Positions 1 through 44,839 of a stretch of 44,839 nucleotides of DNA are shown here, in pieces. The notes under the pieces are model-generated. The model ran no database searches and was not told where the DNA came from. It saw only the letters and a program-made list of their open reading frames with translations. Made by a program: the position numbers and the translations under genes. The stretch comes from Chromatiales bacterium (GTDB lineage: Bacteria > Pseudomonadota > Gammaproteobacteria > Chromatiales > Chromatiaceae). The DNA lies in the NCBI GenBank assembly GCA_030145485.1, contig JAQYVP010000246.1:1-44839 (forward strand), in the 5' to 3' direction. The number at the start of each line of letters is the position of its first letter. Position 1 is the stretch's first letter.

Positions 1-273
1 TTAGATGCAATTACACTCAAGATCAGGATTGCCACGGCTGATGGCATCGAGGGAGGAACTGGAGTCTGAGTGCGTCACATCTCCAGCCTCCAGACCTGCA
101 AACAGATCGCTGTTGTTGGAATATGCCGTTGCAACAGGGTCAACGGAAACAGTGGATACGGTAGTATGTCCCTGGTAGTTTGCGCTCAGATCCGGGTTCT
201 GGAACATATTTTCCCAATCGGCTGAAACTGAAGTTGCGACGAGCATCAAGGTTGCTGCAATAATGGTTTTCAT
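1..273 (-). CDS. small secreted protein of unknown function
   Basis: A 90-residue protein with an N-terminal Sec signal peptide (MKTIIAATLMLVATSVSA, cleavage likely after ADA-like SVSA) followed by a short acidic, serine-rich mature part. The motif NPDL occurs twice, near the start of the mature chain (QNPDLSANYQ) and at the very C-terminus (GNPDLECNC), where there are also two cysteines. The ATG at 273 is chosen over an upstream in-frame start because AGGAG sits a few bases before it and the signal peptide begins exactly there. The stop codon is at the first bases of the window, so the gene is complete. I do not recognise the family. Confidence 0.6.
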   Translation of the reverse strand: MKTIIAATLMLVATSVSADWENMFQNPDLSANYQGHTTVSTVSVDPVATAYSNNSDLFAGLEAGDVTHSDSSSSLDAISRGNPDLECNCI

Positions 274-454
274 GGCTAAATCTCCTGGATTAAAAGTAAA
301 AGGACAATGTGTGCGTCCTTGGTGATAGAGACATGACAAACGAGAATTACTTACAAAAAAATATTTTGTTCATGCAACTTAACCACTAAAATAGTGCGTT
401 CTCGATAACCCCGTGCAGTGATTGAGGTCTCGCATGGATGGTGTAGTGCGCTAT

Positions 455-472
455 CGCCTGGCGCGCCAGGCG
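455..472. promoter_or_regulatory. 18-bp perfect palindrome upstream of the chromate transporter
   Basis: CGCCTGGCGCGCCAGGCG is a perfect inverted repeat ending 37 bases before the GTG start of the ChrA-type gene. It could be an operator for a dimeric regulator or the stem of a small RNA hairpin in the leader. No regulator gene lies next to it. The palindrome is seen; the role is inferred. Confidence 0.4.
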
Positions 473-509
473 GATTACGGTTTCACTAACAAGAAAGGTA
501 TTCATTGAA

Positions 510-1859
510 GTGTCAACGATTGAACAGGAAGTAGCAGATTTACTACAACCAGTTTCATTTCTGGAGGCCGTCATCTATTGGCTCAAGCTGGGTTTTATCA
601 GCTTTGGCGGGCCCGCAGGCCAGATCAGCATGATGCACCAGGAGTTGGTGGAGAAACGCAGGTGGATCTCCGAGCACCGCTTTTTACATGCGCTGAATTA
701 CACCATGGTGCTTCCGGGGCCCGAAGCGCAGCAGTTGGCAACCTATATCGGCTGGCTGATGCACGGTGTGTGGGGCGGCATAGCCGCCGGGGTGCTGTTC
801 GTGCTGCCATCACTGTTCATCCTCAGCGGGCTAACCTGGATCTATCTGGTCTATGGTGATGTCCCGGTCGTCGAGGGTATCCTGTACGGCATCAAACCGG
901 CGGTTACTGCAATCGTGGTGTTCGCCGCCTACCGTATCGGCTCAAGAGCTTTGCCGAACAACGTGCTGCGCGTCATGGCGGTGCTGGCATTCATTGCGAT
1001 ATTCGCCCTGGATGTTCCGTTTCCCTATATCGTGTTGATGGCGGCTATCATCGGTTATTTAGGGTCACGTTTTGCCCCCGATAAATTCAGGGCGGGCGGG
1101 CATCACGGGGCGTCAAATGAGAGTTTTGGTCCCGCTCTTATTGACGATGACACACCTGTCCCGGAGCATGCCCGGTTTATATGGAGCCGCTTTGTTGTCT
1201 ACCTCGTTGTCGGCTTGTTCATCGGCGGGGCGGCGATGCTGATGCTGTTCATGAGTTATGGCTGGGAAGGTACGCTGACGCAGATGGGGTGGTTCTTTAC
1301 CAAGGCGGCGCTAGTCACCTTTGGCGGCGCCTATGCAGTGCTGCCCTATGTTTATCAGGGTGGTGTCGAGCAGTATGCCTGGTTGAGCGGGACCCAGATG
1401 ATCGATGGTCTTGCGCTGGGTGAGACAACCCCGGGACCGCTGATTATGGTGGTTGCATTTGTCGGTTTTGTCGGTGGCTGGACCAAAGAGATATTCGGTC
1501 CTGAGATGCTGCCCCTGGCGGGGTTGGCCGGCGCCAGCATCGCGACGCTGTTTACATTTTTACCCTCCTTTCTCTTTATCCTGCTTGGTGGGCCTGCGGT
1601 TGAGGCAACCAGGGGGGATATCAAGTTCACCGCGCCGCTGACGGGTATCACCGCTGCCGTGGTGGGCGTGATTCTCAACCTTGCGGTCTTTTTTGCCTAC
1701 CATGTACTGTGGCCAGAGGGCTTCGAGGGCGTGTTCGAGTGGTTTTCTCTGCTCATAGGCGCAGCGGCATTTATTGCCCTCTTCAGGTACAATGCGGGTA
1801 TTGTGACAGTGATTGTCGCATCTGCGCTCATCGGTCTGGGTTACTCACTGTTGCTGTAG
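510..1859 (+). CDS. chrA: ChrA-type chromate/anion transporter (CHR family, two CHR domains)
   Basis: Inner-membrane transporter of the CHR family, whose characterised members export chromate. The 449 residues show the two-domain long-chain layout: the first half carries GFISFGGPAGQI (about residues 29-39) and VLPGPEAQQL, the second half carries VTFGGAYAVLPY (about 269-280) and ETTPGPLIM, the repeated FGG and PGP signatures of the family. About ten hydrophobic segments are visible. The start is GTG, since no ATG precedes the conserved region; AAGAAAGG lies about 11 bases upstream. The stop is nine bases before the next ATG, so the two genes are probably co-transcribed. Substrate could be chromate or another oxyanion; the family call is strong, the substrate is inferred. 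Confidence 0.88.
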   Translation: MSTIEQEVADLLQPVSFLEAVIYWLKLGFISFGGPAGQISMMHQELVEKRRWISEHRFLHALNYTMVLPGPEAQQLATYIGWLMHGVWGGIAAGVLFVLPSLFILSGLTWIYLVYGDVPVVEGILYGIKPAVTAIVVFAAYRIGSRALPNNVLRVMAVLAFIAIFALDVPFPYIVLMAAIIGYLGSRFAPDKFRAGGHHGASNESFGPALIDDDTPVPEHARFIWSRFVVYLVVGLFIGGAAMLMLFMSYGWEGTLTQMGWFFTKAALVTFGGAYAVLPYVYQGGVEQYAWLSGTQMIDGLALGETTPGPLIMVVAFVGFVGGWTKEIFGPEMLPLAGLAGASIATLFTFLPSFLFILLGGPAVEATRGDIKFTAPLTGITAAVVGVILNLAVFFAYHVLWPEGFEGVFEWFSLLIGAAAFIALFRYNAGIVTVIVASALIGLGYSLLL

Positions 1860-1868
1860 GAAGTAGAG

Positions 1869-2318
1869 ATGAAAAATACGCTAAAACCCGGAATCAGGTA
1901 TGAGCATAAGTTTGTGGTGCCACTCTCCAGGACTGTTCCCGCCCTCTACCCGGAGTCCTCCGAGTTTCAGGCAATGCCGGAGGTTTTTGCGACAGGGTAT
2001 CTGGTCGGATTACTGGAATGGAGTTGTATCAAGGCAATCAATCCGCATATCGACTGGCCGCAGGAACAGACACTCGGAACCCGCATCGATGTCAGTCACG
2101 AAGCGGCAACTCCGCCGGGTCTCGAGATCACGGCGTCAGTTGAACTGATCAAAGTCGAAGGAAGAAAACTTGTTTTTTTAGTAGAAGCCCATGACGGGGT
2201 GGATTTGATCTCCACAGGGGAGCATGAACGCTTCATCATCAATAAAGAGGTGTTTGACGCCAGGATGACCGAAAAAACGAAGAATTATCTGGATGCTCAA
2301 TTATCATGTAGAGCGTAA
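1869..2318 (+). CDS. FlK-like hotdog thioesterase
   Basis: A 149-residue single hotdog-fold protein resembling the fluoroacetyl-CoA thioesterase FlK group of acyl-CoA thioesterases. In FlK the catalytic residues are Thr42, Glu50 and His76; here T42 (FATGYLV), E50 (GLLEWS) and H77 (DVSHEA) fall at nearly the same positions. GGAAG precedes the ATG, which comes nine bases after the chrA stop. The last residues (CRA) and the stop codon lie inside a palindromic repeat that starts at 2308, so the natural C-terminus may have been replaced. Substrate is unknown; pairing with a transporter is suggestive but unproven. Confidence 0.72.
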   Translation: MKNTLKPGIRYEHKFVVPLSRTVPALYPESSEFQAMPEVFATGYLVGLLEWSCIKAINPHIDWPQEQTLGTRIDVSHEAATPPGLEITASVELIKVEGRKLVFLVEAHDGVDLISTGEHERFIINKEVFDARMTEKTKNYLDAQLSCRA

Positions 2319-2362
2319 TAAGCGACAGCGCATTGCGCCGCATGGAAAGGTGCAATGCGCAC
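2308..2362. repeat. palindromic repeat family B, partial copy
   Basis: The segment starting GTAGAGCGTAATAAGCGACA closely matches one strand of the complete 73-bp palindrome at 24976-25048 (left arm, loop and the first part of the right arm), then decays. It provides the TAA stop of the thioesterase gene and lies between that gene and the end of the convergent batD gene. Confidence 0.7.
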
Positions 2363-2390
2363 CACTTTTTGGCACCCTGCAAATCCTGAA

Positions 2391-4166
2391 TTACAGTTTA
2401 TTCAGCGGCGGGAGTTTTTCCTGCTGTTTGTCCTGATCCTGGTTTTTTGACTCGCGCCACTTGAGAACGCCCTCTGCAAGCAATGCTCCTGACCACTCTC
2501 CGGGGTCGATACTGTAGAGCGTCAGGTTGAGTTTTTCTACTTCGCTTGCCAGCTCTCCATCCAGTTGCTGCGCCAGGCTCGAGAGCGAGTGGATCTGCAC
2601 CCCGGGAAAAACTGACTCTCCCCATTTCAGCAGAGCGTTGCGTGTTGCCTGTGGATCATTGCTGCGCGCAGCCTGTACCACTTTTCTGCGCCGCTGTTTG
2701 CCGAATTTTGTGACCACTTCCAGGCTGTTGCCGAGATTTTTGCTGATATTGCCATCAGCTCTCTTGTGAGGCCGGGGTTTGCGAAGTTTGAAGTACCACA
2801 AGAGTGCAGCAATGCTCAGGATCCACAGAAGTGCAAACATCAGGGCTGCAATTTTCCACCATTGATCAGTTTGCGTTGCTACAGTGGATTCTGTTTGCGT
2901 CACAGAGGCAGGTTCGTCTGACTGAGGTGTGCTGTTTTGCGGCTGTGAATCTGCAGTAGTGACATCTGCTCCGCTAGCCTTGATGTCGATAGCGTCCAGG
3001 CGTGCAATCTCCATCTTGTCGGTGTTGATGTTCCACCAGGGAATCTCTATGGCGGGAATGCTGTAGCTGCCGCTTTTGGTTGGCACCACCGCAATTTTTT
3101 TCACCAGCTCTCCCATGATGCCACTCTTGGTGGTGCTGTCTGTGCGCTCCGGCTGGTCGTTATAGGATTTGAGGCCGGCAGGGAATACGACCTCAGGCGT
3201 CGACAGTTGCTCGGCGCTGAGGCCGTCTGCTTCGATGGTGATGGTCAGGGTGGCTGGTTCACCGGTTTTTAACTCGTCATGCGGTATCGACCACTGACCC
3301 TGTATCTTGAGCATGCTGGCCGGCAGCCACAGTTTACCGCTGAAATCATCTGGGCGGGGCTTGATTTCCACGCTGAGCGGGTCTGAGAAGAGATGCTTGA
3401 CCGGGCTGCGCATGGTGTTGAGCATAGTGAAGAATGGGTCATACTGCTGTGGCCGCTGCTGTTGCTGAACCAGTTGACCTTCAAAATGGACCGGTTCGAA
3501 GTCGATAACGCCGCTCGACAGAGGCGTTACAGCATAACGCCTTTCGATGACTTGCCAATTTGATCCATTGCGCTGCGCCGTGTACTGGGTGTCCTTTCCG
3601 ATCTGCTGGATGTTTGCTTTTGCTCCTTTCAGTTGTGGAGCGCTGAGCGTTGAGTTGCTGATATTGGTGTTGATCAGCAGCCGCATCGTATAGATGATCT
3701 GCTGCTGGACATAGGCGCTTTCGGGCGAAGCTTCGACTTCGATGGCAATATGATCGCTGCCATTGTCCCGCTGCGGGCGGAATTTGGCGGTCTCAATAGC
3801 AGTAATCTCCATCGTGCTAGAGGTGTCGGAGCCAAACTGTACCGGGGGAATCTTCAGTTTGCCGGCGCGCAGCGGGCGCAACACCAGCTTCCACTTGATC
3901 GATGAAGTGACCTTGCCATTGACCCAGCTGGTGCTGCTGCTTTGCCCCTGGTTGATCAGGTCGAAGTTGCCATGCAGCGGGCTAAAGTCTGGTGGTGCGT
4001 CGGGACTTTGATCGAGTTCATAGGTGAGGGTGAATGTTTCATTCAGCCCCACAGGATCATGATCGACCGTCGCCTTGATTTCAGCCGCCTGCAGCGGCAT
4101 TGCAAGCAGCAATACCAGCAATGCTGTAACAATAGGATAGTTGTTTCTATGTAGTTTGATTACCAC
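2391..4166 (-). CDS. batD: BatD-like protein of the Bat operon
   Basis: A 591-residue exported, membrane-anchored protein of the BatD (oxygen tolerance) family. A signal peptide (VTALLVLLLAMPLQAAE) is followed by tandem beta-rich domains, a glutamine/serine/threonine-rich linker (about residues 405-435), one transmembrane helix (IAALMFALLWILSIAALLWY) and a cytosolic tail of about 130 residues. The GTG start at 4166 overlaps the stop of batB by seven bases (GTGGTAA), which indicates translational coupling. It is the last gene of the moxR-to-batD run. BatD is thought to work with the VWA proteins BatA/BatB at the inner membrane; the biochemical role is not settled. Confidence 0.88.
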   Translation of the reverse strand: MVIKLHRNNYPIVTALLVLLLAMPLQAAEIKATVDHDPVGLNETFTLTYELDQSPDAPPDFSPLHGNFDLINQGQSSSTSWVNGKVTSSIKWKLVLRPLRAGKLKIPPVQFGSDTSSTMEITAIETAKFRPQRDNGSDHIAIEVEASPESAYVQQQIIYTMRLLINTNISNSTLSAPQLKGAKANIQQIGKDTQYTAQRNGSNWQVIERRYAVTPLSSGVIDFEPVHFEGQLVQQQQRPQQYDPFFTMLNTMRSPVKHLFSDPLSVEIKPRPDDFSGKLWLPASMLKIQGQWSIPHDELKTGEPATLTITIEADGLSAEQLSTPEVVFPAGLKSYNDQPERTDSTTKSGIMGELVKKIAVVPTKSGSYSIPAIEIPWWNINTDKMEIARLDAIDIKASGADVTTADSQPQNSTPQSDEPASVTQTESTVATQTDQWWKIAALMFALLWILSIAALLWYFKLRKPRPHKRADGNISKNLGNSLEVVTKFGKQRRRKVVQAARSNDPQATRNALLKWGESVFPGVQIHSLSSLAQQLDGELASEVEKLNLTLYSIDPGEWSGALLAEGVLKWRESKNQDQDKQQEKLPPLNKL

Positions 4167-6145
4167 GACTGCTCCTGGGGATGGCTTCTGCGTTTACGAT
4201 ATTGATATTCGAATTTACGACGCCATAATCCGGCAGGATCATCCGGTATCTGGCGCAGCCACTGTTCACTGGCCTGCTCCTGTTCATCCTTCGGCTCGCG
4301 GCTGCTTTGCCGGTCTTGCCGCCGCTCGTTCTCCTGCTCATCCATCTCCTCCGCTTGTTGTTCTGCGGCCAGCTGTTGCTGTTCTTTTTCCTCAGCTTCC
4401 TGTTGTTGCGCCTGCTGTTCTTGTTCGGCCTGTTGCTCCTGGTCCTGTTGCTGCAAATCAGATTGCTGTTGCCCCCCCTTGTTCTCATCGGACTGTTGCT
4501 GCGCATCAGATTGTTGTTCCTGATTTTCCTTTTCCTCCTCAGACTGCTGCTGTGAATCTGACTCCTGCTCCTCACCATCCTTGTTCTCATTACTCTGCTC
4601 CTGATCCTCCTTGTTCTGATCAGACTGCTGCTGAGAATCCGATTCCTGGTCCTCCTGTTGTTCCTGACTCTCCTTGTTATCCTGTTGCTGTGACTGCTGT
4701 TGACCCTGGTCGTCCTGGCGGTTGTCAGGATCCTGTTGTTTCTGCTGCTGTTGCTGTTTTTCAAGCTCTTTTTTTACCAGGTCGCGGTTGAAGATGGCGT
4801 TTTCATGCATTTTATCCTCTTTAATCGCCTGGTCGTAAGCCTTGATTGCCTCTTTGTACTTTTTGAGCCTGGCCAGCGCATTACCACGATTGTAATAGGC
4901 GCTGACGCTGTTGAGCTGCTGTAGATCCTCGACGCTCTGCTGATAATTTTTTGCCAGGTAGTTGGCGACCCCCTTGCTGGCGGGATCGCTGAATTTTTCA
5001 GCGGCTTGCTGCGGATTGCCGGAGTTGAGCGCGCGCTGTGCCTGCAGATCACTGCGCAGCCACATATCCTGCCACAATTGGGACCATTCGACGGCATAGG
5101 AGGGGGTTGGTTGAAATATGACAAATGCCAGCGCCAGCGCCCAGCCACGTCGAAAAGTCAGTACAGCCAGCGGCAGTAACAGCAACAGCAACCAGATGCC
5201 TTCATTGCGCCACAATTGAGCCTGCAGAGGGTTTTCAGGGTCGCTGTCAGACACACTCTGGTGGCGTGTGAAGCGCGACAGCATCAGTTGGAGGTCAGTG
5301 TCATCCAGTGTTGCCTCGATGGCAATGCCATTGCCTGCATCCGCGACCTGGCGCAGCTGTTTGATCTGCAGTTTTGCGATGATCATGTTTCCCTGCCGAT
5401 CTTCGAGAAAGCCTCCATCCGGCTGTGGAATGGGAGCGCCATTTTGCGTGCCGATTCCGATGATCGAGAGATCGAAGCCTTTGCTCGAGAGTTCTCTGGC
5501 GGTGACTGCGGCGCGCGCTGCTTTGGGGATGCCATCAGTCAGCAGCAGTATGTCGCCACTACTGAATCCGGCCTGCTCAAACAGCTTTCCGGCAGCGATT
5601 AGAGCCAGATCGGCGCGGCTTCCACGCATCGGCATGATTTTTGGCGAGAGCGCCTTGACTTGCGCCAGTATGGTATCGGTATCCTGTGTCAGTGGGGTGA
5701 CGGCAAAGGCGTCACCTGCATAGACGATCAGAGCTGTCTGCCCTTCGCTGCGCGCCTCGAGCAGGTCGGCGAGTTCGAATCTTGCACGCGTGAGTCGATT
5801 GGGTTTGACATCCTGCGCGTACATCGAGGTGGAGAGATCGAGCAGGACTACCAGCGGTGACTGCAGAATATGCACTGGCCGGGGTTGTTGTTTCCATGCC
5901 GGACCGGCGAGCGCGATGACCGCGATGATGCCGGCAAGGGTTATCAGCCACCATGCCTGCGGTTGCTGTACGGTCTTTCCACGCATGATCACATAGGGCT
6001 GCAGGCGCTGATCGACCACTCTGTTCCACTCTCCTCCCGGTGCGTCACGTTCACGCCGCAACTGCCATAACAGCAACGCCAGTGGTAGCAGCAGGAGCAG
6101 CCACCAGGGGTAGAGGAAGTGAAAATTATCAATGAAATTTTGCAT
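4160..6145 (-). CDS. batB: BatB-BatC fusion: VWA domain, TPR and Q-rich tail
   Basis: A 661-residue membrane protein. Two N-terminal hydrophobic helices are followed by a von Willebrand A domain with the metal-site motif DLSTS (D103, S105, S107) and LLTDG (D204). A further membrane segment lies near residues 325-345, then TPR repeats (about 390-440, with AYYNRGNALARLKKYKEAIK), and a 150-residue tail of Gln/Glu/Asp/Ser low complexity (about 455-610) ending in a conserved-looking WLRQIPDDPAGLWRRKF segment. In other bacteria BatB (VWA) and BatC (TPR) are separate; here they are one chain. The ATG at 6145 is used because it overlaps the batA stop as TAATG; a longer frame upstream lies inside batA. 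Confidence 0.88.
   Translation of the reverse strand: MQNFIDNFHFLYPWWLLLLLPLALLLWQLRRERDAPGGEWNRVVDQRLQPYVIMRGKTVQQPQAWWLITLAGIIAVIALAGPAWKQQPRPVHILQSPLVVLLDLSTSMYAQDVKPNRLTRARFELADLLEARSEGQTALIVYAGDAFAVTPLTQDTDTILAQVKALSPKIMPMRGSRADLALIAAGKLFEQAGFSSGDILLLTDGIPKAARAAVTARELSSKGFDLSIIGIGTQNGAPIPQPDGGFLEDRQGNMIIAKLQIKQLRQVADAGNGIAIEATLDDTDLQLMLSRFTRHQSVSDSDPENPLQAQLWRNEGIWLLLLLLPLAVLTFRRGWALALAFVIFQPTPSYAVEWSQLWQDMWLRSDLQAQRALNSGNPQQAAEKFSDPASKGVANYLAKNYQQSVEDLQQLNSVSAYYNRGNALARLKKYKEAIKAYDQAIKEDKMHENAIFNRDLVKKELEKQQQQQKQQDPDNRQDDQGQQQSQQQDNKESQEQQEDQESDSQQQSDQNKEDQEQSNENKDGEEQESDSQQQSEEEKENQEQQSDAQQQSDENKGGQQQSDLQQQDQEQQAEQEQQAQQQEAEEKEQQQLAAEQQAEEMDEQENERRQDRQSSREPKDEQEQASEQWLRQIPDDPAGLWRRKFEYQYRKRRSHPQEQSW
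4330..4750. repeat. low-complexity CAG/CTG-rich coding repeat
   Basis: Imperfect short repeats (read on the plus strand as CTGTTG/CTGCTG/TTCCTC units) encode the Gln/Glu/Ser-rich tail of the BatB-BatC fusion. Several longer units recur, encoding variants of ESDSQQQS and QQQSDENK. The units stay in frame and there is no unique spacer pattern. Such DNA is prone to length change by slippage. Confidence 0.75.
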
Positions 6146-7122
6146 TAGCGGTTTTTTCTCAACCACAACGTGATGCTGCTCAGCAACAAGAACAGCAGCA
6201 GCGGCCACTGAAACAGGTCGCGTGTCGGACGGTAGCTCTCCAGCTCTTTCTCCACCGGCTCGAGGCGATCAAGTTCTTCATAGATGCGGGCAAATTCCTG
6301 CGTATTATGCGCCCGGAAATATTGACCGCCGGTCTCTTTGGCAATGGATATCAGTGTCTTTTCATCGAGATCAGACCTGCCGGCGATGCGCCTGCTGAAG
6401 AATCCGCGCTTCGCTCGTGGAGCGGCGCCAATGCCGACTGTATAGATTTTCAATCCCTCCTGCGCAGCCATTTTTGCCGCTTCCAGGGGGTGTACTCGTC
6501 CAGCCGTTGTTGTGCCGTCTGTCATGAGGATCAATACCTGCTGACGATCCTCCTGTTTGCGCAGTTGTTTGATGGCAAGCCCGATGGCGTCACCAATTGC
6601 CGTATCCTGGTCCGCCATACCAATAAAGGATTCATCCAGCAGTTGCTTGACTGTCTTTCTGTCAAAGGTCAATGGCGCCTGCAAATAGGCCCTGGTGCCG
6701 AACAGGATCAGTCCGATGCGGTCACCTTCACGCATTTTGATGAACTCGCCGGCAACCGCCTTGGTTGCGGAGAGCCGATCGACTCTGCGCCTCCCCACTT
6801 GGAAATCTTCCTGCATCATACTCCCCGAGAGATCGATGGCCAGCATCAGGTCACGCCCTGAGCGGCTGACTTCAACGGGGTCTCCAACCCAGGCCGGGCG
6901 CGCAGTCGCAGTGACCAGCGCCAGCCAGCCCAACAGCAGCAATAGCAGCGGCAGTTTGCGGCTGTTGATACTGATCTCATCTGCTGCAACTGCAGAGAAG
7001 TCATCCAGGTAGGGGATGCGCAGCGCACTGCCATGCCTGGCTGCGAGCGGAGGTACAAAATACCATATCAACAGCGGCAGCGGCAGCAGCAAAAACATCC
7101 ATGGCCAGGCGAACTCAAACAT
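6145..7122 (-). CDS. batA: BatA, VWA-domain inner-membrane protein
   Basis: A 325-residue protein with two N-terminal transmembrane helices, a VWA domain and a C-terminal helix (WPLLLFLLLSSITLWL). The complete metal-ion-dependent adhesion motif is visible: DLSGS (D97, S99, S101) and LMTDGTTT. The length fits the BatA family. The start at 7122 lies eight bases inside the end of the DUF4381 gene, and its stop overlaps the ATG of batB. With BatB and BatD it should form the membrane part of the complex, activated by the MoxR ATPase. Confidence 0.9.
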   Translation of the reverse strand: MFEFAWPWMFLLLPLPLLIWYFVPPLAARHGSALRIPYLDDFSAVAADEISINSRKLPLLLLLLGWLALVTATARPAWVGDPVEVSRSGRDLMLAIDLSGSMMQEDFQVGRRRVDRLSATKAVAGEFIKMREGDRIGLILFGTRAYLQAPLTFDRKTVKQLLDESFIGMADQDTAIGDAIGLAIKQLRKQEDRQQVLILMTDGTTTAGRVHPLEAAKMAAQEGLKIYTVGIGAAPRAKRGFFSRRIAGRSDLDEKTLISIAKETGGQYFRAHNTQEFARIYEELDRLEPVEKELESYRPTRDLFQWPLLLFLLLSSITLWLRKNR

Positions 7123-7603
7123 CCTGTTTCACCTGCTCCTCTGGCGGAGGAGCCTGCTGATACTGCAGCCATGCAGCCGTTATGCTGAAAAGTTCACTGA
7201 TGTCACTCTCTGACTGTCTCCGATAGGGAGCGTCTTCAAGCAGCACGCCGGCTCCCTGCGAGAAGTCATGCCGCGGCCAGGCGGAGTCGAGCAGCTCCAG
7301 CCAGGCGCGACCGGTCAAACCTGCGGATGTTTCCCGTCCGAAACGCAGTATCGCCATTCTGCGCAGCAGTGATGAGACCTGTTGCAGTTGCAACAGATGG
7401 TCGTCTGCTGTCTCTTGAATGTGTTTGAGCCGCTTTTGCGCTTCGATCCAGAAGTTGATATGGCGGGGGCGCCGCAACCACCATCTGAGGGTAAGCGCGA
7501 GAATGAGCATCACAATCAGCACAATCCACCAACCCGGTGCAGGAGGCCACCAGCCGAGTGGGTCGGGCATGTCCGGGCCGCGCAGGGGGAGTTCGTCGTT
7601 CAT
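7115..7603 (-). CDS. DUF4381 membrane protein
   Basis: A 162-residue protein with one clear transmembrane helix (WWIVLIVMLILALTLRWWL, about residues 25-43) and a cytosolic helical part containing RMAILRFGRETSAGLTG. The short proline-rich start (LPLRGPDMPDPLGWWPPAPGWW) and the operon position between DUF58 and BatA genes are characteristic of DUF4381. It overlaps the DUF58 stop by ATGA and the batA start by eight bases. No enzymatic motif is seen; a scaffold role in the Bat complex is inferred. Confidence 0.82.
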   Translation of the reverse strand: MNDELPLRGPDMPDPLGWWPPAPGWWIVLIVMLILALTLRWWLRRPRHINFWIEAQKRLKHIQETADDHLLQLQQVSSLLRRMAILRFGRETSAGLTGRAWLELLDSAWPRHDFSQGAGVLLEDAPYRRQSESDISELFSITAAWLQYQQAPPPEEQVKQDV

Positions 7604-8550
7604 CGGTTGCGCTCAGCCAGGTGGTGCTGCAGGGTCAGAAAAACATCATCCTGTGTAGATAGCCGGATCAGGGAAAAGTGGTGCTTATGAGCAAGTTGCT
7701 GCAGCTTCTCCACCCTGGATGCAGACTGCTGTTGATAGTCGACACGCGTTTTTTTTCGTGAAAAGTCGAGCTGCAAAAAACGTCTGCTGTCGGTTATTCT
7801 CCATTGGCCGGTTGCTGGAAACTGCTGCTCCATGGGATCGCTGATCATTAACAGATAAAGGTCACTGTGGCGCGCCAGTACTGCGAGCTGTTTGCGCACA
7901 ACAGCATCGATGCCGTGAAAGTCACTCAATAGGAAAATGCGTGAGCCCGGAGTGATGACGCGGCGCAGGTTGCTCAGCGCTGTTGATAGCTGCCGGGTGT
8001 GGGATTGCGTCGCTCGTTGAGGCCGCTGGCGGGTTGCTTCACTGATCATCTTCAACAGGTGCAGCAGCCGCGCGCGGTTTCTCAGCGGACGCACTTCGTG
8101 AATGGTTTCGCCGTTAAAAATCAGGCCGCCGACACGGTCGCCCGCCTTCCACGCATTCCATGCCAGCAGCGCCGCCGCCTGTGCGGCAATGACGGACTTG
8201 AACACGCCGCGCGTGGCAAAGAACATCGGCGGCTGCAGGTCGACGCACAGCAGCACCGGCCGCTCGCGCTCCTCCTGGAAGAGCTTGGTGTGCAGTTTGC
8301 CGCTGCGCGCGGTGACGCGCCAGTCGAGGTTGCGCACATCGTCGCCATCCTCATAGGGGCGGGTTTCGGCAAAATCCATACCGCGTCCCTTGAAGGGGGA
8401 GAGGTGTAGTCCCTGCAGCGAGGCGCGAATCATGCTCCTCGGAGATGTCAGGTGCTGCGCCTTGCCGCCGAGACGAATCAACGACTGCAGCGACACCGAG
8501 ACGACACCATCCATTTCAGGTTGGAGTTCGTTGCTGGAAATTGCTGTCAT
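7600..8550 (-). CDS. DUF58 protein of the MoxR/Bat operon
   Basis: A 316-residue cytosolic DUF58 protein. The family signature RPYEDGDDVRNLDWRVTAR is present (about residues 66-84), followed by a degenerate VWA-like fold with LLCVDLQPPMF in place of a clean metal motif and LLSDFHG further on. No membrane segment is seen, in contrast to some DUF58 proteins. The ATG overlaps the moxR stop (ATGA), and the stop overlaps the next start the same way. It probably links the MoxR ATPase to its VWA-domain targets. Confidence 0.88.
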   Translation of the reverse strand: MTAISSNELQPEMDGVVSVSLQSLIRLGGKAQHLTSPRSMIRASLQGLHLSPFKGRGMDFAETRPYEDGDDVRNLDWRVTARSGKLHTKLFQEERERPVLLCVDLQPPMFFATRGVFKSVIAAQAAALLAWNAWKAGDRVGGLIFNGETIHEVRPLRNRARLLHLLKMISEATRQRPQRATQSHTRQLSTALSNLRRVITPGSRIFLLSDFHGIDAVVRKQLAVLARHSDLYLLMISDPMEQQFPATGQWRITDSRRFLQLDFSRKKTRVDYQQQSASRVEKLQQLAHKHHFSLIRLSTQDDVFLTLQHHLAERNR

Positions 8551-9518
8551 GGGACTGCGATCTTCTCCAGCAGACGGTCAATGACGTGATCTGTGGTGAT
8601 GCCTTCGGCTTCCGCCTCGTAGTTGAGCAGCAGGCGGTGACGTAATACATCATGCGCGATTGCCTGCACATCTTCCGGTCCGACATAGTCACGTCCGGCG
8701 AGCCAGGCGCGGGCGCGTGCGCAGCGATCCAGCGCCAGGGTGGCACGCGGGCTGGCGCCCCAGGAGATCCATCCCGCTAGATCTTCGCCGTAGGTTTCAG
8801 GTTTGCGAGTCGCCAGCACCAGTTGGATCAGGTAATCCTCGATCGGCTGCGAGAGGTAGGTTTCGATCACCTGCTGGCGGGCGGCACGGATATCATCGCG
8901 GGTAACGACGTCTCTTTGTGCAGGCACCTCGTCAGCAAGCTGTTCGCGCACTTCTCCGCGCACCAGATGCAGTATCTGCTTCTCATGCTCTCTTTCGGGG
9001 TAATCAACAGTCACATGCATGAGGAAGCGGTCAAGCTGCGCTTCGGGCAGCGGGTAGGTTCCCTCCTGCTCGATCGGATTCTGCGTGGCCATGACGAGGA
9101 ATGGATCCGGCAGCTTGCGTGTGACTCCGGCGACAGTCACCTGTCTCTCGGCCATCGCCTCGAGCAGCGCCGACTGCACCTTTGCCGGCGCGCGATTGAT
9201 CTCATCCGCGAGGATCAGATTGTGAAACAGCGGCCCCGGTTGAAAGTGGAATTTCCCCTCCTGCTGGGAGAAGATATCCGTGCCGGTGATGTCCGCCGGC
9301 ATCAGGTCCGGCGTAAATTGAATGCGCTGATAGTCGCTCTCCAGGTGTTGGCCAAGGACATGGATGGCGCGAGTCTTGGCAAGGCCGGGAGCGCCCTCGA
9401 CCAGTAAATGGCCATCCGCCAGCAGAGCAATGAGCAGTCGGTTGACAAGTGCCGGCTGGCCGATGACCTGTTGCTGAAGCCACTGTTCGAGTTTCTGGAA
9501 AGTGCTGATTTGAGACAT
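8547..9518 (-). CDS. MoxR-family AAA+ ATPase
   Basis: A 323-residue AAA+ ATPase of the MoxR type, first gene of the six-gene operon. Walker A is GAPGLAKT, Walker B with downstream helix is LADEINRAPAKVQSALLEAM, and sensor-1 is MATQNP. MoxR proteins act as chaperones that remodel or load VWA-domain partners, which are encoded directly downstream (BatA, BatB). There is little room for a promoter other than the roughly 135-base gap to yaaA, which is divergent, so the operon promoter should lie at about 9520-9600. Confidence 0.93.
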   Translation of the reverse strand: MSQISTFQKLEQWLQQQVIGQPALVNRLLIALLADGHLLVEGAPGLAKTRAIHVLGQHLESDYQRIQFTPDLMPADITGTDIFSQQEGKFHFQPGPLFHNLILADEINRAPAKVQSALLEAMAERQVTVAGVTRKLPDPFLVMATQNPIEQEGTYPLPEAQLDRFLMHVTVDYPEREHEKQILHLVRGEVREQLADEVPAQRDVVTRDDIRAARQQVIETYLSQPIEDYLIQLVLATRKPETYGEDLAGWISWGASPRATLALDRCARARAWLAGRDYVGPEDVQAIAHDVLRHRLLLNYEAEAEGITTDHVIDRLLEKIAVP

Positions 9519-9656
9519 GGAATTCCATTGTTATTTGATAAATCGGTAGGCTGGTGATTTTATCAATACCAGCAGTCAAAAGGTAGTCTTGATCTCAGCT
9601 TCCTGAGGTACAATCCCATCTATTCTCTATGAATGATTTTGGGCAGGACAGGATTT

Positions 9657-10445
9657 ATGATCATTACGCTCTCTCCGTCCAAGGGACAGGAGTTTGAAAC
9701 TGCTGCAGTAACAGCTATATACACCCAGTCGGATCAACTTGCAGACTCCCGGGTGCTGATCGACGAATTGCGCAAAGTTGACTCCGTTGCGCTGCGGGAA
9801 TTGATGGATATCAGTGAGAATATTGCTAATCTCAATGTCGAACGATATCACGCATTCTCCACCCCGTTTACACTGCGGAATGCCAAGCAGGCGCTATTTG
9901 CGTTCAAGGGGGATGTCTATAGCGGTATCGAGGTGGATGCCTACAGCGAGGATGACCTTAAGTATGCACAGCAGCATTTGCGTATTCTCTCCGGGCTTTA
10001 TGGCGCGCTGCGTCCGCTCGATCTGATCCAGCCCTATCGCCTGGAGATGAAGACCAAACTGGCCAATCCGGGAGGGAGCAATCTTTACCAGTTCTGGGGA
10101 GAGTGCATCACTGATAGCCTCAACCAGTTGCTGGAGCAGCAGCAGGAGCCTGTTCTCATCAACCTCGCATCCAACGAATATTTCAAGGCGGTGAAACCCA
10201 AATTATTGCAAGGGCGTCTGCTGACGATTAAATTCAAGGAGACCAAGGGGGAAAAAACCCGCGTCATCGCTATTTTTGCCAAACGTGCGCGCGGCATGAT
10301 GACCGATTTCATTCTGCGCAACAGGATTGAGACAGCTGAAGGCATCAAGGCGTTCAAGCGCGGCGGCTACCGGTTTTCAAAGGCGGATTCAGATGACAAA
10401 CAGTGGACTTTTACCCGCAAGCAGCCTCCTCCGGTAAAAAAGTAA
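9657..10445 (+). CDS. yaaA: peroxide stress protein YaaA (DUF328/UPF0246)
   Basis: A 262-residue cytosolic protein of the YaaA family, which in E. coli limits iron-driven oxidative damage and binds DNA. It starts MIITLSPSKGQEFE, matching the usual family N-terminus, and contains ILSGLYGALRPLDLIQPYRL, NLASNEYFKAV and the C-terminal FKRGGYRF block. The start at 9657 is preferred to an in-frame ATG 24 bases upstream because the family begins there and AGGACAGG lies just before it. Divergent from the Bat operon, it shares an oxidative-stress theme with it. Confidence 0.92.
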   Translation: MIITLSPSKGQEFETAAVTAIYTQSDQLADSRVLIDELRKVDSVALRELMDISENIANLNVERYHAFSTPFTLRNAKQALFAFKGDVYSGIEVDAYSEDDLKYAQQHLRILSGLYGALRPLDLIQPYRLEMKTKLANPGGSNLYQFWGECITDSLNQLLEQQQEPVLINLASNEYFKAVKPKLLQGRLLTIKFKETKGEKTRVIAIFAKRARGMMTDFILRNRIETAEGIKAFKRGGYRFSKADSDDKQWTFTRKQPPPVKK

Positions 10446-10540
10446 TTTCTCAAGAGGCTCTCAATAATCCCCTTTATGTGATCATGCCCTGAGTTGGAGT
10501 TATTTATGGACACGCCTAAAAATTATTGGTGCTGATCGAG

Positions 10541-10819
10541 TCAGCGTTGGCTCAGGATATAGTCGATGATCTGCTGATGTTCAGCTTCAGTAAAGGTATC
10601 TTCAAACGAGGGCATATTTTTTCCGCCATCGTGGATGGTTTCGTGCAGAAAAGTTTTGGGTTCGTTCAAACTTGAGGCCTCACGATGGCAGCCGTAACAG
10701 TTTTCAGCATAGAGTTTTTCACCTGTAGAGGCGTAATGCTCCCCGCTATCTATGCTCGCACAGGAGAAAAGTGTCACGCAACAGAGTGATGCAATGGTCG
10801 TGCTTATGAGGGTTTTCAT
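10541..10819 (-). CDS. small c-type cytochrome lipoprotein
   Basis: A 92-residue monohaem cytochrome c. The signal peptide ends in a lipobox (LFSC, Cys about residue 19), so it should be membrane-anchored on the periplasmic side. The haem site is CYGCH, and the axial methionine is probably in the KNMPSF segment. The ATG at 10819 has GGGAG upstream and starts a proper signal peptide; an earlier in-frame start does not. It lies 23 bases after the stop of the DUF302 gene and is probably co-transcribed with it. An electron-carrier role is inferred from the fold. Confidence 0.85.
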   Translation of the reverse strand: MKTLISTTIASLCCVTLFSCASIDSGEHYASTGEKLYAENCYGCHREASSLNEPKTFLHETIHDGGKNMPSFEDTFTEAEHQQIIDYILSQR

Positions 10820-10842
10820 AGAACTCTCCCGCCAGGTGGCGC

Positions 10843-11349
10843 CTACCATTCGCTGGCTTCTGTAATGATGCTTTCAACCAGTTTCACAACTTCGGCGACT
10901 TCCTGGGCCGACTCCTCTCCTGCAACCGGGCGACGATATGCCAGGTTGACATGTTTAGGGTCGTCATTCGTCACATAGACGCTGATTGAAAATGGACACA
11001 ATAGAATATTAGCAGAGTTTTTCTGCGCCAGTTTGTGGGAGATGCTTGCGCTGCAGAACTCAACGATTTCAGCGTTGAGGAAGGTATTGCTGGTTACGCC
11101 GAAATCTTTGCCGGTGCGATTCAGCATTTCGGCGGCGGGAAGCGTATGGGCGATATTGATGCCCTTTCCCTTGATTGCGGTCTTGACACTGTCGAGCACA
11201 TCTTCATATTCCCCCTCCACCTGGGTCACCACAAAGGGCGATTCATCTGCGCCGGCACTCTGTACACTCAGGGCGAAGAGGCAGGAGACTAACAATAACC
11301 AGCCGTTCAATATTCTCATCCTGGTTATAATTGTGTGTTGTTTTTTCAT
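10843..11349 (-). CDS. exported DUF302 domain protein
   Basis: A 168-residue protein with a signal peptide (about residues 1-34, ending SVQSAGA) and a DUF302 domain. The usual family blocks can be seen: a strand-helix start (VKTAIKGKGINIAHTLP), FCSASISHKLAQ and LLCPFSISVYV, with two cysteines in the last two blocks. The ATG at 11349 is chosen because AGGA lies eight bases upstream; other in-frame ATGs at 11358 and 11319 have poorer sites. DUF302 proteins have no proven biochemistry but often sit near thiol or sulfur metabolism genes. The downstream gene is a cytochrome c. Confidence 0.82.
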   Translation of the reverse strand: MKKQHTIITRMRILNGWLLLVSCLFALSVQSAGADESPFVVTQVEGEYEDVLDSVKTAIKGKGINIAHTLPAAEMLNRTGKDFGVTSNTFLNAEIVEFCSASISHKLAQKNSANILLCPFSISVYVTNDDPKHVNLAYRRPVAGEESAQEVAEVVKLVESIITEASEW

Positions 11350-11440
11350 GTTTCTCATCCTGTATTTAGGGATTTGATACTGCACAGTTACCACTGTGCT
11401 ATAAACTCGATTATCACACCACATTTATACCATGCCTATT

Positions 11441-11517
11441 TTTTTCCACAGATGCACACAGATAAACACAGATCACAATAGATATATCTGTGTGAATCTG
11501 TGTGCATCTGTGGATAA
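11441..11517. repeat. palindrome built from CACAGAT units
   Basis: A long inverted repeat: the left arm begins TTTTTCCACAGATGCACACA and the right arm ends with the complement, TGTGTGCATCTGTGGATAA. Each arm contains CACAGAT three times. It sits between the 5' side of the DUF302 gene and the 3' end of the CBS gene. It belongs to a type of CCACAGAT repeat that is common in environmental bacterial genomes, and it could act as a terminator hairpin for the CBS operon. Confidence 0.75.
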
Positions 11518-11548
11518 TTATTATTTTTCCATATGCAATCTTTGAAAT

Positions 11549-12007
11549 TCACTTTTGCTTTGCATCGATCTCGAGCATGCGCTGCGCAATCCCCTGTGCG
11601 GTGATGACACCGCGATACTCTTCACCATCAAACACAAACAGGAAGCTCGAATGGAATTTCTCAAGAATCGCCATTGCCTTGATGATAGGAGTCTCTGATG
11701 TAATCGAGTGCAGCGGCTTGTCGACATAGCCATCGATGGAATGATCCATGAGTTCTTTCACCTTGGTTCGGGCGTCCTTGACGCAGCTGAGTTGATCCCC
11801 CAGCACCGTTGCCAGTTCGACCATGTAGTTTGGCAGGCAGCCGTGATGCATGATTCCGGAGAGGCTGACAAAGCCGCGCCGCTTCCCCTTGCTGTTGAGA
11901 TAAGGCAATGCCGGAACCCCGGTTTCGACACAGATCGAGAAGACCTCCCGGACTTTCATCCCTTCGCGTGCAAAAGTCGTCGGGATCAGTATTTTTTTGA
12001 GTTTCAT
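11549..12007 (-). CDS. CBS-domain-pair protein
   Basis: A 152-residue cytosolic protein made of two CBS domains (about residues 15-60 and 85-145). The second is clear: HSITSETPIIKAMAILEKFH and LFVFDGEEYRGVITAQGIAQ. CBS pairs bind adenine nucleotides and gate partner proteins. The gene begins 18 bases after the stop of the ArsB/NhaD-type transporter, so it is probably a separate regulatory subunit for it. No enzymatic domain is attached. Confidence 0.85.
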   Translation of the reverse strand: MKLKKILIPTTFAREGMKVREVFSICVETGVPALPYLNSKGKRRGFVSLSGIMHHGCLPNYMVELATVLGDQLSCVKDARTKVKELMDHSIDGYVDKPLHSITSETPIIKAMAILEKFHSSFLFVFDGEEYRGVITAQGIAQRMLEIDAKQK

Positions 12008-12025
12008 CAGTACACTCAGTCCATA

Positions 12026-13348
12026 TTAAACCAGAAATCGGAAATAGATGTAGATCGTGGCGATGACGATACTCATCAGCATCATCGGAAATGCCAGCAG
12101 CATGAATGGCACGAAACGAATCGGGTGGCCGGCCTGTTCGGCATAGCCGGCAACAATCAGGTTTGCACTGGCGCCTATGAGCGAGCCATTGCCACCAAGG
12201 CAGGCGCCCAGCGCCAGCGACCACCACAGAGGCGCCAGATTTTCAGCGCCGCCAAAAACAGGCGCCATGCTCTTGATGACAGGAATCATGGTTGCAACGA
12301 ATGGAATATTATCAATCAGTGCGGAAAAGATTGCAGAGACCCATAGAATCATCAACGCGGTGGTAGTTAGATCACCACCGGTAATATCAAGCACGGTATT
12401 TGCCAGTGTCTCCAGCAACCCGACGCGTTCTACGCCGTGAACCAGGATAAACAGGCCGATGAAAAAGAAGATGGTGATCCATTCCACTTCGGCAAATGAG
12501 GCGTGCACATCTTTCGACTGTGATTCGGATGATCTTTTGATATTGGTCAGCAGCAACAACAGCGCAGCGCCGAAGAGGGCGATAGTGGCTGGCTCCAGGT
12601 GCAGCTGATGAGCCATGATAAAGCCGGAAATGACAGCGGCCAGCACAAACAGCGACTGCTTCAAAAGCAGCATGTCTGTAATGCTGTTTTTCTCGTTGAA
12701 ATCCATGATGTTATTGCGCGCTTCATCACTGGCATGCATCTTTCGACCCCAGATGACCCACACCACAGCAAGGGTCATGAGCAGGATCAGCGGAATGATG
12801 GGGGCGAGATTGAACAGGAAGTCGTTGAAAGAGAAGGGTACTGCCGAACCGATCATGATGTTCGGCGGGTCACCGATCAGCGTGGCGGCGCCGCCAATAT
12901 TGGATGACAGAATCTCGGTAAAGAGAAAAGGGAATGGCGTGATTTCCAACTCCTGGGTAATCAGCAGTGTGACTGGAACGATCAGCAGTACCGTGGTGAC
13001 ATTATCGAGCAGCGCCGAGAACACCGCAGTGACGATAGAGAGCATCAGCATTATTCCCCACGGACGCGCGCCAACTTTTTTCGCTGACCAGATGGCAACG
13101 AACTGAAACACGCCGGAGCGCCGCGTAATGGCGACGATTACCATCATCCCGGTGAGCAGTCCGAGGGTGTTGAAATCCTCACCGCGCAGTGCTGCTTCCT
13201 GGTTTAGAACACCGCTGATGATCATCAGCATGCCGCCGAGCAGCGCCACGATTGCACGGTTGACACGTTCCGTCATGATGACGGCATAGGTCAGCACGAA
13301 CAGCGTTCCGGCGACCCATACAGGATCCCAGCCGAAAATTATATTCAT
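12026..13348 (-). CDS. ArsB/NhaD-type ion transporter (IT superfamily)
   Basis: A roughly 440-residue inner-membrane transporter with 11-13 hydrophobic helices in two related halves. Each half has the family hairpin: [13 protein letters not shown] with [16 protein letters not shown] in the first, and [14 protein letters not shown] with [17 protein letters not shown] in the second. These motifs fit NhaD Na+/H+ antiporters and ArsB/YbiR-type carriers, so the ion is uncertain. I start at the ATG at 13348, where family proteins begin; an in-frame GTG at 13372 is possible and neither has a good ribosome site. Co-transcribed with the CBS gene and divergent from proA. Confidence 0.85.
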
Positions 13349-13525
13349 CACAGAGTCGGCGTGCTCGGTCACAGGAGTTATTCTCTATTGTTGAAATTCA
13401 TTGCAATATGCGCTGATCGATCAATGATAATAGTACAATTCCACACAAAACTCACCCATCTGCAGTTATTATTATTGGGTCAATGGGGTAAACTGAATAA
13501 TCAGCTACATTTATCACTATTTGTT

Positions 13526-14806
13526 ATGACCACAACTCCACAACACCAGATCAGTGACGTCAATGCCTATATGCAGCAGATTGGAGCACAGGCGCGCACA
13601 GCCAGTCGCGTTCTTGCAGCTGCAACCACAGCGCAAAAGAACAATGCGTTGAACGCCATTGCCGATGATCTCGACCACAACCGCAATACCCTGATTGCCG
13701 AGAACCTCAAGGATCTCGATGCAGGTAGGCAGAAGGGCCTCTCCGATGCCCTGCTGGATCGCCTTGAACTCGACAACGAACGCATCGATTCCATGATCGA
13801 AGGGCTGCGCCAGATTGCGGCGCTTGCCGATCCCATCGGTGAGATTTTTGACATGAGCTATCGTCCTTCGGGCATTCAGGTAGGCCGCATGCGCGTACCG
13901 CTGGGTGTTGTCGGTATTATTTATGAATCGCGTCCGAATGTGACCGCCGATGCAGCCGCTCTGTGTCTCAAATCCGGCAATGCCACCCTGCTGCGTGGTG
14001 GCTCCGAAGCATTCTTCTCCAACCAGGCGATTGCACGCTGCATTCACAATGGACTGCAACAGGCCGGCCTGCCTGCAGAGGCGGTTCAGGTCGTTGCGAC
14101 CACTGACCGGGAAGCGGTTGGCGCCATGATCACCATGCCCGAATATGTGGATGTCATTATACCACGCGGCGGCAAAGGCTTGATCGAACGTATCTCCAAT
14201 GACGCCAGGGTGCCTGTGATCAAGCATCTGGACGGCATCTGCCATCTCTATATCGACGCTGATGCAGATCCGGAGAAGGCTTTTAATGTGGCGCTGAACG
14301 CCAAGACCCAGCGTTATGGAACTTGTAACACCCTGGAGACGCTGCTGGTGGCGGAATGCATAGCGCATGAGATCCTCCCCGCTCTGGCGGAAGCCTTTGT
14401 CAACAAGGGAGTCGAGTTGCGCGGCTGCGATTCCACCCGCAACATCATCAGTTGCAATGCGGCAACGGATGAGGACTGGGATACGGAGTACCTTGCCCCT
14501 ATCCTCTCCATCCGTGTCGTTGCGGATGTGGATGCGGCCATGGATCACATCGCTGCACACAGCTCTCAGCATACGGAATCCATCATCACGGAAAACTACA
14601 CTAGCGCGCGCCGCTTTCTTGCCGAAGTCGATTCGAGCTCGGTCATGGTGAATGCTTCGACGCGCTTTGCGGATGGTTTCGAATACGGTCTGGGAGCAGA
14701 GATCGGCATCTCCACCGACAAGTTCCACGCACGTGGTCCTGTCGGTCTGGAGGGGCTGACTTCGGTGAAATATATTGTGCTGGGCGACGGGCATATCCGT
14801 ACTTGA
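13526..14806 (+). CDS. proA: gamma-glutamyl phosphate reductase
   Basis: Second enzyme of proline synthesis: NADPH-dependent reduction of gamma-glutamyl phosphate to glutamate semialdehyde, in the cytosol. The 426 residues match the ALDH-fold ProA length. Diagnostic blocks include [56 protein letters not shown], the catalytic-cysteine region [14 protein letters not shown], and the C-terminal [17 protein letters not shown]. The frame stays open 55 codons upstream, but the ATG at 13526 fits the family start; no clear ribosome site precedes it. proB is not in the window. Confidence 0.95.
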
Positions 14807-14857
14807 GCGGGAGACGATGGTATTGCACTACTGCAAGGTAAACAAAAAAACCTCATC

Positions 14858-14882
14858 ATTCCGGCATGCTTTTAGCCGGAAT
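14858..14882. repeat. REP-like hairpin ATTCCGGC...GCCGGAAT
   Basis: An 8-bp perfect stem, ATTCCGGC and GCCGGAAT, with a 9-base loop (ATGCTTTTA), 50 bases after proA and 30 bases before nadD. This is a single-unit palindromic repeat. It has no U-run, so it is not a classical terminator. Confidence 0.65.
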
Positions 14883-14913
14883 CCATTTATCCGGAGTTAT
14901 TCATCACAGGCGT

Positions 14914-15543
14914 ATGATCGGCATTCTCGGCGGCACCTTCGACCCCATCCACTACGGGCATCTGCGCACAGCGCTGGATGTGCAGGAGGCGCTGGGACTG
15001 GAGCGTATTCACTTTGTACCCTTGAAACATGCAGTTCACAGGGATCAGCCGGGTGTCCCTGCTGAACTGCGTGCATCCATGGTGCAGACTGCTATTGCGC
15101 GCTACCCCGGTTTTGTCATGGATGATCGCGAGCTGCACAGCGACAGGCCATCCTACTCGCTCTATACACTGCAGTCATTTCGCCGTCAGATGCCGCATAC
15201 GTCGCTCTGTTTTCTGCTGGGGATGGACGCTTTCCGGGATTTTCTGAATTGGCATGAGCCCATGGAAATCCTCGAACTGGCGCATCTGGTGGTAATGCGG
15301 CGGCCCGCGGAAGAGCTGCAGAATGCACCGCTGCAGCGGCTTGTCGCTGAGCGCTCAATCGAAGACGTCACGCAGTTCGATCAGAGTCAGGGTGGATCGA
15401 TCCTGTTTCAATCCGTTACCCAGCTGGCGATTTCGGCAACTGATATCCGCCAACGTGTGCAGCAGGGACGCAGCCTGCGCTATCTGCTGCCTGATGCGGT
15501 AATCACCATAATCGATCAGCTCAAACTGTACCAGTCATCATGA
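14914..15543 (+). CDS. nadD: nicotinate-nucleotide adenylyltransferase
   Basis: Adenylates nicotinate mononucleotide to deamido-NAD, the penultimate step of NAD synthesis. The 209 residues show the nucleotidyltransferase signature GGTFDPIHYGHLR at the N-terminus, LLGMDAFRDFLNWHEP in the centre, and the ISATDIRQRV(x)nLRYLLP block near the C-terminus. The start at 14914 is set by the family N-terminus (MIGILGGTFDP), with AGG just upstream. The order proA-nadD-rsfS is common in gammaproteobacteria. Confidence 0.95.
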   Translation: MIGILGGTFDPIHYGHLRTALDVQEALGLERIHFVPLKHAVHRDQPGVPAELRASMVQTAIARYPGFVMDDRELHSDRPSYSLYTLQSFRRQMPHTSLCFLLGMDAFRDFLNWHEPMEILELAHLVVMRRPAEELQNAPLQRLVAERSIEDVTQFDQSQGGSILFQSVTQLAISATDIRQRVQQGRSLRYLLPDAVITIIDQLKLYQSS

Positions 15544-15548
15544 AACAA

Positions 15549-15624
15549 TCTCTCCTCTCCCCGGGAGAAGGCTGGCATGAGGGACTCTCGTTTTCATGTA
15601 GGAGCGGTCATCTGGCCGCGAAAA
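15549..15624. repeat. intergenic hairpin and REP unit GTAGGAGCGG
   Basis: Between nadD and rsfS lie TCTCCTCTCCCCGGGAGA, a short inverted repeat just after the nadD stop, and at 15598-15624 a REP unit GTAGGAGCGGTCATCTGGCC followed by GCG and an A-run. The latter matches the units at 37659-37727. Both can fold in RNA and may separate nadD and rsfS expression. Confidence 0.65.
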
Positions 15625-15692
15625 ACATCACTACAAGGCAGAAAATCTGATTCTCGGTTATCATAAGAACCGGGATAAATTTTGGAGTATCC

Positions 15693-16055
15693 ATGCAAAT
15701 AGAAGAGTTGAAAGAGATGGTCATCAACGCCCTCGATGATATGAAGGCGCAGAATATCGTCACCCTGGATGTGCGCGGTAAAACCAGCATTACAGACTAT
15801 ATGATTATTGCCAGTGGCACCTCGGACCGGCATGTCAAGTCCATTGCTCAAACAGTTGCCTTTCAGGCCAAGCAGCGAGGTGAACCGGCTCTGGGAAGCG
15901 AAGGTGTTTCTGATGGCGAATGGGCGTTGATCGACCTCAATGGTGTGATCGTGCATGTCATGCAACCCAAGGTGCGTGACTATTATCAGCTCGAGAAGCT
16001 GTGGACAATTGATCCGCAAGAGGCCGAAAAACTTCACAAACAGCAGCAACCCTAG
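15693..16055 (+). CDS. rsfS: ribosome silencing factor RsfS
   Basis: A 120-residue cytosolic protein of the RsfS/Iojap family, which binds ribosomal protein uL14 and blocks subunit joining in poor growth conditions. The family core is visible: ALDDMKAQNIVTLDVRGKTS, DYMIIASGTSDRHVKSIA, EGVSDGEWALIDLNGVIVHV and MQPKVRDYYQLEKLW. TTGGAG lies seven bases before the ATG. It is slightly longer than the E. coli protein, with a short extra C-terminal tail. The next gene begins eight bases after its stop. Confidence 0.95.
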   Translation: MQIEELKEMVINALDDMKAQNIVTLDVRGKTSITDYMIIASGTSDRHVKSIAQTVAFQAKQRGEPALGSEGVSDGEWALIDLNGVIVHVMQPKVRDYYQLEKLWTIDPQEAEKLHKQQQP

Positions 16056-16063
16056 TCAGCAGA

Positions 16064-17029
16064 ATGGATCGTTTCGACCGCATCTACGATCTGCATAAAG
16101 TCCTCAGCGTCAGCCGCTATCCTGTCTCGCGTAAAAAGCTTGAAGTCGAGCTGGAATGCTCCCGCGCCACGGTCAAGCGCATCATTGATTCGATGCGCAT
16201 CTATCTGAATGCGCCGATCGAATATGATCACAACCTCAATGGTTACTACTACGACCGCCAGGGCGGGGAGATGTATGAACTTCCCGGTATCTGGTTCAAT
16301 GCATCAGAGCTCCACGCGCTGCTCTCTGTGCAGCAGCTACTGACGCAGGTGCAGCCCGGTCTGCTGGAGAAGCAGCTGTCACCGCTGAAACACAGCATCA
16401 GCCGATTGTTGAATCTGCACAAGCAGAATGGCGACGAGCTGGTGCAGCGCATCCGTATCCTTCAAGTGGCGTCACGCCAGACAGGCGAGGCCTTCCAGAC
16501 GGTCGCAGGAGCAACCGCTAGTCGCAAGCGCCTGCAAATTCACTACTACAAACGCTCCAGTGATGAAAGTGATGAGCGCACGCTGTCACCTCAACGACTG
16601 GTTTATTACCGCGACAACTGGTATCTCGATGCCTGGTGCCATCTTAGAAAAGCTCTGCGCACATTCGCTCTGGATAATATCAAGCAGGCTAAACTGCTTG
16701 ATAGAAGAGCTAAAGATGTCGGCAGCGACACTCTGAATGCACACTATAGCAGCGCCTACGGCATCTTCTCCGGCACAGCGACACGCACAGCCACTCTGCG
16801 ATTCACTGCAGATAGAGCGCGCTGGGTCAGCAAGGAGCAGTGGCACTCGGATCAGCGGTCACAGTGGCTGGAGGATGGCAGCTATGAATTGTGCATCCCC
16901 TACCAGAATCCAATCGAACTGATCATGGACCTCCTGCGCCATGGCGGCGAAGTGGAGGTCGTTTCACCGCCGGAGCTGCGCCAGGCAGTACGCCAGCAAC
17001 TCCAAAAGGCCCTCGAACATTACGCCTGA
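16064..17029 (+). CDS. WYL-domain transcriptional regulator (YafY type)
   Basis: A 321-residue regulator. The N-terminus is an HTH_11 winged helix (SRYPVSRKKLEVELECSRAT, about residues 18-37), followed by a linker and a WYL ligand-sensing domain (about residues 145-225) with RLVYYRDNWYLDAWC. A WCX-type C-terminal domain follows. WYL domains bind nucleic acid or nucleotides and many such regulators control defence or DNA repair genes. The gene lies eight bases after rsfS, so it may share its promoter. Its target is unknown; the accessory island begins just downstream. Confidence 0.88.
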   Translation: MDRFDRIYDLHKVLSVSRYPVSRKKLEVELECSRATVKRIIDSMRIYLNAPIEYDHNLNGYYYDRQGGEMYELPGIWFNASELHALLSVQQLLTQVQPGLLEKQLSPLKHSISRLLNLHKQNGDELVQRIRILQVASRQTGEAFQTVAGATASRKRLQIHYYKRSSDESDERTLSPQRLVYYRDNWYLDAWCHLRKALRTFALDNIKQAKLLDRRAKDVGSDTLNAHYSSAYGIFSGTATRTATLRFTADRARWVSKEQWHSDQRSQWLEDGSYELCIPYQNPIELIMDLLRHGGEVEVVSPPELRQAVRQQLQKALEHYA

Positions 17030-17031
17030 CA

Positions 17032-17127
17032 TCCATGCGGCGCAATGCGCTCCACTTATTGCGCCCTACACTCAATCAATGCACTGTAACCGTAGGGTGA
17101 CAATAAACTTGCGCATTGCACCGCATG
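17032..17127. repeat. family B repeat: two half-elements in outward order
   Basis: 17033-17069 matches the right half of the palindrome at 24976 (CCATGCGGCGCAATGCGCT to TTATTGCGCCCTAC), and 17092-17127 matches a left half (GTAGGGTGACAATAAACTTG to GCATTGCACCGCATG). The halves are in the reverse order compared with a complete element, separated by 22 unrelated bases. They directly follow the WYL regulator stop. Confidence 0.7.
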
Positions 17128-17239
17128 TGCTTTTCATTGTCATTTCTACTGCAAGGAGAAATCTTTCATCCCCTGACTCACCATTTGAGTCACCACTCCC
17201 CTGATAATAGAACAAACAGAGAAAAAACAGGAGAGCAAA

Positions 17240-17623
17240 ATGCAACGTAGAACTTTTTTTCAAACCCTCTTCAGCGGTATGGGAGCAGCCATGCTGAGCC
17301 GCCATACACAAGCAGGCCAACGCACCATTCTGCTTCAGGAATCGCCGGTGGCGGGATTTCAATACCATCGCGGCAACGCCATCTGGCCCTTCCTGCGTGA
17401 AGGCGAAAAGCTGTCGCTGGTGCGCGAATCATTCAACGGCCACGACCAGGATGCCGTCGCCGTCTATTTTCGCAACGACAAGCTGGGTTTCATCCCGCAC
17501 CGTGAGAACAGCACCATCGCCCAGATGCTCGACCGTGGTGAAAAGCTGAATGCAAAAATCATCAGGCTGCTGGATGAAAACAATCCCTGGCGACGGGTGC
17601 GCATCAGTATTTCCCTCGGATGA
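17240..17623 (+). CDS. exported HIRAN-domain protein
   Basis: A 127-residue protein with a twin-arginine-like signal (QRRTFFQTLFSGMGAAML) and a HIRAN domain filling the mature part. Domain blocks are ESPVAGFQYHRG, LREGEKLSLVRES, DQDAVAVYFRNDKLGFIPHREN and ARMLDRGEKLNAKI-like text (IAQMLDRGEKLNAKII). HIRAN domains in eukaryotic HLTF bind the 3' end of single-stranded DNA; stand-alone bacterial forms have no known function. AGGAGAG precedes the ATG. An exported HIRAN protein is odd for a nucleic-acid binder, so the domain may bind something else here. Confidence 0.8.
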   Translation: MQRRTFFQTLFSGMGAAMLSRHTQAGQRTILLQESPVAGFQYHRGNAIWPFLREGEKLSLVRESFNGHDQDAVAVYFRNDKLGFIPHRENSTIAQMLDRGEKLNAKIIRLLDENNPWRRVRISISLG

Positions 17624-17691
17624 GAAAAGCATATCCATAGATGATATGCTTGCGTGTGAAAGTATTCTATGGGATTTCTGCACTACTCGAA

Positions 17692-18159
17692 ATGAAAAAA
17701 ACTACACATTGCAATTGTAAATCTGGTTGTCATAGCAGGCGCTGCCAGTGTTTGAAAAACAACGAACCCTGTGGGGATGAGTGTGGCTGTGAAAATTGTG
17801 AGAATCCGCTGAATGGCGTCGACATCGAAGGCCTTACAACTTGCGCCATCGATAACATAAAGCAGTACAAATCACTGACAACAGAGGATTTAGAGACGAG
17901 ATATGAACTGCCCTGTGGTTGTGAAGAAGTTGCTTTGAAATATCTCCTGAGAGAATACACGTGCAAAGGGTGTAAAGATCTATTTTGGTACTCCTTTTGT
18001 TGTAATGAAGTGGTGCAAGACTCTTGTACCTGGCATTGCGAGGTCTGTGGCGCATGTAGAGACTGGAGAGAGTGGCATTGTGAAGTCTGTAATAAATGCA
18101 CTTATGGAGTAACCCTGCCGTGTGAACATTGTGGAAATACTGAGGGAGTATTGGTTTGA
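17692..18159 (+). CDS. cysteine-rich protein with CXC (CRC/tesmin-like) motif and CTCHY-like zinc module
   Basis: A 155-residue protein with about 29 cysteines. Residues 6-38 show the spacing of the CXC half of a CRC (tesmin/TSO1/LIN54) domain: [14 protein letters not shown], then [13 protein letters not shown]. The C-terminal part (about 95-150) has paired knuckles [26 protein letters not shown] and CEHC, with the HCxxCxxCRx-HCxxCxxC rhythm of CTCHY zinc fingers. A middle segment (about 40-80) is helical and cysteine-poor. Base composition is visibly lower in GC than neighbours, suggesting transfer. No good ribosome site is seen; an in-frame ATG at 17641 is possible, but the motif starts right after 17692. 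Function is unknown; a DNA- or metal-binding role is inferred. Confidence 0.75.
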
Positions 18160-18241
18160 CATGCTATAGACTCATGCAAGTAATCATTTGATTGTAGCGT
18201 TTTCGTGTTTGTCATCCATGATCAACCTGTTTGTAATTATA

Positions 18242-18247
18242 TATAAT
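18242..18247 (+). promoter_or_regulatory. possible -10 box TATAAT
   Basis: A perfect TATAAT lies 12 bases before the ATG at 18259, with no convincing -35 element. If used, transcription would begin almost at the start codon, giving a nearly leaderless message; this fits the absence of a ribosome site. AT-rich context makes a chance match possible. Confidence 0.3.
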
Positions 18248-18258
18248 TTGTAAATACA

Positions 18259-18567
18259 ATGAAGCTCGAGTCCATTTATCTACACAGCTTTGATATATCT
18301 TTTGATATGCAGTTTTTTCTTTGTGAGAATATGGCTTGTGAAATGGTTCATTTTATTCTTGAACAGAATGACTCCGATGAACCCATCAGTTATAAAATAG
18401 ATATCAATGTGCTCAGTTGGGAGTATAAAGAAAGCGAGGAATATGATGCCCCTTCAGAGCTTGTTGACGATTTTTTTCCCTGTCGGGGTGGGTTCAGGCA
18501 GGAAATCCTTTACGACTCTCCAGCTAATTCCAATACTCTCTCCACGAGTTCTTCCGATAGCCGGTAG
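18259..18567 (+). CDS. orphan ORF, probably with a replaced C-terminus
   Basis: A 102-residue frame in low-GC DNA. Residues 1-80 look like a real protein: acidic, with strands such as SYKIDINVLSWEYKES. Residues 84-102 (SPANSNTLSTSSSDSR and before) are encoded by the antisense strand of the DUF3368 toxin 3' end, so they are not original. The gene seems to have been joined to the toxin locus and now ends in foreign DNA. I do not recognise a family. It may be a decaying gene or expressed in this form. Confidence 0.4.
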   Translation: MKLESIYLHSFDISFDMQFFLCENMACEMVHFILEQNDSDEPISYKIDINVLSWEYKESEEYDAPSELVDDFFPCRGGFRQEILYDSPANSNTLSTSSSDSR

Positions 18568-19016
18568 TCCGAATTTTGCAACTGCAAGAGCATTGATTTC
18601 AGTTCTCCAAGATACCCCTCACGCTTTGCCTGGAGCAAGACGCCCAGCACGCCAACGACCGGAATATTGCGTCTTATTGCAACCTGCCTGCCACGTTTTT
18701 CATCCATCAGCACACCGCACTGCAATTCCCTGGCTAGTACAATCGCCTGTGCTTCTCCCGTGTCCAGCGTAGCGAGTAAGCGTTTGTTGAGGTCGTTGTC
18801 AATGGTTTGCTCCACCGACGCGTGTTGCATGGCAAATGAAAGGATTGGTTCTGCCTCCGCATATTCCGTATTTACGCTTGCTTCAGACAAAACTACCCTG
18901 GGAATATGGATCTTCGAAAACAGGGCTGTCAGCAGTTCCAGTTGATTGAGTTTGGCAAGCGCAATCAACGGCCCTGTGTCGGCGACGATTATCCTGGCGC
19001 AAGGGCGTGGCTTCAT
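18510..19016 (-). CDS. PIN-like toxin, DUF3368 family
   Basis: A 168-residue putative ribonuclease toxin of the DUF3368/PIN-fold group. The first acidic residue lies in VADTGPLIALAKL, others in VVLSEASVNTEYAE, the DTGEAQAIVLA helix, and LMDEKRGRQVA, as expected for PIN active sites. It ends RLSEELVERVLELAGES. Its ATG overlaps the antitoxin stop as ATGA, which is typical of a toxin-antitoxin pair. A rearranged second copy of its 3' part lies at 20481-20578. Confidence 0.85.
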   Translation of the reverse strand: MKPRPCARIIVADTGPLIALAKLNQLELLTALFSKIHIPRVVLSEASVNTEYAEAEPILSFAMQHASVEQTIDNDLNKRLLATLDTGEAQAIVLARELQCGVLMDEKRGRQVAIRRNIPVVGVLGVLLQAKREGYLGELKSMLLQLQNSDYRLSEELVERVLELAGES

Positions 19017-19339
19017 CTCTCGAAGTAGCGTAGTTCGTCCGCCAGTTCATCGCCATCATAATCCACCACAGGGATATTCAGTTGGCTTAAATGGGCTGCA
19101 AACCCGGGAATTGACATACGCGCAAGTTTTGCAGCCTTCCCGAGGGAGATGACACCGTCTGTATAGAGGCCTTCCGCCAGTGCCGTATAGACGCCGTGCT
19201 GAACCAGATTATCGGAAAAAGGCACGCTGATAAACAGAGGGTGACCATGCCGTGTTACCAGCGCCAGATGGCCCTGTTCAGCCTCGCGGCTCAACTCACC
19301 GGTTCTTTCCCGCAGATCACGGATTGTAAAAGATTGCAT
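19013..19339 (-). CDS. antitoxin: Phd-like N-terminus joined to UPF0175
   Basis: A 108-residue protein upstream of and overlapping the DUF3368 toxin. Residues 1-40 are Phd/YefM-like (MQSFTIRDLRERTGELSREA then GHLALVTRHGHPLFISVPF), the DNA-binding and dimerising antitoxin fold. Residues 50-92 are UPF0175 (YTDGVISLGKAAKLARMSIP, then HLSQLNIPVVDYD). UPF0175 alone is the usual partner of DUF3368 toxins, so this is a two-part antitoxin. It is probably the first gene of the pair and autoregulates. Confidence 0.8.
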   Translation of the reverse strand: MQSFTIRDLRERTGELSREAEQGHLALVTRHGHPLFISVPFSDNLVQHGVYTALAEGLYTDGVISLGKAAKLARMSIPGFAAHLSQLNIPVVDYDGDELADELRYFER

Positions 19340-19427
19340 TGCTGACGCTCGTCAAAAAGTGTTCCACAATATGATAGCACAATTCTGGAGCTATATTTAC
19401 CCGACCCCTTTTACCAAAAAACGCATC

Positions 19428-19469
19428 GGAACTGCTCTTTAAACTGGATGGTATCTCCTGGTCAAAATG
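19428..19469. repeat. degenerate direct repeat, left copy
   Basis: GGAACTGCTCTTTAAACTGG plus the following GATCTCCT-like stretch recurs, with a few changes, at 20364-20409. The two copies bracket the HigBA operon and suggest a duplication or recombination event that brought it in. Confidence 0.55.
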
Positions 19470-19524
19470 CAGCGGGTAGCAAATAATCAGCATTCACAGC
19501 TGTTCTGTTTTTCTCTTCCACCAA

Positions 19525-19554
19525 TTGACTTGCATAAAGTAACATAAATGCTAC
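19525..19554 (+). promoter_or_regulatory. probable HigBA promoter with overlapping operator
   Basis: TTGACT (19525-19530) fits a -35 box. Seventeen bases on, ATGCTA (19548-19553) is a poor -10. The imperfect palindrome GTAACATAAATGCTAC (19539-19554) overlaps the -10 region, ten bases before the toxin ATG, a suitable place for autorepression by the HigA-type antitoxin. Confidence 0.4.
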
Positions 19555-19563
19555 CATTGACGC

Positions 19564-19893
19564 ATGGTGGAAGTAAGGGAATACTTGGCCATAGATGGTC
19601 ATAGCCCATTTGCCAAGTGGTTTGATCGGCTGAATGCAGTCGCTGCTGTAAAGGTTGTCACCGCGATACACCGGATGGAGCAGGGTAATCTTTCCAACGT
19701 AAAGGGTGTTGGCTCCGGGGTAATGGAATACCGAATTAATTTTGGCCCCGGATATCGGGTTTACTTCGGCAAGGATGGCGACAGATTGGTGATACTGCTA
19801 GCTGGCGGAACCAAAAAACGCCAGAGTGCTGATATCAGGACTGCACAGGCGTATTGGCAAGACTACAGGCGGCGAAAACTGCGAGAGGCGTAA
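19564..19893 (+). CDS. HigB/RelE-type toxin (addiction-module killer protein)
   Basis: A 109-residue toxin of the phage-derived Gp49-like/HigB branch of the RelE fold. Family blocks: PFAKWFDRLN, AAVKVVTAIHRMEQGNLSNV, GVMEYRINFGPGYRVYFG, and LVILLAGGTKKRQSADI, with the basic C-terminal helix YWQDYRRRKL. Such toxins cleave mRNA in the ribosomal A site. Toxin-first gene order, with the antitoxin two bases after its stop, is typical of this branch. Confidence 0.88.
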   Translation: MVEVREYLAIDGHSPFAKWFDRLNAVAAVKVVTAIHRMEQGNLSNVKGVGSGVMEYRINFGPGYRVYFGKDGDRLVILLAGGTKKRQSADIRTAQAYWQDYRRRKLREA

Positions 19894-19895
19894 TC

Positions 19896-20219
19896 ATGGC
19901 ATTGACTAAGGATTTTAAGGAGGCAATTCAGGCGCGCGCGCGACGCGATTCTGAATTTCGCAAAGCCCTGTTGCAGGAAGGTACGGAATGTTTACTCGCC
20001 GGCGACGTTGCCACTGGCAAAATGATTTTACGCGACTATATCAACGCGACGATTGGGTTTGAAGAGTTATCCGGGGTTGTTGGCAAGTCAAGCAAAAGCC
20101 TCATGCGCATGTTTGGCCCTAAGGGGAATCCCCAGGCCAGCAATCTGTTCGGAGTCATTGGTTACCTGCAGGAAAAAGAGGGAATACACCTGGAAGTCAA
20201 GGCGAGGAAGGTTGCATAA
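19896..20219 (+). CDS. HigA-type antitoxin
   Basis: A 107-residue antitoxin starting at the ATG two bases after the toxin stop; an in-frame earlier start would overlap the toxin and lacks support. The fold is the XRE-like helix-turn-helix of this antitoxin group: GKMILRDYINATIGFEELSG, then KSSKSLMRMFGPKGNPQASN as the recognition segment. It should neutralise the toxin and repress at the palindrome upstream of the operon. Confidence 0.87.
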   Translation: MALTKDFKEAIQARARRDSEFRKALLQEGTECLLAGDVATGKMILRDYINATIGFEELSGVVGKSSKSLMRMFGPKGNPQASNLFGVIGYLQEKEGIHLEVKARKVA

Positions 20220-20232
20220 CGGGGTGAAAATG

Positions 20233-20301
20233 GATTTGGGGATAGTATAGATTCGGGGGACAGTATACCTATTCGGATTCGGGGGACAGTATACCTATTC
20301 C
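20233..20301. repeat. 26-bp tandem repeat, about 2.7 units
   Basis: Two nearly identical units, each containing ATTCGGGGGACAGTATACCT, lie at 20251-20275 and 20277-20301, preceded by a degenerate part-unit (20233-20250). Similar GGGGGACAGTATAC motifs are often found beside REP-associated Y1 transposase genes, but no such gene is present in this window. Confidence 0.7.
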
Positions 20302-20363
20302 ACAAAGGTGCTGACGGGGCATGAATGATCGGTGGTAGGGGAGAGATACCATCAAAATGCACT

Positions 20364-20409
20364 GGAACCTCTCTTTAAACTTGGATGGGGATCTCCTGAT
20401 AAATAATGG
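20364..20409. repeat. degenerate direct repeat, right copy
   Basis: GGAACCTCTCTTTAAACTTG and following bases match the copy at 19428-19469 in the same orientation, at roughly 80 percent by eye. Confidence 0.55.
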
Positions 20410-20480
20410 GCCAGCAACCTGTGTTTGACATACATCGCCTCACTGTCTGAAACAGATGAGAAACTCCGCAGGATATCCTT

Positions 20481-20578
20481 TTACGACTCACCCGCTAGCT
20501 CCAGTACCCTCCCCACAAGCTCTTCGGACAGCCGGCATTCCAACTACCGGAATACCACGTCGCCACGCAGCATGCCGC
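20481..20578 (-). pseudogene. scrambled remnant of a second DUF3368 toxin
   Basis: Read on the minus strand, 20481-20534 encodes RLSEELVGRVLELAGES then a stop, nearly identical to the C-terminus of the toxin at 18510. Just upstream, in another frame, RRGIPVVGMPA matches the toxin's IRRNIPVVGVLG block. About 35 codons between these two blocks are missing, so an internal deletion has joined them out of frame. Everything further upstream is lost at the junction with the DUF1778 gene. Confidence 0.75.
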
Positions 20579-20579
20579 C

Positions 20580-20843
20580 ATGTCTAAAACTGCCCCGATC
20601 AACATGCGCGTTGAACCGAGTCAGCACGCCTTATTAACCAAAGCCGCAGCTCTTTTACATAAAGATAGAAGCGCTTTTATTCTGGATGTTGTCTGCAGGG
20701 AGGCTGAAAATGTGCTGCTTGATCAGCGCCTTTTCTATTTGAATGAGGAGGATTTCGAGGCTTTTGAAACACTACTCGTTGCTCCAATAGCTGAGAGTGA
20801 AAAACTCAAAGCATTACTGACAGAACCATCGTCTTGGGAGTAA
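20580..20843 (+). CDS. orphan DUF1778-family antitoxin
   Basis: An 87-residue TacA-like antitoxin. Ribbon-helix-helix N-terminus (INMRVEPSQHALLTKAAALL, then FILDVVCREAENVLL) and a C-terminal toxin-binding tail (FYLNEEDFEAFETLL). The usual partner, a GNAT acetyltransferase that modifies aminoacyl-tRNA, should follow directly; instead 40 bases later the convergent SYLF gene ends. No toxin remains, so this is an orphan. The start abuts the toxin remnant and has no ribosome site. Confidence 0.8.
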   Translation: MSKTAPINMRVEPSQHALLTKAAALLHKDRSAFILDVVCREAENVLLDQRLFYLNEEDFEAFETLLVAPIAESEKLKALLTEPSSWE

Positions 20844-20887
20844 TAACTTCTCCAACACTACTCAAGGATGCCATGCTGCGCAACTCC

Positions 20888-21598
20888 TTAGTTCAGTTCA
20901 TCATCCGGCCAGTAACGCGATCCGGTCAGTTTTGCGCCGATTTTCCATCCCTTTTTCGTCAGGATGAAAACGGCTTTGCCTTCGTTGAAGCGGTGTGAAA
21001 GCTGTTCTTTGTCATCACCAACCATGGCGCCGGCTTCTGCAGTTGCATCGAGGCCATTTTTGGCGAATTCTTCGAGATCTGCATTGCTCTGGAAGAGAAT
21101 GACGAGTTGGGATTCCCAGCCGCCAATGCCGAAACTCAGGCCGGCTCCGGTGGTGGCCATCTTCATGTAGACGCGGGTGTCAGTCCCTCGATTGACTGCT
21201 ACACCGCGTCCGTAGCCGGCGACAACATAGAAGCTCGCTTCGCGCTTATCGAACACCGCATAACCGCTGCTTTGATCGAACAGTTTGCGGCCTTCCGGCT
21301 GCTCATTGAACAACCGCGCTAAAGTCTTCTCCGCCATGGCGTCGAGCTTGTCGCGTGTGGCTTCCGGTGTCGCCTCGTCGCGCAGGCTCTTCTTGGTGGA
21401 GTCTATGCTGTCGCTGACTGCATCGGTGGCCTTTCCCGCCGCATTACCAACAGTATCGACAGTACTCTTGGTGGTGTTGCCGACCGCTTTCGCGGCATTT
21501 GCGGCGCCTTCCGTGATTTTATCGAACGAGAACCCGGCGTTTACGACGGTTGGCGTCAAAGTAATGAGCAGTATGAAAAAAAGTTTGTTTGATATCAT
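20888..21598 (-). CDS. exported SYLF (Ysc84-type) lipid-binding protein
   Basis: A 236-residue protein with a signal peptide (LFFILLITLTPTVVNA), an alanine/threonine-rich amphipathic repeat region (about residues 28-75: AANAAKAVGNTTKSTVDTVG), then a SYLF domain (about 85-215) with SGYAVFDKREASFYVVAGYG and TGAGLSFGIGGWESQLVILF. SYLF proteins bind phosphoinositides in eukaryotes; bacterial forms are periplasmic or membrane-associated with unknown role. AGGAA precedes the ATG. Confidence 0.85.
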   Translation of the reverse strand: MISNKLFFILLITLTPTVVNAGFSFDKITEGAANAAKAVGNTTKSTVDTVGNAAGKATDAVSDSIDSTKKSLRDEATPEATRDKLDAMAEKTLARLFNEQPEGRKLFDQSSGYAVFDKREASFYVVAGYGRGVAVNRGTDTRVYMKMATTGAGLSFGIGGWESQLVILFQSNADLEEFAKNGLDATAEAGAMVGDDKEQLSHRFNEGKAVFILTKKGWKIGAKLTGSRYWPDDELN

Positions 21599-21889
21599 TT
21601 CAAGTTTCCTGATCGGTCTATATAGAATTATAAAATATGATTTCCAGTCGCGTTTGTCACTGCGTCACGGGAGTGCTGATCATTATAGCCGAAACTCGTA
21701 TCGTTCATAGCTCAAGAGTATGAATCACCTTTGATAAATGAAGTGTGTGTTGCATAGGGTTATTGAGCAGGTGTATTGCGCCTAATCCAACCTGCAACGA
21801 TTTTTCATGTCATGATGCATAGATTGTTGTAAAGTTCGGCCATCAGAATATTACTTCCATACTCCTTTTCATCTATCCAGTAATTCTCT
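21599..21889. other. 290-bp intergenic region
   Basis: Divergent spacer between the SYLF gene and the SNF2 helicase gene. It should hold promoters for both, but I see no clear operator, terminator or repeat in it. Confidence 0.5.
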
Positions 21890-24800
21890 ATGAACGACTC
21901 TAGCAACGAACGCGATCCTTTTCTCTTCGATATTGAGCAGCTTCGAACCCTCGCTCCGGAGCATATTGTGGGTGAAGGACTGGCGCATTTTCAGGCGGAC
22001 AGCGTCACTGATCTTGACTGGGGTGGTGAATCGTTGCGCGCCCAGGTGGAGGATCTCAAAACCGAAGATACCCTGTTGACAGGTATCACGATCGATGAAG
22101 AGGGTAACATCGATGCGGTTTGCGACTGTAATGAAGAATCTCCTGTGTGCCGTCATGCCATTGCGGTGTTATACGCCTATGCCGAGGCATCCGCAGAGGA
22201 TGAGGGTCTGCGCGGTGCACTGGATGCTGCCATCGAGGAGCGCGTCAAGAGCGGCCGCAACGAGGTGGAGGTCAAGCCAGTGGGTGGTGATGCGGGATAC
22301 GGCCCATGGAGTGCTCGCTCTATCGGCGCCAACAGCCGTTTTCCACGCAGCTACAGGGTGCATATCCGCTCGTTGACGCGGCGTTCCAACTACTGTACCT
22401 GCCCCGACTTTGCCGGCAATCAGCTCGGCACCTGCAAGCATATCGAAGCGGTGCTCAACAAGCTGGGCAAGCGCCGGGATTACGCCCGCCTGAAACGCCG
22501 GGGTGCGCTGCTGCCCTATGTCTATCTTGACTGGAATGTAGAAAATGCGCCGCATATCGCGTTGCACCGCGCAGCCGAGATGCCGGGAGACGGAGATCTG
22601 GCAGCGATACTGCAGGAGTATTTTGACGACCGGGGGGTGTTCCAGGGGCGCTTGCCTGACGAATTTTTTCGTTTCGCCGAGCAGGTGGAAGATCGTGAGG
22701 ATATCGATCTGGGTGAAGACGCCATCGCTCACGCCAAACAGTTGGCGGATGAGGCGTCGCACCAACTGCGTTCCGCCGAAATTCGTCAATCTATCGTGGC
22801 ATCTGGTGGCCGTCTTCCCGGAATCCGGGCGAAGCTCTATCCATACCAGGTGGAAGGGGTTGCTTTTCTCGCTGCCAACGGCAGGGCATTGCTGGCCGAT
22901 GACATGGGTCTGGGCAAGACTCTGCAGGCGATCGCAGCAGCCGGGTGGCTGAATCAAAATGCCAATGCCGAACGGGTGTTGATCATCTGTCCAGCCTCTC
23001 TGAAACACCAGTGGGCCAGGGAGATCGAAAAATTTACCGAGATCGATGCGCAGATCATCCAGGGAAATGCCGAGGCCAGAGGGGTGCAGTACCGGCGTCG
23101 CAACGCCTTCACCATCATCAACTACGAGCTGGTGCTGCGCGACCTGTCGGTCATCAACGCGCTCTACACTCCCGATCTGCTGATCCTCGATGAGGCGCAG
23201 CGGATCAAGAACTGGCGCACCCAGATAGCGACTGCCATCAAGTTGATTCCTTCACGCTATGCCTTCGTGCTAACCGGTACACCGCTCGAAAATCGTCTCG
23301 AAGATCTCTACAGCCTGATGCAGGTGGTCGATCCGCGGGTACTCGGCCCCCTGTGGCGCTACATGATCGATTTTCACATTACCGATGAGCGCGGCAAGGT
23401 GCTGGGCTATCGCAATCTCTCCATACTGCGCCGCCGCCTGGAGCCGGTGATGCTGCGCCGCGACCGCAGGCTGGTCTCTGACCAGCTGCCTGAACGCATA
23501 CAGACGCGTGTCGATTTGCCCATGACCGAGCCTCAACAGGAGTTGCATGACAGCGCCATGAGCGCTGCCGGTACGCTTGCGACGATTGCCAAAAGGCGGC
23601 CGCTGACGCCTGGTGAGAAGAATCGCCTCATGGCGGCTTTGCAGCAGGCGCGTATGGCCTGCGATGCTGCCGGGCTTGTCGACAAGGAGAGCGAGGGCTC
23701 ACCCAAGATCGATGAGCTGGAGAAGGTGCTGGATGATCTCTGTCTGCAGGGTGGCCGCAAGGCAGTGGTGTTCTCCCAGTGGACCATGATGACGAAGATG
23801 GTGGAGAAGCGCCTGCGTGAGATGGGGCTTGGGAGTGTGCGCCTGCATGGCGGAGTTCCCACGGTAAAACGCGGCGCCTTGATGGATCGTTTTCGTGACG
23901 ATGACGCCATCCAGGTTTTCATCTCTACCGATGCCGGCGGCGTCGGCCTGAATCTGCAGAACGCCAGTGTGTTGATCAACCTGGATGTGCCGTGGAATCC
24001 GGCGGTGCTGGAGCAGCGTATCGCCCGCATCCATCGCCTCGGGCAGAGTGAAAAGGTGCAGGTGATCCTGATGGTCACCTCCGAGGGCTACGAGGGACGG
24101 GTGATGGAGCTGGTGCAGAACAAGCAGCATCTGTTCGACAATGTCATCTCGGAGGATGCCGAGGAGGATGTGGTCGGGGTCTCCGCCAAACTGCTGGAAA
24201 GCGTGCTTGAAGATCTTGCAACAGAGAGTCCAGACAAGCGTGATCCGGTGGGCGGCGGTCAGCCTGAGCTTGTCGATGAGTTGCCCGATCAAGCTGTGGC
24301 TGAACCTCAGCAGCCCCGCTCTGCTGATGGCGCAGAGAGCGGAAATAGTGCGCGGGATCTGGCGATAACCCGCTGTATCGAGTCACTGCAGCGGCGGCTG
24401 GGGGCGCGTATCGAACGCATCATGGGTGCTGGGGGCGGCCTGATGGTAGTCGTTGACCGGGTAGATGAAGATGCCTGGCGTTATTCGCTGGAGCTCTCCG
24501 AAACAGCGGAAATTCAGGTTGCGCTGGTTGATCCGGTCAGCCTCAGCAGCATGCGGCGGCTGGGTCTTGTCTCCGAGGATCAAAAGGAGGGTCTCTATTT
24601 CGATGCGGCGCAGAGCGAGGATGTCAACACTACCTCGCCGCTGATGCGCTTCGCCACGGAGCGTATCGATGCAGCCGAAGTGTTGCTGGAGCAGGATGCC
24701 TGTGGACCGGCGCTGGAACTGCTGGCTTCCGCCATGGTGGCGGCTGTCGCCGGGCGTGGGGAGTTGACGCTGGCGCCTGCTATGGATCAGGCCGGGATCT

Positions 24801-24952
24801 GGATCTACTCTGAAGCCCTGCCAAAGGGGTGGATCGATGAGACGCAGGCTGCTCTTGTCATGCGCACTCTGGCGCTCCTCAATGCTGTATCAGTGCCTGT
24901 GGAGCAACTGCAGGAGTTGCTGGCTGCGGCGCGCGTGCTGGTCATCGAGTAG
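21890..24952 (+). CDS. SNF2-family helicase with two SWIM zinc motifs
   Basis: A 1020-residue ATP-dependent DNA translocase. Two SWIM-type zinc motifs lie at the N-terminus: CDCNEESPVCRH (about 78-89) and CTCPDFAGNQLGTCKH (about 169-184). The SNF2 motor follows, with Walker A ADDMGLGKT (336-344), DEAQ (434-437), LTGTPLENRL, and in the second lobe VFSQWTMMTKMVEKRL, STDAGGVGLNLQ and RIARIHRLGQ. The last 300 residues are a poorly conserved acidic/helical region. No ribosome site is obvious. It stands alone; a role in nucleoprotein remodelling or defence is possible, not shown. Confidence 0.9.
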   Translation: MNDSSNERDPFLFDIEQLRTLAPEHIVGEGLAHFQADSVTDLDWGGESLRAQVEDLKTEDTLLTGITIDEEGNIDAVCDCNEESPVCRHAIAVLYAYAEASAEDEGLRGALDAAIEERVKSGRNEVEVKPVGGDAGYGPWSARSIGANSRFPRSYRVHIRSLTRRSNYCTCPDFAGNQLGTCKHIEAVLNKLGKRRDYARLKRRGALLPYVYLDWNVENAPHIALHRAAEMPGDGDLAAILQEYFDDRGVFQGRLPDEFFRFAEQVEDREDIDLGEDAIAHAKQLADEASHQLRSAEIRQSIVASGGRLPGIRAKLYPYQVEGVAFLAANGRALLADDMGLGKTLQAIAAAGWLNQNANAERVLIICPASLKHQWAREIEKFTEIDAQIIQGNAEARGVQYRRRNAFTIINYELVLRDLSVINALYTPDLLILDEAQRIKNWRTQIATAIKLIPSRYAFVLTGTPLENRLEDLYSLMQVVDPRVLGPLWRYMIDFHITDERGKVLGYRNLSILRRRLEPVMLRRDRRLVSDQLPERIQTRVDLPMTEPQQELHDSAMSAAGTLATIAKRRPLTPGEKNRLMAALQQARMACDAAGLVDKESEGSPKIDELEKVLDDLCLQGGRKAVVFSQWTMMTKMVEKRLREMGLGSVRLHGGVPTVKRGALMDRFRDDDAIQVFISTDAGGVGLNLQNASVLINLDVPWNPAVLEQRIARIHRLGQSEKVQVILMVTSEGYEGRVMELVQNKQHLFDNVISEDAEEDVVGVSAKLLESVLEDLATESPDKRDPVGGGQPELVDELPDQAVAEPQQPRSADGAESGNSARDLAITRCIESLQRRLGARIERIMGAGGGLMVVVDRVDEDAWRYSLELSETAEIQVALVDPVSLSSMRRLGLVSEDQKEGLYFDAAQSEDVNTTSPLMRFATERIDAAEVLLEQDACGPALELLASAMVAAVAGRGELTLAPAMDQAGIWIYSEALPKGWIDETQAALVMRTLALLNAVSVPVEQLQELLAAARVLVIE

Positions 24953-24975
24953 GTGAGTCACTACAAGGCAGATCT

Positions 24976-25048
24976 GTAGGGTGCATTAAGCGATAGTGCA
25001 TTGCACCTTCCCATGTGGCGCAATGCGCTGTCGCTTATTGCGCCCTAC
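24976..25048. repeat. palindromic repeat family B, complete copy
   Basis: A 73-bp inverted repeat running from GTAGGGTGCATTAAGCGATA to TGTCGCTTATTGCGCCCTAC; the arms are complementary over almost the whole length around a short CTTCCCATG centre. It lies between the SNF2 gene and the convergent hypothetical gene, and its right end contains the stop codon of the latter (25045-25047). Confidence 0.85.
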
Positions 25049-25413
25049 GCATTGACGGACGGAGTAAGGCTGTCCACTTGCTGCTCAATCAGTGCGATTA
25101 ATTCATCGACGCTTTTTATGTGTGAGATTTCGTCGGCATTTAGAAACAGCTCGATATCGTCTGCCTGTTTTAAGATGACAGGATAGTCGAAAGTTTTTGC
25201 ATGGAGTTTTTCAAACTCATCCTTGTGCAGGAACTCCATCTTCAGACCGTTTCTTTTCCTGAACTCCTGCCAGGTTTTTTTCTCCGACAAGGCTTCATGG
25301 GTCAATGAGCACAGGTCGCACTGGTAGGTTTCCGGGCTGATCAGCTTGTGCGCGATATCAAACAGCGTATTCAGTTTGCCGCTATTGGCGTTGTAGATGA
25401 AGATGAGTTTCAT
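25045..25413 (-). CDS. conserved hypothetical protein (CDLC motif)
   Basis: A 122-residue cytosolic protein beginning MKLIFIYNANSGKLNTLFD, with a CDLCSLTHEAL motif (cysteines at about 32 and 35), and LKADDIELFLNAD-like text near the C-terminus. The fold looks alpha/beta; the paired cysteines suggest a thiol or metal role. I recall similar proteins in other proteobacteria, without assigned function. The stop codon comes from the repeat at 24976-25048, so a few original C-terminal residues may be lost. It may belong to the arsS operon as its last gene. Confidence 0.6.
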   Translation of the reverse strand: MKLIFIYNANSGKLNTLFDIAHKLISPETYQCDLCSLTHEALSEKKTWQEFRKRNGLKMEFLHKDEFEKLHAKTFDYPVILKQADDIELFLNADEISHIKSVDELIALIEQQVDSLTPSVNA

Positions 25414-25444
25414 GGGTTTGCTCGTTCGTTCAAAAATTTTTTTC

Positions 25445-25517
25445 TACCACGAAAGGCATGAAAAAACACGAAAAAATCTAAGCTGGCTTTTTCTGCTTTT
25501 CGTGTTGTTTGTGGGTA
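25445..25517. repeat. ACCACGAAA-type inverted repeat overlapping a gene end
   Basis: Left arm TACCACGAAAGGCATGAAAA (25445 on) and right arm ending CTTTTCGTGTTGTTTGTGGG are imperfectly complementary. The right arm is inside the 3' end of the glycosyltransferase gene, where it encodes the basic tail HKQHEKQKKPA. This is a common type of CACGAAA repeat. Confidence 0.6.
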
Positions 25518-26149
25518 TTGTGTAAGAAATCCGGGAGATTTGGGACATGCTCGAGATCTTCCGGCCGGTCCAGATCATGATGCCAGGTCGTGGTTGCCGT
25601 GTTCCAGCCGAGTTGTTCCATGCGATTTCGTGTGATCTCCCATACGTTCTCTGTTCCCCATGGCATCTCCTGAAACAGAGAGGCCGACGTCCGGCATAGT
25701 CCAAGCAGGTAGTAGCCGCCGTCAAATGCGGGGCCGGCGACTGCATCGATGCCGTTGCGCATGGCATCGATGGATTGCTGGAGGTCGCTGACTTCCAGAG
25801 CAGGGCAATCCGTGCCGAGTATGATTGCCCATGGCGCTGATCGGAGCGTGGTTTCGAAGGCATGCTGCATGCGAGCTCCCAGATCATGGCCTTGCTGAGT
25901 TTGCAGAGCTATATTATATCTCTTTGCGCATGACAGAAAAAAGGGATCCTCCGTTGAGGGTGTACACCAAAGTGTGATATTCACCTCGTCGATACTTTGA
26001 ATCCGGGATAGAGTCCGCGCTATCAGCGAGGCATGCAAACGTGCTGAACCCTTTTTCCCCAAGGCTGGAATAAGCCGTGTCTTGGTCTTTCCCGGGATTG
26101 GCGCACGCGCAAAAACCATGATACTGCCTTTGAGAGGCGTTGCATTCAT
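25478..26149 (-). CDS. TIGR04282-type glycosyltransferase of the arsenosugar cluster
   Basis: A 223-residue nucleotidyl/glycosyltransferase-like protein. Family blocks: IMVFARAPIPGKTKTRL at the start, LGARMQHAF, IILGTDCPAL (acidic metal motif), and DGGYYLLGL. This family is found with ArsS and the TIGR04283 glycosyltransferase in putative arsenosugar clusters. The ATG at 26149 overlaps the preceding stop (ATGA); a longer frame upstream is inside the neighbour. The C-terminal basic tail derives from a repeat arm. The exact reaction is not known. Confidence 0.85.
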   Translation of the reverse strand: MNATPLKGSIMVFARAPIPGKTKTRLIPALGKKGSARLHASLIARTLSRIQSIDEVNITLWCTPSTEDPFFLSCAKRYNIALQTQQGHDLGARMQHAFETTLRSAPWAIILGTDCPALEVSDLQQSIDAMRNGIDAVAGPAFDGGYYLLGLCRTSASLFQEMPWGTENVWEITRNRMEQLGWNTATTTWHHDLDRPEDLEHVPNLPDFLHNTHKQHEKQKKPA

Positions 26150-26820
26150 CGGTATTGACGCGCCAGATCTGTCGGACTGGCGCCCAGCCAATATGCCAGG
26201 CGCAGCCTCCACATCAAAACGATGGTAGGCAATACGCCATGTTTCTCCCAGCGCCGGCTCGATGTGGTGAGTTTGTGTGAGAGGCACAATGGCATCCCGG
26301 AAGCCCTCTTCAGGCGCCTGCTGATGTCGATGTCCTCCATCAGTGGCATGTCGGAAAAACCGCCGATGCGCTCGAATGTATCACGGTAGATGAAGATGCC
26401 CTGATCGCCGGTGGCGATGCCGCTGAGGCGTGAGCGCCAGTTCATCATGCGCTCGATGATGCGCAAGGAGAGCTCATTTCCGGAAAGCCGGATGTCGAAG
26501 CGCCCCCACTCTTTTGTGCAGTCGCGCAGCAGAGGCTCCAGCAACAGCTCCGTATCTACGGGGATATGCGTATCTGCATGGAGGAACCACAACAGATCGC
26601 CATGAGCCACTCCCGCGCCGGCATTCATCTGGGTTGCACGTCCGGCTGACGAACACAGCGCCAGGTCGACCAGCGGTTTGGCAATGGAGAAGGTGCTGTC
26701 CTGGCTGCCGCCATCGACCAGGATCACCTGGTGGCCGCGCTTGCGCATGGGTTGCAGGGCCGCCAGGGTGTCAGAGATCGTAGCAGCTTCATTCAGTGTG
26801 GGTATGATGGTGGAGATCAT
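26146..26820 (-). CDS. TIGR04283-type family 2 glycosyltransferase of the arsenosugar cluster
   Basis: A 224-residue GT2-fold enzyme without a membrane anchor. It begins MISTIIPTLNEAATISDTL, then VDGGSQDST, WFLHADTHIP (DxD-like metal motif), GDQGIFIYRDTFERIGGF and LMEDIDISRRLKR. This family occurs beside ArsS. It starts three bases after the arsS stop and overlaps the next gene by ATGA, so the three form one translationally linked unit. It may attach a sugar to the arsenical, which is an inference from context. Confidence 0.87.
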   Translation of the reverse strand: MISTIIPTLNEAATISDTLAALQPMRKRGHQVILVDGGSQDSTFSIAKPLVDLALCSSAGRATQMNAGAGVAHGDLLWFLHADTHIPVDTELLLEPLLRDCTKEWGRFDIRLSGNELSLRIIERMMNWRSRLSGIATGDQGIFIYRDTFERIGGFSDMPLMEDIDISRRLKRASGMPLCLSHKLTTSSRRWEKHGVLPTIVLMWRLRLAYWLGASPTDLARQYR

Positions 26821-26823
26821 GAC

Positions 26824-27783
26824 TTAATTCAATGCTCCACCGCAGCTGCTACCCTGGCCGGCGGTGCAGCCGTAGCAGTGATCTGCAATGGCGACCGGGT
26901 TGCCGCTCAAATCAAGCTGCATCAGATCCCGCAGATGCGGCCTGCTCCTGCCTGCTATTGGCAGGGGCAATTCGAGCATCTGGTTGAAATCACAGTCGTA
27001 AACATAGCCCTGCCAGTCGATGCTGATCAGAGAACGGCACATGACCTCCGCCAGGTTGGATTCAAGGTGAGCGTTCTTCAGCAGCAGCATGTAGTCAGCA
27101 AACTCTCCTTTCGAAATCAGGGTGCTGCCAAAACGTTTGATGGGCATGTTGGCGAGCGTGAGGAGCTGGTTGAAAAGGATGCCAAGCTTGCCCAGCTCTC
27201 TTTTGTAATCATCTTCCAGCAAGGATTGAGGCGGTGGCAAGACAGCGCCTGCCGGGTTGAAGACAAAACTCAGTCTGAGGCCGCTGTCATCATGCCCATA
27301 CCCTGCTGCATTGAGTTTTTTGATTGCGGCAATACTGTTTTCGTATACGCCTTTACCGCGTTGTGTGTCGACGTTATCCGGCAGGTAGCAGGGCAGGGAG
27401 GCGATCACCTCTACGCGATGCGCTGCAAGGAATCTGTGCAGGTCCTGCTGGCCCGGTTCATTGAGAATGGTCAGGTTGCAGCGGTCGATCACATGCATGC
27501 CGAAGCCGCGGGCTGTAGTGACCAGGTGGCGGAATCCGGGATTGAGTTCCGGTGCTCCACCGGTGAGATCCAGAGTCTGGACATCGTTGGCGCGGCAATA
27601 GTCGAGGATGAGTTCGATGGTTTCCGCCGACATCTCTTCAGTGCGGTTGGGTCCGGCATTGACATGGCAATGCAGGCAGCTCTGGTTGCACCTGTATCCC
27701 AGGTTGACTTGCAGAGTCGAGAGTGATTTCCGCTCAATCGCTGGAAAATCCGTCTGTTTCAGTAGTGGCAGTGTGGGGAGCAT
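26824..27783 (-). CDS. arsS: arsenosugar biosynthesis radical SAM protein ArsS
   Basis: A 319-residue radical SAM enzyme with the iron-sulfur motif RCNQSCLHCH (C32, C36, C39) followed by VNAGPNRTEEMS, a GGAPELNP SAM-binding stretch, and a DUF3641 C-terminal domain containing YDCDFNQML and the cysteine-rich end HCYGCTAGQGSSCGG. ArsS is proposed to transfer the 5'-deoxyadenosyl group to methylated arsenic, an early step to arsenosugars. ArsM, which would supply the methylated substrate, is not in the window. The ATG at 27783 has no clear ribosome site. Confidence 0.9.
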   Translation of the reverse strand: MLPTLPLLKQTDFPAIERKSLSTLQVNLGYRCNQSCLHCHVNAGPNRTEEMSAETIELILDYCRANDVQTLDLTGGAPELNPGFRHLVTTARGFGMHVIDRCNLTILNEPGQQDLHRFLAAHRVEVIASLPCYLPDNVDTQRGKGVYENSIAAIKKLNAAGYGHDDSGLRLSFVFNPAGAVLPPPQSLLEDDYKRELGKLGILFNQLLTLANMPIKRFGSTLISKGEFADYMLLLKNAHLESNLAEVMCRSLISIDWQGYVYDCDFNQMLELPLPIAGRSRPHLRDLMQLDLSGNPVAIADHCYGCTAGQGSSCGGALN

Positions 27784-27887
27784 GGTGGTTCATTGAGTTG
27801 ACTAATGACCATAGTATAGAATTTTCATGTCCAGCATTTCTTTCATTACATACTATTTTGTGGGTATCTGCCAAATTCAAACTATCT

Positions 27888-27921
27888 GTAGGCCGGATGA
27901 GCGGTAGCGAAATCCGGCAAC
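27888..27921. repeat. REP-like palindrome GTAGGCCGGAT...ATCCGGC
   Basis: GCCGGATGAGCGGTAGCGAA followed by ATCCGGC forms a short stem-loop. It resembles the general form of enterobacterial REP units. It separates the DsrE-ending operon from arsS. Confidence 0.6.
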
Positions 27922-27925
27922 ACAA

Positions 27926-28270
27926 TTAAAACACCAGTACCTTGTCAGCCGCGATGGTGCGCTCGGCCAGCTCAGGCATGGTGCTGCGCCGCGCGCCTTG
28001 CACAATGTCATCGTCCGTCAGACCGCGGGCGTCCATGCAGGTGCCGCAAGCCAGAACCTCGCCACTGCGCGCAACGGATTTGAGCATCAGCTCAATGTTG
28101 TAGAATCCCTGCGGCACCTTCTGGCCGCTTTTTGCGCAAGTGACCGCATCGGCCATCAAGAACAGGGTGACTGCTGTATCTGCTTTCGCCAGTGCCTTGG
28201 CCAGGCGCAAGCCGTTATAACTGCGTTCTGTGCCGTAGGGCGGATCGTTCAATATGATGAGCGTCTTCAT
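27926..28270 (-). CDS. DsrE-family sulfur-carrier-like protein
   Basis: A 114-residue protein of the DsrE/YchN fold: MKTLIILNDPPYGTERSYNG at the start, VTLFLMADAVTCAKSGQKVP in the middle, and LACGTCMDARGL near the end. Cysteines in the VTCAKSGQ and CGTC segments are at positions where related proteins carry persulfide-active cysteines. It is not the DsrE of the DsrEFH complex, whose partners are absent. The ATG overlaps the TVP38 stop (ATGA). A sulfur-transfer role is inferred. Confidence 0.83.
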   Translation of the reverse strand: MKTLIILNDPPYGTERSYNGLRLAKALAKADTAVTLFLMADAVTCAKSGQKVPQGFYNIELMLKSVARSGEVLACGTCMDARGLTDDDIVQGARRSTMPELAERTIAADKVLVF

Positions 28271-28971
28271 GGCTTCTCTCCTGCTGTTTTACGGTTCGTC
28301 GATTTGTGTTGCTGTATTTCCACATGCGCATGCCGCCACATCTTGATCATCCGAGGCAGGAACGCGACTATCGCCAGCAGCGCCAGTGCCAGCAAGCCTT
28401 TTTGTATCAGCCCTTCGCCACCGGCAATGGCTTCGCGTCCGGCGTACCCCAGATAGGTGTAGGCGAAAGCGCCCGGCAGCATGAAGAGGAAACTGGCGAT
28501 GATGTAATGCGAGAGCCGCAAGCGAGTCAGCCCCAAGGCGTAGTTGAGCAGGTTGTATGGGAACAGCGGCACCAGGCGGACAAAGGCGACAAAACGCCAG
28601 CCCTCCTGCTCTACGCCCTCTTTTAGGCGTTTGAGACGACCGCCGGCTTTTCTTTCAACCCAGTCAGATGCCAGATAGCGCGCAATCAGAAATGCCAGGG
28701 TGGAGCCGATAGTGGCGCCGATGAGATTATAGAGGGTGCCGAGAACGGGGCCGAACAGGGCGCCTCCCGCCAGGGTCAATACTGAGCCGGGAAGAAACAC
28801 TACCGTACCGGCGGCGTAGATGAGGATGAATAGCAGCGGCCCTGCTGCGCCTGCATCCTCTATCCACAGGGCGAGCAGCTGTGCATCAAAATGATCCCGA
28901 TAGAGGATGGCCATGGCAATGCCGGCCATAATGAAAGCCAGCAGCAGCAGACGAACCGATTTACTTTTCAT
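28267..28971 (-). CDS. TVP38/TMEM64 (SNARE-associated, DedA-like) membrane protein
   Basis: A 234-residue inner-membrane protein with five or six helices and the VTT domain core: GPLLFILIYAAGTVVFLPGS, ALFGPVLGTLYNLIGATIGS and FVRLVPLFPYNLLNYALGLT. Members are now linked to phospholipid scrambling or export, and TVP38 genes often sit near arsenosugar clusters. It starts 11 bases inside the end of the desaturase gene and ends inside the DsrE start. Confidence 0.88.
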   Translation of the reverse strand: MKSKSVRLLLLAFIMAGIAMAILYRDHFDAQLLALWIEDAGAAGPLLFILIYAAGTVVFLPGSVLTLAGGALFGPVLGTLYNLIGATIGSTLAFLIARYLASDWVERKAGGRLKRLKEGVEQEGWRFVAFVRLVPLFPYNLLNYALGLTRLRLSHYIIASFLFMLPGAFAYTYLGYAGREAIAGGEGLIQKGLLALALLAIVAFLPRMIKMWRHAHVEIQQHKSTNRKTAGEKP

Positions 28972-29821
28972 CGTTGCTCCATTGCCGGCGATTAATCGTA
29001 TACCCGGTGATCTTTCCCCTGAACGGGAACAGCAGCATACCTGGCAGCCAGCTTATCTGCCTGGGGTCATGGTAGTTGTGTATGCCGATGATCATGCCCT
29101 CGTGGCCGCCTCTGGGTTGATCACGATAGGTGCCGAAAATCCGGTCCCACCAGGGAAGGTTGAAACCGAAGTTGCTGTTGGCTTCATCATCTTCTACAGA
29201 ATGGTGAACCCGGTGCATGTCTGGCGTGACCACCAGCAGGCGGAGTATCCGATCTACTGCCAAAGGCAGCTTAGCATTTGCGTGGTTAAACATGGCGGTG
29301 GCGTTCAACAACACTTCAAAGATCACCACGGCGATCACAGGTGGTCCCAGCAGCAGGATGGTGGCGAACTTGATCAGCATCGAGAGGATGATTTCCAGAG
29401 GGTGAAAACGTGCACCTGTGGTCACATCATAGTCCGGGTCTGCATGATGCACCCGGTGCAGCCGCCATAGCAGGGGGACGGCGTGCACCATGACATGCTG
29501 CAGGTAGATGACCGCATCCATGACAATCACGCAAATGATCACGGCAAGTACAAATGGCAAGTGGTAGTAGTTGAATAATCCCCAGCCCTGTTCGCGGGCA
29601 AACAGCGCCACTCCCACGGCAGCTGCTGGAAATAGCAGTCTCAGTACAATGCTGTTGAGAAAAACCAGTCCCAGGTTGTTGCTCCAGCGCAGACTTTTTG
29701 AGGTGCTCAAAACCCTGCGCGGGGAGAGCATCTCCCACAGGGCCATGATGGCAAAGATACCGAAAAAGAAACTCAGGCGGATGGTGACTTCATTGCCGAG
29801 AATCCAGTCGTTCCAGTTCAT
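28961..29821 (-). CDS. sterol desaturase / fatty acid hydroxylase family protein
   Basis: A 286-residue membrane enzyme with the histidine boxes of the diiron hydroxylase superfamily: HVMVH, LHRVHHAD, FNHAN and HRVHHS, between hydrophobic helices (LPFVLAVIICVIVMDAVIYL and others). C-terminal text FGFNLPWWDRIFGTYRDQP is typical. These enzymes oxidise lipids using oxygen; the substrate here is unknown. AGAGGAAA precedes the ATG. First gene of the three-gene operon, divergent from the ArsR-rhodanese regulator. Confidence 0.9.
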   Translation of the reverse strand: MNWNDWILGNEVTIRLSFFFGIFAIMALWEMLSPRRVLSTSKSLRWSNNLGLVFLNSIVLRLLFPAAAVGVALFAREQGWGLFNYYHLPFVLAVIICVIVMDAVIYLQHVMVHAVPLLWRLHRVHHADPDYDVTTGARFHPLEIILSMLIKFATILLLGPPVIAVVIFEVLLNATAMFNHANAKLPLAVDRILRLLVVTPDMHRVHHSVEDDEANSNFGFNLPWWDRIFGTYRDQPRGGHEGMIIGIHNYHDPRQISWLPGMLLFPFRGKITGYTINRRQWSNDEK

Positions 29822-29910
29822 AGCTGATTTCCTCTGCTATAATCAATGCAGATATTATATTGAATTCAATAGATCTCTTGAATAATTGAATTATAGTTGA
29901 GCCCATCGAT

Positions 29911-30573
29911 ATGTCAACACAGCATTTCAAGCATGACCTCTTCAACCAGTTTGCCCGGGTCGCCAGGGCGATGAGCAGCGGTTACCGGCTGGAGCTTCTG
30001 GAGTTTCTGGATCAGGGTGAGCGCAGCGTCGATGCCCTGGCGCAGATTTCGGGTCTTACGGTAGCCAATACTTCGCAGCATCTGCAACAGCTCAGGCAGG
30101 CAGGCCTGGTAACTAACCGCAAGCAGGGTCACAAGGTGTTTTACCGTTTAAACGGCGCGGATGTCTCAGCCCTGCTCGGCTCTCTCCGGGAGGTGGCTGA
30201 GCGACGCCTGGCCGACGTGGACCGTCTAGTCGATGACTACCTCAAGGTGAAAGACAACCTCGAGCCTGTGCCTGCTGCACAACTGCTGCAAAGGGTGCGC
30301 GATGGCCTGGTGACCGTGCTGGATGTGCGCCCGCCGGAGGAGTATGCGGCGGGGCATCTGCCCGGCGCCATCAATATCCCCCTGGCGGAACTGGAGAGGC
30401 GCCTGCATGAATTCGATCCATCCCGGGAGATTGTCGCCTACTGTCGTGGTCCGCACTGCGTACTGGCTTTTGATGCCGTCTCGAGGTTGCGCAGCAAGGG
30501 GATGACGGCCAGCCGCCTGGACGGAGGGCTTCCCGAGTGGCGGCTGGAAGGATTGCCGGTTGAGACTTCCTGA
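29911..30573 (+). CDS. ArsR-family regulator fused to rhodanese
   Basis: A 220-residue two-domain regulator. Residues 1-95 are an ArsR-type winged helix (SGYRLELLEFLDQGERSVDA, TVANTSQHLQQLRQAGLVTN); no classical metal-binding cysteine pair is seen in the helix. Residues 110-218 are a rhodanese domain with active-site loop YCRGPHC. It likely senses sulfane sulfur or redox state through that cysteine. Divergent from the desaturase-TVP38-DsrE operon, whose product DsrE also handles sulfur, so it probably regulates that operon. Confidence 0.9.
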   Translation: MSTQHFKHDLFNQFARVARAMSSGYRLELLEFLDQGERSVDALAQISGLTVANTSQHLQQLRQAGLVTNRKQGHKVFYRLNGADVSALLGSLREVAERRLADVDRLVDDYLKVKDNLEPVPAAQLLQRVRDGLVTVLDVRPPEEYAAGHLPGAINIPLAELERRLHEFDPSREIVAYCRGPHCVLAFDAVSRLRSKGMTASRLDGGLPEWRLEGLPVETS

Positions 30574-30588
30574 ACAGTAATGTATCGA

Positions 30589-31467
30589 TTATTGTGAATC
30601 CCGGCAGGTTTCCGCGCTTTGCTCCAGCTCAATGGTGGTATGTGCAAAACCATACTCGTTAAGTGCAGCCTTGACTGCCATTTTGACGGTATTCTGGGTG
30701 TCACTGTTGATCGGCTTGTCGAGCAGCAGGTGGGCGCTCAATACGTGTCGCTCGCCATCCAGCGACCAGACGTGCAGATGGTGAATTTCGGCGACATGCT
30801 CCAGGGCTTGAAGCTTTTCCCTGGTCTCCTCGGCGATGCGGTTGTCGGGAGCGGCCTGCAGAAATAGCCGGATTGTCTGGCTCAATCTTTTCAGGACATT
30901 GATGAGGATGAAGAGGGTGAAGGCGATCGAGAGAATCGGGTCGAGGATGGGCCACTCCACGAACAACAGCACGATGCTGATGATCAGCACTGCCACCCAT
31001 CCCAGCACATCCTCCAGCAGGTGCCAGTTGAGCACCTTTTCGTTGAGGGTCTTGCCGCCACTGAGTTTGTAAGCCGCAAAGCCATTCACCGACACACCCA
31101 GGATGGCCAGCCAGATCATGCCAGCGGCATCGGGCATCTGCGGGTTGATCAGTCTGGGTAGTGCTTCCGTCATTATCCACAGGCTGCCGATGATCAGAAT
31201 GGCGCCGTTGATCAATGCTCCCAGCAGCGATAAGCGGTGGTAGCCATAGGTAAATCCATCATCCGCTTCCTTCCTGCCGACTCGATCCAGCGTCCAAGCG
31301 AGGCCGATGGCCAGGGTATCACCAAGGTCATGAACCGCATCCGCCATGATGGCCACGCTGTTGGTCAGCGCGCCGCCGATGAACTCGATGATGGTGAAAG
31401 CCAGATTGAGGAAGAAAGCGAGTCCAAGACGGCCGCTGCTGCCGTGATGATCGTGATGTTGACCCAT
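30589..31467 (-). CDS. cation diffusion facilitator (CzcD-type)
   Basis: A 292-residue CDF exporter with six helices. The metal-site motifs are AIMADAVHDLGDT (helix 2) and the corresponding HLLEDVLGW (helix 5), the HxxxD pairs of zinc-type CDF proteins. A cytosolic domain follows with HHLHVWSLDG. Likely exports zinc or similar divalent cations from the cytosol. It lies 25 bases after the rhodanese gene on the same strand and ends 15 bases from the convergent ArsR-rhodanese gene. Confidence 0.9.
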   Translation of the reverse strand: MGQHHDHHGSSGRLGLAFFLNLAFTIIEFIGGALTNSVAIMADAVHDLGDTLAIGLAWTLDRVGRKEADDGFTYGYHRLSLLGALINGAILIIGSLWIMTEALPRLINPQMPDAAGMIWLAILGVSVNGFAAYKLSGGKTLNEKVLNWHLLEDVLGWVAVLIISIVLLFVEWPILDPILSIAFTLFILINVLKRLSQTIRLFLQAAPDNRIAEETREKLQALEHVAEIHHLHVWSLDGERHVLSAHLLLDKPINSDTQNTVKMAVKAALNEYGFAHTTIELEQSAETCRDSQ

Positions 31468-31492
31468 TGTGAGAGATCAGCCGTGTCATCCC

Positions 31493-31948
31493 TTATGGTT
31501 TGATGGGCAGGCTGGCATCTTTCCAGCCAAAAAATCCGGCTGAATAATTCTTCACATTGGTGTATCCCATCTGTTGCAGGGTTCTCGCGGCCAGCGGGCT
31601 TCTCAGGCCGCCGCCGCAATAGACGACGATAGGCGTGTCCTTGCTGAGGGCAACACGCTGGGCGCGAAACTCGAGCCAGCCTCTCGGAATATTGACATCC
31701 TGGGATGCATCGATTCTACCATCCATACCCTGGATTTCAGTCGGCGTGCGGATGTCGATCAAAACCATATCCAGCTCTTCATCCAGCATTTTTTTCAATT
31801 CATCCGTGGTGATCAAGGTGGTCTCTTTTTCAGCCTGCTGCTGCAACTCGGAAGCGGGAGAAACGCCGGCGACATCCGCCAGGGCGACAGGGGAGAGCAA
31901 TGCTAGCGAGAGGCTTAGCAGAGAGATGCGTAAAAAGAATTTATTCAT
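31493..31948 (-). CDS. exported single-domain rhodanese
   Basis: A 151-residue protein with a signal peptide (ISLLSLSLALLSPVALA) and one rhodanese domain. The active-site loop is VYCGGGLRSPLAART, with the catalytic cysteine intact. AAGG lies nine bases upstream of the ATG at 31948; a longer in-frame start would bury the signal peptide. A periplasmic sulfurtransferase role is inferred; it is probably co-transcribed with the CDF gene. Confidence 0.87.
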   Translation of the reverse strand: MNKFFLRISLLSLSLALLSPVALADVAGVSPASELQQQAEKETTLITTDELKKMLDEELDMVLIDIRTPTEIQGMDGRIDASQDVNIPRGWLEFRAQRVALSKDTPIVVYCGGGLRSPLAARTLQQMGYTNVKNYSAGFFGWKDASLPIKP

Positions 31949-32023
31949 GATTTGATACCTTGCTGGTTTATGGAATAGGCGTTGTGACTTTGGGTGGAAG
32001 ATCATTGATGGGCGGAACACTTA

Positions 32024-32180
32024 GTCGTTGTCCAAAAATAACTTACCGATCCTGCTTGCCCTGTTGTCCCTCTTCTGCGTAGCAGCAAGAGTTACATAAC
32101 GCTGCTATGCGCCCCTTGCTGCGCCTTGAAGATGAACAACATTGCTGCGCGATATCGGGAAGTTATTTATGGACAACTCC
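32024..32180 (+). mobile_element. 157-bp palindromic MITE, copy 1
   Basis: Non-coding element with terminal inverted repeats of about 27 bp: left GTCGTTGTCCAAAAATAACT, right (complement) GGAGTTGTCCATAAATAACT. The interior is itself an imperfect palindrome, so the whole element can fold into one long hairpin. TTA at 32021-32023 and TTA at 32181-32183 flank it as a target-site duplication. Copies 2 and 3 are at 36924-37080 (inverted) and 44700 onward. No transposase gene is present in the window. Confidence 0.88.
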
Positions 32181-32212
32181 TTATTACATCCTACACTAAT
32201 ACTCGGGTATAC

Positions 32213-32235
32213 AAAAAGCCCGTGTATTGCACGGG
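32213..32235 (-). terminator. terminator-like hairpin pointing left
   Basis: On the minus strand CCCGTGCAATACACGGG is followed by CTTTTTGT, a good intrinsic terminator. No minus-strand gene ends here: genes to the right are on the plus strand. It may be left over from a lost gene or block antisense transcription. Confidence 0.45.
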
Positions 32236-32342
32236 TCCGTATAGGGTGCGTGTCCATAAGCTGTGTAGGACATTGCAATCTAATCGCACATGATGCAAGG
32301 TAGTCTTCATGATGCATCTCTTTGACTCTTCATTCAAACCTT

Positions 32343-33431
32343 ATGACTGACAAAATCATAGCAGCTTCTCTTTTGTGCGTACTCGCGACGATTTCTTCTC
32401 ATCATGCTCTCTTTGCAGGGGAAACACCACAAGGCCAATCCCAAATGCGAGTGGACAAGCATATGCGCAACGTCACCCAACTCACGGTCGAAGGAGACAA
32501 TGGCGAAGCCTATTTCAGTGCGGATGGAAAACACTTGATCTATCAGTCGAATCGCGGCGGATATGCCTGTGACAAGGTCTGGACGATGCGTATCGACGGG
32601 TCGCAAAAGCGCATGCTCAGTCCTGATCACGGCGCGCATACCTGCGCATTTTTCTATCCTGACAACAGCGCCGTGGTGTTTGCTTCCACCAGTCATCTCG
32701 AAGGTGATTGTCCACAGAAGCAGGTGTTCCCCGAGGGGATACGTTATGCATGGCCTCTCTACCCCTATGATATCTACAAGGCAAATGCCGATGGCAGCGG
32801 ACTCAAAAAACTGACGCAGAATCCCGGCTATGATGCCGAACCGATCATCTCTATGGATGGCCAAAAGATCGTCTTCGGCTCCCAGCGTGATAATGATTTC
32901 GATATCTACATGATGGATGCAGACGGTGACAATGTCGTACGTCTGACCCACACAGAGGGTTATGACGGCGGACCCTGGTTCTCTCCGGGCGGAAAGCAGA
33001 TCGTGTGGCGCGCCTGGCATCCGCAAACACAGGCGGAGAGGAAGCAGTGGCGCACCAACATGCGGGATAACTACATACAGTCTACGCCGCTGGATCTGTG
33101 GGTGATGGATGTCGACGGTTCCAATAAAAAGCGCCTGACTGATAATGGCGCGACCAACTGGGCGCCCTCGTGGCATCCGGACGGCAAGCGCATCATCTTC
33201 TCCAGCAACATGGACGACTGGCGCGAGGATATCAAGCGCTATGGCCACAACTTTGAACTCTACCTGATTAACAGCGACGGCAGTGGACTGGAGCGAATTA
33301 CCTTCAATGATGGCTTCGATAGCTTTCCGATGTTCTCCGCAGATGGAAAAAAACTGGTTTTCGGCGCCAACAGGAATCCGCAAAAGCCCCGGGCAACGGA
33401 TATCTTTATCGCGGATTGGGATGAGCAATGA
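32343..33431 (+). CDS. secreted TolB-like PD40 beta-propeller protein
   Basis: A 362-residue exported protein: a signal peptide (IIAASLLCVLATISSHHALF) and about six PD40 propeller repeats with recurrent FSADGKHLIYQSNR, MDGQKIVFGSQRDNDFDIYM, SPGGKQIVWR, PDGKRIIFSSN and FSADGKKLVFGANR. This resembles the TolB C-terminal propeller but lacks the TolB N-terminal domain. ATG at 32343 is preferred to an upstream TTG. Its stop overlaps the peptidase start (ATGA), so the pair is translationally coupled and may form a complex or share substrates. Confidence 0.85.
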   Translation: MTDKIIAASLLCVLATISSHHALFAGETPQGQSQMRVDKHMRNVTQLTVEGDNGEAYFSADGKHLIYQSNRGGYACDKVWTMRIDGSQKRMLSPDHGAHTCAFFYPDNSAVVFASTSHLEGDCPQKQVFPEGIRYAWPLYPYDIYKANADGSGLKKLTQNPGYDAEPIISMDGQKIVFGSQRDNDFDIYMMDADGDNVVRLTHTEGYDGGPWFSPGGKQIVWRAWHPQTQAERKQWRTNMRDNYIQSTPLDLWVMDVDGSNKKRLTDNGATNWAPSWHPDGKRIIFSSNMDDWREDIKRYGHNFELYLINSDGSGLERITFNDGFDSFPMFSADGKKLVFGANRNPQKPRATDIFIADWDEQ

Positions 33432-36400
33432 GGCGTGCTCTTACCCAACTGCTGTTTCTCGCTGTGTTGCTGTTCCCCGTCGTTGCGGCGGCGTCGCAGA
33501 AAACTATCCACCATGCGTTGACAATCGAGCTCTTTCCAGATCGTCAGCGTCTTCATGTGCGAGACGAAATTACGCTTGGCGCCGGATCTCCCCGGCAACT
33601 GACCTTTGCACTGCACCCAGGTCTCAAACCCCGCTCGCTGACGCAAGGTGCTGTCATTGAGCCTATCGGTACAGCCAATAATGTGCTTCAACAGCAGTTC
33701 AGGCTGCAGCTCGCTGAAGGAGTGGATGCTTTTATGATGGAGTACGAGGGAGTCATCCATTATCCATTGGAAGCCTATGGCAGGGAGCAGGCGCGTAGTT
33801 TCAGGAGCAGTCCCGGGCTGATCGATTCCGAGGGCGTCTTTCTGGCGGGCGGCACATTCTGGTATGCGCAATTTGATATTGACGATCGCATGACTTTCAA
33901 ACTGGAGGTCACCCTGCCCGCAGAATGGAGCAGCGTCAGCCAGGGTCAGCGGGTTCGCCATGACCGGGGAGAACAGAGCGCAACTGACACATGGGCCTCG
34001 AACACCCCGCAGGAGGAAATCTACCTGGTCGCGGCGCCATTTGTCGAGTACAGCCGCGACAGTGGTGAAGTTATTGCCCAGGTATTCCTGCGCCAGCAGG
34101 ATGAGAAACTTGCCAACGACTACCTGGATGCAACCGAGCGTTACCTCGGCATGTATGAGCAACTGCTGGGCCCTTATCCCTACAGCAAGTTCGCCCTGGT
34201 AGAGAACTTCTGGGAAACCGGTTTCGGCATGCCCTCCTTCACACTGCTTGGATCGAAGGTGATCCGTCTGCCATTCATTCTGAACTCCTCCTATCCCCAC
34301 GAAATTCTGCACAATTGGTGGGGCAACGGCGTCTATGTGGATTTCTCAGGCGGCAACTGGAGCGAGGGGCTGACTGCCTATCTGGCGGATCACCTGATCA
34401 AGCAGCAGCAGGGAAGAGGGGTGAGCTATCGCCAGCAGAGCTTGCAGAAATATACCGACTATGCTGCAGAGGAGCGTGATTTCCCGCTCAACGAGTTTCT
34501 CGGCCGCCACAGCTCTGCTTCCGAGGCGGTCGGCTACGGCAAGACATTGATGCTGTTTCACATGCTGCGGCGGCAGCTTGGCGATCAGGCCTTCATCGAA
34601 GGGCTGCAGCAGTTTTACCGCAAGTGGCAGTTTCAGAAAGCCTCCTTTGACGATCTGCAAGCCAGTGTCGAGAAGGTTTCTGGTCAGTCGCTAGGCGCTT
34701 TTTTTGAGCAGTGGGTGGATCGAAGCGGTGCACCGGCACTGAAACTGACAAACAGTGAGGTTAGCAAAAGAGGTGATCTGTACCATCTTACATTCCAGCT
34801 GTCTCAGACCCAGCCCGGCAAGGCTTACCAGTTGCAGGTTCCGCTGGCCATTACTCTGGAAGGAGAAAAGCAGGCTCACCAGAGCATCGTTGAGATGACA
34901 CAGAAGCAGCAGCAGTTTGAGATCACGCTTTCCGCGCGGCCTCTGCGTATCGATATCGATCCTGAATTTGATCTTTTCCGCAAGCTGGCGCTGGAGGAGA
35001 CGCCGCCGGCTTTTACGCAACTGTTTGGCAGCAACAGTATGCTGGTGGTGTTGCCGGGCGCAGCCGCGCCTGTCATGAAAAAGGCATGGCGACGCTTTGC
35101 CGAGGATCTTGCCAGGATGGGACCGGAGAGCGTGACGCTCGCCTGGGACGATGAACTGGAGACTCTGCCGGAGGAGCGGGCGATCGTTGTGCTGGGTTGG
35201 GAAAACCGCCATACTGAGATGGTTGCCACCGCGCTGTCTGTCAATGGTGTGCAGTTCAAAGCGGACAGCCTCACCATCGGGAAGACGAGTATCCCCCGCA
35301 GCGGGCATGCGCTGGCTTTGGTGACGCGGCATCAGCAGGGCGGACAGCACTCGCGTGCTTTTATTGCCGCCGACCTGCCCGAATCACTGCCCGGTCTCGG
35401 CCGCAAGCTGCCTCATTACCACAAATACAGCTACCTGGCATTTTCCGGTGGAGAGCCGGAAATTCAGCTCAAAGGCCGCTGGCAGGTGGAGCGTTCTCCC
35501 CTGACGGCGGTGTTTGTAGAGAACACCGAACCTGGTCAGTTGGCAAGGCGAGAGGCGCTCATTGATCCCCCGCATGAATTCGATAGCAAACGTATGCTGG
35601 AGACTGTCCACTTTCTTAGCGGTGGTGCTTTGCAGGGGCGAGGCTTTGGTGAGCCGGGCCTGGATCAGGCTGCAGAATATATCTCCAGGGCATTTCGCGA
35701 GGCGGGGCTGCAGCCGGCGGGAGATCTTCCCGGCAGTTACTTTCAGAGTTGGGATGAGAAGGGCGGCCAACCGGAGCGTAGAAGCCAGCTGAAAAATGTC
35801 GTCGCGGTCATCCCCTCCGCCGAGCCGGAACGCCGTCATGAAAGCATTGTGATCGGCGCACACTATGACCATCTCGGCCGCGGCTGGCCCGATGTTCGGG
35901 ACGGCAACCGGGGCGAGATTCATCCTGGCGCTGACGACAACGCCAGCGGCGTCGCGGTGCTGCTGGAGTTGGCGCGAGTTCTTGGCAAGGATTTCAAGCC
36001 AGACCGCAACATCGTACTTGCGGCTTTCAGCGGCGAAGAGGCGGGCCGCAGGGGCTCGAAACACTACATCGAACGACTCAAGGAAAATCCGGCGGACAAC
36101 ATCTTCGCCATGATCAATCTGGATACGGTGGGTCGCCTGGGCGGCAACAAGCTGCTGGTGCTGGGCGCGAATTCAGCGAGTGAGTGGCCGCATATCTTCA
36201 GGGGCATCGGTTATGTCACCGGCATTCCTATCGCCATGGTTGCCGAACAACTCGACTCCAGCGACCAGGTCAGCTTTCACGAGGCCGGGATTCCTGCGGT
36301 GCAGCTCTTTTCCGGGGTGAATCCGGACTACCACCGTGCCACTGATACAGTGGAAAAAATCGATGCCGAAGGTATGGTGAAAGTCGCCACGGTGACCAAA

Positions 36401-36820
36401 GAGGCGGTGGAGTATCTGGCAGGCAGTGAAGAGCCGATGACAGCCACACTGCCTGACATCTCAATCAGCAATCAGCAATCCGGCAAACAGCGCAAAGTGA
36501 CTCTGGGCACTGTTCCCGATTTCAGCTACCAGGGCGAAGGCTATCGACTGCATGGCGTCACATCCGGTTCACCCGCGATGGCTGCGGGATTGATACAGGG
36601 AGATGTCATTATTCAATTGAATGACACAGCTGTGTATGGCCTCAGAAATCTCTCCAATATCCTGAAAACGCTGCAGCCGGGTGAGATCGTCACGATTCAC
36701 TACCGGCGTCAGGGGGAGATCGTGACAACGCAGGTCACTCTCAGAGCAAAAAACGCGCAGTCAACCCGGAAACAGGAGAGCGCTGGGGAAAACCGGAAGT
36801 CGGGGCTACCATCTCCCTGA
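33428..36820 (+). CDS. double metallopeptidase: M1-like, M28 and PDZ domains
   Basis: A 1130-residue exported protein with a signal peptide (LLFLAVLLFPVVAAAS). Residues 25-480 are an M1-type peptidase unit with zinc motif HEILH (291-295) and NWSEGLTAY carrying the third ligand (E313); the GAMEN exopeptidase motif of classic M1 aminopeptidases is replaced by ENFWETGFGMPS. Residues 480-720 are a mixed linker region. About 740-990 is an M28 domain with AHYDHLG, GADDNASG, FSGEEAGRRG, NLDTVG and HEAGIPAVQLF, all five zinc ligands. A PDZ domain (about 1015-1110) follows. The final residues may be read-out into a remnant of another gene. Confidence 0.87.
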   Translation: MRRALTQLLFLAVLLFPVVAAASQKTIHHALTIELFPDRQRLHVRDEITLGAGSPRQLTFALHPGLKPRSLTQGAVIEPIGTANNVLQQQFRLQLAEGVDAFMMEYEGVIHYPLEAYGREQARSFRSSPGLIDSEGVFLAGGTFWYAQFDIDDRMTFKLEVTLPAEWSSVSQGQRVRHDRGEQSATDTWASNTPQEEIYLVAAPFVEYSRDSGEVIAQVFLRQQDEKLANDYLDATERYLGMYEQLLGPYPYSKFALVENFWETGFGMPSFTLLGSKVIRLPFILNSSYPHEILHNWWGNGVYVDFSGGNWSEGLTAYLADHLIKQQQGRGVSYRQQSLQKYTDYAAEERDFPLNEFLGRHSSASEAVGYGKTLMLFHMLRRQLGDQAFIEGLQQFYRKWQFQKASFDDLQASVEKVSGQSLGAFFEQWVDRSGAPALKLTNSEVSKRGDLYHLTFQLSQTQPGKAYQLQVPLAITLEGEKQAHQSIVEMTQKQQQFEITLSARPLRIDIDPEFDLFRKLALEETPPAFTQLFGSNSMLVVLPGAAAPVMKKAWRRFAEDLARMGPESVTLAWDDELETLPEERAIVVLGWENRHTEMVATALSVNGVQFKADSLTIGKTSIPRSGHALALVTRHQQGGQHSRAFIAADLPESLPGLGRKLPHYHKYSYLAFSGGEPEIQLKGRWQVERSPLTAVFVENTEPGQLARREALIDPPHEFDSKRMLETVHFLSGGALQGRGFGEPGLDQAAEYISRAFREAGLQPAGDLPGSYFQSWDEKGGQPERRSQLKNVVAVIPSAEPERRHESIVIGAHYDHLGRGWPDVRDGNRGEIHPGADDNASGVAVLLELARVLGKDFKPDRNIVLAAFSGEEAGRRGSKHYIERLKENPADNIFAMINLDTVGRLGGNKLLVLGANSASEWPHIFRGIGYVTGIPIAMVAEQLDSSDQVSFHEAGIPAVQLFSGVNPDYHRATDTVEKIDAEGMVKVATVTKEAVEYLAGSEEPMTATLPDISISNQQSGKQRKVTLGTVPDFSYQGEGYRLHGVTSGSPAMAAGLIQGDVIIQLNDTAVYGLRNLSNILKTLQPGEIVTIHYRRQGEIVTTQVTLRAKNAQSTRKQESAGENRKSGLPSP

Positions 36821-36921
36821 AAGAGCTGCAAACCGGGCCAGCCCTGGATGACAAACGCATCAACGCACTTGTCGCTTTTCTATAGATGCTCACCGACAAG
36901 CGTTATGAGCACATAATTCCT
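36760..36921 (+). pseudogene. 3' remnant of a di-haem cytochrome c peroxidase/MauG-like gene
   Basis: In a frame different from the M28 gene, the bases encode NPETGERWGKPEVGATISL, ALDDKRINALVAFL, an in-frame TAG (36883-36885), then MLTDKRYEH. LVAFLxxLTDKRYEH is a common C-terminal ending of MauG/cytochrome c peroxidase-like proteins. The remnant has a stop codon inside, no haem motif survives, and MITE copy 2 is inserted at its end. Its first bases overlap the end of the peptidase gene. Confidence 0.55.
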
Positions 36922-36923
36922 TA

Positions 36924-37080
36924 GGAGTTGTCTAGAAATAACTTACCGATATCGCGCAGCAATGTTGTTCATCTTCAAGGCGCAGCAAGGGGCGCATAGC
37001 AGCGTTATGTAACTCTTGCTGGAACGCCGAAGACGGACAACAGGGCAAGCAGGATCGGGAAGTTATTTTTAGACAACGAC
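36924..37080 (-). mobile_element. 157-bp palindromic MITE, copy 2
   Basis: Same element as 32024-32180 in the opposite orientation and of identical length: left end GGAGTTGTCTAGAAATAACT, right end GTTATTTTTAGACAACGAC. TTA at 36921-36923 and TTA at 37081-37083 are the target-site duplication. It is inserted just after the peroxidase remnant. Confidence 0.88.
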
Positions 37081-37129
37081 TTAGTTGTCCGGGAACAGGC
37101 GCCGAGATTACGCTCTTTGTTTGGGGTTC

Positions 37130-37537
37130 TCATTTTTTTGTGGGCTGTGAAGTACAGGGATATGCATTTTGCAGCGCATCGAGAGTAACCATCGCAGCAG
37201 ATTTATCCAGGTCGACGCTCTTGCGACCGGCATATCGCATGAACGCTTCTGCAAATTGCCGCGATGATGTGTTATCAGGCGCACAAACCACGAAAGCCCG
37301 GGTAGATGAAGCCTTTCGCTGAAACAGGCGTATGGCTTCTTCGACGCCACTGACAAAGCCGTGACAATAGCGCTTGCGTTGCCGCCCGGTTCTTGTCAAC
37401 GAGCTGGATGCACACGCCTGCAGAAGTTCCCTGGCTGTCATCTGTTGAGGGAAGTACCCTTCTGAAATGTCATCTTCGGCTTGCGTTGACAACGGCAGCA
37501 GCACTAACAAAACAGTCAAGATAAAGCTTCGGTTCAT
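37130..37537 (-). CDS. Rap1a/Tai-like secreted protein
   Basis: A 135-residue protein with a signal peptide (FILTVLLVLLPLSTQA) and the pattern of the Rap1a/Tai family: four cysteines in the arrangement LLQACASS, RYCHGFVSGVEEA, VVCAPD and YPC, with helices between. Family members with known function are periplasmic immunity proteins against type VI secretion amidase effectors, but many homologues are orphans. No effector gene is adjacent, so the immunity role is uncertain. GGAG-like bases precede the ATG. Confidence 0.65.
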   Translation of the reverse strand: MNRSFILTVLLVLLPLSTQAEDDISEGYFPQQMTARELLQACASSSLTRTGRQRKRYCHGFVSGVEEAIRLFQRKASSTRAFVVCAPDNTSSRQFAEAFMRYAGRKSVDLDKSAAMVTLDALQNAYPCTSQPTKK

Positions 37538-37658
37538 TCCGCATGCTCCCGGAATTGTCGATGAGTAAATGTGAAACTTTTTTACAAGGATTTGCGGAAA
37601 TTAATGGCAACATCTCAATAACTCCGTGCTTGAGGGTAAAATGCTATCGCATTTAAAT

Positions 37659-37727
37659 CGTGGTCAGAAGACCACTCCCACATCTAACGCCAATTAGAAC
37701 TGTAGGAGCGGTCTTCTGACCGCGAAA
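37659..37727. repeat. inverted pair of GTAGGAGCGG REP units
   Basis: The unit TGTAGGAGCGGTCTTCTGAC followed by CGCGAAA (37701-37727) has a reverse-oriented partner at 37659-37682 (CGTGGTCAGAAGACCACTCC). The pair is a BIME-like structure and can form a long hairpin. A single unit is at 15598-15624. Confidence 0.8.
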
Positions 37728-37783
37728 TGCTCGGGCTTATTGAGAAATTATCCGCAAGAGTGGCAACTTCAGCGCATAATCCG

Positions 37784-38002
37784 TTATTTTTTGCTTTTTA
37801 TGTTTCCTGCAATTCCACCTGCTACGGCGCCTATTGCGGCGCCGGTCCAGCCGCTGCCGCCTGACAATGCGGCAATCCCCGCACCGGCAGCTGCGCCAAT
37901 TCCAGCACCAGAGAGAGTTCCCTGCTGTTCTCTGGTCATATCGGTACAAGCCACAGAACCAAGCAGCGCCATGGCGAGTAAGGAAATCGTAAATGTTTTC
38001 AT
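37784..38002 (-). CDS. small glycine-zipper lipoprotein
   Basis: A 72-residue lipoprotein: signal peptide with lipobox GSVAC (Cys 19), then a glycine-zipper segment GAGIGAAAGAGIAALSGG and GAAIGAVAGGIAGN that can insert in or span a membrane, ending with a basic KSKK. Similar small proteins are outer-membrane or osmotically regulated lipoproteins. It lies 28 bases after the upstream gene on the same strand. Confidence 0.8.
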   Translation of the reverse strand: MKTFTISLLAMALLGSVACTDMTREQQGTLSGAGIGAAAGAGIAALSGGSGWTGAAIGAVAGGIAGNIKSKK

Positions 38003-38030
38003 CTCGTATTACACCTTTAGTTTATTTAAT

Positions 38031-38414
38031 TTAGGATCCGATGTTGGGGATAGCAAATTCTGTATAAAGAACTTCTATGACAGATCGATTTCTTTGACCG
38101 GGGTTTTTCTCATACCAATGGTCGAGCATCTCTCTTACTTTCGTGATCGATGTGCCTTTGAGTCCTTCAATCAGGACTGGAACGATACTGTTTTTACGGA
38201 TGTGCCTGGATGGATTCTTGCCCTGCATGGCCTGCTCGACTTCCAGCATATTGCCTATGCCAAACAGATAGGCTACCTTTTCATCGCGGGATGCTGTCGT
38301 CCAGTGTGCTCCTGTGACGATGACCAGGTCAGAGTCCTCTTTTCCACCGCCCCATGCCAGCGAGCTAAAGATAAGAAGGGATAGGCAAATTGCCGCAAAT
38401 GAGATTCGTTTCAT
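38031..38414 (-). CDS. small exported protein of unknown family
   Basis: A 127-residue protein with a signal peptide (ISFAAICLSLLIFSSLAWG) and a mature helical part with HWTTASRDEKVAYLFGIGN, LIEGLKGTSITKVREMLDHW and YEKNPGQRNRSVIEVLYTEF. The general layout (exported, helical, with a late WYxxNP segment) recalls the Rap1a/Tai-like group nearby but lacks its cysteines. GAAGAG precedes the ATG. Probably co-transcribed with the glycine-zipper gene. Confidence 0.65.
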   Translation of the reverse strand: MKRISFAAICLSLLIFSSLAWGGGKEDSDLVIVTGAHWTTASRDEKVAYLFGIGNMLEVEQAMQGKNPSRHIRKNSIVPVLIEGLKGTSITKVREMLDHWYEKNPGQRNRSVIEVLYTEFAIPNIGS

Positions 38415-38615
38415 GTTTTTCTCTTCATGTTTTATTCACAAGTTGACTTTTCACTATAACACTAATATTTCAGCATCGATCTGCGCTGTTCGTTTGTCAA
38501 ACCAGCGCCATAAAGAAATGTTATGAGATGCTGGTCCCATACCTGCACGCTATCAAGCATTACACTCTCTTTGTTTCAGCTCTTTTCGAGAAGCTACCGC
38601 TCATGTCGGTGAATG

Positions 38616-41600
38616 TCATTGTGTTCGAGCCCGGGTGTTCGAATAAATCCCTTTTGAAAAAAATCCATACAGGCTGGGTAAAACGTACAGGGTCAACAGG
38701 GTGCTGGAAGCCAGTCCGCCGATGACGACTGTCGCCAGAGGGCGTTGCACCTCTGAGCCGATGCCGGAAGAAAGCAGCATTGGAATCAATCCCAGAGCGG
38801 CGATGGCTGCGGTCATCAGTACCGGGCGCAGACGCGACAGTGCGCCGCGGAAGACGGCATCAGAAATTGATTCTCCCGCCTCGACATTGTGGTTGATTGC
38901 ATTGACCATCACTACGCCATTGAGAACGGCAACACCGAACAGGGCGATGAAGCCTATCGAACCCGGCACCGACAGATATTGACCTGTCAGATAGAGTGCT
39001 CCGATACCGCCTATCAGGGCGAGAGGTACATTCAGCATGATCAACAGCGCCTGTCCCATGGAGTGGAACGCAAAGTAGAGCAGTAGAAAGATCAGGCCGA
39101 GCGACAGCGGCACCACGATCATCAGGCGTTGCTGCGCCCGCTGCTGGTTTTCGAACTGGCCGCCGAAAACGACAGAGTAGCCGGCAGGCAGATCGATCTC
39201 CTTTGCAATGCGCTGACGCAGTTCGCTGACCAGGCCGCCCATGTCACGTCCATCGACATTGGATTGAATGACCACCCGGCGCTGGACGTCATCACGGCGG
39301 ATCTGCGGCGGTCCGGATTCGATGCGCACGTCGGCGATCTCACCCAGACGCACCCAGGCTCCGCCGGGGGCCTGCAGCACCAGTTGCTTGATGCTCTCTA
39401 CATCTTTTCGCCATGCCTTTGCCAGGCGTACATAGATATCATAGCGTTCATTACTGCTGATTACCTGGCCGGCCTCGACGCCACCGATACCGTCGGAGAT
39501 CAGCTCCATCACTTGTGAAACCGGAATGCCATAGCGGGCAAGTAAATCCCGTTTCGGTCGAATGGTCAACTGCGCTTCACCGACAATCTGTTCCATCTCC
39601 ACGCCGCGCGTTCCTTCCACCGTGCGTGTAAGCGCTTCGATCTGCTTGCCTTTTTGGGCCAATATATCCAGATTAGCTCCAAACAGCTTGATGGCCAATG
39701 CTGCCTTGACGCCGGAGAGTAGCTCATCCACGCGTGTAGCGATGGGTTGGGAGAAGGTAAACAGCAGTCCCGGATGCACCGACAGCGCCTCCTCGAATTT
39801 TTTCTGCAGGACAAAGCGATTATTGGCGCTGTTCCATTCATCGACCGGTTTGAGTCCCACGTAGATCTCGATGTTGGAAACAGGCTCCGGATCGCCACCG
39901 ACTTCGGCGCGACCGATACGGCTCGAAGCGTAGGTGACCTCCGGAAACTCCAGTAGGCGCTGTTCGAGTTGTGCAGCCACCGCCAGCGATGTATCGAGGT
40001 TCGCCGACGGCGCCAGGGTGACACGGATATTGATGGTACCCTCTTCGAGTTCAGGTACAAACTCTGTACCCAGCAATGGAACCAGCGCCACTGCCCCGGC
40101 GAATAACACAGCGGCCACCAGCACCACCATCCACCTGAGCTTCAGGGCGATTCGCAAGGAGCGTTGATAGAGCCACTCGAGGGGGATGAATACCGGGCTG
40201 TTGCGGTGTTTGACCGCTCTCCTGAAGGCGTAGGTCGCCAGGGCAGGAATGACGATCAACGCCACGATCAGCGAGGTGATCATTGCCAGTACGATGGAGG
40301 TTGCCATCGGCTGGAACAGTTTCCCCTCGACCCCCTGCAGGGTGAACAGCGGTGCAAAAACCACGATGATAATGATGACTGCGTAGAAGACCGGCCTTCC
40401 TACCTCGCGTGAGGCCTCCTGGATGCGTAGCGCGATGCCATGGTGATCATGTGCTGCGTCGAAGCGGTCGGCATCTGCGGGGGAGATTCCTTTGATGACA
40501 GAATTTGGATGTTCTGTATCAGGCCTGGAGAGATGCTTGAAGATGTTCTCCATCATCACCACCGAGCCGTCCACCATCATGCCGATGGCGATAGTCAGTC
40601 CCCCCAGAGACATCAGGTTGGCTGACAGACCCAGGTAACTCATTGCTGACAATGCCATGCCCACGGAGAGCGGTATGGAGACCAGCACCAGCAGGGTGGC
40701 GCGGAGGTTGAGCAGGAACAGCAGCAGCACCACTACGATCAGGATAAAGGCTTCAGTGAGCGCCCTGGTGACAGTGTCGACAGCATGTTCCACCAGCTCT
40801 CCCTGGTCGTAGAATGGTTCGATAGTGACACCGTCCGGCATCGCCTGCTGTATGGCCGGCAGCCGCTCCTTGACGGCGTCAATGGTTGCCTTGGTGTTGG
40901 CGCCGAGGCGTTTGAGGACGATGCCAGCAACTACTTCACCGAGAACCTCGGGATTTCCGTCGGCATCACGGCGTGTCATGGTTACCGCGCCCTGACGGAT
41001 CTCTCCACCGAATGTCACCTCGGCCAGGTCATAGAGATGCACCACCACGCCGTCTTCATCTTTCAGCGGGATGTTGCGTATGTCACGCAGGCCATCCTCG
41101 CCGGCGCGCACCCAGCCGACACCGCGAATCACCAGCTGCTCGGCGCCGCGATTCAGAAACCAGCCTCCGGCGTTGTGGTTGTTGTCACGGATGGATTGGG
41201 CGATTTCATCGATGCTGAGATTATAGGAGAGTTGCTTGTAAGGATCGATATGCACCTGGTACTGGCGCACCTCTCCACCATAGGAGAGGATGTCGGTGAT
41301 GCCGTCGACCGGCAGAAGCAGTAGTTTTACCACCCAGTCATTGAGACTGCGCAGGGCGATAGCGTCAAATTTTTGCGTATCCTCAGCACGTAAGATGTAT
41401 TGGTAGACCTGTCCCAGTCCCGATGTATTCGGCCCCATCTCCGGCGTACCGACGCCTTCGGGAATCTGTTCGCGGGCATCCTGCAGCCGTTCGAACACCA
41501 GTTGGCGGGCGAAATAGATATCCGTGCCCTCCTTGAACACTACCGTGATCGAGGAGAGTCCGGTCTTGGAGATGGAGCGCACCTCCTCGACATCAGGCAG

Positions 41601-41825
41601 CGCATACATGACTGACTCGACAGGAAAGGTGATGAGTTGTTCGACCTCTTCGGATGCCAGTCCCTCCGCCTCGGTATTGATCTGTACCTGCACATTGGTG
41701 ACATCGGGGAAGGCATCGAGATTCAGCCGTGGTATCAGCAATGCAGCTGCAGCGACGGCAGCTGCCAGTCCAAGCATTACCAGCAAACGGTTGGCTACAG
41801 ACCAGTCAATGAGATTGTTGAGCAT
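38616..41825 (-). CDS. CzcA/CusA-type heavy-metal RND efflux pump
   Basis: A 1069-residue inner-membrane RND transporter, full length. It has 12 membrane segments, the HME signature in helix 4 (IGMMVDGSVVMMENIF), periplasmic blocks AFPDVTNVQVQINTEAEGLA and EGTDIYFARQLVFERLQDAR, and the C-terminal LYVLPSLYGFF. A loop after helix 4 contains a histidine/aspartate segment (AAHDHHGIAL) that may bind metal. AGGAG lies before the ATG. It uses the proton gradient to expel metals such as Cu, Ag, Zn, Cd or Co; which one is not decidable here. The adaptor gene lies upstream; no outer-membrane channel gene is seen. Confidence 0.93.
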   Translation of the reverse strand: MLNNLIDWSVANRLLVMLGLAAAVAAAALLIPRLNLDAFPDVTNVQVQINTEAEGLASEEVEQLITFPVESVMYALPDVEEVRSISKTGLSSITVVFKEGTDIYFARQLVFERLQDAREQIPEGVGTPEMGPNTSGLGQVYQYILRAEDTQKFDAIALRSLNDWVVKLLLLPVDGITDILSYGGEVRQYQVHIDPYKQLSYNLSIDEIAQSIRDNNHNAGGWFLNRGAEQLVIRGVGWVRAGEDGLRDIRNIPLKDEDGVVVHLYDLAEVTFGGEIRQGAVTMTRRDADGNPEVLGEVVAGIVLKRLGANTKATIDAVKERLPAIQQAMPDGVTIEPFYDQGELVEHAVDTVTRALTEAFILIVVVLLLFLLNLRATLLVLVSIPLSVGMALSAMSYLGLSANLMSLGGLTIAIGMMVDGSVVMMENIFKHLSRPDTEHPNSVIKGISPADADRFDAAHDHHGIALRIQEASREVGRPVFYAVIIIIVVFAPLFTLQGVEGKLFQPMATSIVLAMITSLIVALIVIPALATYAFRRAVKHRNSPVFIPLEWLYQRSLRIALKLRWMVVLVAAVLFAGAVALVPLLGTEFVPELEEGTINIRVTLAPSANLDTSLAVAAQLEQRLLEFPEVTYASSRIGRAEVGGDPEPVSNIEIYVGLKPVDEWNSANNRFVLQKKFEEALSVHPGLLFTFSQPIATRVDELLSGVKAALAIKLFGANLDILAQKGKQIEALTRTVEGTRGVEMEQIVGEAQLTIRPKRDLLARYGIPVSQVMELISDGIGGVEAGQVISSNERYDIYVRLAKAWRKDVESIKQLVLQAPGGAWVRLGEIADVRIESGPPQIRRDDVQRRVVIQSNVDGRDMGGLVSELRQRIAKEIDLPAGYSVVFGGQFENQQRAQQRLMIVVPLSLGLIFLLLYFAFHSMGQALLIMLNVPLALIGGIGALYLTGQYLSVPGSIGFIALFGVAVLNGVVMVNAINHNVEAGESISDAVFRGALSRLRPVLMTAAIAALGLIPMLLSSGIGSEVQRPLATVVIGGLASSTLLTLYVLPSLYGFFSKGIYSNTRARTQ

Positions 41826-41890
41826 GCAGGTCTCCTGGTAATCCTTGAGTGGCCAATATCTTTACAAATGAGTCAAATTTCAATAATTAC

Positions 41891-41942
41891 TCTCGCCAAG
41901 CTCGCCAAGAAAAACCTTTGCGTTCTTGGCGTCTTTGCGAGA
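41891..41942. repeat. palindromic repeat between the RND adaptor and pump genes
   Basis: TCTCGCCAAGCTCGCCAAGA and, on the other side, TTCTTGGCGTCTTTGCGAGA form an imperfect inverted repeat of 52 bp. It lies in the 160-bp gap between two genes that should be co-transcribed, so its RNA hairpin could lower or separate pump expression. Confidence 0.75.
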
Positions 41943-41987
41943 GAAAATAATCTCTTTTATGCATAATCAGTCTGAGACTTGGTCTCG

Positions 41988-43184
41988 CTAGTGATTGTGG
42001 ACTTCGAAACCGGATTTCGCCAGTTCAGACTGTATAAAGAAGGCCCCCTTTGTGACCACGCGTGTACCGGGAGCGAGGCCGTCGATGACGATCAGCTCAG
42101 GCAGCTTCCTGATAATTTTGACCTCTATGGGTTCGAACTCTCCGGGTTCTCTCTCCACGAAGACCTGCCAGTCGCCGTCGGGGCTGCGTAGAACAGCCTC
42201 GACAGGAAGTGTCAAAGCAGATTTCCGGGCGTCGCCAACCTGGAATCTTGCGGTGACGAACTGCCCCGGATGAAGATCGTGATTCGGATTCTGGATCTCC
42301 AGTCGAATGCCAAGGGTGCGGGTATTCTCATCCAGATCATGGTACGCCTGTATCACTTTCCCATCGATCCACTGCTTGCCGGAATGAATGCGCCCGGGGG
42401 CTCCGATGACAAGTCTGGAGACAAGTTCCGGGTTGACATGCGCTTCGACCCAGAGAGTGGATTCATCGGTAATCTTGAACAGCAGGTCGCCGGCTTCTAT
42501 CATTGTTCCTATCAAGAAGTCATCATGGATGACGGTGCCGTCCTGAGGTGAAAGCAGTGTGAAGCTGCCGTCTGCTGCAGATGCGCCAGACACCTGGAGT
42601 TGCTCCTCAATCTGCTGTTGCGTCATTCCGTAAGCGAGGAGCTTGGCGCGGGACTGTTGAAAAGTGATTCTGGATTCAATCATCGCCTGTTCTGATACCA
42701 CCTGTGTTCCCAGTTTTTTGATGCGCTGCCACTCCTTGGATGCGACAATTGCCTCTGCCTGGGCCTCGGCCATGGGTGCGCTGGAAAGAGTCACCATGGG
42801 TTGGCCTTTTTTGACATGGTCGCCGAGTTTGACCAGGCGGGCGGTAATCTGGCCTTCGATGCGAGGTGTCAGCTGGCTCGATGCGTAGCCATTGAGTTTG
42901 ATTTCACCGGGCGCCTCGACCTCGGTAGGGATCGCCCTTGTGGTGAGTGTCTCGACAACAATGCCGGCGACACGGAGTTGTTCTTCACTCAGGTGAACAA
43001 GGCTCTGCTCTTCATCTCCATGCTCATTACCATGATCCTGCTTGTTTTCATCGGCTTGATGGTCGTGTGCTTGTTCGCTTTCAGCCGAAGTTTCTGTGTG
43101 TTCATGTTTGTCGGAGGAGTGCAAAGGATTGCCATACAGCAAACTGGATATAAGGATGCATAAACTCCACTTTTGAATAGTCAT
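41988..43184 (-). CDS. CzcB/CusB-type periplasmic adaptor of RND efflux
   Basis: A 398-residue membrane-fusion protein. After a signal peptide comes a histidine/acid-rich stretch (about residues 25-60: HEHTETSAESEQAHDHQ, then QDHGNEHGDEE) suited to metal binding, a barrel-sandwich hybrid (EAPGEIKLNGYASSQLTPRI, LVKLGDHVKKGQPMVTL), a helical hairpin, and beta-barrel domains (LTLPVEAVLRSPDGDWQVFV). The ATG at 43184 is preferred to an upstream GTG because of AGGAA and the signal peptide. It feeds the pump encoded downstream. Confidence 0.9.
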   Translation of the reverse strand: MTIQKWSLCILISSLLYGNPLHSSDKHEHTETSAESEQAHDHQADENKQDHGNEHGDEEQSLVHLSEEQLRVAGIVVETLTTRAIPTEVEAPGEIKLNGYASSQLTPRIEGQITARLVKLGDHVKKGQPMVTLSSAPMAEAQAEAIVASKEWQRIKKLGTQVVSEQAMIESRITFQQSRAKLLAYGMTQQQIEEQLQVSGASAADGSFTLLSPQDGTVIHDDFLIGTMIEAGDLLFKITDESTLWVEAHVNPELVSRLVIGAPGRIHSGKQWIDGKVIQAYHDLDENTRTLGIRLEIQNPNHDLHPGQFVTARFQVGDARKSALTLPVEAVLRSPDGDWQVFVEREPGEFEPIEVKIIRKLPELIVIDGLAPGTRVVTKGAFFIQSELAKSGFEVHNH

Positions 43185-43331
43185 ATTCAATTCCTGTCTG
43201 GCGAGTGTGTAGTATTGCACTGATCTGTTAAGAAGAGCGGCTTACTCTGATAAAATTTGTCTTGACGCCATATTGCTTGCAGGGGAATAATATAGGTAGA
43301 GCATTGTGATGCTTTCTATGTGGAGAGTTGC

Positions 43332-44027
43332 GTGAACACTGCAAATCTTGTCGGGCGTTTGTTACTGATAACTCTGCTACTGTTCAGCGGGCATGCAACA
43401 GTAGCAGTCGCAGATAAATTTTGCACCCCGTTTCTTAACGGCAAGGTCAAGCAATCTGCGCTTGACAGCATGCTTCATGCGGCAAAAAAAGGCTACTTAT
43501 ATCGTGTTCAACCTGCAACTTCTGAGGTGAAATTTTGTATTGACAGCAAGCTCAGCTATGTAGAGGGGAGGTTCAAGAATTTCGAGGGTGGCATTGCCAT
43601 GCAACCCGGCATTGAAAACCGCGGCCAGGCGCTGCTCTCTATCGATGTCGATAGTGTCTCAGTCCCAAATCCACTGGTTGAAAAAATGATCAAAAGTGGA
43701 ATCTTTATTGATGTCGGGCGCTATCCGGAAATTCTATTTGTCAGTACCGGATTCGAGTGGGTGGCTGGAACTGCGGGTATCGTGAAAGGGAATCTTACTC
43801 TTCATGGCGTCACCAGGCCGGTTACCTTCAATGTGAAGTTGAGTGATATCAGGGGTAACAAGGCTGGCGATAGCGATACCATTCTGATCAAGATGACTGC
43901 ACCCATCAGCCGCGCAGATTTTGGCATGACAAAAAGGAGGTTGCTGGTCAGCGATTCAGTCAAGCTGTGTATGAGCGTCGAGGCGAAAAGAACGCATCTT
44001 ACATGCATGCAATGTCATAATGAATAA
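43332..44027 (+). CDS. YceI-family protein with C-terminal CxxCH motif
   Basis: A 231-residue exported protein with a signal peptide (LLLITLLLFSGHATVAVA) and a YceI lipocalin-like domain (about residues 50-215): VEGRFKNFEGGIAM, ALLSIDVDSVSVPNPLVEKM, FIDVGRYPEILFVSTGFEWV and GNLTLHGVTRPVTFNVKLSD. YceI proteins bind isoprenoid lipids. The chain ends TCMQCHNE, with a haem c attachment motif that is not part of a normal YceI domain. GTG at 43332 is chosen for the GGAGAG just upstream; GTG at 43320 is also possible. Divergent from the RND adaptor. Confidence 0.85.
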   Translation: MNTANLVGRLLLITLLLFSGHATVAVADKFCTPFLNGKVKQSALDSMLHAAKKGYLYRVQPATSEVKFCIDSKLSYVEGRFKNFEGGIAMQPGIENRGQALLSIDVDSVSVPNPLVEKMIKSGIFIDVGRYPEILFVSTGFEWVAGTAGIVKGNLTLHGVTRPVTFNVKLSDIRGNKAGDSDTILIKMTAPISRADFGMTKRRLLVSDSVKLCMSVEAKRTHLTCMQCHNE

Positions 44028-44173
44028 TATAGTGTTGCACTTGCGAATCAAGTCGACTTTTATGGCGAATAAAGTGCGCTATTTCAGGTTGATTCGTAAA
44101 AAATGGCGAGTAGTTGTTCGTGGTTATGCGTTTGGTCTGTGGTATGTCAAGAATCTTGCTCTATTGAGCAGCA

Positions 44174-44668
44174 TCAATCGTAGTTGATCTGCGTGATGAT
44201 GTAACTCCTGGCTCCGTCTGGTGCGCGGACATTCACTTCGTCATCCAGGTGGCGTTTCAGCAACGCTTTCGCCATGGGCGAGTCCATGCTGATGTAGTCC
44301 CTGTGCTGATCAAACTCATCCGGCCCGACGATGCGGTAGCGATGCTCAACGCCTCTCTCATCCTCCAGAGTCACCCGGGCGCCAAAAAACACCTGCAGTA
44401 TATTATCCGGTATTGCGCCGGCAACGATGAGTGTCGGCAGGCGCTGTTGCAGATAGCGGATGCGCCGATCGATACCCCGCAGCTCTTTTTTGCGGTAGAT
44501 ATATTCGGCATTTTCGGAGCGGTCTCCTTCGGCAGCGGCAGCGGAGAGGATCCTGACGACGTGGCGGCGGCGCTTCCAGATGGTTTTTTCTTCGGCCTGA
44601 AGGCGTTCAAATCCCTCCGCGGTGATATAGGGGGATTTTGCTGCGGCAGGTGGACGGTATCTTGCCAT
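44174..44668 (-). CDS. greB: transcription elongation factor GreB
   Basis: A 164-residue factor that stimulates RNA polymerase to cleave backtracked transcripts. The coiled-coil tip carries the catalytic acidic residues in the conserved segment EGDRSENAEYIYRKKELRGI; the C-terminal FKBP-like domain shows FFGARVTLEDE, RYRIVGPDEFD and the end INYD. The ATG at 44668 fits the GreB N-terminus; an in-frame TTG 15 bases earlier is less likely. GreB rather than GreA is supported by the basic patch WKRRRHVV and the RRIRYLQQRL segment. Confidence 0.93.
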   Translation of the reverse strand: MARYRPPAAAKSPYITAEGFERLQAEEKTIWKRRRHVVRILSAAAAEGDRSENAEYIYRKKELRGIDRRIRYLQQRLPTLIVAGAIPDNILQVFFGARVTLEDERGVEHRYRIVGPDEFDQHRDYISMDSPMAKALLKRHLDDEVNVRAPDGARSYIITQINYD

Positions 44669-44699
44669 GATTAGTGAGGCCAAGTCTCAGACTGACTAA

Positions 44700-44839
44700 G
44701 TCGTTGTCCAAAAATAACTTCCCGATCCTGCTTGCCCTGTTGTCCGTCTTCTGCGTTCCAGCAAGAGTTTCATAACGCTGCTATGCGCCCCTTGCTGCGT
44801 CTTGAATACGAACAACATTGCTGCGCGATATCGGTAAGT
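44700..44839 (+). mobile_element. 157-bp palindromic MITE, copy 3 (cut by window end)
   Basis: Begins GTCGTTGTCCAAAAATAACT like copy 1 and runs to the last base of the window, stopping inside the right terminal repeat (ATCGGTAAGT). The base triplet before it is TAA, within CTAA. It lies 31 bases upstream of the greB start on the opposite side. Confidence 0.85.

Follow-up and report, generated by a model that had tools for sequence, protein, structure and literature searches.

The definition of a MITE usually rests on its ends, and the interior is taken as decayed filler. Among the palindromic intergenic repeats of bacteria, ERIC, Correia, and RUP are MITE-like. The IS1031 and IS427 groups of the IS5 family make 3-bp TNA duplications, and TTA/TNA is also duplicated by the Tourist MITEs of plants, which are mobilised by PIF/Harbinger. 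An assay has been published for mPing (PMC2836001), and the MITEs of prokaryotes have been reviewed (PMC10969869). In Pseudomonas syringae, MITEPsy1 has been attributed to ISPsy2 of the IS5 family; it has IS5-type ends and a short target duplication, and its mobility in trans has been proven (PMC3189936). In the elements described here, in contrast to the usual view of MITEs, the interior is conserved and structured.

Two complete copies are found in a stretch of 44,839 nucleotides (the window), contig JAQYVP010000246.1 of the Chromatiales bacterium assembly GCA_030145485.1. Copy 1 lies at 32024-32180 on the plus strand, with its GTC end first, and copy 2 at 36924-37080 on the minus strand. 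Both are 157 bp long, and TTA triplets border them on all four sides (32021-32023, 32181-32183, 36921-36923, and 37081-37083). The preliminary description had these coordinates, lengths, triplets, and the opposite orientation exactly right, and what it called near-identical copies display 94% identity by BLAST. The inverted ends comprise about 24 bp per copy, and the 24-nt ends of copy 1 are 92% complementary. The two ends of a copy differ slightly (GTCGTTGTC.../GGAGTTGTC...), so that bases 2-3 do not match in the inverted repeat. The imperfect palindrome seen earlier along the full length is real, as the RNA fold of copy 2 has a z-score of -11.7 and none of 200 shuffled sequences folds as well. 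A third copy on the plus strand, with a TAA triplet on its left flank (44697-44699), is represented by its first 140 bp only (44700-44839), where the contig ends. None of the window ORFs of at least 90 aa is confined to the MITE. Positions 33428-36820 encode a protein of 1130 aa with a peptidase M1 domain, a peptidase M28 domain, and a C-terminal PDZ domain, while a gene with a Rap1a immunity-protein domain (37130-37537, minus strand) adjoins copy 2. The region matching the latter gene in the congener G001 has been rearranged and is considerably shorter.

As the preliminary description had proposed, the 157-bp sequence was searched for in the whole genome and in relatives. The own genome, that of a marine-sediment bacterium (3.02 Mb in 260 contigs), contains at least 40 matches (40 of 96 candidates were scored) that cover most or all of the element with 91-100% identity. 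The end motif, when up to three mismatches are allowed, matches 103 times, compared to zero times for a reversed control pattern, and the genome thus holds about 50 copies. More copies are found in four congeners (G001, G002, G003, and G005). Other named contigs with the end motif belong mostly to MAGs of marine-sediment Gammaproteobacteria (CSMAG, Sva-25); a match in one viral contig was judged to be due to chance, and the plasmids searched contain no DNA similar to the MITE. The length is nearly uniform, being 157 bp in 45 and 158 bp in seven of the 52 distinct copies of the genus. The same triplet is found on both flanks in 46 of them (27 TTA, 18 TAA, and one TGA), and the duplication is therefore TNA, in a site context that leans towards C-TNA-G. 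The own genome also contains an element of about 209 bp (L068:2100-2320 on contig C190) with the same terminal repeats and another interior that carries GGGACT tandem repeats.

A covariance model, R1, was made of the 108-bp interior of the MITE. It matches all three copies in the window, at 32049-32156 (copy 1, plus, 118.8 bits), 36948-37055 (copy 2, minus, 117.7 bits), and 44725-44832 (copy 3, 114.9 bits). When 370 genomes of Gammaproteobacteria were searched with R1, 37 were positive, and in 15 of the 370, spanning 12 families, the best match reached at least 60 bits. As a control for generic palindromes, true elements were also scored on their opposite strand, with a maximum of 28 bits. Matches below about 45 bits have visible motifs in common with the core, but are unproven and may partly be generic palindromes. 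In the genera of the same family represented by G029 and G024, MITE queries matched the interior only; the ends differ, and the TNA duplication is kept. The reverse is seen in a MAG of the Desulfobulbaceae, where a MITE (L116:397-572), palindromic and about 174 bp long, has nearly the same ends (GGGGTTGTCCAAAAATAACTTACCGAT), a TTA duplication, and an unrelated interior on which R1 is silent. In a MAG of the Planctomycetaceae, an element of about 575 bp (L140:4882-5457) has GGAGTTGTCTGGAAATAACTTCCCGAT at one end in a TAA/TTA context and no transposase-sized ORF. The literature that was searched, short of subscription papers and ISfinder, describes no core common to MITEs with different ends, and relative to this literature such a core is provisionally regarded as new.

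Class-wide, elements that carry the core are 155-163 bp long. Elements of 155-161 bp with TNA duplications could be reconstructed from ten genomes (G024, G029, G120, G280, G282, G379, G400, G414, G415, and G567), and their ends include GGGCTTGTCAATAAATAACTTGATC, GGAACGTTCACGAAATAACTTCTGC, GGGATGTGGAAGAAGTTAAAGTACC, and GGCGATTTCTGGAATATAACATACC. The ends of the G442 element are TACTTCGCGCGGCCACATTTTCGG. It lies between two TA dinucleotides, and so do the core elements of G246 and G548. Elements of G449, whose core matches are weak, have CTAG at both start and end, which apparently is a third type of target duplication. Compared to the element of the own genome, that of G442 displays 65% identity in the core (z 10.6 over shuffled sequences) and 33% in the ends (z -0.3). 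Even within one genome the two parts have diverged differently, since subfamilies A and B of G029 are 90% identical in their cores and 62% in their ends. A palindromic insert of about 46 nt (CCTACANGGATGTAGGTNNGGGGCGTNAGCAGGA...GCGGAAGC) occurs inside unrelated repeats of the own genome (L014:1692-1725, L011, L017, and L019), at two further loci (L141 and L168), and in 205-bp forms of the core element in G442, which belongs to another family (L278:361-394 and L279:334-367). This insert appears to be a separate mobile hairpin of very small size.

The core forms a hairpin. Covariation was analysed in 15 cores from different genomes or subfamilies, which could be aligned almost without gaps and are not phylogenetically independent. 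In this set 28 of the 37 core pairs have changed on both sides with pairing preserved, and 93.2% of the cells in the alignment are paired, compared to 77.6% in shuffled alignments. The covariation score is 0.527 vs. 0.235 for shuffled alignments, of which none among 500 scored as high, while slid controls all gave 0.143 or less. The helix is interrupted by three two-base mismatches, in all of which GC faces AA across the two arms, and which are kept in 13-15 of 16 sequences. Palindrome-templated repair of palindromic DNA can in part account for the covariation, but such repair would erase the GC/AA mismatches and is therefore not the whole cause of the pairing. Strand B, which has GC on the 5' arm and lies on the minus strand in copy 1, folds better as RNA than its complement in 14 of 15 families, and the same holds for 51 of the 52 genus copies. 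Its helix contains 43 G-U cells vs. ten A-C cells. These figures are only suggestive of selection on one single strand, be it RNA or ssDNA, given the relatedness of the sequences and the fact that 19 of the 43 G-U cells come from just two pairs.

Within the genus the picture is different. Substitution rates among the copies are much alike in stems (0.047), ends (0.042), and loops (0.055), with 0.028 in the mismatch motifs, and a change in a stem is about as likely to break a pair as to preserve it (77 vs. 70). Single copies are thus free to decay, and constraint is apparent between lineages only, as would be expected if the core serves the propagation of the element itself.

The explanation we favour, with a probability of about 0.72, is that the repeat is an orphan MITE that is moved in trans, and that it carries a conserved hairpin core which acts as a single strand and has received new ends, allowing different transposases to carry it. 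A DDE transposase of an IS5-like kind, recognising only the terminal 24 bp or so, would cut and paste the MITE in trans into TNA. The core would be a module kept by selection on the mobile lineage. We infer that its hairpin works single-stranded, as ssDNA or RNA, and the three GC/AA mismatch motifs may bind a host or transposition factor. The hairpin might then help the element, for instance by binding a host protein or, at constant length, by giving the synaptic complex its shape. Replacement of the ends over time could be due to adjacent MITEs recombining, or to ends that gradually followed new transposases. A more far-reaching version, where the core is an autonomous evolutionary unit that has travelled with at least two to three transposase systems unrelated to each other (with TNA, TA, and apparently CTAG duplications), swapping ends while keeping about 157 bp, is put forward tentatively, at slightly less than even odds.

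The strongest competitor to an orphan MITE with a functional core is an ordinary IS5-derived MITE, where the ends track a changing transposase and the interior is old debris that has no function and persists through descent alone. The ends do form a partial continuum, GGNNNTGTNNNNAAATAA being found in many families, and the genus copies are, as mentioned above, free of constraint after insertion. Furthermore, three 59-bp elements in G280 (L269, L270, and L271) consist of ends only; they have one internal deletion in common, lie at different sites, and are flanked by TTA/TAA. They seem to be mobile without the core, and the core is thus not strictly required in that genome. However, neutral debris would hardly maintain 93% pairing, two-sided change in 28 of 37 pairs, and three mismatch motifs. 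The core is also better conserved than the ends, which is the reverse of what debris should display, and the ends of the TA-duplicating relatives are unrelated. Debris is therefore considered unlikely.

It is still less probable that the core is an RNA element useful to the host, involved in mRNA processing or stability, or acting as an sRNA or a terminator, and supplied by copies situated in transcripts. The strand-specific folding and the excess of G-U pairs would fit such a role, as would the location of the copies, 47 of the 52 being clear of long ORFs and thus mostly intergenic, and there are precedents such as the QMITE-derived sRNAs of Coxiella (PMC5896051). However, the genus copies display no orientation bias relative to neighbouring tandem genes (7 vs. 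13), which weakens a role in host transcripts, and the ease with which single copies lose their pairing is not what a host function predicts. Rfam 15 has no family matching the core at gathering score; the only matches, far below it, are of the miRNA type, as expected of palindromes. The integron attC and XerCD dif attachment sites were also considered, and were dropped on inspection as the arms of the core vary by compensatory change and their sequence is not kept.

An IS that supplies the transposase would have the ends GGAGTTGTCCATAAATAACTTCCCGAT and a TNA duplication. An IS5-family transposase, as suggested in the preliminary description, is made plausible by this duplication, but the four DDE_Tnp_1 genes found in the own genome are all without flanking MITE ends. 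DDE_Tnp_4 has no match in the genus. In 17 other genomes with the core, the matches to the IS5 model NF033580 had either different ends or no definable ones. G442, whose genome is complete, has 39 terminal motifs, which form pairs only at about 159 or 205 bp and none at the distance of an IS. Likewise, when end patterns were searched for in 210 genomes of the order and in G442 and G280, the only matches were solo ends and pairs of MITE size. The solo ends in the own genome were rejected as parts of a full IS, being fragments, copies at contig ends, or the 209-bp variant. The full IS with the same terminal repeats that the preliminary description told one to look for was thus not found in the searched, fragmented assemblies. 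The TNA duplication being the only ground for an IS5-like assignment, membership of the IS5 family is not claimed.

The 157-bp repeat is a true MITE that transposes: it is short and non-coding, has terminal inverted repeats and a target duplication, and related empty sites have been found. When the flanks of the L028 copy are joined, they are 94% identical over 165 bp to the uninterrupted repeats L007 and L037, which have a single TTA at this point. The copies in L014, L022, and L112 are nested in other repeats in the same manner, with uninterrupted paralogs (L017, L071, and L063) that carry a single triplet. The search for empty sites proposed earlier thus succeeded for paralogous repeats; for the copies in the window, the flanks are rearranged in congener G001, which offers no clean orthologous empty allele. 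The preliminary description further compared the two copies to the ends of a composite element, which as a composite transposon would move the intervening PD40 and peptidase genes. All the inner and outer triplets are TTA, and are in this respect compatible with an outer duplication. However, the two copies are flanked by TTA separately, also at both inner junctions, as expected of two single insertions, and about 50 other MITE copies are solo. The PD40-peptidase block moreover adjoins the same transporter gene in G001, where the order transporter-PD40-peptidase is kept without either MITE, and the composite reading is consequently very improbable. That the copies owe their spread to recombination or gene conversion is less credible still. 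One mosaic copy (L008) has the left flank of L004 and unequal triplets, which would fit this route, but the many dispersed copies have uniform length, exact ends, TNA duplications, and unrelated flanks, and the related empty sites make this route false for most copies and exclude it as the main one, in agreement with the earlier preference for transposition.

If the favoured reading is true, the hairpin in non-autonomous elements is functional and such elements can switch carrier, which would give a testable handle on why some MITEs reach high copy numbers with no visible partner transposase. Should the core also be an autonomous unit, these elements would form a modular non-autonomous class where the cargo hairpin is conserved, and not the termini. 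R1 can be used as a class-wide annotation marker, while tools based on ends would split such elements into unrelated families.

Compared to known systems, the MITE is similar to the IS5 family (IS1031 and IS427 groups) in its 3-bp TNA duplications, but no member with these ends was found here. MITEPsy1 and MITEPsy2 are likewise small gammaproteobacterial MITEs. However, they are 100 and 228 bp long, respectively, and their ends differ from those of the present MITE, while MITEPsy1 duplicates 4 bp (CTAG/YTAA); a class-wide core common to elements with different ends is not described for them (PMC3189936). The GTAG/CGTC-tagged REPs also combine conserved short tags with palindromic stems, but are only 20-40 bp and are without terminal inverted repeats of about 24 bp or TNA duplications (PMC3733652). 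Tourist MITEs are eukaryotic, and the DDE_Tnp_4 match is absent from the present genus; they nevertheless resemble the present MITE in the TTA duplication and in a site context similar to C-TTA-G. An ERIC locus of E. coli gives no match to the R1 core, but ERIC, Correia, and RUP have a TA duplication, as do the relatives of the present MITE in G442 and G246.

Follow-up and report, generated by a model that had tools for sequence, protein, structure and literature searches.

What would a bacterium gain from two zinc peptidases of different families placed in one exported chain, and with which partners would they act? The question is raised by a gene in the window, the whole 44,839-nucleotide stretch of DNA that was analysed (Chromatiales bacterium, contig JAQYVP010000246.1). 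Positions 33428–36820 of its forward strand encode 1130 amino acids in one unbroken frame (open reading frame list and translation), in which an M1-like unit is followed by a middle domain, an M28 peptidase and a PDZ domain; the M1, M28 and PDZ parts each score above the Pfam cut-off (Table 1). An earlier note on this DNA had read an M1, an M28 and a PDZ unit in one secreted chain. The Pfam matches and relatives with the identical order bear out the first point, and a hydrophobic, signal-like N-terminus bears out the export signal. The AlphaFold2 model of the fusion, made from 72 aligned sequences, reached a mean pLDDT of 88.9 and a pTM of 0.82, and the top fold matches of its front were M1 aminopeptidases. 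Read from its sequence, the product is probably an exported two-site peptidase.

Table 1. Features of the PD40–fusion locus and its surroundings (positions in the window)
Feature	Position	Strand	Basis
Exported PD40 propeller protein of 369 aa with TolB-like blades	32322..33431	+	five PD40 stretches, 1.4e-37
ATGA shared by the PD40 stop and the fusion start	33428..33431	+	sequence, open reading frame list
Signal-like segment, residues 1–22	33428..33493	+	hydrophobic N-terminus; model helix 2–21
N-terminal beta domain of M1 unit, residues 27–222 (border approximate)	33506..34093	+	model secondary structure
M1-like catalytic domain, residues 223–432 (border approximate)	34094..34723	+	PF01433; top fold matches are M1 aminopeptidases
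GFGMPSFT replacing GAMEN, residues 265–272	34220..34243	+	near-invariant in 73 rows; alignment to solved M1 enzyme
HEILH zinc motif, residues 291–295	34298..34312	+	invariant in 73/73
Beta-sandwich after M1 catalytic domain, residues 433–511 (border approximate)	34724..34960	+	model secondary structure; weak, sub-cut-off DUF3458 match
BcsB-like flavodoxin-fold domain, residues 512–712	34961..35563	+	model of domain alone; BcsB fold match
M28 peptidase domain, residues 715–1001	35570..36430	+	PF04389; BSAP fold match
PDZ domain, residues about 1022–1108	36491..36751	+	PF13180
C-terminal tail and stop	36752..36820	+	absent from relatives; out-of-frame reading of gene remnant; pLDDT <50 from 1110
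MITE-like copy	36920–37085	+	
MITE-like copy	32013–32181	-	
MITE-like copy, at window end	44695–44839	-	

One scan of a species-level genome collection found at least 80 relatives of the fusion, with best-segment identities of 43–77%, and nearly all of those listed match from the start of the M1 unit through the end of the PDZ domain. Ten named phyla are represented among them: Pseudomonadota (33), Nitrospirota (13), Planctomycetota (12), Myxococcota (7), Acidobacteriota (4), Calditrichota (2), and Bacteroidota, Thermodesulfobacteriota, Bdellovibrionota and Cloacimonadota with a single listed fusion each; five have no phylum assignment. Since nearly all carriers are metagenome bins, the single cases could be misbinned. 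The fusion family is conserved, present in many bacterial phyla and apparently uncharacterised. Most relatives within the window's own family are M1-only, stand-alone genes of ∼700 amino acids. Loci that were cut, split or partial (L035, L053, L062, L065, L086, L091, L093, L094 and L098) were left out of the alignments. The other 71 loci and the window formed alignment A2, to which L005 was added for the 73-row alignment of the window and the listed full-length loci (A1), and from which L088 was removed for A4.

The gene that overlaps the start of the fusion encodes a PD40 propeller protein whose nearest solved relatives are Atu1656 and TolB. It has PD40 blades in common with TolB, but an identification as TolB was rejected, its score of 149.7 bits lying far under the TolB equivalog cut-off of 343.15. 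A PD40 gene was found near 44 of the 80 listed fusion loci, in four arrangements: on the same strand upstream (18) or downstream (15), and on the opposite strand downstream (8) or upstream (3). This count includes three distant PD40 genes (30% identity; loci L074, L077 and L101). In these three the distant protein is encoded divergently upstream of the fusion, possibly after a separate recruitment. At 22 of the 80 PD40 is missing though both flanks reach at least 1.5 kb, and a further 14 have a short flank. At M1-only loci, no PD40 gene scored above 100 bits (0 of 37). In five proteins of other genomes PD40 and M28–PDZ share a single chain (by Pfam for two of them); PD40 comes first in four and last in one, and the PD40 tree, a quick one with long-branch warnings, separates the two chain orders. 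That the same parts were joined in opposite orders is good evidence for joint action of PD40 and M28–PDZ. Such single chains are rare, and a wider search for them (P0003; 249 phylum genomes) gave one match, a PD40 protein without M28 in frame. The coupling to a propeller protein that the earlier note had claimed is upheld by the linkage and by the one-chain proteins; on this comparison of sequences, we take the PD40 propeller to be a real partner of the fusion.

A partner absent from the earlier note, a ChaN–PDZ protein, showed the strongest co-occurrence of all. A ChaN gene (PF04187) adjoins 30 of 37 M1-only genes, on the opposite strand in 27 cases and on the same strand in three, and the four of these neighbours scanned with Pfam all contain a PDZ domain. 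Seven M1-only loci have no such neighbour; L151, L152, L153 and L158 are those nearest to the fusion clade and belong to genomes with ChaN elsewhere, and the absence at L176 is uninformative because the gene lies at a contig start. Among 185 genomes of the class, ChaN was found in 28 of the 29 with the M1 family and in 22 of the 156 without it (Fisher p 1.9e-18, in a test blind to kinship); at 190 bits, a threshold picked after the data were seen, the values were 25 of 29 and 2 of 156. One fusion genome of the class (G176) had no ChaN at the threshold used. ChaN lies near 8 of the 80 listed fusion loci, with ChaN, fusion and PD40 in a row at L167, and the window's own genome carries one unlinked ChaN–PDZ gene (ChaN 218.1 bits against a cut-off of 27.7; PDZ_2 46 bits). 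In 54 ChaN rows, E136 and H138 of a G-E-x-H motif, and E166, which follows H138 by 28 residues, were each kept in 53, and the more distant H318 in all 54; together they correspond to a TIKI-type 2His/2Glu set. The TIKI endopeptidase VvRRSP requires a 2His/2Glu set, and its E-x-H and 28-residue spacing are those of ChaN (PMC6254334). The likeness suggests that ChaN–PDZ may be an endopeptidase. A literature search on ChaN and Tiki found no link to M1 or M28. Two other kinds of peptidase gene lie beside some loci and were excluded from the parts of the system: a U32 gene adjoins ChaN in eight M1–ChaN loci (L103, L108, L109, L110, L111, L115, L118 and L179), and an M16 (insulinase-type) gene is near the fusion in 4 of the 80 listed loci (L046, L061, L068 and L073).

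We judge it an even call, from sequences and gene neighbourhoods, that the fusion is an exported double metallopeptidase trimming envelope peptides together with PD40 and ChaN–PDZ partners; the 'periplasmic peptide-processing machine' of the earlier note fits this genomic context. Counting against this reading are the 22 well-flanked fusion loci without PD40, the small number of fusion loci near ChaN, the genome G176 without ChaN, the haem-binding label of ChaN and the rarity of PD40–M28 single chains. A plainer explanation, possible but doubtful, is nutrient scavenging by a single chain with two exopeptidases that digest peptides, in which case the links to PD40 and ChaN would reflect shared regulation or habitat. 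The M1 and M28 families are mostly exopeptidases, and this, like the 22 well-flanked loci without PD40, agrees with scavenging; it sits poorly with single chains that join PD40 and M28–PDZ in either order, and with a ChaN presence that tracks the M1 family even when the genes are unlinked. It is quite unlikely that, in lithotrophs rich in cytochromes, the system serves haem or cytochrome turnover, with ChaN–PDZ binding haem and the peptidases breaking down envelope cytochromes or peptides that carry haem. Pfam labels the ChaN family haem-binding, and several carriers are anammox Planctomycetota and Nitrospirota, but no haem-related gene recurs beside the loci and the catalytic-type residues of ChaN are conserved.

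If the fusion is a double peptidase with partners, both its M1-like head and its M28 domain are expected to be active. The Peptidase_M1 match (PF01433) covers residues 291–429 (3e-13; 50.3 bits against a cut-off of 27.7), and the site is formed by HEILH, Glu313 and Tyr370, with an intervening stretch of 17 residues from the second His to the Glu, where classical M1 enzymes have 18. H291, E292, H295, E313 and Y370 are invariant in all 73 aligned fusion rows, and the zinc ligands, catalytic Glu and Tyr370 are likewise invariant in 38 of 38 M1-only forms. The M1 half does lack GAMEN, as the earlier note had said: in the alignment to the closest solved M1 enzyme its position is occupied by GxGMPSFT, in the fusions and in the stand-alone relatives, with Pro269 kept in 72 of 73 and 37 of 38, respectively. 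Classical M1 enzymes have a second Glu that binds the N-terminus; residue 135, presumably near its site, is a Glu in no more than 41 of the 73 rows. The fusion scores far below the cut-offs of the NCBIfam aminopeptidase N models. Since GxGMPSFT stands in its place, the GAMEN (GxMEN) that defines a classical M1 aminopeptidase is missing and the fusion was not filed as one. It shares with these enzymes (aminopeptidase N; PF01433) the fold, the HExxH and Glu zinc site and the catalytic Tyr, and differs in having the BcsB-like domain, M28 and PDZ in place of their C-terminal helical domain. The loss of GAMEN suggests, at the level of sequence, an M1 half set apart from classical aminopeptidases. 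It could also, with the HExxH–E spacing one residue shorter, mark the M1 half as a dead scaffold beside a working M28 half, but the unbroken conservation of zinc ligands, catalytic Glu and Tyr370 in fusions and M1-only forms makes this very improbable.

The M28 unit is complete, as had been claimed. Peptidase_M28 (PF04389) matches residues 790–991 over positions 1–190 of the 193 of the profile (2.5e-41; 142 bits against a cut-off of 21.3), and the two-zinc ligands and the catalytic Glu are conserved; every one of the 73 rows has D814, D837, E870, E871, D899 and H969, and H812 is kept in 72. The two-zinc ligand set and the fold are those of Bacillus BSAP and the Aeromonas aminopeptidase (M28 region of the model against 6hc6_A: Z 33.4, rmsd 2.2, 261 aligned; the structural-alignment rows for the full-length model concern mostly this domain), from which the fusion differs in having an M1 unit in front of its M28 and a PDZ domain after it. 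This PDZ domain was matched by PDZ_2 (PF13180) at residues 1043–1105 (1.4e-09; 38.6 bits against a cut-off of 27). The middle domain is absent from the earlier note's account. Modelled alone (pLDDT 89.7), it resembles the flavodoxin-like domain of BcsB (6yg8_B: Z 10.3, rmsd 3.3, 156 aligned, 14% sequence identity), a likeness of predicted fold alone. An S-layer anchoring domain and the N-terminal domains of GH84, GH67 and GH115 glycosidases matched its fold more weakly, and the glycosidase matches indicate that the fold is widespread. Because stand-alone M1 proteins match to about residue 700, the middle domain belongs to the M1 unit. The last ∼20 residues of the fusion (1110–1130) are missing in relatives and are odd because they read, out of frame, a gene remnant at 36742–36915 (+) that has an in-frame stop. 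At the sister locus L023 the remnant is kept as a separate frame of 82 amino acids (9042–9290) after the fusion stop; we take it to resemble the C-terminus of a di-haem cytochrome c peroxidase.

Thirty of the 185 class genomes gave a match: eight fusions (the window's included), 20 M1-only genes, a probable fusion truncated where its contigs end (G066) and one M28–PDZ part only (G206); up to four candidates were scored per genome, and absences may be misses. In the genus to which the window belongs, G001 carries the fusion, while G003 and G005 carry an M1-only gene that is distinct. A quick tree was built from 86 fused sequences and 38 M1-only ones, and three label changes were needed; the fused sequences form one clade (SH-aLRT 94) with two nested exceptions, L150 (M1-only) and L065 (a fusion locus split into two frames). 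Several other loci are truncated at contig ends. No M28 remnant was found at E 1e-3 near the M1-only loci L150, L151, L152, L153, L158 and L163, which neighbour the fusion clade in the tree. These sequences indicate that the fusion most likely arose once and then spread, and transfer between phyla is likely. A frameshift or assembly join of two genes, the outcome that the earlier note had named as fatal to its reading, was not found and can be practically discounted: a stand-alone M1 of ∼700 amino acids is the usual form in the family, but at least 80 relatives from many assemblies are nearly all full-length fusions and, save the two nested exceptions, form one clade.

Two copies of a MITE-like element in opposite orientation flank the PD40–fusion operon. 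The element is ∼165 bp long and forms one long hairpin (-85.3 kcal/mol), and 40 places in the window's own genome align to it at 89% identity or more. A scan for promoters and terminators returned sites no more frequent than in shuffles. A Rap1a immunity family protein (PF18602, 4.4e-17) is encoded at 37130–37537 (-).

In tricorn, a propeller, a PDZ domain and a peptidase work with M1 partners. The fusion system follows the same scheme as tricorn and its interacting factors, as an analogy only, and tricorn factor F3 is among the PDB matches; the fusion system differs in having no S41 peptidase, in its other peptidase families and in being exported. Descent from tricorn was rejected, no S41 match being found by Pfam in the fusion or in the PD40 protein. 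By analogy, we infer a tricorn-like system for degrading envelope peptides that would not be homologous to tricorn. The broader proposal, which we regard as tentative and on balance unlikely, is that of a convergent tricorn-like machine in many phyla, built of unrelated parts (a TIKI-type ChaN–PDZ endopeptidase, a GAMEN-less M1 enzyme, an M28–PDZ exopeptidase and a PD40 gate) that lineages would keep apart or fuse in different ways. In the system as proposed for the fusion, the unlinked ChaN–PDZ may supply endopeptidase cuts, the products of which the M1-like and M28 domains would trim, most likely in succession. The PDZ domain would capture peptide or protein ends, the BcsB-like domain would space the two peptidases or help assembly, and the translationally coupled PD40 propeller would be a docking or gating partner.

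Proteins with several peptidase units of different families are on record in MEROPS (PMC5753285), so that compound peptidases are already a known kind. A survey of PDZ proteins lists the M28+PDZ ('ZEP') and ChaN+PDZ families as uncharacterised; the portion of that survey covered here mentions neither an M1 unit in front nor a link between the two families (PMC6411480). In the literature searched here by architecture, motif and partners, no description was found of an M1–M28(–PDZ) chain or of the four-part association of M1, M28–PDZ, PD40 and ChaN–PDZ.

The proposal would link four protein groups without a known joint function (GAMEN-less M1, M28–PDZ, small PD40 and ChaN–PDZ) into one testable system, which many bacteria would possess, anammox Planctomycetota and Nitrospira among them. 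It would give a concrete alternative role, that of a protease, to ChaN–PDZ proteins usually labelled haem-binding, and the M1 half would offer a natural test of an M1 enzyme that does without its N-terminus-binding motif.
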